From: Bacteroidales bacterium
Lineage (GTDB): Bacteria > Bacteroidota > Bacteroidia > Bacteroidales > UBA932
DNA length: 55,687 nucleotides
Direction: 5' to 3'
Assembly: GCA_017529425.1 (NCBI GenBank)
Contig: JAFXNQ010000031.1
Coordinates: forward strand, 1 to 55,687
Every line of letters starts with the position of its first letter. Position 1 is the first letter of the stretch. Shown here in pieces: positions 1 through 55,687 of this stretch. The notes below the pieces were generated by a model. That model saw nothing but the letters and a program-made list of their open reading frames with translations. It was not told the DNA's origin and ran no database searches. The position numbers and the translations under genes were made by a program.

Positions 1-2
1 CG

Positions 3-845
3 TTCTCACACCCAAAGAGCGGCAATCTTTCGCTCTCCAATCCTGACAAGGGTATCCGCGATTTCTGGATCGAGCATACCAAACGCTGCCGCGATATCGC
101 AGACGAGATGGGTAAGGCACAGGGCGACCCCTGTATCCTCAACGTGTGGGTACACGACGGTTGCAAGGATGTATCTGTAAACCATTTCCTCTATCGCAGC
201 CTGCTCAAGGACTCTCTGGACAAGATTTTTGCAGAGGACAAGAAACATATGAAGGACTGCATCGAGGGTAAGGTGTTCGGAATCGGTCTGGAGAGCTTCA
301 CCGTAGGTTCCCACGACTTCTACACCGCTTATGCAGCCAAGAACGGCAAGATCCCCACAATCGATACCGGTCACTATCACCCGGCTGAGATTCCCGCAGA
401 CAAAGTATCGGCACTTCTCAATTTCGTGCCTGAGCTGATGCTCCACGTGAGCCGTCCGATCCGCTGGGATTCTGACCACGTGACAATTATGGACGACAAT
501 ACCCTCGAACTCTTTGCAGAGATTGTACGTGCGGGTGCACTGGAGCGCGTACACTACGGCCTGGACTATTTCGACGGTGCGATGAACCGCGTCGGCGCTT
601 ACGTTACCGGCAGCCGCGCAGCCCAGAAGTGTATGCTCCGCGCTATGCTCGAACCTCGCGAGCAGATGAGCAAGTACGAGCTTGAAGACAAGCACTTTGA
701 GGTGCTCGCCCTCTTCGAGGAGGCAAAGGCTATGCCTTGGGGTGCCGTATATGATATGTTCTGCCTTAAGAACAATGTTCCTGTAGGGCAGGAGTTCATA
801 GACGTCATCCAGAAATACGAGGCAGAGGTAACCAGCAAAAGATAA
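3..845 (+). CDS. rhaA: L-rhamnose isomerase, C-terminal two thirds (cut by window edge)
   Basis: Interconverts L-rhamnose and L-rhamnulose in the cytoplasm, the first step of rhamnose catabolism. The frame is open from base 3, so the start lies outside the window; about 280 of the usual ~420 residues remain. Family features visible are the metal-site stretch IGLESFTVGSHDF, the following TIDTGHYHP and the IRWDSDHV segment, which supply the Glu, Asp and His metal ligands. An internal ATG at 108 is not the true start because conserved sequence continues upstream of it. The rhamnose permease begins 6 nt after the stop, so the two are co-transcribed. Bacteroides calls this gene rhaI. The aldolase and kinase are not in the window and probably lie to the left. 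Confidence 0.95.
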   Translation, partial: FSHPKSGNLSLSNPDKGIRDFWIEHTKRCRDIADEMGKAQGDPCILNVWVHDGCKDVSVNHFLYRSLLKDSLDKIFAEDKKHMKDCIEGKVFGIGLESFTVGSHDFYTAYAAKNGKIPTIDTGHYHPAEIPADKVSALLNFVPELMLHVSRPIRWDSDHVTIMDDNTLELFAEIVRAGALERVHYGLDYFDGAMNRVGAYVTGSRAAQKCMLRAMLEPREQMSKYELEDKHFEVLALFEEAKAMPWGAVYDMFCLKNNVPVGQEFIDVIQKYEAEVTSKR

Positions 846-851
846 CAGGTT

Positions 852-1883
852 ATGATTCTCATCGGTTTACTGATTATCGCGATAGGTGCGTTCTGCCAGG
901 CCAGCAGTTACGTGCCCATCAACAAGATAAAGGAGTGGAGCTGGGAGAGCTACTGGATTGTCCAGGGCGTCTTTGCGTGGCTGGTGTTCCCGCTGCTGGG
1001 TGCGCTGCTCGCGGTGACGGATGGCAACTCCCTGATGTCTCTCTACACTGCCGATCCCAAGGCAACCCTGCTTACCATCTTCTTTGGTATGCTGTGGGGT
1101 GTGGGCGGCCTCACCTTCGGCCTGTCTATGCGTTATCTTGGCGTCGCTCTGGGTCAGAGCCTGGCGCTGGGCATCTGCTCTGCACTGGGCGTGATTCTCA
1201 CTCCGCTTGCCACCGACTTGCTGGGTCTGAGCACCGGCGCTATGGGTACCATCACCGGAGCCGTGATTGCAGGCGTCGTGGTGATGTTCATCGGTGTGCT
1301 CATCATCGGCATTGCCGGCAGTATGAGAGCCAAGGCCAGCGCTTCTGAAAAGAAGGACGGTGCCGAGCCGCAGCGCTTCAATTTTGGCAAGGGTATCCTG
1401 GTGGCCTTGATTTCGGGTTTCATGAGCGCATGCTTCGCCATCGGCAAGGGCTGTGGCGCCAATATGTTCTTTGAGGGTACCAACCCTATGTTCAAGGAGC
1501 TGCCCGCAGTGCTGCTGGTGACCATTGGCGGTTTCATCGTGAATGCGGTTTACTGCTTCAGCCAGAATAGCAAGAACCACACCTGGGGCGACTACCGCAA
1601 GGGTAATCTCTGGGGGCACAACCTGCTCTTCTGCGCCCTGGCCGGCATCCTCTGGTTCAGCCAGTTCTTCGGCCTCTCGCTGGGAAGCGCCTTCCTGAAG
1701 GATTCCCCCGCACTGCTTGCATTCGCCTGGGCAATCCTGATGTCTCTGGACATCCTGTTCTCCAACTTCTGGGGCATCGTGCTCAAGGAGTGGAAGGGGT
1801 GCAAACCGCGCATCATCTGGACCCTGGCCGGCGGTCTCGCCATCCTCATCTTCTCCATCTTCCTCCCGCAGCTTATCGGGTAG
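852..1883 (+). CDS. rhaT: L-rhamnose-proton symporter, RhaT family
   Basis: Inner-membrane permease importing L-rhamnose. It is 343 residues, the normal family length, and almost entirely hydrophobic, with about ten membrane segments and a charged cytoplasmic loop near residues 155-175 (the stretch ASASEKKDG). Recognisable family stretches include GVGGLTFGLSMRYLG near residue 80 and the glycine-rich GKGILVALISGFMSACFAIGKG around 180-200. The gene starts 6 nt after rhamnose isomerase, consistent with one catabolic operon that ends at the hairpin near 1901-1945. Confidence 0.93.
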   Translation: MILIGLLIIAIGAFCQASSYVPINKIKEWSWESYWIVQGVFAWLVFPLLGALLAVTDGNSLMSLYTADPKATLLTIFFGMLWGVGGLTFGLSMRYLGVALGQSLALGICSALGVILTPLATDLLGLSTGAMGTITGAVIAGVVVMFIGVLIIGIAGSMRAKASASEKKDGAEPQRFNFGKGILVALISGFMSACFAIGKGCGANMFFEGTNPMFKELPAVLLVTIGGFIVNAVYCFSQNSKNHTWGDYRKGNLWGHNLLFCALAGILWFSQFFGLSLGSAFLKDSPALLAFAWAILMSLDILFSNFWGIVLKEWKGCKPRIIWTLAGGLAILIFSIFLPQLIG

Positions 1884-1900
1884 GATAGGGGTACTTACCT

Positions 1901-1950
1901 ACAAACAACAAGCAGGTATCAACCGATATCTGCGTGTTGTTTTGTATATA
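1901..1950 (+). terminator. intrinsic terminator of the rhamnose operon
   Basis: The 20-base arm 1901-1920 pairs with 1925-1945 around an AACC loop, with two mismatches and one bulged base. The descending arm is T-rich (TGTTGTTTTGT). It lies 18 nt after the rhaT stop. Confidence 0.7.
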
Positions 1951-1993
1951 CATGAAGAAAAAACCGAGGGGAAAGAGTAGAACAAGGGCCTTA

Positions 1994-2060
1994 GAAAAAC
2001 AGGCACCTATTAAGGGTAGGTGCCTGTGGTGTAATTGTCCTTTCGTCAGAAACGTATATG
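1994..2060 (-). ncRNA. candidate ~65-nt small RNA with own terminator
   Basis: On the minus strand a TATATTTG -7 element (plus 2067-2074) is followed about 35 nt later by a perfect 10-bp hairpin (arms 2000-2009 and 2017-2026, 7-nt loop). The minus-strand copy of that hairpin runs directly into TTTTTC, a textbook intrinsic terminator. A transcript from about 2060 to 1994 would contain no open frame of note. The -33 element is poor (TTG at about 17 nt spacing). The alternative is that the hairpin is only a terminator for something else. The terminator is well supported; the RNA is inference. Confidence 0.35.
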
Positions 2061-2127
2061 ACAATGCAAATATACAAAAAGTATGAGTTATCAATGATTC
2101 AGTGAATCAGAATGATCCTCATGCAAA

Positions 2128-2380
2128 CAGCGCTCGCTCGGGGCAGAACCTCCGCTTGCAATTCTTTCTGGGCAAAAATCTGCCCTGAAAGAATTCAAGC
2201 TGCGGACTATATCTGCCCCTGCGCTCTGTCGCCAGCAGTCCAGCCAAAGCGCCACACGGACATTTTGCGCTCCACGAAACTTTGGCGGGAGCGCCACTTT
2301 CACCCTTCTTAAAGTCCAAGTGACGAGCACTGCCGCACGGGACGGGTTGGCTCTGGCGCACCTCGGCGCTTTGGCAGGAC
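2128..2380. other. hairpin-rich intergenic element A
   Basis: Two nested foldback structures lie side by side in non-coding DNA. The first has an inner arm pair 2154-2174 / 2181-2200 (about 20 bp, loop AAAATC), closed by TCCGC/GCGGA and by GGGGCAGA (2140-2147) / TCTGCCCC (2212-2219). The second is closed by GTCC-a-GCCAAAGCGCC (2238-2253) with GGCGCTTTGGC-a-GGAC (2365-2380) and contains a GCGCTC/GAGCGC hairpin. GC content is well above the AT-rich flanks. No transposase and no convincing protein are present. It resembles elements B (51430-51680) and C (55457-55593) in style. Function unknown. Confidence 0.6.
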
Positions 2381-2427
2381 GGGCCTGGTACGTGCATATG
2401 AGTTTGATCGGCTATCTTTTTCGGTAC

Positions 2428-2474
2428 AATTATCATAATAATTATGATAATTATCTGGAAAATAATTATATTTG
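2428..2474 (+). promoter_or_regulatory. higBA promoter with 25-bp palindromic operator
   Basis: Bases 2428-2452 form a perfect 12-bp inverted repeat around one central base (arms AATTATCATAAT / ATTATGATAATT). A TATATTTG -7 element at 2467-2474 follows, and the higB start is 20 nt further on. The palindrome covers the place where the -33 box and sigma contacts fall. That is the usual position for autorepression by the HTH antitoxin, here HigA. The symmetry and the -7 match are seen directly; binding by HigA is inference. Confidence 0.75.
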
Positions 2475-2493
2475 TAGAGAAAATTAGTGGAGT

Positions 2494-2811
2494 ATGAATG
2501 TGTCGATGGGAGAAGATTTGAGGGAGTTGTATGATACTGGCAGGAGTAATAAATACAAAGAAGTATCACGCAATAAAGTGCTGAAGGCGGGCTTCTCGCG
2601 GGCGGTCATGGCGATGCAGAAGGCTGGCAGCGTTGAAGATCTGAAGAGGCTAAGTTTTCTTCATTATGAGCAGTTGAAGTATGAATACTCTGGATATTCC
2701 TCCGTCAGATTGTCGAATAGTTATGTTCATCGGCTAATCTTTCTGGAGCATGAAGATGGAATAGAGTTGGAATTGATAGAAATAGACGATACTCATTATG
2801 GAAACAGGTAA
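2494..2811 (+). CDS. higB: HigB-type toxin of the RelE/ParE fold
   Basis: A 105-residue protein that ends in a typical RelE-fold C-terminus: YSGYSSVRLSNSYVHRLIF, then a strand LELIEIDDTHYGNR. In HigB toxins this part forms the core sheet and carries the ribosome-dependent mRNA cleavage residues; Arg and His in the RLSN..HRLIF stretch are candidates. The N-terminal 20 residues are divergent. The gene precedes and overlaps the antitoxin by 14 nt, the toxin-first order typical of higBA. A palindrome and promoter lie directly upstream. A neighbouring hairpin element and gene remnants suggest a plastic site. Confidence 0.85.
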   Translation: MNVSMGEDLRELYDTGRSNKYKEVSRNKVLKAGFSRAVMAMQKAGSVEDLKRLSFLHYEQLKYEYSGYSSVRLSNSYVHRLIFLEHEDGIELELIEIDDTHYGNR

Positions 2812-3262
2812 CAAGAAATTGTACTATGCAAAGGATTTGACACCGGCTATTCCGGTACATCCGGGTGATATCCTGGGTGAGGAACTTGATGCGAGAGGTA
2901 TTAGAAGAAAGGATTTTGCGCAGGCTATTGGAATCCAGGCCAGCCATCTCAGTGCAATTATTCACGGAACGAGGAGTATCACACCTGTTGTCGCCGCAAA
3001 AATTGAGAGTGGATTACCTGGTATTTCTGCCGATTTCTGGGTTCAACTTCAAGAACAGTATAATGTTGATATGCGCAAGAAAAGCGCTGAAACAAGGTCT
3101 CTGGTGGCAGGTTATAAACCGCTGCGTACTGAGCCGGCATTGGCGCTTGCAGAGCCGGAGGCTGAGTATAACGGCCGAATAACTGTATCTGTTTCTATCC
3201 CTGCATCAGACCGAGAATTGCTGGAAATGCTCGCTCGCCGGCTGGGCTGGGTTATTCAGTAA
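2798..3262 (+). CDS. higA: HigA-type antitoxin, HTH (VapI-like)
   Basis: 154 residues. The N-terminal half carries the HigA signature HPGDILGEELDARGI followed by an Xre-type helix-turn-helix (about residues 26-80, with the recognition part ASHLSAIIHGTRSITP) and the trailing SADFWVQLQEQYNV. It should neutralise HigB and repress the operon through the 25-bp palindrome upstream. The C-terminal ~60 residues (rich in Glu, Ala and Ser) extend beyond a minimal HigA and are not recognised. The start overlaps higB. The stop codon is immediately followed by the left copy of a 21-bp direct repeat. Confidence 0.9.
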   Translation: METGNKKLYYAKDLTPAIPVHPGDILGEELDARGIRRKDFAQAIGIQASHLSAIIHGTRSITPVVAAKIESGLPGISADFWVQLQEQYNVDMRKKSAETRSLVAGYKPLRTEPALALAEPEAEYNGRITVSVSIPASDRELLEMLARRLGWVIQ

Positions 3263-3283
3263 AGGCGGTTTTGAAGGGAGTGC
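3263..3283. repeat. direct repeat, left copy
   Basis: AGGCGGTTTTGAAGGGAGTGC at 3263-3283 matches 3751-3772 with one substitution and one inserted base. It begins on the last base of the higA stop codon. The pair brackets about 470 bp that hold two gene remnants. Confidence 0.6.
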
Positions 3284-3510
3284 TACAATAGTTCCGTGAG
3301 GATTCCAAGATTAAGTGCTTCTTCTGAAGTTATGAACCAATCTTTCTTCTTCTGAATGACTTCGTTCAGCTGATCCTCCGTTACCTTTGTCTTGGATTTG
3401 ATAATGCTGAAGAGGATCTCGTTAATGCGGGAGCTTTCAGCCACAGTGTCTTCCATCTCCCGGAGTGTGCCGAAGGAAAGGCCTGAAACCTGGTGAATCA
3501 ATGCCTTCAA
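3283..3510 (-). pseudogene. truncated ClpP-like protease remnant
   Basis: About 75 codons on the minus strand match the C-terminal third of ClpP-type proteases. They include a stretch like the ClpP MIHQ motif (here LIHQ, which holds the catalytic His), then a helix with SSRINEILFSIIKSKTK and the closing FITSEEALNLGILTEL. The catalytic Ser region is absent. An in-frame stop lies two codons upstream of the TTG at 3510, and no ATG is available. The fragment cannot encode a working protease. It lies convergent to higA inside the direct-repeat-flanked segment. Confidence 0.7.
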
Positions 3511-3697
3511 TGAAGATTATGCTTCCATTCATGATGAGCCGAGATCGGCTGCTGCGTTTATACTTGGTCAATCACTGAATATGAGTGGCCTAGCAACTTT
3601 GAATGATGGTATACCATGCCCTGGCGTTTACAAGAGAGCGATTCTGTTCGAGACCAGTGATGCCGGAAAAATAGATTTCTACTATTTCTACCTTTAG
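3497..3697 (+). pseudogene. C-terminal remnant of an unrecognised protein
   Basis: An open stretch without a usable start runs from an in-frame TGA at 3494 to a TAG at 3695. It encodes about 66 residues with ordinary protein-like composition, including IHDEPRSAAAFILGQSLN and a terminal KIDFYYFYL. It follows the ClpP-like remnant head to head and overlaps it slightly. I do not recognise the family. The missing N-terminus and the neighbouring remnant suggest a decayed gene. Confidence 0.35.
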
Positions 3698-3750
3698 TCT
3701 AGCCCATCCAAAGCAGTTCCTACCGTTTCATTTGGCAAGATGCCGACGAT

Positions 3751-3772
3751 AGGCGTTTTTGAAGCGGAGTGC
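3751..3772. repeat. direct repeat, right copy
   Basis: Second copy of the repeat at 3263-3283, with 20 matching positions, one substitution and one extra C. The 147 bp from here to the next gene at 3919 hold only a weak promoter-like TATCTTGG near 3890. Confidence 0.6.
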
Positions 3773-3918
3773 AGGAAGACTGAGTGACAGCGAGCAGGAC
3801 CTTCATACGGAGGCATCAGCCCGGATTTTGTTTTCATCTCAGGAATCGCATCTCAGTGGAATTTTGCGGGAAACTGATAATTATTCGTATCTTGGGGCAC
3901 GTTTTAAACCACTTGGCT

Positions 3919-5544
3919 ATGCATAACTGTTTTTTTCGCGGCGTACTTGTTTTGTCGTCGTCCTTGATAATTGCCGTTGCCTGCAGCGAGGCGGACAAAG
4001 TGAGGGTGGAGGAGTTGCAGCAGGAGTTGGATGAGCTGGAGCAGAAGGAAATTCCAGGGGTGCCGGGCGCCGAGGTTGTTATTCCTGAAGATGAGACATT
4101 CTTCTTCACCTTTGACAAAGAAGGCTACGGTGTGGATGCGGGCGGCAGCGTTACTATAGGATATTCGCTGCAGGAGGATGCAACAGTCGAGATAGAGGCC
4201 AAGGACAGTGAAGGGTGGAGTTTCAGCGTCAATCCTGTCAATGCCTCTTCAGGGCAGATTGTCATTTCTGCACCGGACCCGGCTTCGCCTGCGGAATTCA
4301 CGGTTACTGCGGCCACCGACGACGGTCGTGCCGCCGCCGCCAGACTGCCGGTGCTGGTGCGAGACCAGTATTCCGATGCAACCCGCACCACATTCAAGAC
4401 AATGGGTTACCGCGGGTTCAAGAATCATATGGCAACGCTGGAGAATTTCCAGAAACTGGCGGATGCCGGCATAGGGATAATTACTGTAGAGACCGACGAG
4501 GGCCCTTTTATGCATCAGCTGGATCTTGCTCAGCAGGTGGGGATGAAGTGCGTCCCGGTTGTGTGGCCTGCTGCCGAAGCGTACGAACATGACCCGGAGA
4601 ATTACAAGGGACTGGACGAGATGATCAATAAGTTGAAAGACCATCCTGCAACTTTTGCGTATCATATTTATGACGAGCCTTCTGTGACCCTTTTGCCAGC
4701 TTTGAGGTTCCGCAAAGAGAGGATAGAGAGTCTTGACGCGAATCATCCGGTGTATATCAATCTCCTTGCCTATGCAAGTCAGGCGGGCCTGGGGGTCCGG
4801 TACTACCAGGACTATGTGGAGTCATATATCCGGGACTGCAAGCTCAAGTTCTTTTCGTTCGATGTCTATCCCTGCCGTCCCGAAGGCGACCCGTATTACC
4901 TCGACGGGATACAATCTTCCTGGTGGGAGTGCAATGAGATCGTGGCAGACCTTACCAAGCGCTACGGCATTCCCTGGTGGGGTTTTGCTGCAAGTTGCTG
5001 GATAGACCGCGAGCAGCATCTCTTAGCCAAGCCCACGGTAGAGAATCTCCGCCTGCAGGTTTATTGCAACCTCTCATACGGTGCACAGGTGATTCAGTAT
5101 TTCGTAATCCTCCAGTATGGCGGTACCAGTTTTGCCCCGATTATGGTGGATGGCACCTGGAACGAAGAGGCATACGGCATTCTCAAGGATTTCAATACTG
5201 AGCTCCACCGACGTGGATGGATGTTTGACGGCAGTTCTATGGAAAAGGTCCGCCATACCAACGATGCGCCGGCTTGGACTACCCGTTTTACTAACGCAGA
5301 CCTGCCGCCGGAGATCGCCAGCCTTTCCACTAACCAGGATGCGCTGGTCGGGTTTATCGATAATCTTGGTAATAAATACATCACCGTCGTAAATAAATCT
5401 CTCAAGGAGAAGATGACTCTCGATGTCATATTCAACGATATGGTTTATACCATTGCCCGCGACGGAATCTTCTGCGAGCAGAAGCCCGGCCCTGCCTCGT
5501 TTACTGTAGATGAGGGTGATATGCTTGTAATCAAGTATAAATAA
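3919..5544 (+). CDS. lipoprotein with Ig-like domain and glycosidase-like TIM barrel
   Basis: 541 residues. The ATG at 3919 gives a signal peptide with lipobox IIAVAC (Cys22), so this start is preferred over an upstream ATG. After Cys22 come a short acidic coiled coil (about 28-43), a beta-rich Ig/BACON-like domain (about 60-155), and a barrel-like domain with a strand ending FAYHIYDEPS. The Glu there sits where GH42/GH-A glycosidases and related proteins have an acid/base. WWGFAAS.. and a second acidic strand follow. A small beta domain closes the protein. Likely surface lipoprotein acting on a glycan; substrate unknown. No SusC/SusD neighbours. It stands alone between remnants and the purine operon. 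Confidence 0.6.
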   Translation: MHNCFFRGVLVLSSSLIIAVACSEADKVRVEELQQELDELEQKEIPGVPGAEVVIPEDETFFFTFDKEGYGVDAGGSVTIGYSLQEDATVEIEAKDSEGWSFSVNPVNASSGQIVISAPDPASPAEFTVTAATDDGRAAAARLPVLVRDQYSDATRTTFKTMGYRGFKNHMATLENFQKLADAGIGIITVETDEGPFMHQLDLAQQVGMKCVPVVWPAAEAYEHDPENYKGLDEMINKLKDHPATFAYHIYDEPSVTLLPALRFRKERIESLDANHPVYINLLAYASQAGLGVRYYQDYVESYIRDCKLKFFSFDVYPCRPEGDPYYLDGIQSSWWECNEIVADLTKRYGIPWWGFAASCWIDREQHLLAKPTVENLRLQVYCNLSYGAQVIQYFVILQYGGTSFAPIMVDGTWNEEAYGILKDFNTELHRRGWMFDGSSMEKVRHTNDAPAWTTRFTNADLPPEIASLSTNQDALVGFIDNLGNKYITVVNKSLKEKMTLDVIFNDMVYTIARDGIFCEQKPGPASFTVDEGDMLVIKYK

Positions 5545-5571
5545 GGCAGTTATTCTGTTGAAAAAATGTAA

Positions 5572-5625
5572 ACATAAAAATAGGGTGGGGGAGAGATGGA
5601 GTTGATAGAAGTTGTATTTTTATGT
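5572..5625 (+). promoter_or_regulatory. inverted repeat with purine-rich loop upstream of uraA
   Basis: A perfect 11-bp inverted repeat (ACATAAAAATA at 5572-5582, TATTTTTATGT at 5615-5625) encloses 32 bases that begin with a run of purines rich in G (GGGTGGGGGAGAGATGGAG). It lies 50 nt before the uraA start. It could be an RNA hairpin or a protein operator. It does not match the purine or PRPP riboswitch patterns that I know. Confidence 0.4.
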
Positions 5626-5674
5626 GCATTTTTGTGTATTGTGGCAAGGCAACTCATATTAACTTCAAAATACT

Positions 5675-7030
5675 ATGAAAATCAGCGATCAAGCCATCTA
5701 TGATGCCCGTCAACTCGGAAAGGGCAGAATGGTGACCCTTGGTCTGCAGCACATGTTTGCGATGTTCGGAGCCACGGTCCTCGTACCGGTGATCACTGGC
5801 CTTTCAATGTCTGCAACCCTGCTGTTTGCCGGTCTGGGTACCCTCATCTTCCACCTGTGTACTAAGTTCAAAGTTCCCGCATTCCTGGGTTCGTCATTTG
5901 CGTTCCTGGGCGGTTACGCCACTGTTGTCCAGCTTGGCATGGCTGGTGGCCTCACACAGGCACAGGCACTGCCGTACGCCTGCATAGGTGTGTTCTGCGC
6001 AGGTCTTGTCTATTTCATACTCGCTGGTCTCTTTTCCGTTTTCGGCGCCAAGAAGGTAATGCGTTTCTTCCCCCCGATTGTCACGGGTCCGATTATCATC
6101 GCTATCGGCCTTATACTGGCCGGTTCTGCAATCAACAACTGCAACCAGAACTGGTGGATTGCGCTGCTTGCCATTGTAATCATAATTTTCTGCAACATCT
6201 GGGGCAGGGGTATGATCAAGATTATCCCCATATTGCTGGGTGTACTTGGTTCTTACCTGGTGGCTGCATGCTGTGGCCTCTGCGATTTTACCGCCGTTAA
6301 GGAGGCTGCCTGGGTCGGGCTTCCCGTCAAGTGGGAGAATACCGCGTTGAGCGTGTTCTCTAATCCCAACTGGAGCCTGATCGTGGCTGCAATCATCGCC
6401 ATTATCCCGATATCGTTCGCTACGATGATGGAGCATATCGGCGATATGTGTGCCATCTCTTCCACCACCGGCATCAATTATCTTGAGGATCCGGGCCTGC
6501 ACCGTACCCTTATGGGTGACGGTCTTGCAACCAGCTTGGCATCCCTCTTCGGTGCCCCCGCCAACACCACGTACGGTGAGAATACCGGTGTGCTGAACCT
6601 CACCAAGGTTTATGATCCCAGGGTAATCCGCATAGCTGCCTGCTTTGCAATCATCCTGAGTTTCTGCCCCAAGTTCTCTGCAATAATCGCCTGCATGCCC
6701 GCAGCGACTATCGGAGGTGTCTCCCTCATCCTTTACGGTATGATTTCCGCTGTCGGTGTCCGCAATGTTGTTGAGAATCAGGTCGATTTCAAAGCTTCCC
6801 GCAACGTGCTCGTGATGGCTATCATCCTGGTACTTGCAGTCGGTATCTCCTATAGCGCTGCCGGTTCGCTCGCCATCGGTTCTGTCAAGCTTTCCGGCCT
6901 TGCCGTTGCCGCTCTGGTGGGCATCATCATGAATGCAGTACTTCCCGGTAAAGATTATGAGTTTGGCGCAGACAACACCGGTGCCACTTCTGTGGACTTT
7001 GAGGTAAACAGACTGGGGAAGGATGAATAA
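5675..7030 (+). CDS. uraA: uracil/xanthine permease, NCS2 family
   Basis: 451-residue inner-membrane nucleobase symporter with the usual 14 membrane segments. Visible NCS2 landmarks are the N-terminal GLQHMFAMFGATVLVP and, near residues 250-300, the substrate-site region ISFATMMEHIGD followed by GDGLATSLASLFGAPANTTYGENTGV. The latter pattern (TTYGEN) is typical of UraA-type uracil carriers. The stop overlaps the apt start by 8 nt, so the gene heads a four-gene nucleobase salvage operon. The inverted repeat at 5572-5625 may regulate it. Uracil is the best substrate guess; the apt and AzgA neighbours also allow a purine. Confidence 0.88.
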   Translation: MKISDQAIYDARQLGKGRMVTLGLQHMFAMFGATVLVPVITGLSMSATLLFAGLGTLIFHLCTKFKVPAFLGSSFAFLGGYATVVQLGMAGGLTQAQALPYACIGVFCAGLVYFILAGLFSVFGAKKVMRFFPPIVTGPIIIAIGLILAGSAINNCNQNWWIALLAIVIIIFCNIWGRGMIKIIPILLGVLGSYLVAACCGLCDFTAVKEAAWVGLPVKWENTALSVFSNPNWSLIVAAIIAIIPISFATMMEHIGDMCAISSTTGINYLEDPGLHRTLMGDGLATSLASLFGAPANTTYGENTGVLNLTKVYDPRVIRIAACFAIILSFCPKFSAIIACMPAATIGGVSLILYGMISAVGVRNVVENQVDFKASRNVLVMAIILVLAVGISYSAAGSLAIGSVKLSGLAVAALVGIIMNAVLPGKDYEFGADNTGATSVDFEVNRLGKDE

Positions 7031-7559
7031 GGAACTGCTGCTAAAGCACCTGCGAACGGTCCCCGATTATCCGATGAAGGGGATAATGTTCTTTGATGTC
7101 ACCACTTTGTTCAAGAACGGTGAGTGTTTCAAGGAGATCGTCGATTCTATCTATGAGATTTATAAGGATAAGGGGATTACCAAGGTGGCGGGCATCGAGT
7201 CCCGTGGCTTTGTGATAGGAGCAGCCGTGGCTGCGCGTCTGGGCGCCGGATTCGTGCCTGTGCGCAAGCCGGGCAAGCTGCCGGCTGCCACCATTTCCGA
7301 GGCCTACAGCAAAGAGTATGGCAAAGATACCATCGAGATGCATACCGACTCCATAGAGCCGGGCGACGTGGTGCTTGTGCATGACGATATCCTGGCCACC
7401 GGCGGTACGGCATCGGCAGCGGTGAGGCTGGTGCGCAAGTTCAATCCCAAGTCAATGTACGCCAATTTTATAATAGATATAACAGATATCCCGCGCAGCT
7501 GTCCGATCCCTCCGGATGTGGAGGTTACCAGCCTGCTGCAACTGGGAGAGAAAGACTAA
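7023..7559 (+). CDS. apt: adenine phosphoribosyltransferase
   Basis: 178 residues, normal length. Converts adenine and PRPP to AMP in the cytoplasm. The PRPP-binding loop VVLVHDDILATGGTA occupies residues 116-130, and the adenine-binding GIESRGFVIG lies near 57-66, as in APRTs. The N-terminal RTVPDYPMKGIMFFD is also family-typical. It overlaps uraA by 8 nt and is followed by an outer-membrane channel and an adenine-type permease. Uptake and phosphoribosylation are therefore coupled in one operon. Confidence 0.96.
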   Translation: MNKELLLKHLRTVPDYPMKGIMFFDVTTLFKNGECFKEIVDSIYEIYKDKGITKVAGIESRGFVIGAAVAARLGAGFVPVRKPGKLPAATISEAYSKEYGKDTIEMHTDSIEPGDVVLVHDDILATGGTASAAVRLVRKFNPKSMYANFIIDITDIPRSCPIPPDVEVTSLLQLGEKD

Positions 7560-7588
7560 ACTAACCAAATCAATACTATTAAACACTT

Positions 7589-8320
7589 ATGTTAAAGAAA
7601 TTCTTTATCGCAGCCTTCGCGCTGCTGGCAATGGCAACCGCTGCCAATGCACAGACCAACTTACAGGTATTCTACGATTTTGGAAGAGGCCACTTCACCA
7701 CCACCCTGGAAGGCTTCCATATGGACAACTGGGGCAACACCTTCTTCTTCATCGATTACGATTACAACGATCGTGATAATACCGGCAAGGTGTTCTCCCC
7801 CAACAACACCTATTTTGAGATTGCACGCTGCTTCAACTTCTGGCAGAACACAGCCGTGGCGCCCTTGTCACTGCAGATAGAGTACAACGGTGGTTTCGGC
7901 ACCTGGGGCAACCTGGCCGGTGCCCCCGGAGAATACGGTGCATTCCCTGTAAACAGTGCGTTCCTCGCCGGTATCGACTGGTTCATCCACAGCGGCGACT
8001 TTAAGAACACCCTGAACCTGAAGTTACTCGCAAAGCACTTCGTAAATCTGCCCAGCAAAGTGCCTATGCAGTTCACCGCAGTTTGGGGCTGCCAGGACCT
8101 TTTCACACTTCCCGGCCTCCGTTTCAGCGGCTTCGCAGATTTCTGGTGCGAGGGCAGCAATCTGGTAATCCTCTCCGAGCCTCAGCTCTGGTATCAGATC
8201 GGCCACCTCTTCGGATGTGACAATTTCAACATCGGCGGCGAGGTTGAGCTCAGCTATAATTTTGCAGGTATGCAGGGCTTCCATGTAATGCCTTGCGCAG
8301 GTGCCAAGTGGGTATTCTAA
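7589..8320 (+). CDS. DUF5020 outer-membrane protein, Tsx-like nucleoside channel
   Basis: 243 residues with a clear signal peptide (cleavage after AANA, near residue 21) and a beta-barrel pattern of alternating hydrophobic residues ending in an aromatic Phe. The opening QVFYDFGRGHFTTTLEGF resembles the Tsx start (Y-F-G..), and DUF5020 is described as Tsx-like. It lies between apt and an adenine/hypoxanthine permease. The inferred role is to let nucleobases or nucleosides through the outer membrane for this salvage operon. Barrel and export are strong; substrate is inferred from context. Confidence 0.8.
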   Translation: MLKKFFIAAFALLAMATAANAQTNLQVFYDFGRGHFTTTLEGFHMDNWGNTFFFIDYDYNDRDNTGKVFSPNNTYFEIARCFNFWQNTAVAPLSLQIEYNGGFGTWGNLAGAPGEYGAFPVNSAFLAGIDWFIHSGDFKNTLNLKLLAKHFVNLPSKVPMQFTAVWGCQDLFTLPGLRFSGFADFWCEGSNLVILSEPQLWYQIGHLFGCDNFNIGGEVELSYNFAGMQGFHVMPCAGAKWVF

Positions 8321-8338
8321 TAACTAATTATACAGATT

Positions 8339-9658
8339 ATGAGTTTTCTGACAAAAGCTTTTGGGTTTGACCCCAAGCAGCACAAGGTTAGGACAGAGAT
8401 TGTAGCAGGTATCACTACCTTCCTCACTATGGCCTATATCCTGGCTGTGAACCCCGGCATCTTCTCGGCTCTGCAAGGGATGCCTCAGGGTTCGGTCTTC
8501 ACCGCTACCGCGCTGGCCGCTATCATCGGTACGATGGTTATGGCCTTCTATGCAAAGAAGCCGTTCGGTCTTGCCCCCGGCATGGGCCTGAATGCGTTCT
8601 TCGTGTTTACCGTATGCCTCACTATGGGCTACAGCTGGCAGTTTGCTCTCACGGCGGTTCTCATAGAGGGTATCATCTTCATCATCCTCACCGTTACCAA
8701 GGTCCGGTCGTGGCTTGTTAATGCGATTCCAGGTACACTCAAGAAAGCTATCGGTGCAGGTATCGGCCTGTTTATCGCGTTCATCGGCCTTCAGAGTGCC
8801 GGCATCATAGTGAACAGCGACGCTACTCTGGTAACTCTCGGTGACATTACCCATGGCAAGGCCCTCCTGGGCTTGATTGGTCTTGCCATCACCGCAGGAC
8901 TTGTCATGGCAAAGGTTCGCGGAGGAATGCTGATAGGTATCCTCGCCACAGCCGCTCTCGGTCTTATCATCAAGGATCCTGAGACAGGTGCGGCAATCAC
9001 GACCCTCCCCAGCGCAGTTATCTCCCTTCCCGACAGTGTGAGCCCCATCTTCTGCCAGTTTGAGTGGAGTCAGGTTTTCACCCTTGACATGCTGGTAGTG
9101 GTATTCACCTTCCTCTTCATCGATATGTTCGACACTATGGGTACGCTCATTGGCGTATGCCAGGGTACTGAACTTGGTGAGAAGGAGAATATTGAGGGTC
9201 TGGACAAGATGTTCATGGCAGATGCAGTAGCTACCGTTGCCGGTGCATGCCTTGGTACATCTACCACCACTACTTACGTTGAGAGCGCGTCGGGTGTGGG
9301 TGCCGGCGGCCGTACAGGTCTCACCGCATTCTCCATTGCATGCTGCTTTATCCTGGCGATGTTCTTCTCCCCGATATTCCTGGCCATCCCGGGTGCGGCA
9401 ACCGCTCCGGCTCTGGTTATCGTGGGCGTTATGATGATGCACTCCATCAAGGTTATCCACTGGGAAGACTATGCAAAGAGCATCCCCGCATTCCTTACCA
9501 TCATCCTCATGCCTCTGGCATATTCAATTTCCGACGGTATCCTTATCGGTGTGATTGCATACGTGGTTACCCACGCCATCAGCGGCAAGTTCAAAGATAT
9601 ATCCGTTACGATGTGGATACTTGCGGTTCTATTCGTATTGCGGTACATTTTCATATAA
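8339..9658 (+). CDS. adenine/guanine/hypoxanthine permease, AzgA-like
   Basis: 439-residue inner-membrane NCS2 carrier of the AzgA/PbuG branch. The N-terminal FGFDPKQHKVRTEIVAGITTF and MAYILAVNP are diagnostic. So are GLAPGMGLNAFFVFTVC, the region LFIDMFDTMGTLIGV, and the ESASGVGAGGRTGL loop near residues 315-330. It should bring in adenine or hypoxanthine, feeding apt. Last gene of the salvage operon, with a strong terminator 22 nt after the stop. Confidence 0.92.
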   Translation: MSFLTKAFGFDPKQHKVRTEIVAGITTFLTMAYILAVNPGIFSALQGMPQGSVFTATALAAIIGTMVMAFYAKKPFGLAPGMGLNAFFVFTVCLTMGYSWQFALTAVLIEGIIFIILTVTKVRSWLVNAIPGTLKKAIGAGIGLFIAFIGLQSAGIIVNSDATLVTLGDITHGKALLGLIGLAITAGLVMAKVRGGMLIGILATAALGLIIKDPETGAAITTLPSAVISLPDSVSPIFCQFEWSQVFTLDMLVVVFTFLFIDMFDTMGTLIGVCQGTELGEKENIEGLDKMFMADAVATVAGACLGTSTTTTYVESASGVGAGGRTGLTAFSIACCFILAMFFSPIFLAIPGAATAPALVIVGVMMMHSIKVIHWEDYAKSIPAFLTIILMPLAYSISDGILIGVIAYVVTHAISGKFKDISVTMWILAVLFVLRYIFI

Positions 9659-9679
9659 ACTATAACTACTCTCAGCTTG

Positions 9680-9711
9680 AAAGGCGGTGCAGCAATGTGC
9701 CGCCTTTTTTA
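9680..9711 (+). terminator. intrinsic terminator after the nucleobase operon
   Basis: Perfect 8-bp stem AAAGGCGG (9680-9687) / CCGCCTTT (9700-9707) with a 12-nt loop, running into a T tract through 9710. Confidence 0.88.
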
Positions 9712-9750
9712 GTGCCGTTTATGCCTCCCGCAGGGTCGCAGGATGCCTGA

Positions 9751-9782
9751 TTTGGAGATATTGCTGAAAATGACTATATTTA
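9751..9782 (+). promoter_or_regulatory. Bacteroidetes-type promoter of the acyltransferase operon
   Basis: TTTG at 9751-9754, a 20-nt spacer and TATATTTA at 9775-9782 fit the TTTG / TAnnTTTG consensus closely. The first ATG is at 9810, so the leader would be about 20 nt. Confidence 0.65.
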
Positions 9783-9809
9783 CAGAATCGACCTTAACTA
9801 ATCTGACTG

Positions 9810-10706
9810 ATGAAAGATACACAACCCCGTAAGAAAAACTGGCGGGACCGGTATGACGGGTACTATCTGAAGGGACTTGATTCGATGCATATTCTGTTGC
9901 CCTACATAATGGGCACAAGGACCCAGAACGAAGCCGTAATGGGAGAAGTCATCGACCTGACCGAGGTGGATAAGTATCTCGAAAAGAAAAACGCAGACAA
10001 TCCTGAATACAAGTACACCTGGTTCCAGGTTATCGCTGCCGTAGTGGCAAAGACGATATTGCTCCGCCCCAAGATGAACTATTTCATATCCGGCGGTCAT
10101 TATTATGAACGCAAGCAGATACAACTGGCATTCGTCGTCAAGCGTCAGTTCAAAGACGATGCTGAGGAGGCGCTAGTCAAGTTTGTGCTGGATCCGGAAG
10201 GAGGTTCGCCGCTGGAGCAGGTGCATACGTATTTGCAAAAGATTGTCCATAAGGTACGCAAAGAAGACAAGGCGGTGGGTGTTGACAAAGCCATGAATCT
10301 CCTCTCGGTTCTTCCGCGCCCGGGCTGGCGCTTTGTGAGTTGGATATTGCATAAACTTGAGTATTACGGACACTACCCCAAGTCTCTGGCCAAGGACGAC
10401 CCTTGCTATGCCAGTGCATTCATATCCAACCTGGGCAGCATCAAGATGAAGGCAAACTACCATCACCTTTACGACTGGGGCACGGTCTCACTCTTTATGG
10501 TGATCAGTGAGAAGAAACTCCGTCCTTTCTGGCACGAAGACGGCACCTACGACCTCCGCAATACCATAGAATTGGGATTGACGGTGGATGAGCGTATAGC
10601 TGACGGCTACTATTTTGCACAGTCCCTCAAGATAATGCGACATTTGTTCGCGCACCCCGGGCTGCTCGATTTGGATGCGGCAACTCCGGTTGAAATAGGC
10701 AAATAA
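9810..10706 (+). CDS. E2/CAT-like acyltransferase lacking the usual catalytic His
   Basis: 298 residues resembling the catalytic domain of 2-oxoacid dehydrogenase acyltransferases and chloramphenicol acetyltransferases. There is no lipoyl or subunit-binding domain. The C-terminal motif that reads DHR..DG in E2 enzymes is here VDERIADGYYFAQSL (near residue 268), so the expected catalytic His is Glu. The central FISNLGSIKM corresponds to the E2 strand before the active site. The adenylate-forming enzyme starts 8 nt downstream, suggesting acyl activation followed by transfer. Acceptor unknown. It may be a transferase with different chemistry or a non-catalytic partner. Confidence 0.7.
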   Translation: MKDTQPRKKNWRDRYDGYYLKGLDSMHILLPYIMGTRTQNEAVMGEVIDLTEVDKYLEKKNADNPEYKYTWFQVIAAVVAKTILLRPKMNYFISGGHYYERKQIQLAFVVKRQFKDDAEEALVKFVLDPEGGSPLEQVHTYLQKIVHKVRKEDKAVGVDKAMNLLSVLPRPGWRFVSWILHKLEYYGHYPKSLAKDDPCYASAFISNLGSIKMKANYHHLYDWGTVSLFMVISEKKLRPFWHEDGTYDLRNTIELGLTVDERIADGYYFAQSLKIMRHLFAHPGLLDLDAATPVEIGK

Positions 10707-10714
10707 CCCTAACT

Positions 10715-12430
10715 ATGAAATACAAACTAGACAACGTTTCAACTCCATGGCTCGAGAGCTATGGGGAGGTCCCATCTAACCTTGACTATTCAGAGAAAAC
10801 CATGTCAGAAGTGGTATTGGATACCGCTTCCCGCGAGGGCGATTTTCCGGCACTTTCATTTATGGGCCGCAAGATATCCTACAAATCGCTGGCGGAGAAT
10901 ATCGATCTGGTGGCACGCGCCTTTTATTCCATTGGCGTGCGCGCCGGGCAGCGGGTGCTGGTGTGCCTGCCCAACGTGCCGCAGGCCATCTACTGCCTAT
11001 ATGGCCTGAACCGCATTGGCGCCGTGGCTTCTATGGTGCATCCCCTCTCGGCAGAGGCAGAGATAGCCTTTTATATGAATGAGGCCTCGTGCGAGATTGC
11101 GGTCACTCTGGACCAGTTCTATGCAAAATTCCTGGAGGTCGGTAAACTCCGCCCGATATCCAAACTCATAATAGCCCGCGTCTCCGAAGAGTTGCCCTTC
11201 CCGCTGTCGATAGGGCAGAAGCTGCTGACTGAGCGCAAGTTCCCCAAGATTAGCACCGGGGGTAATGTTTTGCTCTGGAAAGATCTGCTCAAGGGGGCGG
11301 AAGCTGTCAAAGAGGGCTATGTGGCGAAGAAGGATTTCCGCACAGAGGCGGTGGTTCTCTTCTCTGGCGGCACGACCGGTACCACCAAGGGCATCATGCT
11401 CTCCGACCTTAACTTCAACGCCCTGGGACAGCAGACCGGCGCGATGGCCAACTTTGAGGTGCATCACGCAAAGATGCTGGCGGCTATGCCGGTGTTTCAT
11501 GGCTTTGGCCTGGGCGTGTGCATCCACACTATGATGGTCGTGGGCGGAACCTCCATCCTGGTGCCCCGCTTCAATGTGAAGAGCTATGCGAACCTCATAA
11601 AGAAGACCCGTCCCAACGTAATTGCCGGGGTGCCGACCCTGTTTGAGGCGATAACCCGCAACAAATATCTTGACGGCGCCGACCTGAGCTGTCTGAGGGG
11701 CGTGTTCTCGGGTGGCGATTCACTCACCATCGAGCTCAAAAAGAAGTTTGACAAGTTTCTGGCGGACCACAATGCCGGCGTGCTTGTGCGCGAAGGGTAC
11801 GGCACCACCGAGTGCGTCACCGCCAGCTGCCTGACGCCTTATAACAAGGAGAAAGAGGGGAGCATCGGTATCCCTTATCCCGATACATACTATATGATTT
11901 GCAAGCCTGGAACTTGTGAAGAGGTGCCGTATGGGGAAGAGGGTGAAATCTGCCTTACCGGCCCTTCTATGATGCTGGGTTATATCAACCACGAGCAGGA
12001 GAATGCCGATACGCTGCGCAAGCACGCAGACGGCCATACCTGGTTGCACACCGGCGACCTTGGCAAGATGGACAACGAGGGCTTCATCTACTTTAGCCAG
12101 CGCATCAAGAGGATGATTATAACCAGCGGTTATAACGTTTATCCTTCGCAAATAGAGAATATACTGGAGGGGCATCCGGCAGTACAACGCAGTTGCGTGA
12201 TAGGTGTTCGCGATCAATATAAGATGCAGAAAGTCAAAGCCTTCATCGTTTTAAGAGACGGTTACGCCAACACTCCGGAACTCATAGATGAGATCAAGGT
12301 CCACTGCAGTAAGAATATCGCCAAATACGCGATGCCGTCCGAGATAGAGGTGCGCGAGTCGGTCCCCACGACTCTGGTCGGTAAGGTAGCATACACAAAA
12401 CTTGAAGAGGAGGAGGCCCTTAAGCATTAA
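10715..12430 (+). CDS. acyl-CoA synthetase / class I adenylate-forming enzyme
   Basis: 571 residues. ANL-superfamily motifs are all present: the P-loop-like LFSGGTTGTTKGIMLS near residue 217, the YGTTE motif near 365, the LHTGDLGKMD motif near 450, and the hinge and C-terminal lysine region (TTLVGKVAYTK). It should activate a carboxylic acid to acyl-AMP and then probably to a CoA or protein thioester. It sits 8 nt after an E2-like acyltransferase and 47 nt before a PqqD-like gene that has a promoter motif of its own. No fatty-acid synthesis or degradation genes are near, so the natural acid is unknown. Confidence 0.88.
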   Translation: MKYKLDNVSTPWLESYGEVPSNLDYSEKTMSEVVLDTASREGDFPALSFMGRKISYKSLAENIDLVARAFYSIGVRAGQRVLVCLPNVPQAIYCLYGLNRIGAVASMVHPLSAEAEIAFYMNEASCEIAVTLDQFYAKFLEVGKLRPISKLIIARVSEELPFPLSIGQKLLTERKFPKISTGGNVLLWKDLLKGAEAVKEGYVAKKDFRTEAVVLFSGGTTGTTKGIMLSDLNFNALGQQTGAMANFEVHHAKMLAAMPVFHGFGLGVCIHTMMVVGGTSILVPRFNVKSYANLIKKTRPNVIAGVPTLFEAITRNKYLDGADLSCLRGVFSGGDSLTIELKKKFDKFLADHNAGVLVREGYGTTECVTASCLTPYNKEKEGSIGIPYPDTYYMICKPGTCEEVPYGEEGEICLTGPSMMLGYINHEQENADTLRKHADGHTWLHTGDLGKMDNEGFIYFSQRIKRMIITSGYNVYPSQIENILEGHPAVQRSCVIGVRDQYKMQKVKAFIVLRDGYANTPELIDEIKVHCSKNIAKYAMPSEIEVRESVPTTLVGKVAYTKLEEEEALKH

Positions 12431-12451
12431 GGCTTGTTTCTGGAAATTATT

Positions 12452-12459
12452 TATATTTG
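12452..12459 (+). promoter_or_regulatory. -7 element upstream of the first PqqD-like gene
   Basis: TATATTTG lies 19 nt before the ATG at 12478, matching the Bacteroidetes -7 consensus. A matching -33 box is not clear. It marks a probable transcription start separate from the acyl-CoA synthetase. Confidence 0.5.
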
Positions 12460-12477
12460 CAGCTAATTTGGCTTAAA

Positions 12478-12747
12478 ATGAGGATAAAGGATGGTTTTGT
12501 ACTAAGGTCGATGCTCGGAGGGCATGTAGTTGTGGGTGAAGGGCTGGCGCAGGTTAATTTCAATCGCCTGCTCTCGCTCAACGCCACTGCAGCGTATCTG
12601 TGGGAGAGCGTTCAAGGTAAAGATTTCTCTACAGAGGATCTTGCAGACCTGATTGTGCAGAAATATGGGGTAGACCGCGAACTGGCCATCTCAGATTCTG
12701 AAAAAATAGCCAAGACATGGATAGAGCAGGGGGTCTTGCTCCCGTAA
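12478..12747 (+). CDS. PqqD-like (RRE-fold) small protein, paralogue 1
   Basis: 89 residues. The ATG at 12478 is chosen because it aligns with the start of the paralogue at 38827-39093 and lies just after a -7 element. The pattern is MRIKDGFVLR, GGHVVVGEGLAQVNF, LLSLNATAAYLWE, then an acidic helix and WIEQGVLL. This matches the compact winged-helix fold of PqqD and RiPP recognition elements, which bind leader peptides. About half its residues match the second copy. No radical SAM, kinase or protease gene is adjacent. Instead the large SLBB export protein begins 29 nt later. A role as regulator or chaperone of export is possible. Function unknown. Confidence 0.72.
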   Translation: MRIKDGFVLRSMLGGHVVVGEGLAQVNFNRLLSLNATAAYLWESVQGKDFSTEDLADLIVQKYGVDRELAISDSEKIAKTWIEQGVLLP

Positions 12748-12776
12748 TTAACCGTGCAAAGAAAAAAGTAAATAAT

Positions 12777-15176
12777 ATGTCCAGATTGTTAAAATTGGTT
12801 TTGCCGGCGTTGTTCATGGCAATGTTTACCACCGCCGCAATTGCTCAGGCACAGATGACCAATAATCAGATTAAGAGCTATGTGGAGGAGGGAATCGCCG
12901 CGGGTAAGGATAAAAACGTCCTGCTGGAAGAACTCGTTGCCCGTGGCGTGACAAAGGAGCAGGCGATGAAGGCTTTTTCTTCATATAGCGGGCTCAATTC
13001 CCTTGTCAATTCTCCTTCGCAGCCCCAGGTTATCATAGAGCCTAGCCGGGCTCATACCCTTAATGGTGAAGAATCGCTTGATAGTCAAATTGTTAATCGT
13101 GGTGTGGATAATAGTGAGGTGGAGGTTTATGGCCACAACATTTTCCGCAACAAGAACCTTAATTTTGCTCTCAGCGAGAACATGGCGACCCCCCGTAACT
13201 ACCGGCTCGGACCTGGGGACGAGGTGATAATTGATGTTTTCGGCCGTAACCAGACCACAATCCGTAATATCATTTCTCCTGAAGGGAGCATCAATGTGGA
13301 TGTCCTGGGACCGTTGTACCTTAGCGGAATGACCATAGAGGAGGCAAATGATTTCCTCAAGAAACGTCTTGCCCGTATTTACGGCGGCCTCAATACCCGT
13401 TCAGATACCGATATGCGTCTAAGTCTGGGCCAGATACGTTCTATCCAGGTTAATGTGGTAGGTGATGTGGCGCAGGCCGGGACATATCGCCTCTCCTCTC
13501 TCTCTACAGCAATGCATGCGCTTTACAAGGCTGGGGGAGTGGTTGAGCCCGGTACGCTGCGAAACATTAAGGTGGTCCGTGGCGACAGGGTTGTGGGGGT
13601 GATTGATGTTTACGATTTCCTGCAGAGGGGTTCCAATGCAAGCGACATCATGCTGGAGGAGGGAGATGTGGTATTGGTGTCACCTTATAGCAGCATGGTA
13701 CTGGCAGAGGGCGCTGTAAAGCGCGGTATGCGCTTTGAAATGAAGCCCGGCGAGACCGTGGCTGACCTGCTTGAGTATGCCGGCGGTTTTTCCCAGAGCG
13801 CAAATACATCCTCAGTAACCGTTTGCCGCCAGAGTGACAAGGATTATGTAATCCATACGGTTGATGCTGCAGATTACGCATCATTTACCCTTCAGAACGG
13901 AGATGAGGTCACTGTCGGTGAGTTGCAGTCCCGTTTCAGCAACCGTGTATCCGTTCAAGGGGCAGTTTTCTTCCCGGGCACCTATGAACTCGATGCGGTT
14001 AAGACGGTCAAGGGACTTGTAGAAAAGGCCGGGGGTACCCTTCCTGAGTCTTTCACAGACAGGGTCGTGATTTACCGCGAACACCCCGATATGACCCGGG
14101 AGGTGATGTCAGTGAACCTTACTGAAATCATTGCCGGAAGGCATGAAGATTTCCAGCTCCAGAACAACGATGAACTTTATATCTCCGACAGGCTGGACCA
14201 GATTACCAACAGCACGGTCAGGATCTCCGGTATGGTCAATTACCCGGGAACATACCCGTTCTCTGAGAATACCACGATAGAAGACCTTATCATTATTGCC
14301 GGCGGCCTCAAGGTGGGTGCTTCCACCTCCCGCGTAGATGTTACCCGCCGCAAAAAGGAGACGGACGGTTTGACGGCAACCAGCGATATAGGCGAGATGT
14401 ACACCTTTGCTCTCAAGGACGGCCTTGTGGCAGACGGCGACCGCAGTTTCACCCTGGAACCATACGATGAAGTGGTAGTACACCACAGCCCATCTTTTAA
14501 TATTCAACGGCGTTTTACTGTGAACGGTGAGGTGAATTTCCCCGGCGTTTACCCGTTAACTAGCCGTGAAGAGCGTATTTCCGACCTGGTTGCCAAGGCG
14601 GGGGGCCTTACTGATTTTGCATATGCCTCCGGAGCCCGTCTTATCCGTACCTTGACAAAAGAGGATCGCCGTGTGTCCAAAGATATGGAAGATATCCTGA
14701 AGAGCGAAACTGATACGACCCAGGTATTGACCAAGGATATCGAACAGACATTCTCTGTGAGTATAGATCTTGAAAAAGCGCTTTCACATCCTGGTGGAGA
14801 CGCCGATGTGGTGTTATGTGAGGGGGATGTGCTGGAGATACCGGTACGAAGTAATGTGGTCCGTATCAACGGAGCTGTAAGGTTCCAGACTGCGGTGAAC
14901 TATGACAGTTCATTCCGCGCCAGGGACTATATTGAAGCGGCGGGTGGTTACAGCCAAAATGCAAGCCGGGCAAACGCCTATGTTGTCAATATGGGCGGAC
15001 GTGCAGAGCGATTGCGCCCTGGTACCAAGATATATCCGGGTGCTGAAATATATGTTCCGGAAAAAATCCAGCAAGACAAGAAGGACTTTAACTATGCCGC
15101 CCTTATGTCTATCAGTTCGTCTACTGCATCTGTGGTTGCCATGCTTGTAACGGTAATCTCATATTTAAAGAAATAA
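12777..15176 (+). CDS. large SLBB polysaccharide export outer-membrane protein
   Basis: 799 residues. The ATG at 12777 gives a signal peptide (ALFMAMFTTAAIAQAQ); longer frames upstream run into the previous gene. An N-terminal helical pair (MTNNQIKSYVEEGIAAG..) precedes the Poly_export/Wza domain (NYRLGPGDEVIIDVFG at about 140) and then at least four SLBB repeats, each with a G..NFPGTYPL- or GAVFFPGTYEL-like core. The last ~20 residues (SVVAMLVTVISY) form one membrane helix. It should form the outer-membrane conduit for exopolysaccharide or capsule. A Wzz-like partner begins 6 nt downstream, but no glycosyltransferases, flippase or polymerase are in view. Confidence 0.88.
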   Translation: MSRLLKLVLPALFMAMFTTAAIAQAQMTNNQIKSYVEEGIAAGKDKNVLLEELVARGVTKEQAMKAFSSYSGLNSLVNSPSQPQVIIEPSRAHTLNGEESLDSQIVNRGVDNSEVEVYGHNIFRNKNLNFALSENMATPRNYRLGPGDEVIIDVFGRNQTTIRNIISPEGSINVDVLGPLYLSGMTIEEANDFLKKRLARIYGGLNTRSDTDMRLSLGQIRSIQVNVVGDVAQAGTYRLSSLSTAMHALYKAGGVVEPGTLRNIKVVRGDRVVGVIDVYDFLQRGSNASDIMLEEGDVVLVSPYSSMVLAEGAVKRGMRFEMKPGETVADLLEYAGGFSQSANTSSVTVCRQSDKDYVIHTVDAADYASFTLQNGDEVTVGELQSRFSNRVSVQGAVFFPGTYELDAVKTVKGLVEKAGGTLPESFTDRVVIYREHPDMTREVMSVNLTEIIAGRHEDFQLQNNDELYISDRLDQITNSTVRISGMVNYPGTYPFSENTTIEDLIIIAGGLKVGASTSRVDVTRRKKETDGLTATSDIGEMYTFALKDGLVADGDRSFTLEPYDEVVVHHSPSFNIQRRFTVNGEVNFPGVYPLTSREERISDLVAKAGGLTDFAYASGARLIRTLTKEDRRVSKDMEDILKSETDTTQVLTKDIEQTFSVSIDLEKALSHPGGDADVVLCEGDVLEIPVRSNVVRINGAVRFQTAVNYDSSFRARDYIEAAGGYSQNASRANAYVVNMGGRAERLRPGTKIYPGAEIYVPEKIQQDKKDFNYAALMSISSSTASVVAMLVTVISYLKK

Positions 15177-15182
15177 GCAGCT

Positions 15183-16313
15183 ATGAAAGAGTTAAAGAAT
15201 ACCCCGGCACATGCACCGGAAGAAACCGAAGAAGGCATAGACGGGATGGATATTCTGGTCAGGCTGCTAAAACACTGGAAGCAGATACTTCTGATTGTAG
15301 TGATTTTTTCCGCCGTCGGCGTAGTGGCGGCTTTAAGGATGTCACGTATCTGGAGTGTAACCGTCACCCTTGCGCCAGAAGTTCAAAGCCAGAATAGTGG
15401 AAGTCTGGCCAGCATAGCTTTAATGCGCAGGATGACCAATATGCAGATGTCAGGTTCTACTGATGCGATGGATGTGTCGTTGTTCCCGGATATTTGTGCC
15501 AGTACCCCGTTCCTGGCGTCTCTACTGGATGTCCCCCTTACATCTTATGTGTCGGATAAAGGTAAATTGGAGGGAAAGGTCCCTGTACAAACCACCGTAT
15601 ATGAGCACATGATGGGGCTGGACGGTATGAGAAAACGTCGTTTCTCTCTGAAATCCCTGATAATACCGCTTCTAAAAAAGAGGTCATACGACAGGCCCTA
15701 CACGGGTGTGGAGGACCCTACAGAGCTACCTAAAAGTGCCGCCGCTGTGGTGACTGCTTTGAAAAGATGTATCGGCGTGACTATGGACAAGACCACCTGT
15801 GTGACTACCATAAAAGTTGTGCTTGACGACCCTATGATGGCCAAACAACTCGCCGACACAGTCTGTTCCAGATTGCAGGATTATGTGAGTGAATACCGTA
15901 CCCAAAAGGCGCAGGCCGATTATGAATACTATGTGGTGCTGGCCGACGAGGCTCGCGCTGATATGGTAAAAGCACAGGCTGCCTATGCTGCATCTGTAGA
16001 TTATGACCGCAGCGTCATTATGCAGAGTGCAACTGCAGAAAAAGACCGTCTTCGCGCCGAGGCTAACCTCGCCGGGCAGATATACTCAACCATAGTACAG
16101 CAGCGTGAGCAGGCGCGGGCCAAGGTCCAGGAAGAGAGGCCTGTATATGCAGTGATACAACCTGCTGTCCTTCCTCAAAAACCCGCTAACAGCCGTAAGC
16201 GCAAGGTATTTATATGGGCATTCGCAGGTGGTTTGCTGGCGTGTGGCTGGTATGGTCTGGGAAAAGACTACTATCTCAACGTTAAAAAAGATATCAAGGA
16301 GCGGATGGCGTAA
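15183..16313 (+). CDS. Wzz-like chain-length determinant / PCP protein
   Basis: 376 residues with two membrane helices (about 34-51 and 344-361) around a large periplasmic part containing a long coiled coil (about 240-310). The end of the periplasmic part reads PVYAVIQPAVLPQKPANSRKR, a proline-rich motif typical of Wzz/PCP proteins just before the second helix. There is no C-terminal tyrosine-kinase domain. It should set polymer length and bridge to the SLBB protein encoded 6 nt upstream. Confidence 0.85.
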   Translation: MKELKNTPAHAPEETEEGIDGMDILVRLLKHWKQILLIVVIFSAVGVVAALRMSRIWSVTVTLAPEVQSQNSGSLASIALMRRMTNMQMSGSTDAMDVSLFPDICASTPFLASLLDVPLTSYVSDKGKLEGKVPVQTTVYEHMMGLDGMRKRRFSLKSLIIPLLKKRSYDRPYTGVEDPTELPKSAAAVVTALKRCIGVTMDKTTCVTTIKVVLDDPMMAKQLADTVCSRLQDYVSEYRTQKAQADYEYYVVLADEARADMVKAQAAYAASVDYDRSVIMQSATAEKDRLRAEANLAGQIYSTIVQQREQARAKVQEERPVYAVIQPAVLPQKPANSRKRKVFIWAFAGGLLACGWYGLGKDYYLNVKKDIKERMA

Positions 16314-16335
16314 TGCAGATTTGAAGTTTTTTTAG

Positions 16336-16373
16336 TAGATTTGTATAGAGAAACAAATCTAACTCTATACAAA
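16336..16373 (+). promoter_or_regulatory. promoter -7 overlapped by an 11-bp inverted repeat before the Omp85-like gene
   Basis: TAGATTTG (16336-16343) matches the -7 consensus. TTTGTATAGAG (16340-16350) and CTCTATACAAA (16363-16373) form a perfect 11-bp inverted repeat spaced by 12 bases, and the right arm ends on the A of the start codon at 16373. The left arm covers the -7 element and the expected transcription start, so it looks like an operator more than an RNA hairpin. The regulator is unknown. Confidence 0.55.
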
Positions 16374-17668
16374 TGAAAAAATTTTTAATCGCAACACTGC
16401 TTCTGGCTTTGGCCTTTTCTGCTTACGCACAGGAAGAAATCAAGAAGACCGGACTTAATTTTGGTCCATTGCCGGCAATCGGGTATTCATCTGATTTAGG
16501 ATGGCACTATGGTGCATTATCCGACATTTATTGGTATGGGGACGGAAGTAAATACCCCGATTATGTCTGGAAGGCAAATGTAGAGGTTTCACGCTATTCA
16601 AAAGGCAATACCGTTCTACATAGTTTCTTTGACAGCAAATATATGATCCCCGGCCTGCGCGTATCGGCATCAGTATCGTGGTTCGGCAACAAGACTACCA
16701 ACTTCTACGGCTTCAACGGCGCATCTTCCCTCTATGACTCGGCTCTGGACGGCATCGTTAACGGCGCTGGTTTCTATCTGATGAAGCGCAATATATTCCG
16801 TGTCCAGACCTGCTTCCAGGGGACAATCGGTGACAGCAACTGGGGCTGGGCCGGCGGTCTCACATATTGGAATATCACCACAGGTCACGCAGTGAATAAA
16901 GACCTCGATTATTCCAGTGACCACTCCCTTTACGACATATATGTAGAGAATGACATCATCCCCGCTGCAGAAAAGAACGGCGGCCAGCATCTGGAAGGTA
17001 AACTGGGAGTCGTATTCGATACCCGCGACCACGAGAACAACCCTCAGCGCGGTACAAACTTTGAACTTTACGTATTCGGTTCTCCCGATATCATCTCCCA
17101 TCACGACAACAGTTATCTGAAACTTGCCGCCCACTTCAAACAGTTCTTTACCCTGGTACCCGGCCGTCTGGTATTTGGCGGACACCTTGCATATCAGGGC
17201 CTGATTGCAGGTAACGCACCTTTCTATATGCTGCAGACCATTCAGTCTATCAACATGAAGCAGATCAACACTGAGGGCCTTGGTTCTACCTGCACCCTCC
17301 GCGGTACCGTTACCAATCGTCTCCAGGGCAACGGATATGCCTGGATGAATACAGAACTGCGCTGGAGCTTTGCCAAGTTCCGTTGGATCAACCAGAACTG
17401 GACCCTGGCAACCAACCCGTTCTTTGATATGGGTATGGTAGTGCAGCCGTATCGTCAGGAACAACTTGAAAAGCTGGCTACATATTATACCGGCAATAAA
17501 GAGAAACTGCACATGAGTGCCGGTTTGGGCCTTCACGTGATTATGAACCAGAACTTCAACATCAATTTTGAGTTTGGCAAGGCGTTCTACGACGGTATGA
17601 AGATGGGTTGGAAGAACAACGACGGCGCCGGCCTGGGCATCAACGTCGGTCTGAATTATATCTTCTAA
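16373..17668 (+). CDS. Omp85/BamA-type outer-membrane barrel (surface antigen D15-like)
   Basis: 431 residues with a signal peptide (cleavage near AYAQ, residue 20) and no POTRA repeats. The barrel carries the Omp85 hallmark GVVFDTRDHENNPQRGTNFE (near residue 215-235), resembling the conserved VDTRD..P..G pattern in BamA/TamA relatives, and ends in Phe. Short POTRA-free members often act as secretion barrels or phospholipase partners. It is followed 1 nt later by a lipoprotein alpha/beta hydrolase and then glpK and glpF, suggesting an outer-surface role in delivering or processing glycerol-containing material. Confidence 0.75.
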   Translation: MKKFLIATLLLALAFSAYAQEEIKKTGLNFGPLPAIGYSSDLGWHYGALSDIYWYGDGSKYPDYVWKANVEVSRYSKGNTVLHSFFDSKYMIPGLRVSASVSWFGNKTTNFYGFNGASSLYDSALDGIVNGAGFYLMKRNIFRVQTCFQGTIGDSNWGWAGGLTYWNITTGHAVNKDLDYSSDHSLYDIYVENDIIPAAEKNGGQHLEGKLGVVFDTRDHENNPQRGTNFELYVFGSPDIISHHDNSYLKLAAHFKQFFTLVPGRLVFGGHLAYQGLIAGNAPFYMLQTIQSINMKQINTEGLGSTCTLRGTVTNRLQGNGYAWMNTELRWSFAKFRWINQNWTLATNPFFDMGMVVQPYRQEQLEKLATYYTGNKEKLHMSAGLGLHVIMNQNFNINFEFGKAFYDGMKMGWKNNDGAGLGINVGLNYIF

Positions 17669-17669
17669 T

Positions 17670-18635
17670 ATGAAAAGACTCTTATCTTTTGCCGCATTGT
17701 TGGCTGCGGCATTCTGCCTGACCGGATGCCTCGCGGGCAAGTATATGAGCAACTATGCCCTTCTCCCTACTCCCCACGGAGTAGATGACATTGAACGTTG
17801 CCGCCATAAGGCCGATTCGCTGCTCCCCGGCAGCACCAAGTGGTATGACGATCTCAAGGCAGAAGGTATTCTCAAGGATACTACAATCGTGGGCTATCGC
17901 AACTTTAATGTGCATGCCTGCTATGTCCCTGCCAAGGATCCTGCAACGGCAAAGGGAACCGCAATAGTGGTTCACGGTTATGGCGACAACCATTTCGTAT
18001 TCCTCTATCTGGTGCGTATGTACCGCGATGACTTCAACTATAATGTGCTTTTCCCCGATCTGCAGTATCACGGTTATTCAGAGGGTGACCACGTACAGAT
18101 GGGGTGGTTTGACCGTTATGACGTTGAAAAATGGATTGAGGTAGCGCACAATATCTTCCAGGATGCCTTCATAGTGCTGCACGGCGTCTCCATGGGGGCG
18201 GCTACAGTTATGATGGCCAGCGGCGACCCGCTGCCGGAATATGTACGCTGCGTGATTGAAGACTGCGGATACTCATCTGTCGTGATGCAGTTCAACGGCA
18301 ATCGTAAGCAGAGTTTCGCATACATACCGGCGGATGTCCTTCAAAGTGCCAGTCTTGTTACAAAGAAAAATTATGGATGGGGCTTTTGGGAGGCATCTGC
18401 TGCCAAGCAACTTGAGAAGTGCACTATACCGATGCTCTTTATCCACGGCGATGCCGACGATTTTGTCCCCATCGAGCACCTTTGGATAAATTACAATGCA
18501 AAGAAGCAGGGATATAAAGAGTATTGGGTTGCCCCCGGTGCAGTCCACGCAAACTCTTTCCAGAAGTATCCGGAGGAGTACAAGGCACGTGTGGCGGATT
18601 TCCTGCGCATAGTTCCCTATTTGGATTATAAATAG
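17670..18635 (+). CDS. lipoprotein alpha/beta hydrolase
   Basis: 321 residues. The lipobox LTGC (Cys19) follows a short signal peptide, so the protein is probably membrane-anchored. The catalytic triad is visible: nucleophile elbow GVSMG (Ser near residue 176), acid in HGDADDFVP (Asp near 260) and His in the PGAVHANS stretch. The oxyanion region is VVHGYGDN. It resembles the BAAT/prolyl-peptidase-like esterases of Bacteroidetes. It starts 1 nt after the Omp85-like gene and 6 nt before glpK. A plausible role, not proven, is to release glycerol from esters for the kinase and facilitator encoded next. Confidence 0.85.
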   Translation: MKRLLSFAALLAAAFCLTGCLAGKYMSNYALLPTPHGVDDIERCRHKADSLLPGSTKWYDDLKAEGILKDTTIVGYRNFNVHACYVPAKDPATAKGTAIVVHGYGDNHFVFLYLVRMYRDDFNYNVLFPDLQYHGYSEGDHVQMGWFDRYDVEKWIEVAHNIFQDAFIVLHGVSMGAATVMMASGDPLPEYVRCVIEDCGYSSVVMQFNGNRKQSFAYIPADVLQSASLVTKKNYGWGFWEASAAKQLEKCTIPMLFIHGDADDFVPIEHLWINYNAKKQGYKEYWVAPGAVHANSFQKYPEEYKARVADFLRIVPYLDYK

Positions 18636-18641
18636 TAATTC

Positions 18642-20129
18642 ATGAGTAACAGCAAATACATTTTGGCTCTGGATCAAGGCACCAGCTCGTCCAGAGCCAT
18701 TGTTTTCGACCACGACGGCCGGATTTGTTCCACCGCACAGCAAGAATTTACCCAGTATTTCCCCAAGCCGGGCTGGGTAGAACATGACCCCATGGAGATT
18801 TGGGCGTCGGAGGCAGCAGTTATCGCCGAGGCCATCTCCAAGATCGGCATCAACGGCCTGGACATCGCCGCTATAGGCATAACCAACCAGCGTGAAACCA
18901 CCATAGTATGGGATGCAGAAACGGGCGCCCCGGTGTGCAAGGCCATAGTATGGCAGGACCGTCGCACATCTGAGTTTTGCGATTCTCTGAAGGCTCAGGG
19001 TCTTGTGGATAAGATCCGCGAGAAGACCGGCCTCATCATAGACGCATATTTCTCCGGTACAAAGATCAAATGGATTCTGGACAACGTCCCGGGCGCACGC
19101 GAGAGGGCAGAGGCTGGCAAACTGCGTTTCGGTACCGTGGACAGCTGGCTGGTATGGCAGCTGACCCGCGGCGAGGTGCACGTGACCGACGTATCCAATG
19201 CTTCGCGCACGATGCTTTTCAACATCAACACGTTGGAGTGGGATAAAGAGTTGCTGGAGTTGCTCGGCGTGCCTGCATCCATGATGCCGAAGGTTTGCTC
19301 ATCTTCAGAGGTTTACGGCTACACCAAGACCACCATCTTTGCGCACGAAGTGCCCATTGCCGGCATCGCAGGAGACCAGCAGGCGGCCCTCTTTGGCCAG
19401 ATGTGTACCGAGCCGGGCTCTGTGAAGAATACCTATGGCACCGGATGCTTCCTGCTGATGAACACCGGCGAGAAGCCTATTCTCTCTAAGAATAACCTGC
19501 TTACCACAGTAGCTTGGAAATTAGGTGATACGGTCAATTATGCGCTCGAAGGTTCCATCTTTGTGGGCGGTAGCGTGGTCCAGTGGCTGCGCGACGGGCT
19601 GGGCATCATCCGCTCGTCTTCAGAGATTGAGGCTCTGGCATCCACTGTTCCCGACAACGGCGGCGTTTATTTTGTGCCGGCCCTCACCGGCATGGGCGCC
19701 CCCTATTGGGACCAGTATGCCCACGGAGTCATCTGCGGCATTACCCGCGGTACCACGGCGGCCCATATCGCCCGCGCGGCCCTTGAGGGGATAGCTTTCC
19801 AGACTATGGATATCGTCGCTGCGATGGAGCGTGATGCAGGGGTGCGGCTGGCCAATCTCAAGGTGGACGGCGGCGCCTCCCGCAACAATCTTATGATGCA
19901 ATTCCAGAGCGATATACTCGGAGCCGATGTAATCCGTCCCGAGATTACCGAAACCACCGCGATGGGTGCCTGCTACCTGGCGGGTCTTGCAGTAGGCTAT
20001 TGGAACTCGCTGGACGAGGTCAAGCGGCAATGGAAGGCAGAGCGTGTATTCACACCCTCCGGCACCGATATGTCGCCCGTAAAGGCGGGATGGAAAGACG
20101 CTATTTCAAGAACTATTAGCAAACAGTAA
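18642..20129 (+). CDS. glpK: glycerol kinase
   Basis: 495 residues, full length. ATP-dependent phosphorylation of glycerol to sn-glycerol-3-phosphate. FGGY-family landmarks include the N-terminal [15 protein letters not shown], the glycerol-binding [13 protein letters not shown] and WQDRRT, a [10 protein letters not shown] segment near 245, and the C-terminal [18 protein letters not shown]. Cytoplasmic. It is flanked by a lipoprotein hydrolase (6 nt upstream) and glpF (1 nt downstream). The oxidising enzymes GlpABC are encoded convergently a few kb away. Confidence 0.97.
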
Positions 20130-20130
20130 A

Positions 20131-20871
20131 ATGGATCCAAAGTATATTTTCGAGTTCATAGGCACTTTGGTGCTGGTACTTTTCGGCGACGGAGTTTGCG
20201 CCGCCACATCGCTCAATTTCTCAAAAGCCAAAGGGGCAGGGTGGGTTGTCATCGCCCTCGGCTGGGGGCTTGCCGTAATGATGGGCGTGCTCGTAGCCGG
20301 TCCCATCTCCGGGGCACATCTCAATCCTGCTGTCACGGTCGGCCTGGCCATTGCCGGCAAGTTTGAGTGGGCGCTGGTTCTGGGTTACATCATCGCCCAG
20401 ATGCTTGGCGGCTTTGTGGGTGCCGTACTGGTGTGGATATTCTACAAAGACCATTACAAGGCCACCGCAGACCAGCCGGACACTATTCTTGGTACATTCT
20501 GTACCATGCCTGCCATCAAGAACCCCTGGCGCAATTTCCTCTGCGAGGTGATTGCTACCTGCCTGCTGGTGTTCATAATCCTGGCGCTCGGTACCAAGGG
20601 TAATGCCTTTGCTATGGGCGATGTCGCCCTCGGCACCGGCTCCCTCGGCTCGTGGCCCGTCACCTGCCTTATCATGGCCATAGGTATGTCGCTCGGTGGC
20701 ACCACCGGTTATGCTCTCAATCCCGCGCGAGACCTCAGTCCTCGCTGCGCGCATGCAGTGCTTCCCATTGCGGGGAAACGCGACAGCGGCTGGTGGTACA
20801 GCTGGATTCCAGTCGTAGGTCCCATGGTGGGCTGCGCCATTGCCGCAGGGCTCTTCCTACTGGTATTCTAA
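20131..20871 (+). CDS. glpF: glycerol facilitator, aquaporin family
   Basis: 246 residues with six membrane segments and the two pore motifs, NPA in AHLNPAVT (near residue 69) and NPARD in ALNPARDLSPR (near 195). The Asp following the second NPAR is the glyceroporin signature and favours glycerol over water. Starts 1 nt after glpK, as in classic glpFK operons but in reverse order. A strong terminator lies 22 nt after the stop. Confidence 0.95.
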   Translation: MDPKYIFEFIGTLVLVLFGDGVCAATSLNFSKAKGAGWVVIALGWGLAVMMGVLVAGPISGAHLNPAVTVGLAIAGKFEWALVLGYIIAQMLGGFVGAVLVWIFYKDHYKATADQPDTILGTFCTMPAIKNPWRNFLCEVIATCLLVFIILALGTKGNAFAMGDVALGTGSLGSWPVTCLIMAIGMSLGGTTGYALNPARDLSPRCAHAVLPIAGKRDSGWWYSWIPVVGPMVGCAIAAGLFLLVF

Positions 20872-20892
20872 TTGCACTTTCAGATATAAATG

Positions 20893-20933
20893 ATGCCCAC
20901 CGGACATTCGGTGGGCATTTTTTTGTATTTTTG
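20893..20933 (+). terminator. terminator of glpKF, with a porin -7 element in its tail
   Basis: Perfect 10-bp stem ATGCCCACCG (20893-20902) / CGGTGGGCAT (20909-20918) followed by TTTTTTTG. The tail runs into TATTTTTG (20926-20933), a -7 match that would start transcription within a few bases of the porin ATG at 20941, giving an almost leaderless message. Confidence 0.85.
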
Positions 20934-20940
20934 CGGCCCA

Positions 20941-21945
20941 ATGAAAAAAACGACATTATTCCTGCTGGTTCTGCTGTGTTTTTCTGTCGCCGCTTTTGCG
21001 CAGAGGCAGAGTTCTTTTAACCGGTTTGCCTCCTTTAGCGGTCATATAGATACTCAATATACTTACGATGAGGGTAGTAATACCTTTTCTCTGAAGCGGG
21101 TGCGCCTGGCGGTCACCGGAGAGCCCGTAACTGGGCTGGAATACCGTCTGCAGGCCGATATGGCCGGCAGCGCGCCCAAGATACTGGACGCATTTCTCAG
21201 ATACAGATTCAAGCCTTTCCTGAATATCCAGGCGGGTCAGTTCACGACCCCTTTCACCCTTGAAAGCCAGTACTCGCTATTGAAGAAGGAGGGCATCGAT
21301 TATGCGCAGGCCATAAGCAGGTTGTCCGGTTATAACGATGTGATATCGGAGCGTAATTCCAATGGGCGCGATATCGGGGTTATGGTTTACGGCAATCTGT
21401 TCGAAGTGGGTGAGGATCCCTATCCGATCATAAAATACAATATCGGCATTTTTAACGGTGCCGGCATCAACCGTGTAGATGTCAACCGTGCAAAGGATAT
21501 CATAGCGCGCGTTGATGTGCACCCGTTTGTCAGGAATCTGGTGCTGTCGGCATCAGTAGTGGCGGGCTCCTATGATAATGGCGTTAATGCTAATGCCGCC
21601 AGCAACCGTTTTTCAGTCGGCGGAGAGTATAAAGACGATGCGCTGACAATCCGCAGCGAATATGTCCGTGCACACATTGATAATGGAGGCGAGAAGTTGT
21701 CTTACGATGGATATTATGCTGTTGTCGGTTATTGGTTTGACTTGACCGATTCCAGCCGACTGCGCCCCATAGTAAGGTATGATACTTTCAACGATGCCGG
21801 TGTCGTCACCACGCTCTATATGGCCGGGATCGATTATTGGCCGCTGGCGCATCTTCGCCTCCAGTTGGGCTATACACATTCCTACGCCCCCCAATCTTCT
21901 GCCCATCGCAACATCTTGCAGGCGATGGTATCGGTGAGCTATTAA
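20941..21945 (+). CDS. Porin_O/P-like outer-membrane porin, glycerol-locus copy
   Basis: 334 residues. The ATG at 20941 gives a signal peptide (VAAFAQ, cleavage near residue 20). The barrel resembles phosphate-selective porins O/P (N-terminal FSGHIDTQYTYDEGSNTF..; GQFTTPFTLESQY) and ends in a Tyr. It is a close paralogue of the protein at 48581-49597, sharing blocks such as LLKKEGIDYAQ, ISRLSGY and LTIRSEYVRA. Placed beside glpK, glpF and convergent glpT, it is likely the outer-membrane route for glycerol-3-phosphate or another anion. Substrate is inferred. Confidence 0.82.
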   Translation: MKKTTLFLLVLLCFSVAAFAQRQSSFNRFASFSGHIDTQYTYDEGSNTFSLKRVRLAVTGEPVTGLEYRLQADMAGSAPKILDAFLRYRFKPFLNIQAGQFTTPFTLESQYSLLKKEGIDYAQAISRLSGYNDVISERNSNGRDIGVMVYGNLFEVGEDPYPIIKYNIGIFNGAGINRVDVNRAKDIIARVDVHPFVRNLVLSASVVAGSYDNGVNANAASNRFSVGGEYKDDALTIRSEYVRAHIDNGGEKLSYDGYYAVVGYWFDLTDSSRLRPIVRYDTFNDAGVVTTLYMAGIDYWPLAHLRLQLGYTHSYAPQSSAHRNILQAMVSVSY

Positions 21946-21999
21946 TAAGTCTTTGATCCCGACTCCACCGGAGCCAATTCAGTTTGCCGAACGACGATT

Positions 22000-23379
22000 C
22001 TATTCGGAGGGTTTCTTCTCCTCTTTGTAGGTCATTCCCATGAATAGTATCGCCAGGATGCAGGCGGCGATGAGCATGGCAAAGGTCCAGCCCCAGCCTG
22101 CATATTGGGCTACGAGGCCGATGACGGTGTTGGCCAAAATGAAGGTGCCCAGAAAGTAACCGAAGAAGCCTGTGAGGCCGGCGGCGGTGCCGGCGGCGTT
22201 CTTGGGGGCGAGGTCGAGGGCCTGTACGCCGATGAGCATCACGGGGCCGTAGATGAAGAAGCCGATGCCGATGAGGCAGATGATTACCACGGTGAGATTA
22301 TCTATGTAGGCCCAGTACAGGGCTATGAATACCATCACCAGTGCCATGAAGATCATGGTGGGGAGGGCTCGTTTGCCGTGGAAGAGTTTGTCGGATAGCC
22401 AGCCGCAGAGCAGGGTGCCCGGTATGGCGGCGAACTCGTATGCGAAATAGGCCCAGCCGGCGCTCTTGAGGTCGATGCCTTTCTCTGTGAGTATTGTCGG
22501 GGCCCAGTCAAGGCAGCCGTATCGCACCATATACACGAACGCGTTTGAAAGGGCTATGAACCAGAGGAACTTGTTGTTGAGCACGTGGTTGAAGAGTATC
22601 TCCTTTGTGGTGAGTGTGGTTTCGTGCTTCTCTGAGTAGTTCCTGGGGTAGTCATTGCGCCATGCCTCAACCGATTGCAGTCCGCAGGACTGTGGAGTGT
22701 CGCGCAGCAGTATGTAGGCCAGCAGGGCAATGAACAGTGCCACCGCAGCGGGGAAGGCGAAGGTGCCAATCAAAAAGTAGAGTTCTTGATGGGTGCCGTA
22801 AAACCAGCTCCCGAACCACGCCGCACCGTAGGTCGCCATAGGGCCGACCAGCGCGCCGCCGACATTGTGGGCGCAGTTCCAGATGCTCATCATGGTGCCG
22901 CGCTCGCCGGGTGAGAACCAGTGCGTCATAACGCGGCCGCAGGGGGGCCATCCCATTCCGTTGAACCAGCCGACCAAAGCGTTGAGCACACCCATCACAA
23001 TTATGGCCATGGTCTTGTGCTCCGCACCGATCCACTGTATGGGGACTATCATGAAACACATCGATATTGCGGTGAGTATCAGGCCTAGAGGCAGGAAGAC
23101 CCGCGCGTTGGAACGGTCGGACACGCTCCCCATCAAAAATTTTGAGAGGGCGTATGCGGCGGCGTTGAGACCCAGCACAAAACCGAGTTCAGTCTTCTCG
23201 AAGCCTAGTGGTGCCATTGCCGGAATGGCCATGGAGAGGTTTTTGCGCACCAGATAGAATCCGGCATAACCTATAAATGCCCCAAGGAATACCTGAAGGC
23301 GGAGCCGTTTATACTTTGCATCGGCCTCCGGGCCAGTCTCGGCAGGTTTGTATGCGGGTTGTTTGAGAAATTTGAGCAT
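22000..23379 (-). CDS. glpT: glycerol-3-phosphate transporter (MFS, OPA family)
   Basis: 459 residues, twelve membrane segments. The N-terminal FIGYAGFYLVRKNLSMAIP closely matches GlpT, including the Arg of the phosphate-binding pair; the second half has WVYMVRYGCLDWAP-like sequence around the second Arg. As an organophosphate:phosphate antiporter it imports sn-glycerol-3-phosphate in exchange for phosphate. It starts 2 nt after glpC and is the last gene of the 13-gene reverse run. UhpT-like hexose-phosphate transport is the alternative, but the context favours GlpT. Confidence 0.92.
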   Translation of the reverse strand: MLKFLKQPAYKPAETGPEADAKYKRLRLQVFLGAFIGYAGFYLVRKNLSMAIPAMAPLGFEKTELGFVLGLNAAAYALSKFLMGSVSDRSNARVFLPLGLILTAISMCFMIVPIQWIGAEHKTMAIIVMGVLNALVGWFNGMGWPPCGRVMTHWFSPGERGTMMSIWNCAHNVGGALVGPMATYGAAWFGSWFYGTHQELYFLIGTFAFPAAVALFIALLAYILLRDTPQSCGLQSVEAWRNDYPRNYSEKHETTLTTKEILFNHVLNNKFLWFIALSNAFVYMVRYGCLDWAPTILTEKGIDLKSAGWAYFAYEFAAIPGTLLCGWLSDKLFHGKRALPTMIFMALVMVFIALYWAYIDNLTVVIICLIGIGFFIYGPVMLIGVQALDLAPKNAAGTAAGLTGFFGYFLGTFILANTVIGLVAQYAGWGWTFAMLIAACILAILFMGMTYKEEKKPSE

Positions 23380-23381
23380 AG

Positions 23382-24605
23382 CTAATCTTTATTGGTTTCA
23401 ATGGCTTCAGCCAGAATCGATATCGGATTCATGACGGTGTAGCCGGTGGACATCTCTATCTGCCATTTGCAGGTCTCGCAGTCGCACGCCACCACATCGG
23501 GATTGACGGTGCGGATCTGGGCGAACAGCGGCTCGCCTATGGCCTGGGAGGCCTCGTAGTTCTCCCGCTTGAAGCCGTAGGTACCGGCGATACCGCAGCA
23601 GGCGGAATCCAGCATGGTAAACTCCACTCCGGGAATCATCCGCAGCAGCTTTTCGGAGAAGACACCCCATCCGAGTTTCTCCATGTGGCAGGGGGTATGG
23701 TAGGCAACCTTCTTCTTGAAATCTGGTTTAAAATTCAGCTGCGCGCCATTTTCCAGACGTTCAAAGATGAACCTGCTGGCCATCATTATAAAGTCTCGGA
23801 CGCCGGAGTTGTCGACCCCCAGCAGAGCGGGGTATTCGTCGCGCAGCGTCAAAGTGCAGGAAGATGATGTGGTAAGTATCATCAGCCCCTTGTCCACCGC
23901 CTTGGATAGTGCAGCGACGTTGTGGGTGGCGTTTCTGGTCGCCTCTACCTTCATCCTGTTGTTTATCATGGCGACGCCGCAGCACTTCTCTTTTTCCAGC
24001 AGCTGCACACCCACGCCCAGAGCGTTCAGCACCTTTACCAGATCTTTGCCAAGGCGGGGGTAGTTATAGTTTACATAGCAGCCGTGAAAATAGGCGACCT
24101 GTTCCTGGAAAACGGTTTGCTCTTTCTCGTGGTGACCCATCCACCCCTCGAAACTGCGCTGGCTGTATTTTGGGAAGACGCGCCGGTGGTCTATCTTGAA
24201 CATCGCGTCCATCATGCTTCTGGTGATACCCAGGCCTGTTATCGCATTTGCTACAGGGGCCACAGGGTGTGCCAGACTCCCCATGAAATCTGTGGAGGCC
24301 AGCAGCCGGTCGCGCCACTTGACGGGGGATTTATCGTATTTGATGCGCGCTGCCTGAATAAGGTCGGCAACCTTTACCCCCGAGGGACATGCCACCTCGC
24401 ACCGCTTGCAGTTGAGGCAGTACTTCAACGCGTAGTTGAAAAAGAAGGGATCCTTAAGCCGCAACCGCTCTCCGTCCGGGCCAGCCTGTTTGGGGCCGGG
24501 ATAAAGCGGATTCACCTGCAGTACGGGGCAGTAGGCGGTACACACGGTGCGTTTCATGCACTCTTCAAAATTGTGTGTGCTGAGGGTATATTCTTGAAGT
24601 TTCAT
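23382..24605 (-). CDS. glpC: anaerobic glycerol-3-phosphate dehydrogenase subunit C
   Basis: 407 residues. The Fe-S subunit that passes electrons from GlpAB to the quinone pool. The first cluster motif is RTVCTAYCPV (near 20) and the second CLNCKRCEVACPSGV (near 72). Two CCG-type domains follow, with KCCGVAMINNR (near 205) and SACCGIAGTYGFKREN (near 335), and a C-terminal CDCETCKWQ. Overlaps glpB by 4 nt and precedes glpT. Confidence 0.95.
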   Translation of the reverse strand: MKLQEYTLSTHNFEECMKRTVCTAYCPVLQVNPLYPGPKQAGPDGERLRLKDPFFFNYALKYCLNCKRCEVACPSGVKVADLIQAARIKYDKSPVKWRDRLLASTDFMGSLAHPVAPVANAITGLGITRSMMDAMFKIDHRRVFPKYSQRSFEGWMGHHEKEQTVFQEQVAYFHGCYVNYNYPRLGKDLVKVLNALGVGVQLLEKEKCCGVAMINNRMKVEATRNATHNVAALSKAVDKGLMILTTSSSCTLTLRDEYPALLGVDNSGVRDFIMMASRFIFERLENGAQLNFKPDFKKKVAYHTPCHMEKLGWGVFSEKLLRMIPGVEFTMLDSACCGIAGTYGFKRENYEASQAIGEPLFAQIRTVNPDVVACDCETCKWQIEMSTGYTVMNPISILAEAIETNKD

Positions 24606-25735
24606 TCCGCTGTAGGTTTAAGGATTTCGTCGGCTGCCGCAAGTGCGCTCCGTATTGCCAAACCTCCGCCTGAGCCAAGTTCCGGGCGGGTCTCTCCGAG
24701 GATGGAGCCGATGGCGTACAGATTCTTGATGGGCTCTCCACCCCTGAGGGTGTGCAGGGAAGAGTCTGTGGCGACGCCGTATTTCATGTAAGGCTGTTCG
24801 CGCATAAATTCCGGGTTGTACCAGTCGCTGCGGTCGGGCGCCTGCTCCACGTCCAGCCCAAATACCGGTTCGGATATCTCAAACGGGTTGGACCTGAGAC
24901 CTTTGGAGAAATAGGCCCCGGTGGAGAGGATAAAGTTGCCGGCCTCCAGGAAATGGTTGCCGAGGTTATGCGTAACAACACTATGTACAATTCCGTCGTA
25001 AACGTGTGCTCCGGTGGCTTCGTCGCCCATCAGATAGGTGCCGCCAAGCAGTTCGTAGCGTCGCTTGAGCAGCATCTGGGTACGGATGCCCGGCACAGAA
25101 GGGGGGAGGGTACCTGTGAATATCACTTGCGCCGGGATGCCCTGGCGTATCCGGCTCAGCACAGAGGCGTCGTTTAGACCGAATACCTGAGGCAATATCA
25201 CGGTATCTTCATCCCGCAGCAGGATGCGGATTTCCCGCACCACATTCTCCCAGATACGGTCCATAGTGCGGGCAATTTGCACTGAACGCATCTCGCTGGG
25301 ACTTTTCTCAATCTGTTCCAGTTCAGGCAGGTTGAGAAGTTTGATGCGGCACTGCATACCTTGTTTCTCCAATCCTTCCGCAAGGAAGTCGCAGAAGAAA
25401 TCGTGATAACCAGTGAGGCTTACAATCAGCGCTTTATGGCCAATTTTGGGCTCTGGGAAGAGGCTGATATCCTCCAGCGACAGTACGGCTTTCTTGAATG
25501 TGCCCATCGGCATCAGGCGTACGCCCGGATTGTAGTGCAGGGCGATACCGGCCTCGGTAAAGAGGTCGGTGACGCGCTTGGGCGCCTCCTCCATCGATTC
25601 AAAACTGCCAGAGAAGAAGTGCAGGGCGTTCTGTCCGGTGCTGATTATGGCTGTGCTGTTGCCCGCCTTCTGAAGGCTGATTCCCGCAACCAGGCCGGCG
25701 AGTCCGCCGCCTATTATTACCGTATTGAATTTCAT
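24602..25735 (-). CDS. glpB: anaerobic glycerol-3-phosphate dehydrogenase subunit B
   Basis: 377 residues. FAD/NAD-fold subunit with the Rossmann motif VIIGGGLAGLVAG at residues 6-18 and a C-terminal FAD-contact region YAIGSILGETRPELGSGGG. It joins GlpA and GlpC in the membrane-associated enzyme that oxidises glycerol-3-phosphate to dihydroxyacetone phosphate. The start is 4 nt after glpA and the end overlaps glpC by 4 nt, consistent with translational coupling and fixed stoichiometry. Confidence 0.94.
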   Translation of the reverse strand: MKFNTVIIGGGLAGLVAGISLQKAGNSTAIISTGQNALHFFSGSFESMEEAPKRVTDLFTEAGIALHYNPGVRLMPMGTFKKAVLSLEDISLFPEPKIGHKALIVSLTGYHDFFCDFLAEGLEKQGMQCRIKLLNLPELEQIEKSPSEMRSVQIARTMDRIWENVVREIRILLRDEDTVILPQVFGLNDASVLSRIRQGIPAQVIFTGTLPPSVPGIRTQMLLKRRYELLGGTYLMGDEATGAHVYDGIVHSVVTHNLGNHFLEAGNFILSTGAYFSKGLRSNPFEISEPVFGLDVEQAPDRSDWYNPEFMREQPYMKYGVATDSSLHTLRGGEPIKNLYAIGSILGETRPELGSGGGLAIRSALAAADEILKPTAE

Positions 25736-25739
25736 TGGA

Positions 25740-27335
25740 CTATATTCCTAATACGTGTTTATAAACCCATTGGGTGTATTCCGCCTCGCGCAGAGTGTCG
25801 CCCCAGCCGATGGGGAAGTTCCCTTTCCACCGCTCCTGAAGGAAATCGGCTAAGTCGGCACGCTCTTTTTCAATGCAGCCGTGGGCCTTTGCCAGCAGGC
25901 CGGCAGCACGGCAGGCGCAAAATTCGCCCTGGCATGTCCCCATACCGATGCGGGTCCGCCGCCTGAGGTCGGTGAGGGTAGAGGCATCCAACCGTTCGAT
26001 TGCGTTTTTCACCTCGCCGGACGATACCTCTTCGCATTCGCAGATAAGCGCTTCATCCAGTCTGTCGCGGGTTTTTATACGGTTGGCGCGTGAGCCCATC
26101 CGTGCCGCAGCGGCCTTTTGTGCCATCGAGGGCTTCTCCCAGATCTTCTGGGCAACTGCCTCGTATGAACCCTCCTCACTGCCAGGCAGTGCGGTAGTGG
26201 CTGTTTCACAGGTCTTGTCGATATTCAACTTGCGGCATACGGCATCGGTAGCGATTTCCGCCATCAGGCGGTATGTCATCAGCTTGCCGCCGGTAATGGT
26301 GATGAAACCCTTGAGGCCGTCGCGTTCTTCGTGGTCCAGGCAGACAATGCCGCGCGATATGTTGCGGCCGCTGGGGTCGTCGTCAGAGCTGACCAGGGGG
26401 CGCACGCCTGCGTATGCGCGCAGGATGCGGGTTGCGGAGAGCGAGGGGGTCATCTTGGCGCCCTCCGTTATCAGAAGATTAACTTCATCGGGAGTAACGG
26501 CAACCGAATCGCACTCTTCAAACGGAATCCGGGTCGAGGTGGTACCTATTATGCAGACTGTATCCCCGGGGACCAGGATATCGGCGTTGGAGGGCTTGCG
26601 GCATCGGTTGATAACCATATTGTTGACACGGTGGGCAAACACCAGCAGCGCCCCTTTTGCCGGGAACATACCTACGTTAACGCCTGCCAGGGCGGCGATG
26701 TCGTGGCCCCAGATCCCTCCGGCATTCACAGTTACCGGGGCATAGAAGTCACTCTCTTCGCCCGTGACCAGATTGCGGGTATGCACACCACGGATGGTAT
26801 CGCCTTCGCATATGAATCCGGTAACGGTGGTGTGCAGTCGTACCTGGCCGCCGTGCAATTTGGCATCCAGCATGTTGGCGGCGCACAGGCGGAACGGGTC
26901 CACGCTGCCGTCCGGTACCCGCACCGCTCCGGTCAGTTCCGGATTGACCGACGGTTCCAGCCGCTTGGCCAGCTCCGGGTCAATTACCTCGGCGCTGATG
27001 CCAGCTTTGCGGCATGCATCCACAAAGGTCTGCTGATAAGACAAGTCATCCTCAGGTAGGGAGATGAACAGGCCGTCGGTGGGGTCCACGCAGTGTGAGG
27101 CGATGCGGCGCAGAATCATGTTCTCCTTGATGCACTCTTCTGCCGACTCGGGGTCGTTTACGGCATAGCGGGCGCCGGAGTGGAGCAGGCCGTGGTTGCG
27201 GCCGGTGGCGCCGGTGGCTATGTCGCTACGCTCAATCAGCAGTGTTTTGAGGCCGCGCATGGCGCAGTCACGCTGTGTGCCGGCTCCGGTTATGCCGCCG
27301 CCTATGATTATTACGTCAAATTCGTTATTGCTCAT
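25740..27335 (-). CDS. glpA: anaerobic glycerol-3-phosphate dehydrogenase subunit A
   Basis: 531 residues, expected length. The catalytic flavoprotein: FAD motif DVIIIGGGITGAGTQRD at residues 7-23 and the GlpA/GlpD stretch RNHGLLHSGARYAV near 45-58. The C-terminal domain is a BFD-like [2Fe-2S] module with CECEEV and CQGEFCACR, found in GlpA but not in aerobic GlpD. It starts only 4 nt after the tricorn-like protease gene, so no separate promoter can fit between them. Confidence 0.96.
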   Translation of the reverse strand: MSNNEFDVIIIGGGITGAGTQRDCAMRGLKTLLIERSDIATGATGRNHGLLHSGARYAVNDPESAEECIKENMILRRIASHCVDPTDGLFISLPEDDLSYQQTFVDACRKAGISAEVIDPELAKRLEPSVNPELTGAVRVPDGSVDPFRLCAANMLDAKLHGGQVRLHTTVTGFICEGDTIRGVHTRNLVTGEESDFYAPVTVNAGGIWGHDIAALAGVNVGMFPAKGALLVFAHRVNNMVINRCRKPSNADILVPGDTVCIIGTTSTRIPFEECDSVAVTPDEVNLLITEGAKMTPSLSATRILRAYAGVRPLVSSDDDPSGRNISRGIVCLDHEERDGLKGFITITGGKLMTYRLMAEIATDAVCRKLNIDKTCETATTALPGSEEGSYEAVAQKIWEKPSMAQKAAAARMGSRANRIKTRDRLDEALICECEEVSSGEVKNAIERLDASTLTDLRRRTRIGMGTCQGEFCACRAAGLLAKAHGCIEKERADLADFLQERWKGNFPIGWGDTLREAEYTQWVYKHVLGI

Positions 27336-27339
27336 ATTG

Positions 27340-30300
27340 TTACTCTATCTGTGGCAGACCCAGGTCGGGGAATGTACGGGGTGCCGGCACGCCGGGGAGA
27401 GGCTTGCGATCCTTGAGCTGTTCAAGAGCTACCTCGATGGCCTTGAGCAGTTGCTGGTCTTCGCCCGCGAACTCCTTGACGGGGTCGTTGTCAATCACGA
27501 TGTCGGGGTCCACGCCGTGGTTCTCAACTATCCACTGTCCGGTCTTGGCGTCGTAGTTGGTGAAGAACGGTACGCGCACGTCTGTACCATCTACATATGG
27601 CAGGGAGCCGCTGATGCCCACGATGCCTCCCCAGGTGCGGGTACCTACGACAGTGCCGAGATTATTGGCCTTGAAACTCCAGGGGAAGAGGTCGCCGTCC
27701 GATGCCGAATACTTGTCTATCAGCAATACCTTGGGGCCGGTGTGGGTCGCATCCGGCACTGTGCCGGTCAAGGTAGAGCCGCGGCGCATAGTCATCCGGT
27801 ACACCTCACGCTGCAGCCGCTCGATAATCATAGGGGAGACGTTTCCGCCACCGTTGGAGCGGTCGTCGATGATAAGAGCCTCCTTGTCCAGCTGTGGATA
27901 ATAATAGCGTGCAAATTCAGAAAGCCCCTCTGGCCCCATATCGGGGATGTATATGTAGCCTATCTTCCCTCCGGAGAGTTTGTCGCAGGTTTCTATATTC
28001 TTCTGGATCCATTCATAGTGATAGAGGGGGTATTCGTCAGAAATAGGTTTCACAACCACCTTCTTGCCGCCTGCGGCAGCCTTGTCAGAGACAGTGAGTT
28101 CCGTCAACTGTCCGGCCTTGCCAACCAGCAGCTGGTATATGTTTGCTACGGTATTGGTGGGGACGCCGTCTATCGCGGTAATATACTGACCCTTGCTGAT
28201 GCCCATACCCGGTTCTGTAAGAGGTGAGCGGAGCTTCTCTTCGTATGGTGCTCCCTTAAGTATCTTCTCTATCCGGAAATAGCCGCTCTTGTCGCGGGAT
28301 ATCTCAGCCCCCAGCAGCCCCATCTCTATCCGCTCCGGCTTGGGATAATCGCCCACGGTGACGTAAGCGTGACCGGAAGCCACCTCGGATATCATCTCGC
28401 CAATTATATAATTCAAATCGAGACGAGTCTTTGCGTAGGGGAGCAGTACCGCATATTTATCTTTGATTTTCTGCCAGTTGCGGCCGTGCATATTCTTGAG
28501 GTAATAGCCGTCGCGGAAGGCTCTCCATACTTCGTCGTATATCTGAGCCCACTCTTTGGTGTAGTCGATGTCGGTAACCAGACCGCTCAGGTCGGGTTTG
28601 TCACCTCCGGACATCCTGGGGCCGAAATCCACTATGGAGAAGTCGCGCATCCCCTTGAACAATATGGCCTTTTTGTCACCCTTGCGATACATCACAATCG
28701 CGTCTGCGCACTCCTCGTCCTTGCCGGAAGCAAAGTCATACACATGAGTCTTGCGTCCCGCAGAATACCAGATTTTACTGCCGTCGCAGTAGAGTCCGCC
28801 CCAACCGATCTCGCCACTAACAGGAACTTTTACTGTGCGCAGGGAGAGTCCTTCAGGGTCTATCTTTACTACGACCTCCTTCTCACTCTCCTTAGCTTCC
28901 GGTGAGCCGTTGCCTTTGCCCTTTACGTCAGGGTTCTTGTCTGATTTCTTAGGACCCTTGCTGTCCATGGTCACTTCTCCGGGCCTGGGGCCGAACGGAC
29001 CTCCGGGGCCGGGACGGTCTCCTTCCACCGACTGCATTCCGTCCTTTGGAAGGAGGGGGGAGGGGGTGTCAGCTGCGAGCATAGTCATATAGATGCCGCT
29101 CATATTGCCCAGTATATAGTTCCACTCCACGCGGCCATACTGCGGATGAATGTCGCGGTCGGCTGTGAAAACCAGATACTTGCCATCGGCAGAGAAGGTA
29201 GGTGAACCAGAGTTGTACCACCTCTCGGTTACGGGGTACTCTTTCTTTGAATCGAGGTTGTAAACATATACTACATCCATCTCATTTTTGGCAGGACGGG
29301 TATATGTGAGCCATTTGCCGTCCGGGGAGTATTCCACCCTGTAGAATTCGGCTTCAGGATTAGTGAGAATTATCGATTTCTTGCCGTCAGGGACAGATAT
29401 CTCCACGATACGGTTCTCGCGGTCGGTGTAGAGGAGCTTTTTGCTGTCCGGGTTCCACTGGAGAGTGCGGATATAGGTGTCGTTGCCGCTGGTGAGCTGT
29501 TTTGCGTCGCCACCCTTCTCCACATCATACAGGTAGATTTCGGTCTCGCCGGTGGCATCGCCTATCCAGGCAATCCACTTTCCGTCCGGGCTCCAGTCTG
29601 CCTCGCGGTCGTTTGAGTCGGAGCTGCGGGTCAGGTTGCGGGTCACGCCCCTGCCTGCCGGGACATCATAGACCTCGCCGCGTGCGGTCACGGCAATCCT
29701 GTCTCCAGAAGGTGAAAGCGATGCGGCAGTAAGGTTGCCGGATACGTTGCGGTGCTCGCTGCGGCCGTAAATGTCATCGCCGGCCAGGTTTATGTGAACC
29801 TGTTCATATTTGCGGGTAGAGGGGTCAAGACGATAAATATAACCTCCGTTCTCAAACACTATGGTCTTGCCGTCGGTAGAGGGGAACTTGACATCGTAGA
29901 GGTCAAATTCTGTCACTTTCTCCGTCTTTTTGCTCTTTGTGTTGTAAACAAAGATGTTCATTATCATATCCCGGTCGGATGCGAAGAATATATCATCACC
30001 AACCCACATGGGGAAGATATCCTGTGCAATGTTATTGGTGATATTCTCAATCTTGCCGGCTTTGCGGTCCCAGATCCAGACATCGTCTGCCATTCCGCCG
30101 CGATAGTATTTCCAGGTGCGGAATTCGCGCATCACGCGGTTGTATGCAACTTTCTTCCCGTCAGGGGAGAAACTGCACCACCCGCCCTCTGGCAGGGGTA
30201 CCTCGGAGGGCATCCCGCCCTCTGGCTGCACTGTCCAGAGTTTACCGGAGAAGCCGTCGCCTATGCGGTTGCGGAAAACTATCTCCTTGCCATCTGGACT

Positions 30301-30678
30301 CCAGGCCATCACCATATTGTTGGGGCCCATACGGTCGCCCATCTCGTCGCGTTCGTTGGTGGCAGTCCAGGTGAGACGCACTGGTGCGCCACCCTCTGCC
30401 GGCATCTTGTAAACCTCGCGGTTACCGTCATATTCTGCCGTGAAAGCTATGGTTTTTCCGTCGGGAGAGTAGTGGGCAAACCCTTCATATCCTATGTGGG
30501 AGGTTAGCCTGCGGGCCATGCCTCCGGAAACAGGTACGCTCCAGAGATCGCCTGCATATGTGAACACAATCTCGCTGCCGTTGGTGGCGGGGAAGCGGAG
30601 CAGCCGGGCCTCATCTTCTTTGGCAGATGCGGCCAGTGTAACCGCCATTGCCGCTAATGCTATAATTAACTTCTTCAT
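27340..30678 (-). CDS. tricorn-like S41 serine protease with TolB/WD40 propellers
   Basis: 1112 residues from the ATG at 30678, which starts a clear signal peptide (IALAAMAVTLAASA); an upstream ATG adds only an unlikely 11 residues. The N-terminal ~600 residues hold repeated FSPDGKxIAF- and WSPDGKEIVF-type blades of TolB/tricorn propellers. A Gly/Lys/Pro-rich linker comes near 600-640, then a core, a PDZ-like segment and the S41 peptidase domain. Its core contains DRSNGGGNVSP and YSASDGDLFPWSF, where the nucleophile Ser lies, then GTRTWGG. Likely periplasmic, degrading peptides. Located between GH97 (22-nt gap) and glpA (4-nt gap). Confidence 0.92.
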   Translation of the reverse strand: MKKLIIALAAMAVTLAASAKEDEARLLRFPATNGSEIVFTYAGDLWSVPVSGGMARRLTSHIGYEGFAHYSPDGKTIAFTAEYDGNREVYKMPAEGGAPVRLTWTATNERDEMGDRMGPNNMVMAWSPDGKEIVFRNRIGDGFSGKLWTVQPEGGMPSEVPLPEGGWCSFSPDGKKVAYNRVMREFRTWKYYRGGMADDVWIWDRKAGKIENITNNIAQDIFPMWVGDDIFFASDRDMIMNIFVYNTKSKKTEKVTEFDLYDVKFPSTDGKTIVFENGGYIYRLDPSTRKYEQVHINLAGDDIYGRSEHRNVSGNLTAASLSPSGDRIAVTARGEVYDVPAGRGVTRNLTRSSDSNDREADWSPDGKWIAWIGDATGETEIYLYDVEKGGDAKQLTSGNDTYIRTLQWNPDSKKLLYTDRENRIVEISVPDGKKSIILTNPEAEFYRVEYSPDGKWLTYTRPAKNEMDVVYVYNLDSKKEYPVTERWYNSGSPTFSADGKYLVFTADRDIHPQYGRVEWNYILGNMSGIYMTMLAADTPSPLLPKDGMQSVEGDRPGPGGPFGPRPGEVTMDSKGPKKSDKNPDVKGKGNGSPEAKESEKEVVVKIDPEGLSLRTVKVPVSGEIGWGGLYCDGSKIWYSAGRKTHVYDFASGKDEECADAIVMYRKGDKKAILFKGMRDFSIVDFGPRMSGGDKPDLSGLVTDIDYTKEWAQIYDEVWRAFRDGYYLKNMHGRNWQKIKDKYAVLLPYAKTRLDLNYIIGEMISEVASGHAYVTVGDYPKPERIEMGLLGAEISRDKSGYFRIEKILKGAPYEEKLRSPLTEPGMGISKGQYITAIDGVPTNTVANIYQLLVGKAGQLTELTVSDKAAAGGKKVVVKPISDEYPLYHYEWIQKNIETCDKLSGGKIGYIYIPDMGPEGLSEFARYYYPQLDKEALIIDDRSNGGGNVSPMIIERLQREVYRMTMRRGSTLTGTVPDATHTGPKVLLIDKYSASDGDLFPWSFKANNLGTVVGTRTWGGIVGISGSLPYVDGTDVRVPFFTNYDAKTGQWIVENHGVDPDIVIDNDPVKEFAGEDQQLLKAIEVALEQLKDRKPLPGVPAPRTFPDLGLPQIE

Positions 30679-30700
30679 ATCATTTGTTTTAATCATATTG

Positions 30701-32662
30701 TCAGAATACAACTACGCAACCACCGCCCGGAGCGAGGTGGACAGTGAGTTCTCCATTATTGACAGCGACACTCTCAGCCATATAATCCTGTCCGTTGCGG
30801 TGGGCATTCACACCGTCGCGCCAGAGGGTGGCCCTGGTGCCGTCGGTTGCCTCGAACGGGAGGCGGAAGGTGACGTCGCGCTCATTCCAGTTGTTCATGG
30901 CTGCCAGATACCACTTGCTGCCGCTGCGGCGGGCCATCACTATGAAATCACCAATCTTGCCGTCCAGGGCTATGGTCTCGTCCCATACGGTGGGGATGGA
31001 GGCGATAAAGCGGGTACACTCCTGCTCAGATTCATAATTGGTGGGGGAGTCGCACAGCATGGTGAACGGGGCGTCAAAGATGATATATTCCGCCAGCTGC
31101 CGGCAGCGGGTGCCCTGGCTCATAGGTTCGTTGTCGCAAGGGTAATAATTGACTTTGATAGCATTGCGCATCGCGCCCTGGGTGTAGTCACAGGGGCCTG
31201 CCACCAGACGGGTAAACGGGATGGTAACATCGTAGGTTACCTGGTCGTATTCCGGTCCCATCCATTTAAGCTGCTCCAGGCCGTTGACTCCCTCAAAATT
31301 GAGGACGTTGGGCCAGGTGCGGGTAAGTCCGGCCGGCTTGAAGGCGCCGTGGAAATCTACAAACTGGTGATACTTTGCAGCGGTGCGGGCAGCCTGCTCG
31401 TAGAAGGCCACCATAGGCTGGTCGTCACGGTTCATAAAGTCAATCTTCCAGCCCGCTATGCCCATCTCGCTATAGTGTTTGCATACACCTTCCATATCGC
31501 GGTTAAAGGCCCAGTATCCGGCCCAAAGCACCAGAGCGACCCCTTTGCTGAGGGCGTACTGGCTCAACATGGGGAGGTCAATCTCGGGCACTACCTGCAT
31601 CAGGTCGGCCTGCAGGTTCACAGCCCATCCCTCGTCCAGAATTACATACTCGATGCCATGGTCGGCAGCAAAATCGATATAATATTTGTAGGTGTCGTTG
31701 TTGACGCCCGATTTGAAATCTACCCCTTTGAGGTTCCAGTCGTTCCACCAGTCCCACGCGACCTTGCCGGGCTTAACCCACGAGAAGTCGCCCTCGGCAG
31801 GTTTCGCCAGACGCCAGACAAGGTCGTTGTCGGCCAGTTGCTTGTCTGAGTCTGCTATAACCACTACTCTCCAAGGGAGTTTCTCCCCCTTGTCTCCCTT
31901 GTAGATATAAGGTTCACGGGAGGTTATGACCCCCTGCAGCATATTGTGGCCGCCCTGGACAATGGTTTTGGGATATCCTGCAAACATCGCATTGAGGCTG
32001 GCTGAGCCGCCGTCACCGTGAAGATACATGCCGGGATAGTTCAGCAGGTCAGACTCGGTGATGCTGATGCGGGGACCGGCAGTGGACTCGATTGTAACAG
32101 GCAGGAATGCCATTCTTCTCGGATTCCACTGGGAGAGAGTAGAGTATGTGTAGATATTTTCAAAAGAGTTGAAGAACTGATTCTCAAAAGAACCTCCGTC
32201 CCTGACATAGGGAATCCAGGCAGAGGGGTCGTCGGGGAAATTGAATTCTGCGGTTTCGCCCGCTATCTCAACCCCTTTCTTGGTTACAAAACGGTATGCC
32301 ACGCCGTCGTTGCATGTGCGGAAGATTACGTCGAAATCTTTTGCCACCAGTGTCAGCTGATTATACTCGTCGTGAACTGTGCTGCGTTTAAAGTTTTGTG
32401 CAACATAATCGCTTGCATCACTGCTCTTTATGCTTTTGCGGAAATTGACCTTGCCTCCATATACGGTACCGTCGGAGAGCGTCAGGGCAATCTTGGACGG
32501 GGCAATCAGCTGCATGCCGTCTTTGGATACGCTCCAAGAGAGCTCAGGCGAAGTCCGGACGTCCAGCGATATGTGTCCGTCAGGAGAAACAACGTTGTAA
32601 TCTTTTGCTTGAGAGGATAGTACAGTGATAACTGCCGCGAGAGTAATCAGGAGTCTTTTCAT
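30701..32662 (-). CDS. GH97 glycoside hydrolase (SusB-like alpha-glycosidase)
   Basis: 653 residues with signal peptide (cleavage near SSQA). The GH97 layout is N-terminal beta domain, TIM barrel and C-terminal beta domain. Recognisable stretches are SPDGHISLDV at the start, WIPYVRDGGSFENQF, GIEYVILDEGWAV and GWKIDFMNRDDQ, then NFEGVNGLEQLKW with the likely acid Glu. The Asp in KIDFM occupies the place of the nucleophile in retaining GH97 enzymes such as alpha-galactosidases; SusB-type inverting members lack it. I infer a retaining enzyme, with moderate confidence. Periplasmic. No SusC/D pair nearby; it is embedded in a long operon. Confidence 0.93.
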   Translation of the reverse strand: MKRLLITLAAVITVLSSQAKDYNVVSPDGHISLDVRTSPELSWSVSKDGMQLIAPSKIALTLSDGTVYGGKVNFRKSIKSSDASDYVAQNFKRSTVHDEYNQLTLVAKDFDVIFRTCNDGVAYRFVTKKGVEIAGETAEFNFPDDPSAWIPYVRDGGSFENQFFNSFENIYTYSTLSQWNPRRMAFLPVTIESTAGPRISITESDLLNYPGMYLHGDGGSASLNAMFAGYPKTIVQGGHNMLQGVITSREPYIYKGDKGEKLPWRVVVIADSDKQLADNDLVWRLAKPAEGDFSWVKPGKVAWDWWNDWNLKGVDFKSGVNNDTYKYYIDFAADHGIEYVILDEGWAVNLQADLMQVVPEIDLPMLSQYALSKGVALVLWAGYWAFNRDMEGVCKHYSEMGIAGWKIDFMNRDDQPMVAFYEQAARTAAKYHQFVDFHGAFKPAGLTRTWPNVLNFEGVNGLEQLKWMGPEYDQVTYDVTIPFTRLVAGPCDYTQGAMRNAIKVNYYPCDNEPMSQGTRCRQLAEYIIFDAPFTMLCDSPTNYESEQECTRFIASIPTVWDETIALDGKIGDFIVMARRSGSKWYLAAMNNWNERDVTFRLPFEATDGTRATLWRDGVNAHRNGQDYMAESVAVNNGELTVHLAPGGGCVVVF

Positions 32663-32663
32663 A

Positions 32664-34754
32664 TTATTGCGTAATTATTTTTGACATAGTTAATTCATTC
32701 TTGTTCCCGTTGCGCTGATACTCAATCGAGTCCATGATTTTTCTGGCAAGTAAGATGCCAAGCCCCCCTATGGGCCGATTCTCAATATCAACGGAAGTGT
32801 CGGCAGTTGTGACTTTTGTCGGGTCAAAGGGCTGCCCGTCGTCAACCACCGTGAATGCGACCCTGCTGCCGTCATAGGAGGCTTCAACTGTAACGTCGCC
32901 TTCTGTGCCTTCAGGATATGCGTAACTTACAGCATTGACTACTATTTCCTCCAGAGCAAGCCGTATATTGGCGGAGGTTTTGGGCTCCAGATACAGTCTT
33001 GAAAGGAAACTCTTGACAAAGTCACTCAAGTGTGCAATCTCCTTGACGTCGTTCTTTAAAGTGAGACTCATTCTCCGGCTGTACCGGATCACCATCATGG
33101 CGAGGTCATCGCTCTGGGGAGCACCATCCACAAACGCACTCACCTCATGTCGCATCGTCTCTACTAAATGATTCAGCGTGAGGTTCTCCTGCCGGCATCT
33201 TTCAAGAATCTCCATAACCCGGTCCTTGCCAAACTGCTCCCGCCTCAAATTCTTTGCCTCCGTAAGACCGTCGGTGTATAGGAAGATGTCGGTGCCGGGA
33301 GAGAGTTTGCAGGTCTGGTCTTCATAAATAGTATCGGGGAAGACGCCGAGTGGGAGGTTGGGCTTGACATTGAGCGGTGCGACATCGCAGGTGATTACCA
33401 CCGGTTTGTCGTGCCCGGCATTGCAATAGCGCATCTCTCCGGTGGCAAGGTCTATTATCCCCAGGAAAAATGTGACAAACATATTGGAGTCGTTACTCCG
33501 GCATCCCTCCCTGTTCAGGGCGTCCAGGATAAAAGAAGGGCTTTCATAATTGTCAGCAGTCAATCTGAAAAGGCCGTGTATTACAGACATCACCATTGCG
33601 GACGGAACCCCCTTGCCGCTTACGTCGCCAATGCAGAAGAAGAGCTTGCCATTCCTCTCAAAACAGTCAATTATATCTCCGCCGACCTCGCGGGCAGGCT
33701 CCAGGGTGCCGAATACTCCGGGTGGATATGACTTGGGAAGCATCGATGTCTGGATATGGCTCGCGATGGACAGTTCGCTGCCTATTCTGGCCTGTTCCAT
33801 ATTGGCTTCCTGGAGTTTTTTCTCCCCCCGGGCGTACCGGTTTATCATGAATGACAGCATAAGCACACCCGCCAGAATCATAAGCACGTGCCAGAGACGG
33901 ATTTTTATCAGCGGTTTGTACAGGTCTTCCTTATAATAGACCTGCGCAATGCGCCAATATGGGGGCTCTTTCATCTCTGAAACCGGTACGACAACGGCTT
34001 TCCCGTTAATCTTGATGTTTTTATCGCCCAGGCATGCCATGGTCTTTGCAACTGTCTCGGCAGGGACGCGCTCTTGAGGAGGCGTTGCCACAAGTTTGCC
34101 CTCCTGTGTCATCAAGACGCAGAAAGAAGAGGAGAAACGCTGATGGTCGTTGATTGTTTCCCCCAGGCGGGACAGGTCCATGTCCAGGCCGCAGACTGCA
34201 ACGATATTGCCTTCGAAATCGGTCACGGGGCAGGAATATGTGGTAAGCCTCAATACGGAGCTGTTTTCATAAGAATAGGGGTCGGACCAGACAGCGGTCT
34301 TGGTTTCGAGCACTTTTTTGAAGGCCTCATTGTTTGTGTAATCGTGCTCGCCGTCGGCTATCTGCTCGATTACGTAACCGTCCCCTTGTTTATATACGTA
34401 TGGTTCGAAAAGCCTCCCTTTGGAGGGGTAGTAGTCGGGAATGAATGCCATGCATCCCCCGACCACGTTAGGATTGTCATCTATCAGGCGCACTATTGCG
34501 TTAAAGGTGCAGTCCGGGTTGTTGAGGTTGCGCCGGATATCCCACATGTTCTCCTTCATCGTGGTTTCTGTGAGCTCCAGTGTATGGCGGGCACTCCTTG
34601 AGATGGAGTTTGTAACCAACCGGGCACGGACCGTAAGCTCATTGTCCACCAAGTTGCGCATTTGCTGGTATTGGGCCACGGAAATTGCCTCCACCATAAG
34701 GGCGGCGATGGCAATTATGAGTATGCGCGCGGTGCGGCTGCTTAGCTTTGCCAT
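32664..34754 (-). CDS. membrane sensor with PP2C (SpoIIE/RsbU) phosphatase and fused anti-sigma-type kinase domain
   Basis: 696 residues. An N-terminal membrane helix (about 9-28) and a second (about 295-315) enclose a dCache-like extracytoplasmic sensor. A short linker follows, with QARIGSELSIASHIQTSMLPKSYPP, typical of RsbU-type phosphatases. The SpoIIE/PP2C domain carries AREVGGDIIDCF and GDVSGKGVPSAMVMS, with the metal-binding Asp residues. The C-terminal ~130 residues form a GHKL ATPase like RsbW (LEEIVVNAVSYAYPEG, VDDGQPFDP, GGLGILLARK). Such fusions control partner-switching pathways, yet no antagonist (STAS) or sigma gene lies nearby. The stop is 1 nt before the GH97 start. Confidence 0.9.
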   Translation of the reverse strand: MAKLSSRTARILIIAIAALMVEAISVAQYQQMRNLVDNELTVRARLVTNSISRSARHTLELTETTMKENMWDIRRNLNNPDCTFNAIVRLIDDNPNVVGGCMAFIPDYYPSKGRLFEPYVYKQGDGYVIEQIADGEHDYTNNEAFKKVLETKTAVWSDPYSYENSSVLRLTTYSCPVTDFEGNIVAVCGLDMDLSRLGETINDHQRFSSSFCVLMTQEGKLVATPPQERVPAETVAKTMACLGDKNIKINGKAVVVPVSEMKEPPYWRIAQVYYKEDLYKPLIKIRLWHVLMILAGVLMLSFMINRYARGEKKLQEANMEQARIGSELSIASHIQTSMLPKSYPPGVFGTLEPAREVGGDIIDCFERNGKLFFCIGDVSGKGVPSAMVMSVIHGLFRLTADNYESPSFILDALNREGCRSNDSNMFVTFFLGIIDLATGEMRYCNAGHDKPVVITCDVAPLNVKPNLPLGVFPDTIYEDQTCKLSPGTDIFLYTDGLTEAKNLRREQFGKDRVMEILERCRQENLTLNHLVETMRHEVSAFVDGAPQSDDLAMMVIRYSRRMSLTLKNDVKEIAHLSDFVKSFLSRLYLEPKTSANIRLALEEIVVNAVSYAYPEGTEGDVTVEASYDGSRVAFTVVDDGQPFDPTKVTTADTSVDIENRPIGGLGILLARKIMDSIEYQRNGNKNELTMSKIITQ

Positions 34755-34767
34755 AGGAGAAGATCGA

Positions 34768-36093
34768 TTACCAGCTGAAATTAAGAATCCTCGGTGTCAG
34801 GGATAACGACAGCCATGACCAGAACAGACGGCCATCTTCTGAAGCGCGTTTTAGCCGTTGCATGTTCTCTGTGCCAAACATGTATGATATTCCGCAGGAC
34901 AGGGAGGCGTATTTTGTAAATTGCCAGGATGTCTCCATTTCGAACTCGTGTCCAAGCGTGGGGCCGATATTATGAAGCTTTGCGGCGATTGCAAGGTAAT
35001 GGTAAGAGAAATCTGCGGAAAGATTCGGTATCGGTTTGATTTTTGTCCCCACAAACGCGTTTTGAAGGCCCGGTGTGAAACCGTTTACGTAGGTACTCAC
35101 ATAGAAGAAGTCCATAGCTCCGTAGAATTTGTGGTGTGAGCCGTAAATAGGATTGAAACCACGGAGTACTTCGTGGTAGGTGAGGCCGATGGCTCCGGGC
35201 TTCGGTACGGCGAACGTTTCATCGCCGCTGAGGTAGTCGTAACCAGCATAGAAGGTCCAGACAGCAGACGGGGTGAACATTGTCTTGATACTGGCCATCC
35301 ATGCATCCAGTCGTGATCCCTTTTCATCGGTGCCCATTTGTCTGTAGTAAGACCCCTCAACGTTCCATCTGGTTGGATTGAACTTCACATATCCCCCGAC
35401 GACCTGCTGCCATGCGATATGTTCATTTTCTCCCGGAGAGCCGGCCTGCATGCCTATGTTGAGCCCCAGCAGTGATACGCCAAGCGGTGCGACCGGCAGG
35501 TCATAATGATACCACAACATATGCATGGTCTTATACGGAAGGGCGCCATCTGCATAGTATGTGCTGCCGTTCATAGTGTTTTCAGCATTCTGATTGTATG
35601 CCCACACTGTATGTACCTTGTGGCCGTGTCCTTCGTATCCACCCTTGAGTACATCGTGGGTGATGCCGGCCATGGACCAGTCGTTGGGACCAAGGATACG
35701 CTCGTCGTCGTATGCCAGCACCATCCGTCCTACCTGTAAGAACAATCCGCCACGGGTGTTGAGCTTTGCCCAGGCTTCGTGGATGCCGAATGACCCCTTG
35801 CCGGCCTGCCCCCATATCCCCTGATGCTGAAAGGAGGTCTTCACCTCCAGTCCGGGCCTCTGATAGCCAATGGATATCCTCGCCCTGCCAAAGACAAAGG
35901 CGGCTTTGTCTGAATTGACGTCCTCTGCATCAGGCAGCCCGCCGTCGCGGATCTCCCCGCGGTTGAACATCTGAATATCGGCAGTCAGGTGGTTTTCAGG
36001 GACTTTCTCCTGGGCCAGGGTGGCGGGAGATATTGCGAGTGCAAACCCGACTGCGGCCAATGCTGCGGCATACACGCTGAGTATAGGTCTCAT
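34768..36093 (-). CDS. outer-membrane barrel, alginate-export-like
   Basis: 441 residues with signal peptide (ATLAQ, cleavage near 27). The sequence pattern (AFVFGRARISIGYQRPGLEVKTSFQHQG, then HEAWAKLNTRGGLFLQVGRMVLAYDDERILG) is that of the alginate-export/porin superfamily of 18-stranded barrels. It ends with NFSW, an aromatic C-terminus suitable for Bam. Located 14 nt after the ABC exporter and 13 nt before the sensor phosphatase. It could be the outer-membrane exit for what the ABC protein exports, or simply a sugar/anion porin. Assignment to barrel is firm, substrate is not. Confidence 0.75.
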   Translation of the reverse strand: MRPILSVYAAALAAVGFALAISPATLAQEKVPENHLTADIQMFNRGEIRDGGLPDAEDVNSDKAAFVFGRARISIGYQRPGLEVKTSFQHQGIWGQAGKGSFGIHEAWAKLNTRGGLFLQVGRMVLAYDDERILGPNDWSMAGITHDVLKGGYEGHGHKVHTVWAYNQNAENTMNGSTYYADGALPYKTMHMLWYHYDLPVAPLGVSLLGLNIGMQAGSPGENEHIAWQQVVGGYVKFNPTRWNVEGSYYRQMGTDEKGSRLDAWMASIKTMFTPSAVWTFYAGYDYLSGDETFAVPKPGAIGLTYHEVLRGFNPIYGSHHKFYGAMDFFYVSTYVNGFTPGLQNAFVGTKIKPIPNLSADFSYHYLAIAAKLHNIGPTLGHEFEMETSWQFTKYASLSCGISYMFGTENMQRLKRASEDGRLFWSWLSLSLTPRILNFSW

Positions 36094-36107
36094 GGCTGTA
36101 GAGTTTT

Positions 36108-37727
36108 CTAAAGCGAAATAACGGAGTCTGCGAACCTGATGGCAGCCTCACGGTGGGAGATAAAGATTATCGTTTTCTCTCCATGATAGCGTTCGTGGAG
36201 GTTTTTAAGCAGAGCCGACTCTGTGGCGGCGTCCAGCGCAGAGGTCGATTCGTCCAGAATCAGGACTCCGCCGGGGTGGAGCAGGGCGCGGGCAACGGCG
36301 ATACGCTGCGCCTGGCCTTCGCTCAGACCGCTTCCAATTTCTCCGCATCGGGTCTCCAGACCGTCGTGGAGGTCGTTGACAAAATTACACATGGCCAGAG
36401 AGAGAACCTCCTTAATCTGGTCTTCTGTAGCCTCCGGCGCCGCCAGCAGCAGATTGCTGCGGATAGTGCCGCTTAGCAGTGAATTTCCCTGCGGGACATA
36501 CATAAAGTTGCTGCGGATAGCGCTGCCTGCCGGATGCCCGGCAACTGTTACGCTCCCCTTGGTGGGCTCTAACAGGCCTAATATCAGATTGATAAGAGTA
36601 CTCTTGCCGATGCCGGTAGGGCCGGAGATAACTGAGAAAGTACCCCCCTCAAACCTGCATGAGAAATCTTTCAGCACAGGCCTTATTGCGCCGGGATAGG
36701 CATAAGTAAGGTTTGAGACCACGACCTCCGGTGCGCCAGGAAGGTGAATGTTTTCCCCTTGGGGCTCCTCTTCCAGTTCAGCCAGATCCATCAGCCGCTC
36801 GATAGAGGTCAGGGCACGGATAAATGCGGGAACCTGACCGCTGAGGGAGGCGATCGGACCCTGGACGCGGCCAACCAGTTGCAGGAATGCAGTCATCATA
36901 CCGTATGTCACGGTGCCGGCAGAGATGCCGAAGATTCCCCACAGGAAGGCTACGGCATGGCCAGCCTGGAATCCGAACAGCATAAAGCCGCGGGCTATAG
37001 CATTGTAGTTGAGTCTCTTACGAGTCTCGCCCTCTATGTCAGTCTGAATCCAACCGAATTTTTCGAGTACCCGTTCTACCTTTGTGAGGGTCAGAACAAG
37101 GACGCGATGCTGCAGGCTCTCCTGCATAAGCTGCTGGAGTTCACTGTCGCGGTTCCGGATGCGGGCCATTATCTCGCGCAGCTGTTTGAAGAACATCTTG
37201 GACCCGAACACTGCCGCTGCCATGAGAATCAGCAGTACCCAGAGCAGATTGGGGGCCAGTGTGAGCATATAAGCCGACGAGGCAATCAGCTGAAGTATGG
37301 TTATAAGCAGATTTGGAATATTATCCGTCAGCAGGTCGGAGGTGACCCTGATATCCTCTTCCAGACGGTTTACGGTATCGCCGGAGAGATAGCGCTCCCG
37401 GCCGGACCACCGGCTGCTGAGAACGTGACCGAAGAGCTCCTTCCTGAGAATATTCTGCGATTTGACCTTGCACCAGGCATCCCACCAGTTGTTAAAAATT
37501 GTGAGGACCAGTTGCAATACAAGTATTCCGATGAATATGGCTATACCTTGATTCAAAGAGGCATCGCTCACTTTGGTCGCGATGTCCACAAGGTGTTTGC
37601 TGGCAGCTATGAAGCCCAAAGATGCCACAATGCGGATAATGCCCGCCGCCACCTTGATCCACAAACGCCAGCGGACAGGTTTAGACATGGCCCAAAGGGT
37701 CTTCATGCATGAGGCAAAACTTCTCAT
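36108..37727 (-). CDS. ABC exporter, fused membrane and ATPase domains
   Basis: 539 residues. Six-helix type I exporter domain (about 1-320) fused to an ATPase with Walker A GPTGIGKST (near 365), signature LSEGQAQRIAVARAL (near 465) and Walker B VLILDESTSALD, plus the H-loop FISHR. No N-terminal C39 peptidase domain is present, so leader removal, if any, must come from another protein such as the neighbouring peptidase. It overlaps the nucleotidyltransferase gene by 4 nt. Context suggests export of a small modified peptide or similar product. Confidence 0.92.
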   Translation of the reverse strand: MRSFASCMKTLWAMSKPVRWRLWIKVAAGIIRIVASLGFIAASKHLVDIATKVSDASLNQGIAIFIGILVLQLVLTIFNNWWDAWCKVKSQNILRKELFGHVLSSRWSGRERYLSGDTVNRLEEDIRVTSDLLTDNIPNLLITILQLIASSAYMLTLAPNLLWVLLILMAAAVFGSKMFFKQLREIMARIRNRDSELQQLMQESLQHRVLVLTLTKVERVLEKFGWIQTDIEGETRKRLNYNAIARGFMLFGFQAGHAVAFLWGIFGISAGTVTYGMMTAFLQLVGRVQGPIASLSGQVPAFIRALTSIERLMDLAELEEEPQGENIHLPGAPEVVVSNLTYAYPGAIRPVLKDFSCRFEGGTFSVISGPTGIGKSTLINLILGLLEPTKGSVTVAGHPAGSAIRSNFMYVPQGNSLLSGTIRSNLLLAAPEATEDQIKEVLSLAMCNFVNDLHDGLETRCGEIGSGLSEGQAQRIAVARALLHPGGVLILDESTSALDAATESALLKNLHERYHGEKTIIFISHREAAIRFADSVISL

Positions 37728-38854
37728 TTATGGAATATGTCTTTAATTACTTGTACTACTCCTACGCTATAGAAATTCAAGATTTTTTTTCTCAGGAAAC
37801 GTTTCTCACCAGGATACATTCTACGCATCAAACGATATCGTTCCAATCTGGTTTTGATGGAGTACGTCTTGCTTGCAAAATAGTTTTCTGGACGATCGGT
37901 TTGCGATATATAACGGTAATGGCCAAAATTGCCCTCCAGGAAGATAGTTTCGAGCACTATTGAAGCATCCTCTTTAAAGCCTGGCTGATAAAGAGGCATC
38001 TCTTCTGCAGGCAACCCCAGAAAGTCAACGGCAATCGAGGCAAACATTGTCCATACAGTACTGAGTTGCAATGAATCCAAGACCCTCTCGAGATAGGCCT
38101 CGTCAATGTTGCCGGAGTGGGTGTGAAGAAAACGTATCCAGTCGCACATTTGCCGCAATCCAATGCCCTCAATCAAGAAGTGGCGCTGCATATGGCAAAA
38201 GATATAGAATGCATTGAAGCTGTCGGAGGGGGTGTTTACCAATACCCCCTCGAAATCAACTGGAGCAAGGTTATTGCTGAGTCCATCGTTTGCAAATGCC
38301 TGATAAATCCCGTCGGATTTACTGCTGTTCATCTTGTCGCTCACCCGATGGAGCTCAATAAGCAACTTGCCCAGAAAGATTTCATAGTGGAGGGTCGAGT
38401 CCTTGGCTTTTGCAATCTCCTCCCCGGTTGCCATCCCGTTTATTATCTCGCAGGCTCTTTCGAACTGATCGGGACCCACGTACAGGTCAATGTCGCCGCA
38501 CTCCCTCAGAAGTGGCTGAAGGTAGTTCCGGGCCACGCCTTGCCCCTTTAGCAATACAGACTCCACGCCGCCATCGCGAAGTGCGGATACCACTTTGGCT
38601 ATGCAACGGTTAAGCTGGATGTGGGTGGCGGCAGTCTTGTGCACCAGTTCCATTGGTTGCGGGTTGCCGCACTGCCACCCGGCACTGATCAGGGCCGATA
38701 TAATCATCGGCCGGGTCCGCTGCACTTTGGCTATCTTCCGGACACCGTCAAGGTCCTGAGGAAGGGTAGCCGGCGTGTCCCATAGGGCAGAACGCAGCAG
38801 ACTCAGATACTCCTCCTGAGCAGAGGTTATTCGAGCATGCCGTTCTCCTGCCAT
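37724..38854 (-). CDS. nucleotidyltransferase family protein (NTP_transf_5-like)
   Basis: 376 residues. The pol-beta-like nucleotidyltransferase signature is at about 101-126: LLKGQGVA, then PLLRECGDIDLYV with the metal-binding D-I-D pair (121-123). This uncharacterised family recurs beside PqqD-like and HPr-kinase-like genes in peptide and exopolysaccharide loci, including lasso-peptide clusters with kinase tailoring. Acceptor unknown. The start overlaps the PqqD-like gene by 28 nt and the stop overlaps the exporter by 4 nt, so it is tightly coupled to both. The N-terminal ~10 residues are uncertain. Confidence 0.85.
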   Translation of the reverse strand: MAGERHARITSAQEEYLSLLRSALWDTPATLPQDLDGVRKIAKVQRTRPMIISALISAGWQCGNPQPMELVHKTAATHIQLNRCIAKVVSALRDGGVESVLLKGQGVARNYLQPLLRECGDIDLYVGPDQFERACEIINGMATGEEIAKAKDSTLHYEIFLGKLLIELHRVSDKMNSSKSDGIYQAFANDGLSNNLAPVDFEGVLVNTPSDSFNAFYIFCHMQRHFLIEGIGLRQMCDWIRFLHTHSGNIDEAYLERVLDSLQLSTVWTMFASIAVDFLGLPAEEMPLYQPGFKEDASIVLETIFLEGNFGHYRYISQTDRPENYFASKTYSIKTRLERYRLMRRMYPGEKRFLRKKILNFYSVGVVQVIKDIFHK

Positions 38855-39093
38855 ATAATTATCATTTTCCGGACATCCTCGCGAGCCTTCTCTTCACTGA
38901 CCTCGTACTTGTCGGTTAACAAATTGGTGAGGTCATCTTCCGTGAAATCCCGTCCATTCACCTGCTCCCAGAGATAGGCGGCAGATTCATTGAGAGAGAG
39001 CATTTTGTCAAAGTTGACCAGGGCGAGGCCTTCGCCAACAACTATGTGGTTTCCGCAGATGGTGCGAAGTGTGAATCCTTCTTTAATTTTCAT
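38827..39093 (-). CDS. PqqD-like (RRE-fold) small protein, paralogue 2
   Basis: 88 residues: MKIKEGFTLR, NHIVVGEGLALVNF, MLSLNESAAYLWEQVNG, an acidic helix, and WQENGMLE. The layout is the same as paralogue 1 at 12478-12747, and about half the residues are the same. PqqD-type domains bind the leader of a precursor peptide and hand it to modifying enzymes. This copy sits between an S24/S26 peptidase (11-nt overlap) and a nucleotidyltransferase (28-nt overlap). That fits a peptide-maturation role, though no precursor is seen. Confidence 0.82.
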   Translation of the reverse strand: MKIKEGFTLRTICGNHIVVGEGLALVNFDKMLSLNESAAYLWEQVNGRDFTEDDLTNLLTDKYEVSEEKAREDVRKMIIIWQENGMLE

Positions 39094-39520
39094 ATAATAA
39101 TCTCCTTAATTGTCTAAACCGTCTGTAAAATGCAAGTAAGTATCTTCTGGCGGGTTTGAGTTTGCCCCAGATAACCCCCTTTGTTGGCTTGTGGCCGTTT
39201 ACGGTGATTACCGTGCCAAGTATGTCGCTCTTTTTGCATGGTTCTGTGCCGACCAGATTGCCATCCCCCATCAGGGTGAGTCTGTCGCCATCAACCGCAA
39301 TCACCCGGTGCAACACATAGCGTGTGTCGGGAAGATGCGCCAGCACAATGTCTCCAACCTCTATCTCCGGCAGCTTGCGGAGCGTTACACTGTCTTTGCC
39401 TCCAATAATGAATGGCAGCATACTGTTCCCCAGCGGTGTAAGCTGTACGTCGCGCCCTTCTTGCAGCAAGGTTCCTACCTCTGCCAGCATTATCTCGTTG
39501 GGGATGACCTTTTTATCCAT
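39083..39520 (-). CDS. S24/S26 peptidase with Ser-His dyad (SipW/Sec11-like), no obvious membrane anchor
   Basis: 145 residues from the ATG at 39520; a longer frame would extend back inside the kinase gene. The nucleophile box is LGNSMLPFI (Ser33) and the second box YVLHRVIAVDGD (His71), followed by LMGDGN. A His in the HRV box in place of Lys is the mark of ER/archaeal/SipW signal peptidases. The usual N-terminal membrane helix is missing, so the protein may act in the cytoplasm or at the membrane face through its basic C-terminal helix. Probably cleaves a substrate peptide handled by the PqqD-like neighbour. Confidence 0.82.
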   Translation of the reverse strand: MDKKVIPNEIMLAEVGTLLQEGRDVQLTPLGNSMLPFIIGGKDSVTLRKLPEIEVGDIVLAHLPDTRYVLHRVIAVDGDRLTLMGDGNLVGTEPCKKSDILGTVITVNGHKPTKGVIWGKLKPARRYLLAFYRRFRQLRRLLYEN

Positions 39521-40379
39521 GGATTGTCTTGAATGAGAGTTGGGCGGCTGCCTCGTCGGGCAGGCATTCCAGATGATAGAACGCCGTGCCGGAGGCAAGG
39601 ATCTCCATAGTGCTATGCCAGCCGTCGGCAAGTTTCTTGAGCGGGCGGAACGACGATGCGGAGCCCATAAGCGTTGCGTATGCCTGGATGGGATTAAGCC
39701 TGCGGATGCTGTTGTGTGGCGCCTGGCTCAACTGCACTATTGCGCCGATAGGAGCATCCATAGCCTTATAGCAAGGGGTCTTGCCGCTCCACGGACTGCC
39801 GTACACGCGGGCTATGCCGTCATCTCCGACCCGGATGACAGGGTTGTCGTCGTTGAGCAGGACGCTGCCGGGTATATGGTTGAGCCACAAGCGGGTGTGT
39901 GTGCTCTTGCCGGTGCCGCTCTTGCCCAGGAACATGTAACCTTTGCCGTCATTCACTATTACGGAGGAGTGCATCTCCAGCGTATTCTTGCAGGCTGATG
40001 AGAAGGCGAAAAGGAACATCAGGGAGTTGTCAATCGCAAAGCGGTCCTGAGTAGACTTGAGTTCCATCCTGGCTCTTGTGAAATCGGAATCCACCTGCAT
40101 TTCGCCCGCAACGGGCTTGCCGGGGAGGGGTTGTGTCTCTATGCGGTAATATCCATCTTCCGTGGTGTAAATGGCAATTACCGGAAAACCCGGTTCATCG
40201 GGGGTTTTGTAAAGCAGAGTGCGCGGAACCTCGGGCAGTTCAGAAACCACCTCAAGAGAAAACAAGATGTCACCATCGGCCTCCTGCACCCTGAAAGGTT
40301 GCAGGTTAGACGGCTCGTTTGGGATGCCTTCTGTGGTAAAAAAGAAGTCCGCTACTCGATATGTCCTCAGGTCAGCCAT
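39513..40379 (-). CDS. HPr-kinase-like serine kinase
   Basis: 288 residues. The C-terminal half has the HPrK core: H-S-S-V-I-V (137-142), Walker A LGKSGTGKST (151-160) and the following LLNDDNPVIR (175-183), where HPrK has its acidic pair. The N-terminal ~110 residues are unique to this branch, and no PTS HPr gene is visible. Related kinases phosphorylate the C-terminal residue of some lasso peptides (paeninodin type) and occur in HprK-related/PqqD systems. It is the first gene of the reverse run and has its own promoter. The substrate is unknown; a peptide is the best guess. Confidence 0.85.
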   Translation of the reverse strand: MADLRTYRVADFFFTTEGIPNEPSNLQPFRVQEADGDILFSLEVVSELPEVPRTLLYKTPDEPGFPVIAIYTTEDGYYRIETQPLPGKPVAGEMQVDSDFTRARMELKSTQDRFAIDNSLMFLFAFSSACKNTLEMHSSVIVNDGKGYMFLGKSGTGKSTHTRLWLNHIPGSVLLNDDNPVIRVGDDGIARVYGSPWSGKTPCYKAMDAPIGAIVQLSQAPHNSIRRLNPIQAYATLMGSASSFRPLKKLADGWHSTMEILASGTAFYHLECLPDEAAAQLSFKTIHG

Positions 40380-40395
40380 ATAATCTTATAATCTA

Positions 40396-40403
40396 CAAAT
40401 ATA
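40396..40403 (-). promoter_or_regulatory. -7 element at the head of the 13-gene reverse run
   Basis: The minus strand reads TATATTTG, a full -7 match, 16 nt before the kinase ATG at 40379. It lies in the 35-nt gap after the prolyl oligopeptidase stop. No clear -33 TTTG is present because that position falls in the end of the upstream gene. Confidence 0.6.
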
Positions 40404-40414
40404 CAAAAAATAAT

Positions 40415-42520
40415 CTATTTGAATTTTAAGCCCATATTATATAGTATAAAGCCGTAGATGTCAGCCTGCTCCTCCAAAACTTTGGCAAGGGGCTTGCCTC
40501 CTCCATGGCCCGCCTTGGTGTCGATTCGTATCAGCACCGGAGCGTTGCCGCCCTGGCACTCCTGCAGGGTCGCGGCAAACTTGAATGAGTGGGCCGGAAC
40601 CACCCGGTCATCGTGATCGGCGGTGGTCACCAGGGTGGCGGGGTAGGCAGTGCCGGGCTTGAGATTGTGAAGCGGAGAGTAGCCGCGGAGGTATTCAAAC
40701 ATCTCTTTCGAGTCCTCGCTGGTGCCATAGTCGCTGGCCCAGTTCCAGCCGATTGTGAATTTATGGTAGCGGAGCATATCCATCACACCCACCTGAGGGA
40801 TGGCTACTGCGAACAAATCGGGCCGCTGAGTCATACATGCCCCCACCAGCAGGCCGCCGTTGGAGCCGCCTACGATTGCCAGCCTCTCCCTGCAGGTATA
40901 CCCTTCGCGGATGAGCCATTCTGCCGCACCTATAAAATCGTCGAACACATTCTGCTTCTGCATCTTTGTGCCGGCCAGATGCCACTCTTCACCATATTCG
41001 CTGCCGCCCCTGAGCGTCACCTGGGCATATATTCCGCCACTCTCCAGGAACGGAATCCGGGAGGCGGAGAAACCGGGCTTGAGGGATATGTTGAATCCGC
41101 CATACCCATAGAGGTAAACGGGGTTCTTGCCACTCTTCTTAAGCCCTTTCTTGTATGTAAGGAACATAGGGATCCGGGTGCCGTCCTTGCTCTGGAAAAA
41201 TACCTGCTCAGAGGTGTATTCGTCCTGCTTGAATTTTACCTTGGGGGCGGCGTAGAGGGTGCTCTGGTCTTTATCCAGATCGTAGCTGAATATTGTGCCG
41301 GGGACGGTGAAAGATGTGAAAGTGTAGAAGCACTCAGGATCCTTCTCGTTCCCGTAGAAGTTCACGCTGCCGACGGTGGGCAGTTGTATTTCATGTTTCA
41401 GCTTGCCCTCCAGGGTATAGAGGTATGCATGGTCGGAGGCATCTTTCTGATAGGTGAGTATAAGCTTTTGGTTGATGACCTCTGCCGCAGATAGTACATT
41501 CTCCTGCTCCGGAATCAGCTCCTGCCAGTTATCTATGCCGGGATAGCGGATATCGGCGGTTACGACACGCCCCTTGGGGGCCTTATAATTGGTGAAAATC
41601 CAGATGTGTTCGCCGTCATCGTATATGGGACTGTATTGATAATCCATATCCGTCGTCATCTGGATAAACTGCGAGTCCGGATTGCGGAGGTCTCGCACGA
41701 ACAGGTTGTTGCCTGCGCCGGCGCCCTCTTCAAACAGATACATCAGGGTCTCTGCCTCGTTCACGCCGCAGATGTAGAATCGCATGGGGTAGGCGGCGTT
41801 CTGATAGAAGAGCTTGTCTTCGCTCTGGGGGGTGCCTACCTTGTGATAGTATATCTTGTGCCCCGAGTTCACGTTGGAGAATTCGTGGCCCTGGGTGGGT
41901 GCGTCGTAGGCGCTGTAGTAGAAGCCGTCACCACGCCATGCAGCCCCGGTGAACTTTGCCCATTCGATATGGTCGTCGGTGAGCCGGCCGGTGGCCAGGT
42001 CAATCACAAACAGCTCTTCCCAGTCGCTGCCGCTGCGCGATATGGCGTATGCGGCCCACTTGCCGTTGTTGGAGAAATAGACCCCTTTCAAGGCCACGGT
42101 CCCGTCTTCGCTCAGTTTATTGGGGTCAAGGAATACGCGCGGCTCGCCGCCAAGATTGTCCATCACATAGAGCACGCTCTGGTTCTGGAGGCCGTCGTTC
42201 TTATAGAAGTACCATTTTCCGTTGTGCCTGGCAGGTGCCGATATCTTTTCGTAGTTTGCCAGTTCCGTGAGGCGCTTGAGAAGCTTTGAACGGAAGGGGA
42301 TCCTTTTCAGATAGGCGTCCGTCACTTCATTCTCAGCCTTTACCCAGGCGGCGGTCTGTTCGCTCCGGTCGTCTTCCATCCAGCGATACGGGTCGGCTAC
42401 CTTTTCTCCAAAATAATCATCTACAGTGCCGTCTTTGGCGGCTTTTGGGTACTGCAGCCCCTGTGCGGACATAGCAGTGGTGGCTAATGATGCCATTGCA
42501 ATAAGTATCAGTCGTTTCAT
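40415..42520 (-). CDS. prolyl oligopeptidase, S9A family, secreted
   Basis: 701 residues from the ATG at 42520, which gives a signal peptide (IAMASLATTAMSAQG). The N-terminal seven-bladed propeller (about 75-430) is followed by the hydrolase domain with GGSNGGLLVG (nucleophile Ser), DDRVVP (Asp) and KAGHGGGKP (His). It cleaves short peptides after proline, in the periplasm here. It lies immediately upstream of the kinase/PqqD gene set on the same strand. Prolyl oligopeptidases trim or cyclise peptides in some eukaryotic pathways, but ordinary nutrition is the simpler reading. Confidence 0.95.
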   Translation of the reverse strand: MKRLILIAMASLATTAMSAQGLQYPKAAKDGTVDDYFGEKVADPYRWMEDDRSEQTAAWVKAENEVTDAYLKRIPFRSKLLKRLTELANYEKISAPARHNGKWYFYKNDGLQNQSVLYVMDNLGGEPRVFLDPNKLSEDGTVALKGVYFSNNGKWAAYAISRSGSDWEELFVIDLATGRLTDDHIEWAKFTGAAWRGDGFYYSAYDAPTQGHEFSNVNSGHKIYYHKVGTPQSEDKLFYQNAAYPMRFYICGVNEAETLMYLFEEGAGAGNNLFVRDLRNPDSQFIQMTTDMDYQYSPIYDDGEHIWIFTNYKAPKGRVVTADIRYPGIDNWQELIPEQENVLSAAEVINQKLILTYQKDASDHAYLYTLEGKLKHEIQLPTVGSVNFYGNEKDPECFYTFTSFTVPGTIFSYDLDKDQSTLYAAPKVKFKQDEYTSEQVFFQSKDGTRIPMFLTYKKGLKKSGKNPVYLYGYGGFNISLKPGFSASRIPFLESGGIYAQVTLRGGSEYGEEWHLAGTKMQKQNVFDDFIGAAEWLIREGYTCRERLAIVGGSNGGLLVGACMTQRPDLFAVAIPQVGVMDMLRYHKFTIGWNWASDYGTSEDSKEMFEYLRGYSPLHNLKPGTAYPATLVTTADHDDRVVPAHSFKFAATLQECQGGNAPVLIRIDTKAGHGGGKPLAKVLEEQADIYGFILYNMGLKFK

Positions 42521-42558
42521 AGATTTCAATATCATGCGCAAGGAGGCGCAATCCTGCC

Positions 42559-42566
42559 AAAGGTAG
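42559..42566 (-). promoter_or_regulatory. -7 element of the prolyl oligopeptidase gene
   Basis: The minus strand reads TACCTTTG (TAnnTTTG match), placing the transcript start about 30 nt before the signal-peptide ATG at 42520. A TTGA about 21 nt upstream is a fair -33 candidate. Confidence 0.5.
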
Positions 42567-42581
42567 CAAAAACGGATTGAT

Positions 42582-43259
42582 TTATATCAATCTTATGGCA
42601 TTGATGTTGCGTCCGCATTCCGTCCCTTCCCGGCGGGCGGAGTAAAGGGCAGGGGTTGTGTAAGTGTCTGTCCCGCACAATTGGATGTTGGCAGGGGCGA
42701 CGCCGGAGCGGCAGAGAAGGATGCGGTTGGCGGCAAATAGGTCTATGTGATGGCCGCCGGACATCGCTTTCCCGTCACCTGAACCGCGGAAGGTATGGAT
42801 TTCGTCCATCGGAAAGCCGGCATCGCGGAACCGCTCCACAACCTCTTCTCCCACCTGGAAACTGTCGGGACCTATGGCGGGACCTATCAGCGCACAGAGG
42901 TTTTCTGCCTTGCAGCCGAACCGGGAATTCATCTCTGCAATGGTTTTCTCAACGATGTCAAGTACCGTTCCCCTCCATCCGGCGTGTACGGCGGCAACAA
43001 CCCTCATGGAAGAGTCATAAAGCAGTATCGGTACGCAGTCGGCGGTGCGCACGCCAATCGCCACCCCAGGCAGTGCTGTGATAAAGGCATCGTACCCTTC
43101 CAGCTCTTCACGGGTCATGCCAGGCCTGTCAATTAACGCAATCCTGCAGTCGTGGACCTGATGCCCCTGAATCACCGGATAGGGCAGAGGGGCCTGCCTG
43201 CCGGCGGTGAAGGCCTCCACGCCGTCTCCGAGATTGTATGTAATCAGATTATTTTCCAT
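42582..43259 (-). CDS. pgeF: peptidoglycan editing factor PgeF (YfiH, multicopper-like hydrolase fold)
   Basis: 225 residues from the ATG at 43259; the nine residues upstream are less likely. The catalytic Zn/nucleophile residues of the DUF152/YfiH family are visible: His in GHQVHD (near 35), Cys in RTADCVPILLYD (near 80) and His in AAVHAGWRGT (near 97). PgeF removes L-Ser mis-inserted into cell-wall precursors (and was earlier annotated as a laccase). Single gene, divergent from the lipoprotein metallopeptidase that follows. Confidence 0.93.
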   Translation of the reverse strand: MENNLITYNLGDGVEAFTAGRQAPLPYPVIQGHQVHDCRIALIDRPGMTREELEGYDAFITALPGVAIGVRTADCVPILLYDSSMRVVAAVHAGWRGTVLDIVEKTIAEMNSRFGCKAENLCALIGPAIGPDSFQVGEEVVERFRDAGFPMDEIHTFRGSGDGKAMSGGHHIDLFAANRILLCRSGVAPANIQLCGTDTYTTPALYSARREGTECGRNINAIRLI

Positions 43260-43314
43260 GCGGGCGTAAATGACAAACTGCAGCAAATATAACCACTCTA
43301 CTGCAGATTATTTT

Positions 43315-43322
43315 TACATTTG
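43315..43322 (+). promoter_or_regulatory. -7 element of the lipoprotein metallopeptidase gene
   Basis: TACATTTG, followed by an expected start of transcription near 43329. That is downstream of the ATG at 43324 and upstream of the ATG at 43342, so it decides the start codon. Confidence 0.6.
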
Positions 43323-43341
43323 TATGAAACTGATACATCAT

Positions 43342-45417
43342 ATGAAAAGAATATTGACAATATTTTTGGCAACAGCCGTGGCTGGCCTTGTTGCCGGTTG
43401 CAAGCAAAACAAGGAGACCGTTATGAATAATATCGATAAGCAGTGCGTTGAGAAAACGGTGAAGGCTTTATGTGACAAATATGCCGGTATCGACGGCGTA
43501 GCAGAGCGTGCAGGACGGGGAGTTGAGCAGGCGGCGGCCCTCTGGGCCATGGCCGATGGCACCCCGGCTGAGTTTGAGGCTTTCTGCATGGAGAATTTTG
43601 TGGCTGACCCGGGAGAGCGGGCACGTATGGCTGCGCAACTGGAGCAGAACCTTGAGAGCCTGTTGGGTTGCTTCAACAAGATGACGGTGGACCTGAACCT
43701 GCCCATTCATGTGGATGGGCCTGAACCGACCCCCCTTGATGAACTGTTTGGCGCTTACAGCCCCTCTGCCCACTTCAACGACGATATGTTCGAGCAGAAG
43801 ATCGCTTTCATCGTGGTTTTGAACTTCCCTTTCTACACGCTGGAAGAGAAGAATACCCTGGGTAAAGAGTGGAGCCGCCAGGAGTGGGCATACGCCCGCC
43901 TGGGCGACATTTTCACGGCCCGTGTGCCTGCGGACTGCCTTCAGGCGCTATCGGCTCAATTGTCTGCCGCCGACAATTACATCGCTAACTACAACATACA
44001 GATGGGGCATCTGCTGGACGATAAAGGCGGGCATATCTTCCCTGACATGTCTTTAATCAGTCACTGGGGTCTGCGTGATGAACTTAAGACCCACTATAAT
44101 GATGGTGACGAGGGGCTGGCCAAGCAGCGGATGATTTATCAGGTGATGTGCCGCATCATCGACCAGAGCATTCCCCAGTGTGTTATCAATAACCCGGAAT
44201 ATGACTGGAACCCATATTCCAACGCAGTTGCAAAGGATGGCAAGGAGGTCAATGCTGAGCCCGAGCCGGACACCCGGTACCAGTATTTCCTGAATAATTT
44301 CAATGCCATGCGGCAGCTGGACCGCTATAATCCGCGCTATCCCACCGCCATCGTCCGCGCCTTTGAAGAGGATATGGAGGTCAGCTTTGATGAAATAGAG
44401 AAACTTTTCGATAATTTCTGCAGCTCGCCGCAGGTCGGGGAGGTGGCAAAGCTCATCGAGCAGCGGATGGGGCGCAAACTGGAGCCGTTCGATATCTGGT
44501 ACGACGGTTTCAAGAGCCGCAGCACGCTTAATGAAGATGACCTGTCGGAGCAGACGCGGCGCCTCTATCCAGATCGCGAAGCCTTCGCAACTAAGGGCAT
44601 GCCGCTGATTCTGAATCAGTTGGGCTTCAGCCAGGCTAAAAATGATTTTATCTGTTCTCACATTACTGTAGATCCGTCACGCGGTGCCGGCCATGCCTGG
44701 GAATCGGCTATGAAGTGCGACAATGCCCGCCTGCGGACCCGCATCGGCAAGGACGGTATGGACTATAAGGGTTACAATATCGCGGTGCACGAATTCGGTC
44801 ACAACGTGGAGCAGACAATCACCCTGCACGATGTGGATCATTACGTGATGAGCGGTGTGCCCAATACTGCCTTTACGGAGGCTCTCGCGTTTGTGTTCCA
44901 GGTACGTGATCTCGACTTCCTGGGTTATAAGAACGACGACCCTACCAGCGACGCGATGTTTACGCTGGACATCTTCTGGAGCTGTTATGAGATAATGGGT
45001 GTGGCCCTTGTGGATATGTATAGCTGGCGCTGGCTGTATGACCACCCGGAAGCTACTGCTGCACAGCTCAAGGAGCAGGTTATCAAAACTGCCCGGGATG
45101 TCTGGAACAAATATTACGCGCAATATCTCGGTGAAGAGAATTCTCCCATCCTGGCCATCTACAGCCATATGATTGACGTGCCGCTATACCTGGCCAACTA
45201 TCCTTACGGACATATTATCCAGTTCCAGCTGGAGCAGCAGCTCAAAGGGAAATCTGTGGCTAAAGAGATTGAGCGCATCTATCCCGCAGGCCGCCTGACC
45301 CCGCAGCACTGGATGCGTCACGCCGTTGGGAGCGAAGTCTCCACCCAGCCTCTGCTGGACGCAGCTTCTGAGGCTCTGAAAACGCTGGCAGCTCCCGTTA
45401 CCGGACAGGGAAAGTAA
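43342..45417 (+). CDS. lipoprotein zinc metallopeptidase of unrecognised family
   Basis: 691 residues. The ATG at 43342 is chosen because a -7 element at 43315-43322 would place the message start between the two candidate ATGs. The signal peptide ends in the lipobox LVAGC (Cys near 21). A helical body of ~480 residues leads to a zincin site AVHEFGHNVEQ (near residue 500), with a downstream acidic segment TEALAFVFQ that may give the third ligand. The overall helical look and spacing resemble oligopeptidase-like (M3/M2-type gluzincin) folds, but I cannot name the family. Its 3' end overlaps the VanX-like gene by 20 nt on the opposite strand. Confidence 0.72.
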   Translation: MKRILTIFLATAVAGLVAGCKQNKETVMNNIDKQCVEKTVKALCDKYAGIDGVAERAGRGVEQAAALWAMADGTPAEFEAFCMENFVADPGERARMAAQLEQNLESLLGCFNKMTVDLNLPIHVDGPEPTPLDELFGAYSPSAHFNDDMFEQKIAFIVVLNFPFYTLEEKNTLGKEWSRQEWAYARLGDIFTARVPADCLQALSAQLSAADNYIANYNIQMGHLLDDKGGHIFPDMSLISHWGLRDELKTHYNDGDEGLAKQRMIYQVMCRIIDQSIPQCVINNPEYDWNPYSNAVAKDGKEVNAEPEPDTRYQYFLNNFNAMRQLDRYNPRYPTAIVRAFEEDMEVSFDEIEKLFDNFCSSPQVGEVAKLIEQRMGRKLEPFDIWYDGFKSRSTLNEDDLSEQTRRLYPDREAFATKGMPLILNQLGFSQAKNDFICSHITVDPSRGAGHAWESAMKCDNARLRTRIGKDGMDYKGYNIAVHEFGHNVEQTITLHDVDHYVMSGVPNTAFTEALAFVFQVRDLDFLGYKNDDPTSDAMFTLDIFWSCYEIMGVALVDMYSWRWLYDHPEATAAQLKEQVIKTARDVWNKYYAQYLGEENSPILAIYSHMIDVPLYLANYPYGHIIQFQLEQQLKGKSVAKEIERIYPAGRLTPQHWMRHAVGSEVSTQPLLDAASEALKTLAAPVTGQGK

Positions 45418-46102
45418 AGTAGGTATCGGGGTAGGGCTCGTCTTTCAGGGTGAAGTGCCACCACTCGCTGTCGAGCGTCTTGAAGCCGTGGCGGACCATG
45501 GCGTCGCGCAGTATCATGCGGTTGGCAAACTGCTCATCTGTAATGCCTCGGTAATCCGGATGGCTCTCTTCTCCAAACCAGTCGAATGTGCCGCCCATGT
45601 CGACCTCTTTCTCCGTATTCATGTCAAAGAGGGTCAAATCTACGGTTGAGCCCCGGGTATGGCCCGATTTCTCCATTATGTACTCCAGCTCAAACAGGCG
45701 GCTCTTGTCCACGTCGGGATAGAAATAACGCTTCATCAGGGTGTCGGGGACGTTCGCAGCCCAGCGTACAAAATGGTCCACTGCGCACTGGGGGCGGTAG
45801 GCATCGAAGATCTTGAGCCTGTATCCAAGCTTTATCACATCATCGCTGACTGCCTTGAGGCTGTCTGCAGCGGGCCTGGTAAGCCATGCGGTAGGTGCCA
45901 GATAACCGTCTATGCGCTCACCTACAAAGTTGTAGGTGCTGTAATAACGTATCTCCAAGATGGCATCGGGGACGACATCGGTGATTGGGACAAAGTTGCT
46001 GGAGTCCTCCAGAGGATTGACGGGCTTCTTGCAGGAACCTGTGCTTAACATGCATAGCATCAAGGCGATGATGCTGATAGAAACGTTTCTGGTAGCTTTC
46101 AT
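45398..46102 (-). CDS. D-Ala-D-Ala dipeptidase, VanX-like (M15D), lipoprotein
   Basis: 234 residues from the ATG at 46102, which lies 12 nt after the expected transcript start (the -7 element is at 46121-46128). A lipobox-like STGSC follows the signal sequence, so it is probably a periplasmic lipoprotein. The zinc site is complete: SGHTRGSTVDLTL (His, Asp) and EWWHF (Glu, His). It also has the substrate Arg stretch FDAYRPQ. It cleaves D-alanyl-D-alanine. With no vanH/vanA genes, a cell-wall recycling or nutritional role is more likely than glycopeptide resistance. Confidence 0.92.
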   Translation of the reverse strand: MKATRNVSISIIALMLCMLSTGSCKKPVNPLEDSSNFVPITDVVPDAILEIRYYSTYNFVGERIDGYLAPTAWLTRPAADSLKAVSDDVIKLGYRLKIFDAYRPQCAVDHFVRWAANVPDTLMKRYFYPDVDKSRLFELEYIMEKSGHTRGSTVDLTLFDMNTEKEVDMGGTFDWFGEESHPDYRGITDEQFANRMILRDAMVRHGFKTLDSEWWHFTLKDEPYPDTYFTFPVR

Positions 46103-46120
46103 ACATTCATTATTATGACT

Positions 46121-46128
46121 CAAATATA
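46121..46128 (-). promoter_or_regulatory. -7 element of the VanX-like gene
   Basis: The minus strand reads TATATTTG; a start of transcription near 46114 supports the ATG at 46102. Confidence 0.6.
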
Positions 46129-46151
46129 CTTAAAAACGTCATATTTTGTAT

Positions 46152-46159
46152 TATTTTTG
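46152..46159 (+). promoter_or_regulatory. -7 element for the small secreted protein gene
   Basis: TATTTTTG on the plus strand, back to back with the VanX-like promoter. The leader would be about 72 nt to the ATG at 46239 and is AT-rich with no obvious hairpin. Confidence 0.5.
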
Positions 46160-46238
46160 CATATGTAAACCTAATCAGTATACGGATAACACGGCCATTA
46201 TTATCGGTTTATTATAATCAATCAAACAACTCACTTCC

Positions 46239-46799
46239 ATGAAAAAGTATCTCTTAATTCTTGTATGCCTTGTTTATTCATATTTTGCTGTTGCACAAGA
46301 ATCCAAGTTTCAGCAGAGACTTGAAGTGGTAACGGTTTCCATTCAGGAAGGAGATGACGACAGCATGATGAGTGCCCGGGAGGACATGGGGGTTTTCAAT
46401 ATTCCGATAGACGGTGAGAACCATTACTACCTCTCGGTAGGGCATCTGGGGATTGGTGATGACATCATCCAATTCAATGTCGATCCACTCTTTGAGCTTT
46501 TCATTCCCATTGGCGATACCCTTGCAGAGTCTATGGATTCCCTGAAAGAACTGCAGTCTTTGTTCAAAGGGCCCAAGGGCGGGAGCATCGAGACAGAAGG
46601 CTGCCTTGCTTTTGCTTTCCCTAACGAAAATCTTGAGAAAGTTACTGTGACCTACCAGAAAGTGCTGCTGACCAAAATGCTTGCCTTCAGCGTGGAGCGT
46701 GAGGGTTATGTCAGGTCGACGCACATCCCCAGGAGTCAGATCAACTCCCTGATAAGCAGCCTGAAATTATATCGTAAACTCCACCCGAAAGAGATTTGA
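46239..46799 (+). CDS. secreted protein of unknown function
   Basis: 186 residues with a clear signal peptide (cleavage after AVAQ, near residue 20). The mature part is a mix of short beta strands and helices, acidic in the first half (IQEGDDDSMMSARED), with one Cys and no recognisable catalytic motif. I do not recognise the family. It stands alone with its own promoter between VanX-like and acid phosphatase genes. The 120 bp after it hold nothing that I can support. Confidence 0.65.
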   Translation: MKKYLLILVCLVYSYFAVAQESKFQQRLEVVTVSIQEGDDDSMMSAREDMGVFNIPIDGENHYYLSVGHLGIGDDIIQFNVDPLFELFIPIGDTLAESMDSLKELQSLFKGPKGGSIETEGCLAFAFPNENLEKVTVTYQKVLLTKMLAFSVEREGYVRSTHIPRSQINSLISSLKLYRKLHPKEI

Positions 46800-46919
46800 T
46801 CCTTTGGGGGTATCAGTTGGCGGCAATATACATTGAAGGTTTGAGCAGGGAAGGGAAGTCGCGGCCGATCAGGTGAGCCGCGTAAATGTAGCCATCCTTA
46901 AAACAAGTGATTAAATAAA

Positions 46920-47666
46920 ATGAAGACCGATTTTAACCGATTGCTTCTGGCTTTTCTGCTGCTGTGCATCTCTTTGAACTCATTTGCGCAGGAGTCATGT
47001 GTACCGTATATCCCTCAGGACTGCATGCCGGACGTGGTCAAGTGTGTTCCGGCTCCGCCGTCAGATCCCAGCACTGACTTTGACCACGATATTCTACGCT
47101 ATATGTGGGGCAAGCAGCAGCGCAAGGACACTGCCCGTCTGGAGATGGCTGTAAGGGATGCGATTTGGAATATGGATACTACTCTGGTGATTTTGGGGGA
47201 GTTTTTTGGCCTCAAGGTGTCTAAGACCGCTACCCCGGCCATTTATGAGGTCCTAACCAGGGGGACAAAAACTATTGAGGATATTCGTTTCAGGCCCAAG
47301 GCGCATTATTTCCGCATCCGGCCGTTCGCATATTTCCAGGAGCCCTCTATCTTCCCGCAGGACGATGAGTGGCTGGCCACGGAGGGGTCTTACCCTTCTG
47401 GGCACACTATCCGCGCATGGGCGTGTGCTCTGCTTATGGCGCAGATTAATCCATCTTGTGCGGAGGCGGTGTTTGGCCGTGCCTGGCTTTCTGGGGAGAG
47501 TCGCGTTATCTCTGGCTGTCACTGGCAGAGTGATGTGGATGCCAGCCGTCCTGTGGCGAGCATCGGTTTTGCTTATCTGCAGTCATCTGAAGAGTTTCAG
47601 CGTGAAATGGCTGCGGCACAGAAGGAATTCAAGTTACTGACTGGCTGCCCGGCTTTTGCTCACTAG
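46920..47666 (+). CDS. class A non-specific acid phosphatase (PAP2 superfamily)
   Basis: 248 residues with signal peptide (LNSFAQ, near 24). The three-part signature is complete: K127-x6-RP (RP at 134-135), PSGH at 159-162, and SR-x5-H-x3-D with S194, R195, H201 and D205. Periplasmic enzyme that releases phosphate from a wide range of organic phosphomonoesters, as PhoN/PhoC do. The last 33 bp overlap the EamA gene on the other strand. Possible link to the glycerol-phosphate theme of the window, but no operon connection. Confidence 0.93.
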   Translation: MKTDFNRLLLAFLLLCISLNSFAQESCVPYIPQDCMPDVVKCVPAPPSDPSTDFDHDILRYMWGKQQRKDTARLEMAVRDAIWNMDTTLVILGEFFGLKVSKTATPAIYEVLTRGTKTIEDIRFRPKAHYFRIRPFAYFQEPSIFPQDDEWLATEGSYPSGHTIRAWACALLMAQINPSCAEAVFGRAWLSGESRVISGCHWQSDVDASRPVASIGFAYLQSSEEFQREMAAAQKEFKLLTGCPAFAH

Positions 47667-48533
47667 TATCACGCCGCCTATAATTGCGGCTGCGGCTATT
47701 ATTTTCTGCCAGGTGAGTTGGTCTATTCCGGTTGATATGCTCACTACGGTTGCTATTATTGGGGAGAGGTAGTTGTACATGCTCACCAATGTAGGGCGGA
47801 TGTATTTCTGCCCATATGGAATCAGGTAGTATGCTATGAATGTGGCGAATACTATCAGGTATCCTATCTCCCAGCGCACGGTTGCCGGTATTGCGGCGTA
47901 GTCCATTGTGAAGAGTCTTCTGGCTGAGAAGGGGAGGGCGTATATCAGTGAGAACAGGAATACCCATTTCATGAATGTGACTACGCTGTATTTTGATACC
48001 AACGGCCGGAAGATTCCCAGATACATGGAGAATGTTATGCTGTTTAGCAGCAGCATTACTACTCCCAGCGGGGTGGTGGCTGAGGCGCCTCCCGCATGTA
48101 CTGAATGGAATATCAGGAACAGTACTCCGGCAAGTGCAATGGCGACTCCTCCTGCTTTTTTGCCGGTGATTGGTTCGCCCACAAAGAAGTAGGCGGTTAT
48201 CATGGTGAACATGGGTCCCAGTGTGCCCAAGATTGCGGAATCGATGGCTGTGGCCATGGTGATTCCTATCAGGAAGGTGACTTGTGTCAGAAAGAATCCC
48301 AGCAATGATGCGAGCGCAATTCGCCACATGTCGCCTTTTTTTACGGGCTCTTTTGGCATAAAGAGTGACAGGATCCAGAAGATTGCAGATGCTCCGATGG
48401 CTCTGAATGTGAACAGCACGATGGGGGCTACCGCCCCGGAATTGGCGATGTCTTTGCACAGCACCACATTCAATCCGAATATGATGTATGCCGCCGCTAT
48501 CGACAGGTGCCCTTTTAACTTGTCCGATGCCAT
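47634..48533 (-). CDS. EamA-family (DMT) transporter
   Basis: 299 residues, ten membrane segments in two repeats of five, each with the EamA pattern (IIFGLNVVLCK near 20; IPYGQKYIRP near 250). Substrate class is metabolites or amino acids, not predictable. The minus strand has TATCTTTG at 48541-48548, a -7 match that would give an almost leaderless message for the ATG at 48533. It may therefore be transcribed apart from the porin gene 47 nt upstream. Confidence 0.88.
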   Translation of the reverse strand: MASDKLKGHLSIAAAYIIFGLNVVLCKDIANSGAVAPIVLFTFRAIGASAIFWILSLFMPKEPVKKGDMWRIALASLLGFFLTQVTFLIGITMATAIDSAILGTLGPMFTMITAYFFVGEPITGKKAGGVAIALAGVLFLIFHSVHAGGASATTPLGVVMLLLNSITFSMYLGIFRPLVSKYSVVTFMKWVFLFSLIYALPFSARRLFTMDYAAIPATVRWEIGYLIVFATFIAYYLIPYGQKYIRPTLVSMYNYLSPIIATVVSISTGIDQLTWQKIIAAAAIIGGVILVSKSRAASQ

Positions 48534-48580
48534 AACGCGGCAAAGATAACAATATGCGGCGCAGGATAATATATTTCACT

Positions 48581-49597
48581 CTATAACTTCACCGACGCCA
48601 TCGCCTGGAACAGGTGGCGGGACGCAGTAGCGGGTATTTCGGTACAGAGGGTGTAACCGACCTGCAGCCGCAGATGGCTCCATGGCCAGCAATCCAGCCC
48701 GGCCATATAAAGCACAGAAGAGGCGCCGCCTGCAGTCAACCTGTCGTAGCGCAGCACAGGCCTCAGTTTAATCTGTGACTGCAACGGCAGCCAATATCCC
48801 GCCACCGCATAAAAACCGTCGGTGGTGGTCACAGCGCCGCCGGCTTCAACATCGGCACGGACATATTCGCTGCGTATGGTCAGCGCATCGCTTTTATATT
48901 CCCCGCCAAAGGAGAAACGGTTGTTGGCGGCGTCTGGGTTGGTCCCGTCATCATATGTTCCCCTTATCAGAGATGCAGAAAGTACCAGATCCTTCAGAAA
49001 CGGATGTATGTCAAAACGGGCTATTATATCCTTGGAGAGGTTGTCATCCTTGCGGTTGATGCCGCAGCCGTTGAAAACACCCACGTTATAGTTCAGCAGC
49101 ATGTAATCCTCTTCCATCCCGATGAAGCCACCGTACAGCATCACGCCAATGTCACGACCATTTGTCCGGTTGCCGGGCAGAATGTCAGAATAGCCTGAGA
49201 GGCGACTGATGACCTGCGCATAGTCGATGCCCTCTTTTTTCAAAAGATGATACTGGCTCTCTAGTGTGAACGGCGTCTTGAACTGCCCTATTTCTATGTT
49301 GATATACTTGTTGAACTTGCACTTCATCAACGCATCCAGCACCCTCACCGAGCCTCCGGCAAACTCGCTCTGGAGCTTGAACTCCAGATAGTCGGTTACA
49401 CAGCCCTTGAGGTCCAGCCTGGCGTTGCGGATAAAGAAAGTGTTTGTTTCTGAAGGCGAGTACGAATACTGACTGCTGATAAAACCGTTTACAGACCAGT
49501 CGACCGGAATCTTTGGTCTGGTCTCCTGGGCCACTGCCACAGGGGCTATCAGGGCGAGCATTGTCGCTGCAATTAATAATTGGAGGGTTCTTTTCAT
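48581..49597 (-). CDS. Porin_O/P-like outer-membrane porin, DASS-linked copy
   Basis: 338 residues with signal peptide (APVAVAQ, near 23). It shares long blocks with the glycerol-locus porin at 20941-21945 (TPFTLESQY, LLKKEGIDYAQ, ISRLSGY, NGRDIGVM, DIIARFDIHPF, LTIRSEYVRA), clearly a duplicate. The anion-selective OprO/P relatives suggest a negatively charged substrate. It starts 3 nt after the DASS transporter gene, so both lie under the cobalamin riboswitch. Together they make a plausible outer-plus-inner-membrane route for one anion. Confidence 0.85.
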   Translation of the reverse strand: MKRTLQLLIAATMLALIAPVAVAQETRPKIPVDWSVNGFISSQYSYSPSETNTFFIRNARLDLKGCVTDYLEFKLQSEFAGGSVRVLDALMKCKFNKYINIEIGQFKTPFTLESQYHLLKKEGIDYAQVISRLSGYSDILPGNRTNGRDIGVMLYGGFIGMEEDYMLLNYNVGVFNGCGINRKDDNLSKDIIARFDIHPFLKDLVLSASLIRGTYDDGTNPDAANNRFSFGGEYKSDALTIRSEYVRADVEAGGAVTTTDGFYAVAGYWLPLQSQIKLRPVLRYDRLTAGGASSVLYMAGLDCWPWSHLRLQVGYTLCTEIPATASRHLFQAMASVKL

Positions 49598-49600
49598 ATA

Positions 49601-51118
49601 TTACATCACGCCAAGTTTGCCTGCAAATATCAATACGGTATACCCAAGCACCAGGCCTATTGCGCCCATTATGATGCCTATCTTGATCATATCTTTCTGC
49701 GCAATGTAGCCGGTGGCGTGCGCAAGCGCGTTAGGTGGCGTAGATATAGGCAGAATCATTGCCAGCGAAGAGCCAAGGGCTACGCCGATAAGCAGTGTGG
49801 AAACGCCGCCGTAGGGCGCCAGATTGGCTGCGGCGGACATACCCGCCAAGGCGAGAATGGGAAGCAGCAGGTTGGCGGTAGCGGTATGTGAGATAAAGTT
49901 TGCCAGCAGATAGCATATCAGCCCAGAGGCAACAATCATAAGCACGGGAGACCACTGGTTGAACGGAATAGATTCTACAAGATGTCTGGCCAGGCCGCTG
50001 TCCTGCAGCGCCACTCCCAGCGCAAAACCGCCGGCCACCATCCAGAGCACCGACCAGTTGATTTCAGAAAGGTCATAACGATTCACTATGCCGGTGACAC
50101 AAAAAACACCCACGGGAAGCATCGCCACCGTATTGGCATCAACCCCGGTCCACTGGTCGGTCATCCATAGCAGCACCGTCACCGCAAAAGTCACATAAAC
50201 GGTAACTTCTTGCCAGTGAGATAATGTCTGCTCGTGTTCCTGCTCTATCTTAAGTTCTATCTGTTTCTGTGTGAACGGAAAGAAATGCTTTATTACCAGC
50301 CACGAAATGAACAGCAGTACCAGCGTGAACGGCAACAACAGCATCATCCAGTCGCCGAAACTGATGCCCAGATTCATTCCGTCGGGATCATTCAGAAACT
50401 TGAGGGCAATGGCATTGGGCGGAGTGCCGATCGGTGTCGCTATCCCGCCGATGTTTGCGCCAACCGGGATTGCCATCGCCAGCGCCATCTTACCCTTGCC
50501 GTTAGCGGGCAGCGAACGCAGCACCGGGGCCAGGAAGGTGAGCATCATTGCAGCCGTAGCGGTATTGGATAGGAACATGGAGAAAAGGCCGGTGACCAGT
50601 ATAAAGCCCAGCAGGACATTCTCGGATTTGGTGCCGAACGGCTTCAGGAGAATTTTGGCCAGTTTGATGTCCAGGCCTGACTTGGTGGCGGCCAGTGCCA
50701 GCATAAAGCCTCCTATAAAGAGCATTATGATGGGGTCTGCAAAGCAGGCCATTATCTTGCGACTGGACAGCAGCGTTCCGAACAGAGGATTATCCTTATG
50801 AATTAGAAAGCTGAGACTGTTGTCGCTGGTGATAAACAACAGTACCACAATTATGGCCACGGATGTTCCCCAGGACGGGATACCCTCCGTAATCCACATA
50901 ATGGCTGCAAAGACGAACAACGCTATTACGCGTCTTTCTACTATTGTCAAGCCGTCCAGTCCGAAGGCCTGAAGCGGCAGACACAGAACAATAACTGCGG
51001 CCAGAATACCGGCCAGTACTTTAAGGTACTTGCACGCAAGCGGATGCAATTGTTGCCGCTGCTTTTTCTGCTGATCCTTCTGCTGGACCAGCTCAAAACC
51101 CAGAAATGATTTTAACAT
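49601..51118 (-). CDS. DASS (SLC13/INDY-like) anion:sodium symporter
   Basis: 505 residues, about 11-12 membrane segments. Both conserved hairpin motifs are present: SNT at 184-186 with GTPPNA at 231-236, and SHT at 410-412 with STPPNA at 459-464. These bind Na+ and the carboxylate in VcINDY. The 30-residue Gln/Lys-rich N-terminus precedes the first helix. Likely substrates are succinate or other di/tricarboxylates; sulfate is possible. It lies 52 nt downstream of a cobalamin riboswitch, so B12 should lower its expression. It is co-transcribed with a porin. Confidence 0.9.
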   Translation of the reverse strand: MLKSFLGFELVQQKDQQKKQRQQLHPLACKYLKVLAGILAAVIVLCLPLQAFGLDGLTIVERRVIALFVFAAIMWITEGIPSWGTSVAIIVVLLFITSDNSLSFLIHKDNPLFGTLLSSRKIMACFADPIIMLFIGGFMLALAATKSGLDIKLAKILLKPFGTKSENVLLGFILVTGLFSMFLSNTATAAMMLTFLAPVLRSLPANGKGKMALAMAIPVGANIGGIATPIGTPPNAIALKFLNDPDGMNLGISFGDWMMLLLPFTLVLLFISWLVIKHFFPFTQKQIELKIEQEHEQTLSHWQEVTVYVTFAVTVLLWMTDQWTGVDANTVAMLPVGVFCVTGIVNRYDLSEINWSVLWMVAGGFALGVALQDSGLARHLVESIPFNQWSPVLMIVASGLICYLLANFISHTATANLLLPILALAGMSAAANLAPYGGVSTLLIGVALGSSLAMILPISTPPNALAHATGYIAQKDMIKIGIIMGAIGLVLGYTVLIFAGKLGVM

Positions 51119-51170
51119 ATTATTTTGAATTACTTACCCATCCCTCGGGGTAAAATAAAACATCGAACCG

Positions 51171-51366
51171 GGGCAGGTCTTCTGGCTTATCTCACAGGTT
51201 CGGAACCTTCCCGGCCTTGGGCGGCCAGTGGCGTTTGTTGCAGAGGGCTCGATGCCTCTGCTCATCCGAATCCGAATATCTGAGAAATACAGCAGCGGGA
51301 CTGTCCGGGATTCTCACCCGTGTTCCCTTTTAAATCTGAGTTCACAGATACCTCGATTCCGGCGCA
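51171..51366 (-). ncRNA. cobalamin (B12) riboswitch
   Basis: Read on the minus strand, the region contains AAAAGGGAACACGGGTGAGA followed by ATCCCGGACAGTCCCGCTGC, then a variable arm, GCCACTGG and GGGAAGG. It ends with AAGCCAGAAGACCTGCC, which is the B12-box. These are the conserved cobalamin riboswitch blocks in the right order and at normal spacing (about 195 nt). A small hairpin TTACCC/GGGTAA near 51133-51152 between the aptamer and the DASS start may be the expression platform. It should repress the DASS-porin operon when cobalamin binds. Confidence 0.93.
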
Positions 51367-51429
51367 AAAGTATATCATTTTTGCTACCGATGTATCTTTT
51401 ATTTTCTATTCTTCATTATTGCCTTTTGT

Positions 51430-51680
51430 TCAGGCAGTTGCAACCACACCAACGGGTGGTAGCATTGCGCCTAAGGCTCCGGCGGCTGCAATGCTTGAAG
51501 GCAATCGCGGGCTTTTCTGACCGGCTGAACACCGGTCAGAAAAGTACGCTTCCGCCCCGCGCCCCCATCCTCTTCGCCAAAGCGGCCATAGATGAAAGCC
51601 GCTGTGCCGTGGGGCGCAGAATAACAGGAGGTCATTTCGCTTCCTTGCGGTTTTTTCCCCATTCCAGAAGGACGGTTTCA
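51430..51680. other. hairpin-rich intergenic element B
   Basis: GC-rich non-coding DNA with several perfect foldbacks. CTTTTCTGACCGG (51512-51524) pairs with CCGGTCAGAAAAG (51532-51544), 13 bp. GCGCCCC (51559-51565) pairs with GGGGCGC (51611-51617) around AGCGGC (51581-51586) / GCCGCT (51598-51603). GCATTGC/GCAATGC (near 51464-51494) flank the left side. A TTTTTTCCCC run follows. No credible gene is present on either strand between the riboswitch and 51946. In style it matches elements A and C, including a TTTCTG/CAGAAA arm. Confidence 0.55.
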
Positions 51681-51945
51681 ATCTTACGTTTGGGAATATT
51701 ACACTTTTCCAAGCGACTTCCCAGCCCTGGACATGGAGCGGATGATGTTCGTGGCCCAAAAGACTATATGTTTCAGTTAACACAGTGAGAACCCACAATC
51801 TTGAAGTCGCAAAATGCGACCTCAAATTGGCAAACCAGAGAAAGGTACACTGGTGATTTTTACGAAATTCATAAATTATTTTACGAATAACATAAAATTG
51901 GCATTATCTTTGTCTTTTGGTATCGCAAATCAAAATGGCAACGAT

Positions 51946-52422
51946 ATGAACAATTCAACTCAAAAAAGTATCAGGGGGCTCTCTATCGCCATCCTTGTGA
52001 TAGGGGGCTTGACGCTTATCTACACCTATTTTCAGATGGTTTCTCAGTTATGGCTCAACAACTTTATTACTCCAATTGTCTGGAATCCTGAGATTAAGGG
52101 GTGGCAGATATTCATCCTCGCAGCGCGCTATGTCGGCGTTACGCTTCTTTTTGTGCTGTGCTGCATTTTTCTCTGTCGCATTAACAAGGGGCTTAAGGAG
52201 GGGGAGTTTTTCCCTAAATCAAACATTTCCCTTATCCGCTGGACTGCACTTGTCGCTGCGCTTCTCGCCTTTGTCCACTCTAATTATAACGCTGTGGTTA
52301 AGGGTGAATCTGAATTTATGCTGGATTCAAATACAATCCTGATTCCGCTCATCGTCCTTCTCTTTGCCGGGCTCTATAAAATGGCATATCTGGCAGCAAA
52401 AGACAGCAAGCTCGCGATATGA
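51946..52422 (+). CDS. DUF2975 membrane protein
   Basis: 158 residues from the ATG at 51946, which is about 34 nt after a TATCTTTG -7 element (51905-51912). Four membrane helices (about 10-30, 56-80, 98-115, 130-150) with the short cytoplasmic loop NKGLKEGEFFPKSNI. DUF2975 proteins are nearly always paired with a small Xre-type regulator, here overlapping by 4 nt (52419-52422). Function unknown; the pairing suggests membrane-state sensing or a modulator of the regulator. Confidence 0.82.
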   Translation: MNNSTQKSIRGLSIAILVIGGLTLIYTYFQMVSQLWLNNFITPIVWNPEIKGWQIFILAARYVGVTLLFVLCCIFLCRINKGLKEGEFFPKSNISLIRWTALVAALLAFVHSNYNAVVKGESEFMLDSNTILIPLIVLLFAGLYKMAYLAAKDSKLAI

Positions 52423-52661
52423 TTACCGTCAATCTTGATAAAATGCTCTGTGAGCGGCACATGAAACTCTCGGAGCTCTCTGAACAGATTGGAATATCAA
52501 TGACCAATCTTTCTCTGCTCAAGACGGGGAAGGGGCGTGCCATCCGCTTTACCACTCTCAATAAACTCTGCAAAGTGCTGGAGTGTCTCCCGGGGGATAT
52601 TCTGAATTACCAACCCGATCCTGACGGAGTGGATATGGAAGAGGATATTTATTCTGATTGA
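52419..52661 (+). CDS. small Xre/Cro-type regulator (YozG-like)
   Basis: 80 residues. The helix-turn-helix spans about residues 8-60: MLCERHMKLSELSEQIGIS, the recognition helix with NLSLLKTGK, and LNKLCKVLECLPGDIL. A short acidic tail follows (PDGVDMEEDIYSD). Start and stop ATGA overlap with the DUF2975 gene indicates coupled translation. It may regulate its own operon; no palindrome stands out in the promoter region. Confidence 0.9.
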   Translation: MITVNLDKMLCERHMKLSELSEQIGISMTNLSLLKTGKGRAIRFTTLNKLCKVLECLPGDILNYQPDPDGVDMEEDIYSD

Positions 52662-52713
52662 GGGGATAAATGACTATCTTGCCAAAGTTAATTGTAACAC
52701 ATTGTCGTAATTT

Positions 52714-53391
52714 ATGAATCTTACAGAAGCTATATATGCCCGCCACTCTGTGCGGAGGTACGTTGACAGGCCGATAGAGGCTGAGAAATTGGAGGCTCTC
52801 CGCAAGGCTGTGGAGGAGGCTAATTCTGCCAGCGGGCTCAATATTCAGCTGGTGGTGGATGAGCCAAAGTCTTTCAACGGCATGTTTATCACTACCTACG
52901 GGCAGTTTTCCGGAGTGAAGAATTATCTGGTGATGGCTGCTCCAAAAGGGAAGGAGTGGGAAGAGAAGGTTGGGTACTATGGTGAGAAGCTGGTGCTTCT
53001 GGCGCAGACGCTGGGGTTGAATTCTTGTTGGGTGGGTCTTACATACAAGAAGGTGCCATCGGCGTTCAATCTCAGAAATAGTGATGTCATTCACTGCGAG
53101 ATAGCTCTTGGCTACGGTGAGAATCAGGGGCGGCAGCATCCCCTGAAGCCGGCTGAGAGGTTTTATGAGGCAGAGGGGGAGGTGCCGGAGTGGTTCCGGT
53201 CGGGTTTGGAGGCGGCTTTGATGGCCCCCACCGCCGTGAACCAGCAGAAGTTCAAGTTTATTCTTCACGAAGGGGGGAAGGTTGAGGTCAAGACGTTCTT
53301 CTCTCCGTGGGGCTACACCATTATCGATCTGGGTATAGTCAAGTATCACTTTGAGGTGGGTGCCGGGAAGGAGAATTTTGAGTGGATATAA
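52714..53391 (+). CDS. nitroreductase family protein (TM1586-like)
   Basis: 225 residues. The N-terminal ARHSVRRYVDRPIEAEKLEAL is the nitroreductase FMN-phosphate motif. The central GEKLVLLAQTLGLNSCWVG is equivalent to the FMN-binding helix, and APTAVNQQKF near residue 170 is the second FMN contact. Arrangement and length fit the single-chain TM1586 type. FMN-dependent NAD(P)H oxidoreductase, substrate unknown. The AlkZ-like gene starts 4 nt downstream, a likely two-gene operon. Confidence 0.9.
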   Translation: MNLTEAIYARHSVRRYVDRPIEAEKLEALRKAVEEANSASGLNIQLVVDEPKSFNGMFITTYGQFSGVKNYLVMAAPKGKEWEEKVGYYGEKLVLLAQTLGLNSCWVGLTYKKVPSAFNLRNSDVIHCEIALGYGENQGRQHPLKPAERFYEAEGEVPEWFRSGLEAALMAPTAVNQQKFKFILHEGGKVEVKTFFSPWGYTIIDLGIVKYHFEVGAGKENFEWI

Positions 53392-53395
53392 TCAT

Positions 53396-54439
53396 ATGGC
53401 AGGGGTTAATCCGGTTTCTTTGCGCCTTTTAAGTCAGCAGCTCGCCGCTCCGCAGTTCAAAGACCCCGCGGATGTTGTGTCGTGGTTCGGTGCCATGCAG
53501 GCTCAGGACTACAAGGGGATGCGATGGGCAGTGGCGATGCGTACAAAGCGTCCGTCTTTCGGAGCTTTTGAGGAATCGTTTAACGAAGGACGGATAATCA
53601 GGACTCATCTGCAACGCACCACATGGCAACTTGTTGCACGCGAGGATTATCACTGGATGTTGGAGTTGTGCCGGTCCAAGGCTCTCACAGGGCTGCGCGG
53701 CTGGATGCATTCCAACGGGATTGATATCCCGGATGATGAGAAATGGCGGATACAGGAGTTGTTGGCGGAGATTGTGGCAGGAAGGCGGTGTGTCTTTAAA
53801 GAGGATATTGCGAGAGCATTAGAAGAGAGGGGTGTCTGTATGACAGACCAGCGGCTGTCGTATCATCTAAGACTAGCAGAGTATGACGGACTGTTGTGCT
53901 CGGGGGATCTTCATCCGACAAAGAGAACGCTGGCGCTGGTTTCTGAGAAGATAGGCTCGCCTGTGCGGATGGATCGTGATGAGTCGCTGGGGCTGCTTGC
54001 ACGTAAGTATTTCCGAAGTCACGGGCCGGCGACGCTGGAGGATTTTGTCTGGTGGTCTGGGCTGAATAAAAATGATTGCCGGCGGGGGATTGCTCTGATG
54101 GGCGAAGAAATTGTACCCATCAAGATTGATGGGCAGGAGTTTTTTATACACGCAGATGCTCGCACAAGGGGTTTCCGGAGTGGGAGAGTGCTGTTGCTTC
54201 CGCCCTTTGACGAGTATCTCATAGGTTATAAGAGCCGCCACGTCGTTCTCCATCCCGATCACTCACATAAAGCACACAATAACTCCGGTATATTCTACCC
54301 GGTGGTTGCACTTGACGGAGAGATAGTTGGTAACTGGCGTCCGTCAGAGGCGGATTGCGGCGTGACTATCTTCAAAGAGGGTGTACGGCTGCCAGAAAGG
54401 GCGTTGGAAAAGGAGAGGGGGCGGTGGTTGTTAGGCTAG
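53396..54439 (+). CDS. AlkZ/YcaQ-like winged-helix DNA glycosylase
   Basis: 347 residues from the ATG at 53396; an ATG 45 nt upstream overlaps the previous gene and is less likely. HTH_42 family: tandem winged helices with the catalytic GAMQAQDYKG near residue 32 (Q-x-Q motif, as in AlkZ; YcaQ has Q-x-D), then RTHLQRTTWQLV and LLPPFDEYLIGYKSR near residue 270. These proteins excise alkylated bases or unhook interstrand crosslinks. Coupling to a nitroreductase may reflect a response to reactive compounds. Antibiotic-protection AlkZ genes sit in biosynthetic clusters, none of which is seen here. Confidence 0.85.
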   Translation: MAGVNPVSLRLLSQQLAAPQFKDPADVVSWFGAMQAQDYKGMRWAVAMRTKRPSFGAFEESFNEGRIIRTHLQRTTWQLVAREDYHWMLELCRSKALTGLRGWMHSNGIDIPDDEKWRIQELLAEIVAGRRCVFKEDIARALEERGVCMTDQRLSYHLRLAEYDGLLCSGDLHPTKRTLALVSEKIGSPVRMDRDESLGLLARKYFRSHGPATLEDFVWWSGLNKNDCRRGIALMGEEIVPIKIDGQEFFIHADARTRGFRSGRVLLLPPFDEYLIGYKSRHVVLHPDHSHKAHNNSGIFYPVVALDGEIVGNWRPSEADCGVTIFKEGVRLPERALEKERGRWLLG

Positions 54440-54484
54440 GGCGGGATTGTGCTAAAGTGCAGTATTGCATGACGGCCATAGAGG

Positions 54485-54627
54485 CAAAAGAAAAAGGGAG
54501 ACCTCGAAGAGTCTCCCAATAAATCTTGCCCCGAGACAACGCAACGGAACTACTTCAAAAAGCGAGGGATAGCCAGCGGGGACTTTTGCACTAAACCTTA
54601 CCCATCCTGCTTGCGGATTATTGTCTC
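54485..54627 (-). ncRNA. candidate structured RNA, 6S-like, with terminator
   Basis: On the minus strand, AACCTTTG (plus 54632-54639, close to the -7 consensus) would start a transcript near 54626. The RNA begins GAGACAA, and this pairs with TTGTCTC at 54539-54533. Inside, CGCAA (54615-54611) pairs with TTGCG (54544-54540) after a TAATC bulge. A partly paired interior contains GGAUGG/CUAUCC. The ends recall the closing stem of 6S RNA (GAGA..CGCAAGC; ..GCG..UCUCGG), but the core is about 95 nt, shorter than typical 6S. Alternatively it is the 3' UTR of the DUF6169 gene. Confidence 0.35.
54486..54517 (-). terminator. intrinsic terminator
   Basis: Minus-strand hairpin GGGAGAC (54517-54511) / GTCTCCC (54502-54496) with an 8-nt loop, followed by TTTTTCTTTT. 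Ends the candidate RNA or the DUF6169 message. Confidence 0.88.
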
Positions 54628-54692
54628 ATGGCAAAGGTTTAAATTGTTTTTTATCCTGCATAATAATATGTTGGCTGGATGGCGTCGTATGG

Positions 54693-55190
54693 CTATTTTT
54701 CCAAAAGGGTTTGGTATAAAGAGTCAAGCGCCTCAATCCGGCTTTGAAGTGAAGGCATATCTTTTCTGGCTAGCAGGTTAACATAGTAGGGTATATTGTC
54801 TACAATCAATTCTCGTGATACCAAACGATATAGATTCTTACAAGGATAAGAGTTGAACCACATTTTAAATAGCCGTTGACGGGCTGCCTGTCGCCCATCG
54901 TGTGTATCGCAGATATAAACGATGGACATGTTTGTCATTCTGAAAAATTCCTCCAAAATAGCGACTATCGTTTTGTGGATATTGATGTCAAGTGTGTGAG
55001 GAGGCCCATCTCTGTTTGTGATGAAGAACTGGTATATCATCCCGTCATCGCTTAGCATATTGTCTTCTACGAATCCGACTTCGTATAACTGCCCCAAACG
55101 AGTGTAAAAAGTGAAGAAACGCCCGTTATCTGAACGGACGGCATACGGGGCAGTGCTGTTGATTGATTGTGCGGATAAATTAATCCTCAT
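54693..55190 (-). CDS. DUF6169-like protein
   Basis: 165 residues, no signal peptide or membrane helix. The N-terminal part is beta-rich (FTFYTRLGQLYEVGF, GMIYQFFITNRD), then comes DINIHKTIVAILEEFF and the conserved IVYICDTHDGRQAARQRLFKMWF. The latter is a feature of the DUF6169 family of small Bacteroidetes proteins of unknown role. It overlaps the small gene upstream by 11 nt. The two-gene layout (51-residue protein first) with one promoter is like toxin-antitoxin or regulator pairs, but no function can be claimed. Confidence 0.75.
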   Translation of the reverse strand: MRINLSAQSINSTAPYAVRSDNGRFFTFYTRLGQLYEVGFVEDNMLSDDGMIYQFFITNRDGPPHTLDINIHKTIVAILEEFFRMTNMSIVYICDTHDGRQAARQRLFKMWFNSYPCKNLYRLVSRELIVDNIPYYVNLLARKDMPSLQSRIEALDSLYQTLLEK

Positions 55191-55335
55191 AATTGACTAC
55201 CGATTTCAAACCCATCGCCTCCATCTCTTCCCGGGTAGCCTTGTTGCGTATGGCATCCTCCCACTTCTCGCGCAATTTGACGGCGCGTCTTACGGCGTCT
55301 TGCGCTTCTTCTTTTGTTTTGTACACTTTGCTCAT
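55180..55335 (-). CDS. 51-residue charged protein upstream of DUF6169
   Basis: Start at 55335, chosen because a near-perfect promoter (55356-55386) places the message start near 55349. The protein is one long charged helix-rich chain: MSKVYKTKEEAQDAVRRAV, KLREKWEDAIRNKATREEME and a C-terminal LKSVVNYED. No family is recognised. It overlaps the DUF6169 gene by 11 nt, so the two are co-expressed. Confidence 0.75.
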   Translation of the reverse strand: MSKVYKTKEEAQDAVRRAVKLREKWEDAIRNKATREEMEAMGLKSVVNYED

Positions 55336-55355
55336 ACTATTACAGTTGTTTAATG

Positions 55356-55386
55356 CAAAGATATGCAAGAGTTGATAATAATCAAA
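55356..55386 (-). promoter_or_regulatory. near-perfect Bacteroidetes promoter
   Basis: The minus strand reads TTTG (55386-55383), a spacer of exactly 19 nt, and TATCTTTG (55363-55356), the textbook TTTG-N19-TAnnTTTG arrangement. Confidence 0.85.
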
Positions 55387-55421
55387 AAAGAAAAGGGATT
55401 GTGCTCGGCAGCGGAGCTGCC
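55387..55421 (-). terminator. possible terminator after element C
   Basis: Minus-strand hairpin GGCAGC/GCTGCC (plus 55407-55412 and 55416-55421, 3-nt loop) followed about 12 nt later by TTTTCTTTTTT. The gap before the T run makes it weaker than a classic terminator. It sits just upstream of the 51-residue gene promoter. Confidence 0.4.
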
Positions 55422-55456
55422 TGCGCATTCCCATTCCGCTCGCCGCGGGGGCCCTT

Positions 55457-55593
55457 GCAAACTATGGCGATGGAAGCCACGAGCTTGCTCGTGGCGAATT
55501 TCTGTGAACGGCTGCCACTCGGAAAGCTAGCTTTCCAGATGGCAGCCGCACACAGAAAAGCCGGCTTGCGCCGGCTTCCATCGCTTAGTTTGC
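55457..55593. other. multi-branched hairpin element C at the tRNA-Ser 3' end
   Basis: An outer stem of about 20 bp (55457-55478 with 55573-55593, CGATGGAAGCC arms) encloses three hairpins. The first is GCCACGAG/CTCGTGGC (55476-55495). The second is a 60-nt arm (55499-55558) made of TTTCTGTG/CACAGAAA, CGGCTGCCA/TGGCAGCCG and GGAAAGC/GCTTTCC, 24 bp in all. The third is AGCCGGC/GCCGGCT (55559-55576). The outer right arm ends on the discriminator base of the tRNA. Read on the minus strand, the third hairpin is followed by TTTTCTGT and can also terminate the tRNA transcript. Every base pair listed is seen directly; the role is unknown. Confidence 0.75.
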
Positions 55594-55677
55594 GGTGAGT
55601 GAGGGATTCGAACCCCCGGTACGTTGCCGTACACCTGTTTTCGAGGCAGGCTCCTTCAACCACTCGGACAACTCACC
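55593..55677 (-). tRNA. tRNA-Ser (anticodon CGA)
   Basis: Minus-strand 85-nt cloverleaf. Acceptor GGTGAGT pairs with ACTCACC, then discriminator G at 55593. The D-arm has CGAGTGGTTGAAGG, the anticodon loop is CTCGAAA with anticodon CGA, and a long variable arm (GTGTACGGCAACGTAC) marks a class II serine tRNA. The T-arm is GGGGGTTCGAATCCC. The base of the anticodon stem next to the loop is a C-A mismatch. CCA is not encoded; the next bases are CAAAC. Confidence 0.95.
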
Positions 55678-55687
55678 ATTAGTATAA

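What the first reader, a model, noticed from the sequence alone, without database searches (positions are those of the whole stretch)
36108..40379. Compact peptide-tailoring and export cassette without a visible precursor
Five genes with overlapping ends encode, in order, an HPr-kinase-like protein, a Ser-His S24/S26 peptidase lacking a membrane anchor, a PqqD-like leader-binding protein, an NTP_transf_5 nucleotidyltransferase and an ABC exporter without a C39 domain. Seen directly: the motifs and the 4-28 nt overlaps. Known: PqqD/RRE domains bind RiPP leaders, HPrK-like kinases phosphorylate some lasso peptides, and this nucleotidyltransferase family accompanies them; HprK-related/PqqD gene sets without an assigned product also occur in exopolysaccharide loci. 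Missing: a lasso cyclase (asparagine-synthetase-like), a B2 protease, a radical SAM enzyme and any precursor. Inference: this is a modification and export system for a peptide encoded elsewhere, in which phosphorylation or nucleotidylation, not cyclisation, is the main change.
Basis: partly seen in the sequence, partly recalled or inferred. Interest (0 to 1): 0.8.

Follow-up and report, generated by a model that had tools for sequence, protein, structure and literature searches.

The report
Bacteroidales phosphopeptide-maturation cassette with trans precursors
Five overlapping gut-bacterial genes look like a small factory that tags, trims and exports short peptides; the likely peptides turn out to be encoded elsewhere in the same genome, nearly always just in front of genes for surface lipoproteins.

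Summary
In detail: HprK-like kinase, soluble Ser-His S24/S26 peptidase, PqqD/RRE, NTP_transf_5 and a C39-less ABC exporter lie in order with overlaps of 8, 11, 28 and 4 nt. The set is conserved (core four in 30 of 38 family loci, and 56 of 80 named-genome loci). Its content matches the 'linear polyphosphorylated peptide' (LPP) pathway published in May 2026, which its authors call restricted to Bacillota. I add the missing substrate candidates: peptides of about 34-63 aa with a YxxPx[IV]E[VI] leader, usually a Ser 19-20 residues after the Tyr, and an acidic tail. The window's genome has 13, none in the window; 12 of 13 sit directly before a lipoprotein gene. Peptide and peptidase co-occur in the family (51 both, 7 and 6 one only, 85 neither, of 149). 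Phylum-wide, all 4 peptide-positive genomes are among the 5 peptidase-positive ones (of 394). The peptides evolve as proteins. No lasso peptidase was found and no cyclase tracks the set. Best reading: a Bacteroidota branch of LPP-like pathways serving many trans-encoded peptides paired with surface lipoproteins. Phosphorylation, cleavage site and role are inferred.

The parts
39513..40379 (-). HprK/PEPCK-superfamily kinase (LppK-like), 288 aa; P-loop GKSGTGKSTH, NDDNP and GSPWSGKTPCY nearly invariant in relatives
39083..39520 (-). soluble S24/S26 Ser-His(-Asp) leader-peptidase candidate (LppS-like), 145 aa, no membrane anchor, basic C-terminal helix
38827..39093 (-). PqqD-type discrete RiPP recognition element (LppB-like), 88 aa; Asn35 and Asp73 invariant in 23 of 23 rows
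37724..38854 (-). NTP_transf_5 (PF14907) protein, LppN/PsmN-like by place in the set, 376 aa; a variable member of the set
36108..37727 (-). MsbA-type ABC exporter (LppD-like), 539 aa, no C39 peptidase domain
40396..40403 (-). TATATTTG, resembling the recalled Bacteroidota -7 element TAnnTTTG, with 16 nt between it and the kinase ATG
   Evidence: consensus recalled from memory, not tested
12478..12747 (+). second PqqD/RRE, 53% identical to the first, directly before Wza-like and Wzz-like genes (those two named by eye); the only other PF05402 match in the genome

Best explanation
This is the maturation and export module of an LPP-like RiPP pathway in Bacteroidota, serving a set of trans-encoded precursors. 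Step 1: a precursor of about 34-63 aa (13 genes in this genome) lays its YxxPx[IV]E[VI] leader along the PqqD protein. Step 2: the HprK-like kinase phosphorylates the conserved Ser 19-20 residues after the Tyr. Step 3, optional: NTP_transf_5 adds a group, probably a hexose, to the phosphate. Step 4: the soluble Ser-His peptidase, helped by PqqD, removes the leader next to that Ser (hydrophobic-x-small-Ser). Step 5: the MsbA-type ABC protein exports the acidic linear core to the periplasm, where it can meet the lipoprotein encoded by the next gene. Shown here by sequence: the parts, the conserved motifs, the co-occurrence, the peptide-lipoprotein pairing and coding selection on the peptides. 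Inferred from LPP and lasso work: RRE binding, phosphorylation, cleavage, glycosylation. Pure inference: that the peptide acts together with its lipoprotein.
For: Same five functions as the LPP core: SpI peptidase, discrete RRE, HprK-like kinase, NTP transferase, MsbA-like transporter, no cyclase. Leader: YxxP in 57 of 57 distinct peptides found by the profile at E<=0.01 (85 hits, none dropped; the profile itself was trained on YxxP peptides), hydrophobic-x-small-[S/T] with the S/T at Tyr+19 in 34 and +20 in 13 of 57. LPP has its phosphorylated Ser at Tyr+18 (counted from residue numbers). Co-occurrence in 149 family genomes: 51 both, 7 peptidase only, 6 peptide only, 85 neither, Fisher 2.7e-25; the same 12 of 25 genera carry each (p). 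Phylum, 394 genomes: peptide in 4, peptidase in 5, no peptide-only; Fisher 4.0e-7 without the window's own genome, with 8 of the 9 new hits read. In several loci peptide genes lie beside the set. dN/dS 0.09-0.49 in eight own-versus-sister pairs. A lipoprotein-type gene follows 45 of 53 peptides against 100 of 1365 other genes.
Against: No chemistry was observed. Six family genomes have a peptide hit without the peptidase and seven the reverse. The peptidase threshold was set after seeing the list; at 1e-5 seven genomes of one genus enter as peptidase only, through partial hits. The cleavage register is ambiguous: by the Ser, the cut would fall two residues before it as in LPP; by the -3/-1 pattern, directly before it. 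10 of 57 peptides lack the Ser/Thr pattern at +19/+20. The LPP leader consensus beyond YxxPxV (HQxIxFET) is not shared. Whether these RREs fall in the LPP clade was not tested. YxxP and the Asn/Asp pair are also used by lasso and PQQ RREs, so they do not by themselves single out LPP.
Confidence: 0.78

Rival explanations
1. The set modifies an exopolysaccharide or its carrier: the kinase and nucleotidyltransferase act on a sugar, and PqqD is a leftover or scaffold.
For: The second PqqD precedes Wza/Wzz-like genes (named by eye); four NTP_transf_5 matches lie on contig C23 among glycosyltransferase-like genes (by eye); two same-genus sets lie beside UpxY- and Wza- or Wzc-like genes (by eye); Bacillota LPP clusters also lie in capsule loci.
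Against: Several of the 12 loci mapped lie in unrelated neighbourhoods, such as ribosomal-protein or MetK-like genes (by eye). A YxxP peptide family tracks the peptidase across the phylum. A leader-type peptidase and an RRE have no obvious sugar role.
Confidence: 0.07
2. The small genes are regulatory leader ORFs of the lipoprotein genes and not substrates; they co-occur with the set only because both belong to similar lifestyles.
For: They sit directly upstream of lipoprotein-type genes in 45 of 53 cases.
Against: The shared motif is the one RREs bind, it is kept across families while the tails vary, dN/dS is well below 1, and no peptide was found in the 389 phylum-sample genomes without the peptidase; in the family sample, however, 6 of 91 such genomes have a peptide hit.
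Confidence: 0.06
3. A lasso-peptide pathway whose cyclase is encoded elsewhere.
For: Same leader motif, kinase, NTP transferase and RRE as paeninodin-type lasso clusters.
Against: No lasso B2 peptidase was found in the genome (best PF13471 match E 0.28, below cut-off; the assembly is 92% complete). Of the Asn_synthase matches one is AsnB with a glutaminase domain, one looks like MnmA (by eye), and the third, 346 aa without glutaminase domain, occurs in 2 of 149 family genomes, while 58 have the peptidase.
Confidence: 0.03
4. The peptides are the substrates, but the set is mainly a cutting and export route: the kinase only licenses cleavage, as a checkpoint, and the phosphate is removed or irrelevant in the product.
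For: In LPP the unphosphorylated precursor is cut poorly, and the final LPP product was not identified by its authors.
Against: The Ser is conserved on the predicted product side of the cut; the PsmN protein of pseudomycoidin is reported to add hexose onto the phosphorylated Ser (PMC9266682, passage).
Confidence: 0.12

Closest known systems
Linear polyphosphorylated peptides (LPP), Popov et al. 2026, PMC13381572
   Same: SpI-like Ser-His-Asp peptidase, discrete Tyr-type RRE (Asn and Asp conserved), HprK-like kinase, NTP transferase, MsbA-like exporter, no cyclase, YxxP leader, Ser shortly after the cut.
   Different: Bacteroidota instead of Bacillota; precursors often in trans and many per genome; precursors paired with lipoprotein genes; different leader after YxxP; NTP transferase often missing. 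The paper's main text has no hit for Bacteroid- or lipoprotein; its supplement was not seen.
Paeninodin-type phosphorylated lasso peptides
   Same: HprK-like kinase, PqqD-type B1, NTP transferase, [Y/W]xxP leader.
   Different: Here no B2 peptidase was found and no cyclase tracks the set; Asn at the position where paeninodin-type RREs have Gly (by spacing).
Pseudomycoidin PsmN
   Same: Annotated nucleotidyltransferase that acts with an HprK-like kinase and is reported to add hexose to phospho-Ser (review PMC9266682, passages). That it is of the same Pfam family as the window protein was not tested.
   Different: Lasso substrate in Bacillus.
HprK-related kinase A/B and SynChlorMet ScmC (NCBIfam)
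   Same: Kinase families matched below cut-off: ScmC by 51 of 53 rows, HprK_rel_A by 42, HprK_rel_B by 17.
   Different: The window kinase reaches none of the curated cut-offs.

Membership tests
LPP | SpI-like peptidase with Ser-His-Asp | tested here: met
   Ser33, His71 and Asp86 in 26 of 26 rows; a second Asp99 in 18 of 26. LppS needs S29, H68, D93; which Asp matches D93 is not certain.
LPP | Discrete RRE with the Tyr-binding Asp and Pro-binding Asn | tested here: met
   Asn35 and Asp73 in 23 of 23 rows; matched to LppB N33/D70 by spacing only
LPP | HprK-like kinase | tested here: met
LPP | NTP transferase | tested here: met
   Present in the window; not constant in relatives: 12 of 30 core-complete loci
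LPP | MsbA-like exporter without peptidase domain | tested here: met
LPP | No macrolactam cyclase, no B2 | tested here: met
   genome 92% complete
LPP | One to three precursors inside the cluster | tested here: not met
   None in the window; 13 elsewhere in the genome. In some relatives one or two lie beside the set
LPP | Leader consensus YxxPxVLxHQxIxFETxxS | tested here: inconclusive
   YxxPx[IV] and the downstream Ser are mostly met; the HQxIxFET part is not
LPP | RRE within the LPP clade | not tested
   No tree with LppB was made
LPP | Bacillota host, as stated by the authors | tested here: not met
   79 of 80 named loci carry a Bacteroidia, Bacteroidales or lower Bacteroidota title
LPP | Multiple phosphates on the core Ser | not testable with these tools
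   needs mass spectrometry
Lasso peptide | Asparagine-synthetase-like cyclase and B2 peptidase with the set | tested here: not met

The most novel reading that the evidence does not exclude
Bacteroidota use one cassette to make a whole repertoire of linear phospho- or glycophospho-peptides, each a dedicated partner of one surface adhesin or fimbrillin-like lipoprotein: a peptide-adhesin code in which the exported peptide caps, licenses or tunes its lipoprotein. This would be a first assigned role for LPP-type peptides.
Probability: 0.35. Interest if true: 0.88.

Novelty: new variant of a known kind. Interest (0 to 1): 0.77.

Why it matters
It extends a newly described RiPP class to a second phylum, one common in gut and rumen, shows that the maturation set can be detached from its precursors, and hands over concrete substrate candidates (13 in this genome) for a set that had no visible product. 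The peptide-lipoprotein pairing gives a testable idea about what such peptides do, which the LPP authors list as unknown.

Tried and rejected
Rejected: a precursor inside the window. The profile found none among window ORFs; the one window match in the own-genome search (E 0.45) is not a YxxP peptide by eye, and a loose regular-expression scan gave only ORFs that look like chance or antisense frames. The own-genome hit on contig C58 (L092) looks like a zinc-ribbon protein and was dropped.

Rejected: neighbours as parts. In the loci the prolyl-oligopeptidase upstream was found only in the window and the sister species (L041), the outer-membrane and SpoIIE-like genes downstream only in the window.

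Weak or empty: PDB sequence searches for the single kinase and peptidase proteins and the kinase profile gave no strong hit; the PqqD profile found lasso RRE TfuB1 at E 4.6e-7 but not LppB; PHROGs none. Lipoproteins from relatives gave Pfam hits at E<=0.01 in 4 of 10, own-genome partners in 9 of the 9 scanned (of 12; some matches below cut-off). Repeats near the second PqqD look chance-level.

Thresholds and selection: the peptidase cut-off E<=1e-15 in the cross-table was set after seeing the list, which dropped eight genomes with weaker hits (seven of genus g6, and G026). At 1e-5 the table is 52 both, 14 peptidase only, 5 peptide only, 78 neither (arithmetic). The family cross-table and the 57-peptide statistics include genomes and rows used to build the peptide profile; the phylum test without the own genome does not. 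One of the 57 peptides was misregistered and set right. The dN/dS pairs were chosen by eye for likeness and reuse one peptide; orthology was not tested. My notebook says 6 of 8 cross-family peptides precede a lipoprotein; one search shows 5 of 8 by the regular expression.

Papers: PMC13381572 was read in part: abstract, Results parts 1 and 2 of 4, two later Results sections, Discussion, passages; not its supplement. PMC10352776: abstract, outline, passages. PMC7533575, PMC12806405, PMC9266682: passages. Others: search listing only. Searches behind 'no description found'.
Full report
OBSERVATION. Pfam supports PqqD, NTP_transf_5 and the ABC exporter strongly and Peptidase_S24 at its cut-off; no C39 family was listed. 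The kinase is weak on single models, but 42 of 53 aligned rows match HprK_rel_A and 16 of 53 HPr(Ser) kinase at E<=0.01, and an AlphaFold2 model at pLDDT 95 matches PEP carboxykinases and HPr kinases, with modest TM-scores. The peptidase model (pLDDT 93) matches LexA/UmuD and signal peptidases such as SipA and SpsB. None of the four non-ABC window proteins has a membrane-spanning stretch by hydropathy.

CONSERVATION. A peptidase homologue was found in 59 of 149 family genomes. I fetched longer stretches for 37 of the 58 other genomes. With the window, 30 of 38 loci hold kinase, peptidase, PqqD and ABC within 7 kb; 12 of those 30 also have NTP_transf_5. The best 80 loci, 79 with a Bacteroidia, Bacteroidales or lower Bacteroidota title and one titled only 'bacterium P3', many of them rumen MAGs and one the named strain Segatella baroniae B14, hold the core four within 6 kb in 56 cases; within 6 kb of the kinase, peptidase in 75, PqqD in 75, ABC in 59, NTP_transf_5 in 13, a peptide in 11.

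THE PRECURSORS. Clustering small ORFs around the sets, without using any leader motif, gave as its largest cluster (6 loci) a family of peptides with Y-x-x-P and an acidic tail; the smaller clusters looked like an HTH gene and antisense frames. A profile and its extension found 13 in the window's genome at E<=0.001 (14 at 0.01), none in the window. Twelve of the 13 are directly followed by a lipoprotein-type gene. Over the 57 distinct peptides found at E<=0.01 in the fetched loci (85 hits, none dropped): YxxP 57 of 57, Ile or Val at Tyr+5 in 31, Glu at +6 in 32, Val or Ile at +7 in 43, Ile, Phe, Val or Leu at +16 in 57, Ser or Thr after hydrophobic-x-small at +19 in 34 or +20 in 13, elsewhere or absent in 10; mean tail net acidity 4.3, one tail not acidic; an aromatic residue in the last three positions in 39. 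YxxP is also what the profile was trained on. They evolve under protein-level constraint: eight own-versus-sister pairs have dN/dS 0.09-0.49, pooled pS 0.44 and pN 0.13.

CO-OCCURRENCE. Family, 149 genomes: 51 both, 7 peptidase only, 6 peptide only, 85 neither, Fisher 2.7e-25. The genera carrying each are the same 12 of 25 (p computed). This is not independent of ancestry or of profile training. In the phylum sample of 394 genomes the peptide profile hits 4 (E<=0.001) and the peptidase profile 5 (E<=1e-15), with no genome that has the peptide only; Fisher 5.1e-9, or 4.0e-7 without the own genome. The three other positives are from two other families. I fetched and read 8 of their 9 hits: all 8 have Y-x-x-P and a tail with acidic residues and an aromatic residue; 5 of 8 are followed by a lipoprotein by the regular expression, a sixth by eye; in one genome the peptide lies between kinase and peptidase. 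In the fifth peptidase-positive genome (G539) no peptide was found.

THE PAIRING. Of 53 peptides (E<=0.01) with more than 500 bases of downstream sequence, 45 are followed within -90 to +160 nt by a lipoprotein-type ORF, 6 by no such ORF and 2 by another kind; the same test on other genes of the loci gives 100 of 1365 (Fisher 1.3e-39). The lipoprotein call is a regular expression, not a trained predictor. In the sister species it is 11 of 13. Nine of the 12 own-genome partners were scanned and carry, among others, fimbrillin-like Mfa_like_1, Lcl_C and Fib_succ_major, Ig-like Big_2 or BspA-type leucine-rich repeats, domains seen in surface adhesins (recalled). In several loci the peptide and lipoprotein directly follow or flank the set.

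KNOWN RELATIVES. The LPP paper (PMC13381572) reports the same enzyme set in Bacillota, shows that the kinase puts several phosphates on Ser3 of the core, that the SpI-like peptidase cuts the leader with help of the RRE, and that the RRE binds YxxP through an Asn and an Asp. It says LPPs are restricted to Bacillota and of unknown role. The set here meets most of its defining features but differs in phylum, in trans precursors, in number of precursors and in the lipoprotein pairing. The nucleotidyltransferase-annotated PsmN is reported to add hexose to phospho-Ser in pseudomycoidin (PMC9266682). A Bacteroidales RiPP survey by BAGEL4 (PMC10352776) has no hit for S24, S26 or nucleotidyltransferase in its text. 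My literature searches found no description of the Bacteroidota system (searches listed under Tried and rejected; subscription papers and supplements not covered).

MECHANISM AND LIMITS. I commit to an LPP-like pathway: RRE capture of YxxP leaders, Ser phosphorylation, optional sugar addition, RRE-assisted leader cut, export by the MsbA-type protein to the periplasm. The cut site is open: register by Ser puts it two residues before the Ser; the hydrophobic-x-small pattern puts it just before. What the peptide does is open; the pairing suggests that it acts with its lipoprotein.

Noticed in passing
window 12478-12747 (+): A second stand-alone PqqD directly before Wza-like (12717-15176) and Wzz-like (15183-16313) genes (named by eye), with no second kinase homologue in the genome and no peptide found beside it; Bacillota LPP clusters also lie in capsule loci.
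   Followed up: partly
G000:C23 (L039, L078-L080): Four NTP_transf_5 matches on one contig among sugar and glycosyltransferase-like genes (by eye), pointing to a polysaccharide role for some members of this family.
   Followed up: partly
G000:C34:18316-19353 (L217): A 346 aa Asn_synthase protein without a glutaminase domain, found only in this genome and its sister G102 among 149 family genomes.
   Followed up: partly
L166:13865-14077 (Segatella baroniae B14): A Cys-containing 70 aa ORF with an ILGG motif next to a 436 aa ORF, near the cassette; looks like a different peptide system.
   Followed up: no
G000:C36 (L098:492-16598): Several peptide-lipoprotein pairs in both orientations, with nearly identical peptides before diverged fimbrillin-like proteins, as if the pairs duplicate as units.
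   Followed up: partly
window 34768-36093 (-): An outer-membrane-type gene (weak Alginate_exp match) begins 14 nt after the exporter; its homologue was not found in the other loci.
   Followed up: partly
L041:6954-8099: The sister species carries a second NTP_transf_5 gene just before the kinase, which the window lacks.
   Followed up: no
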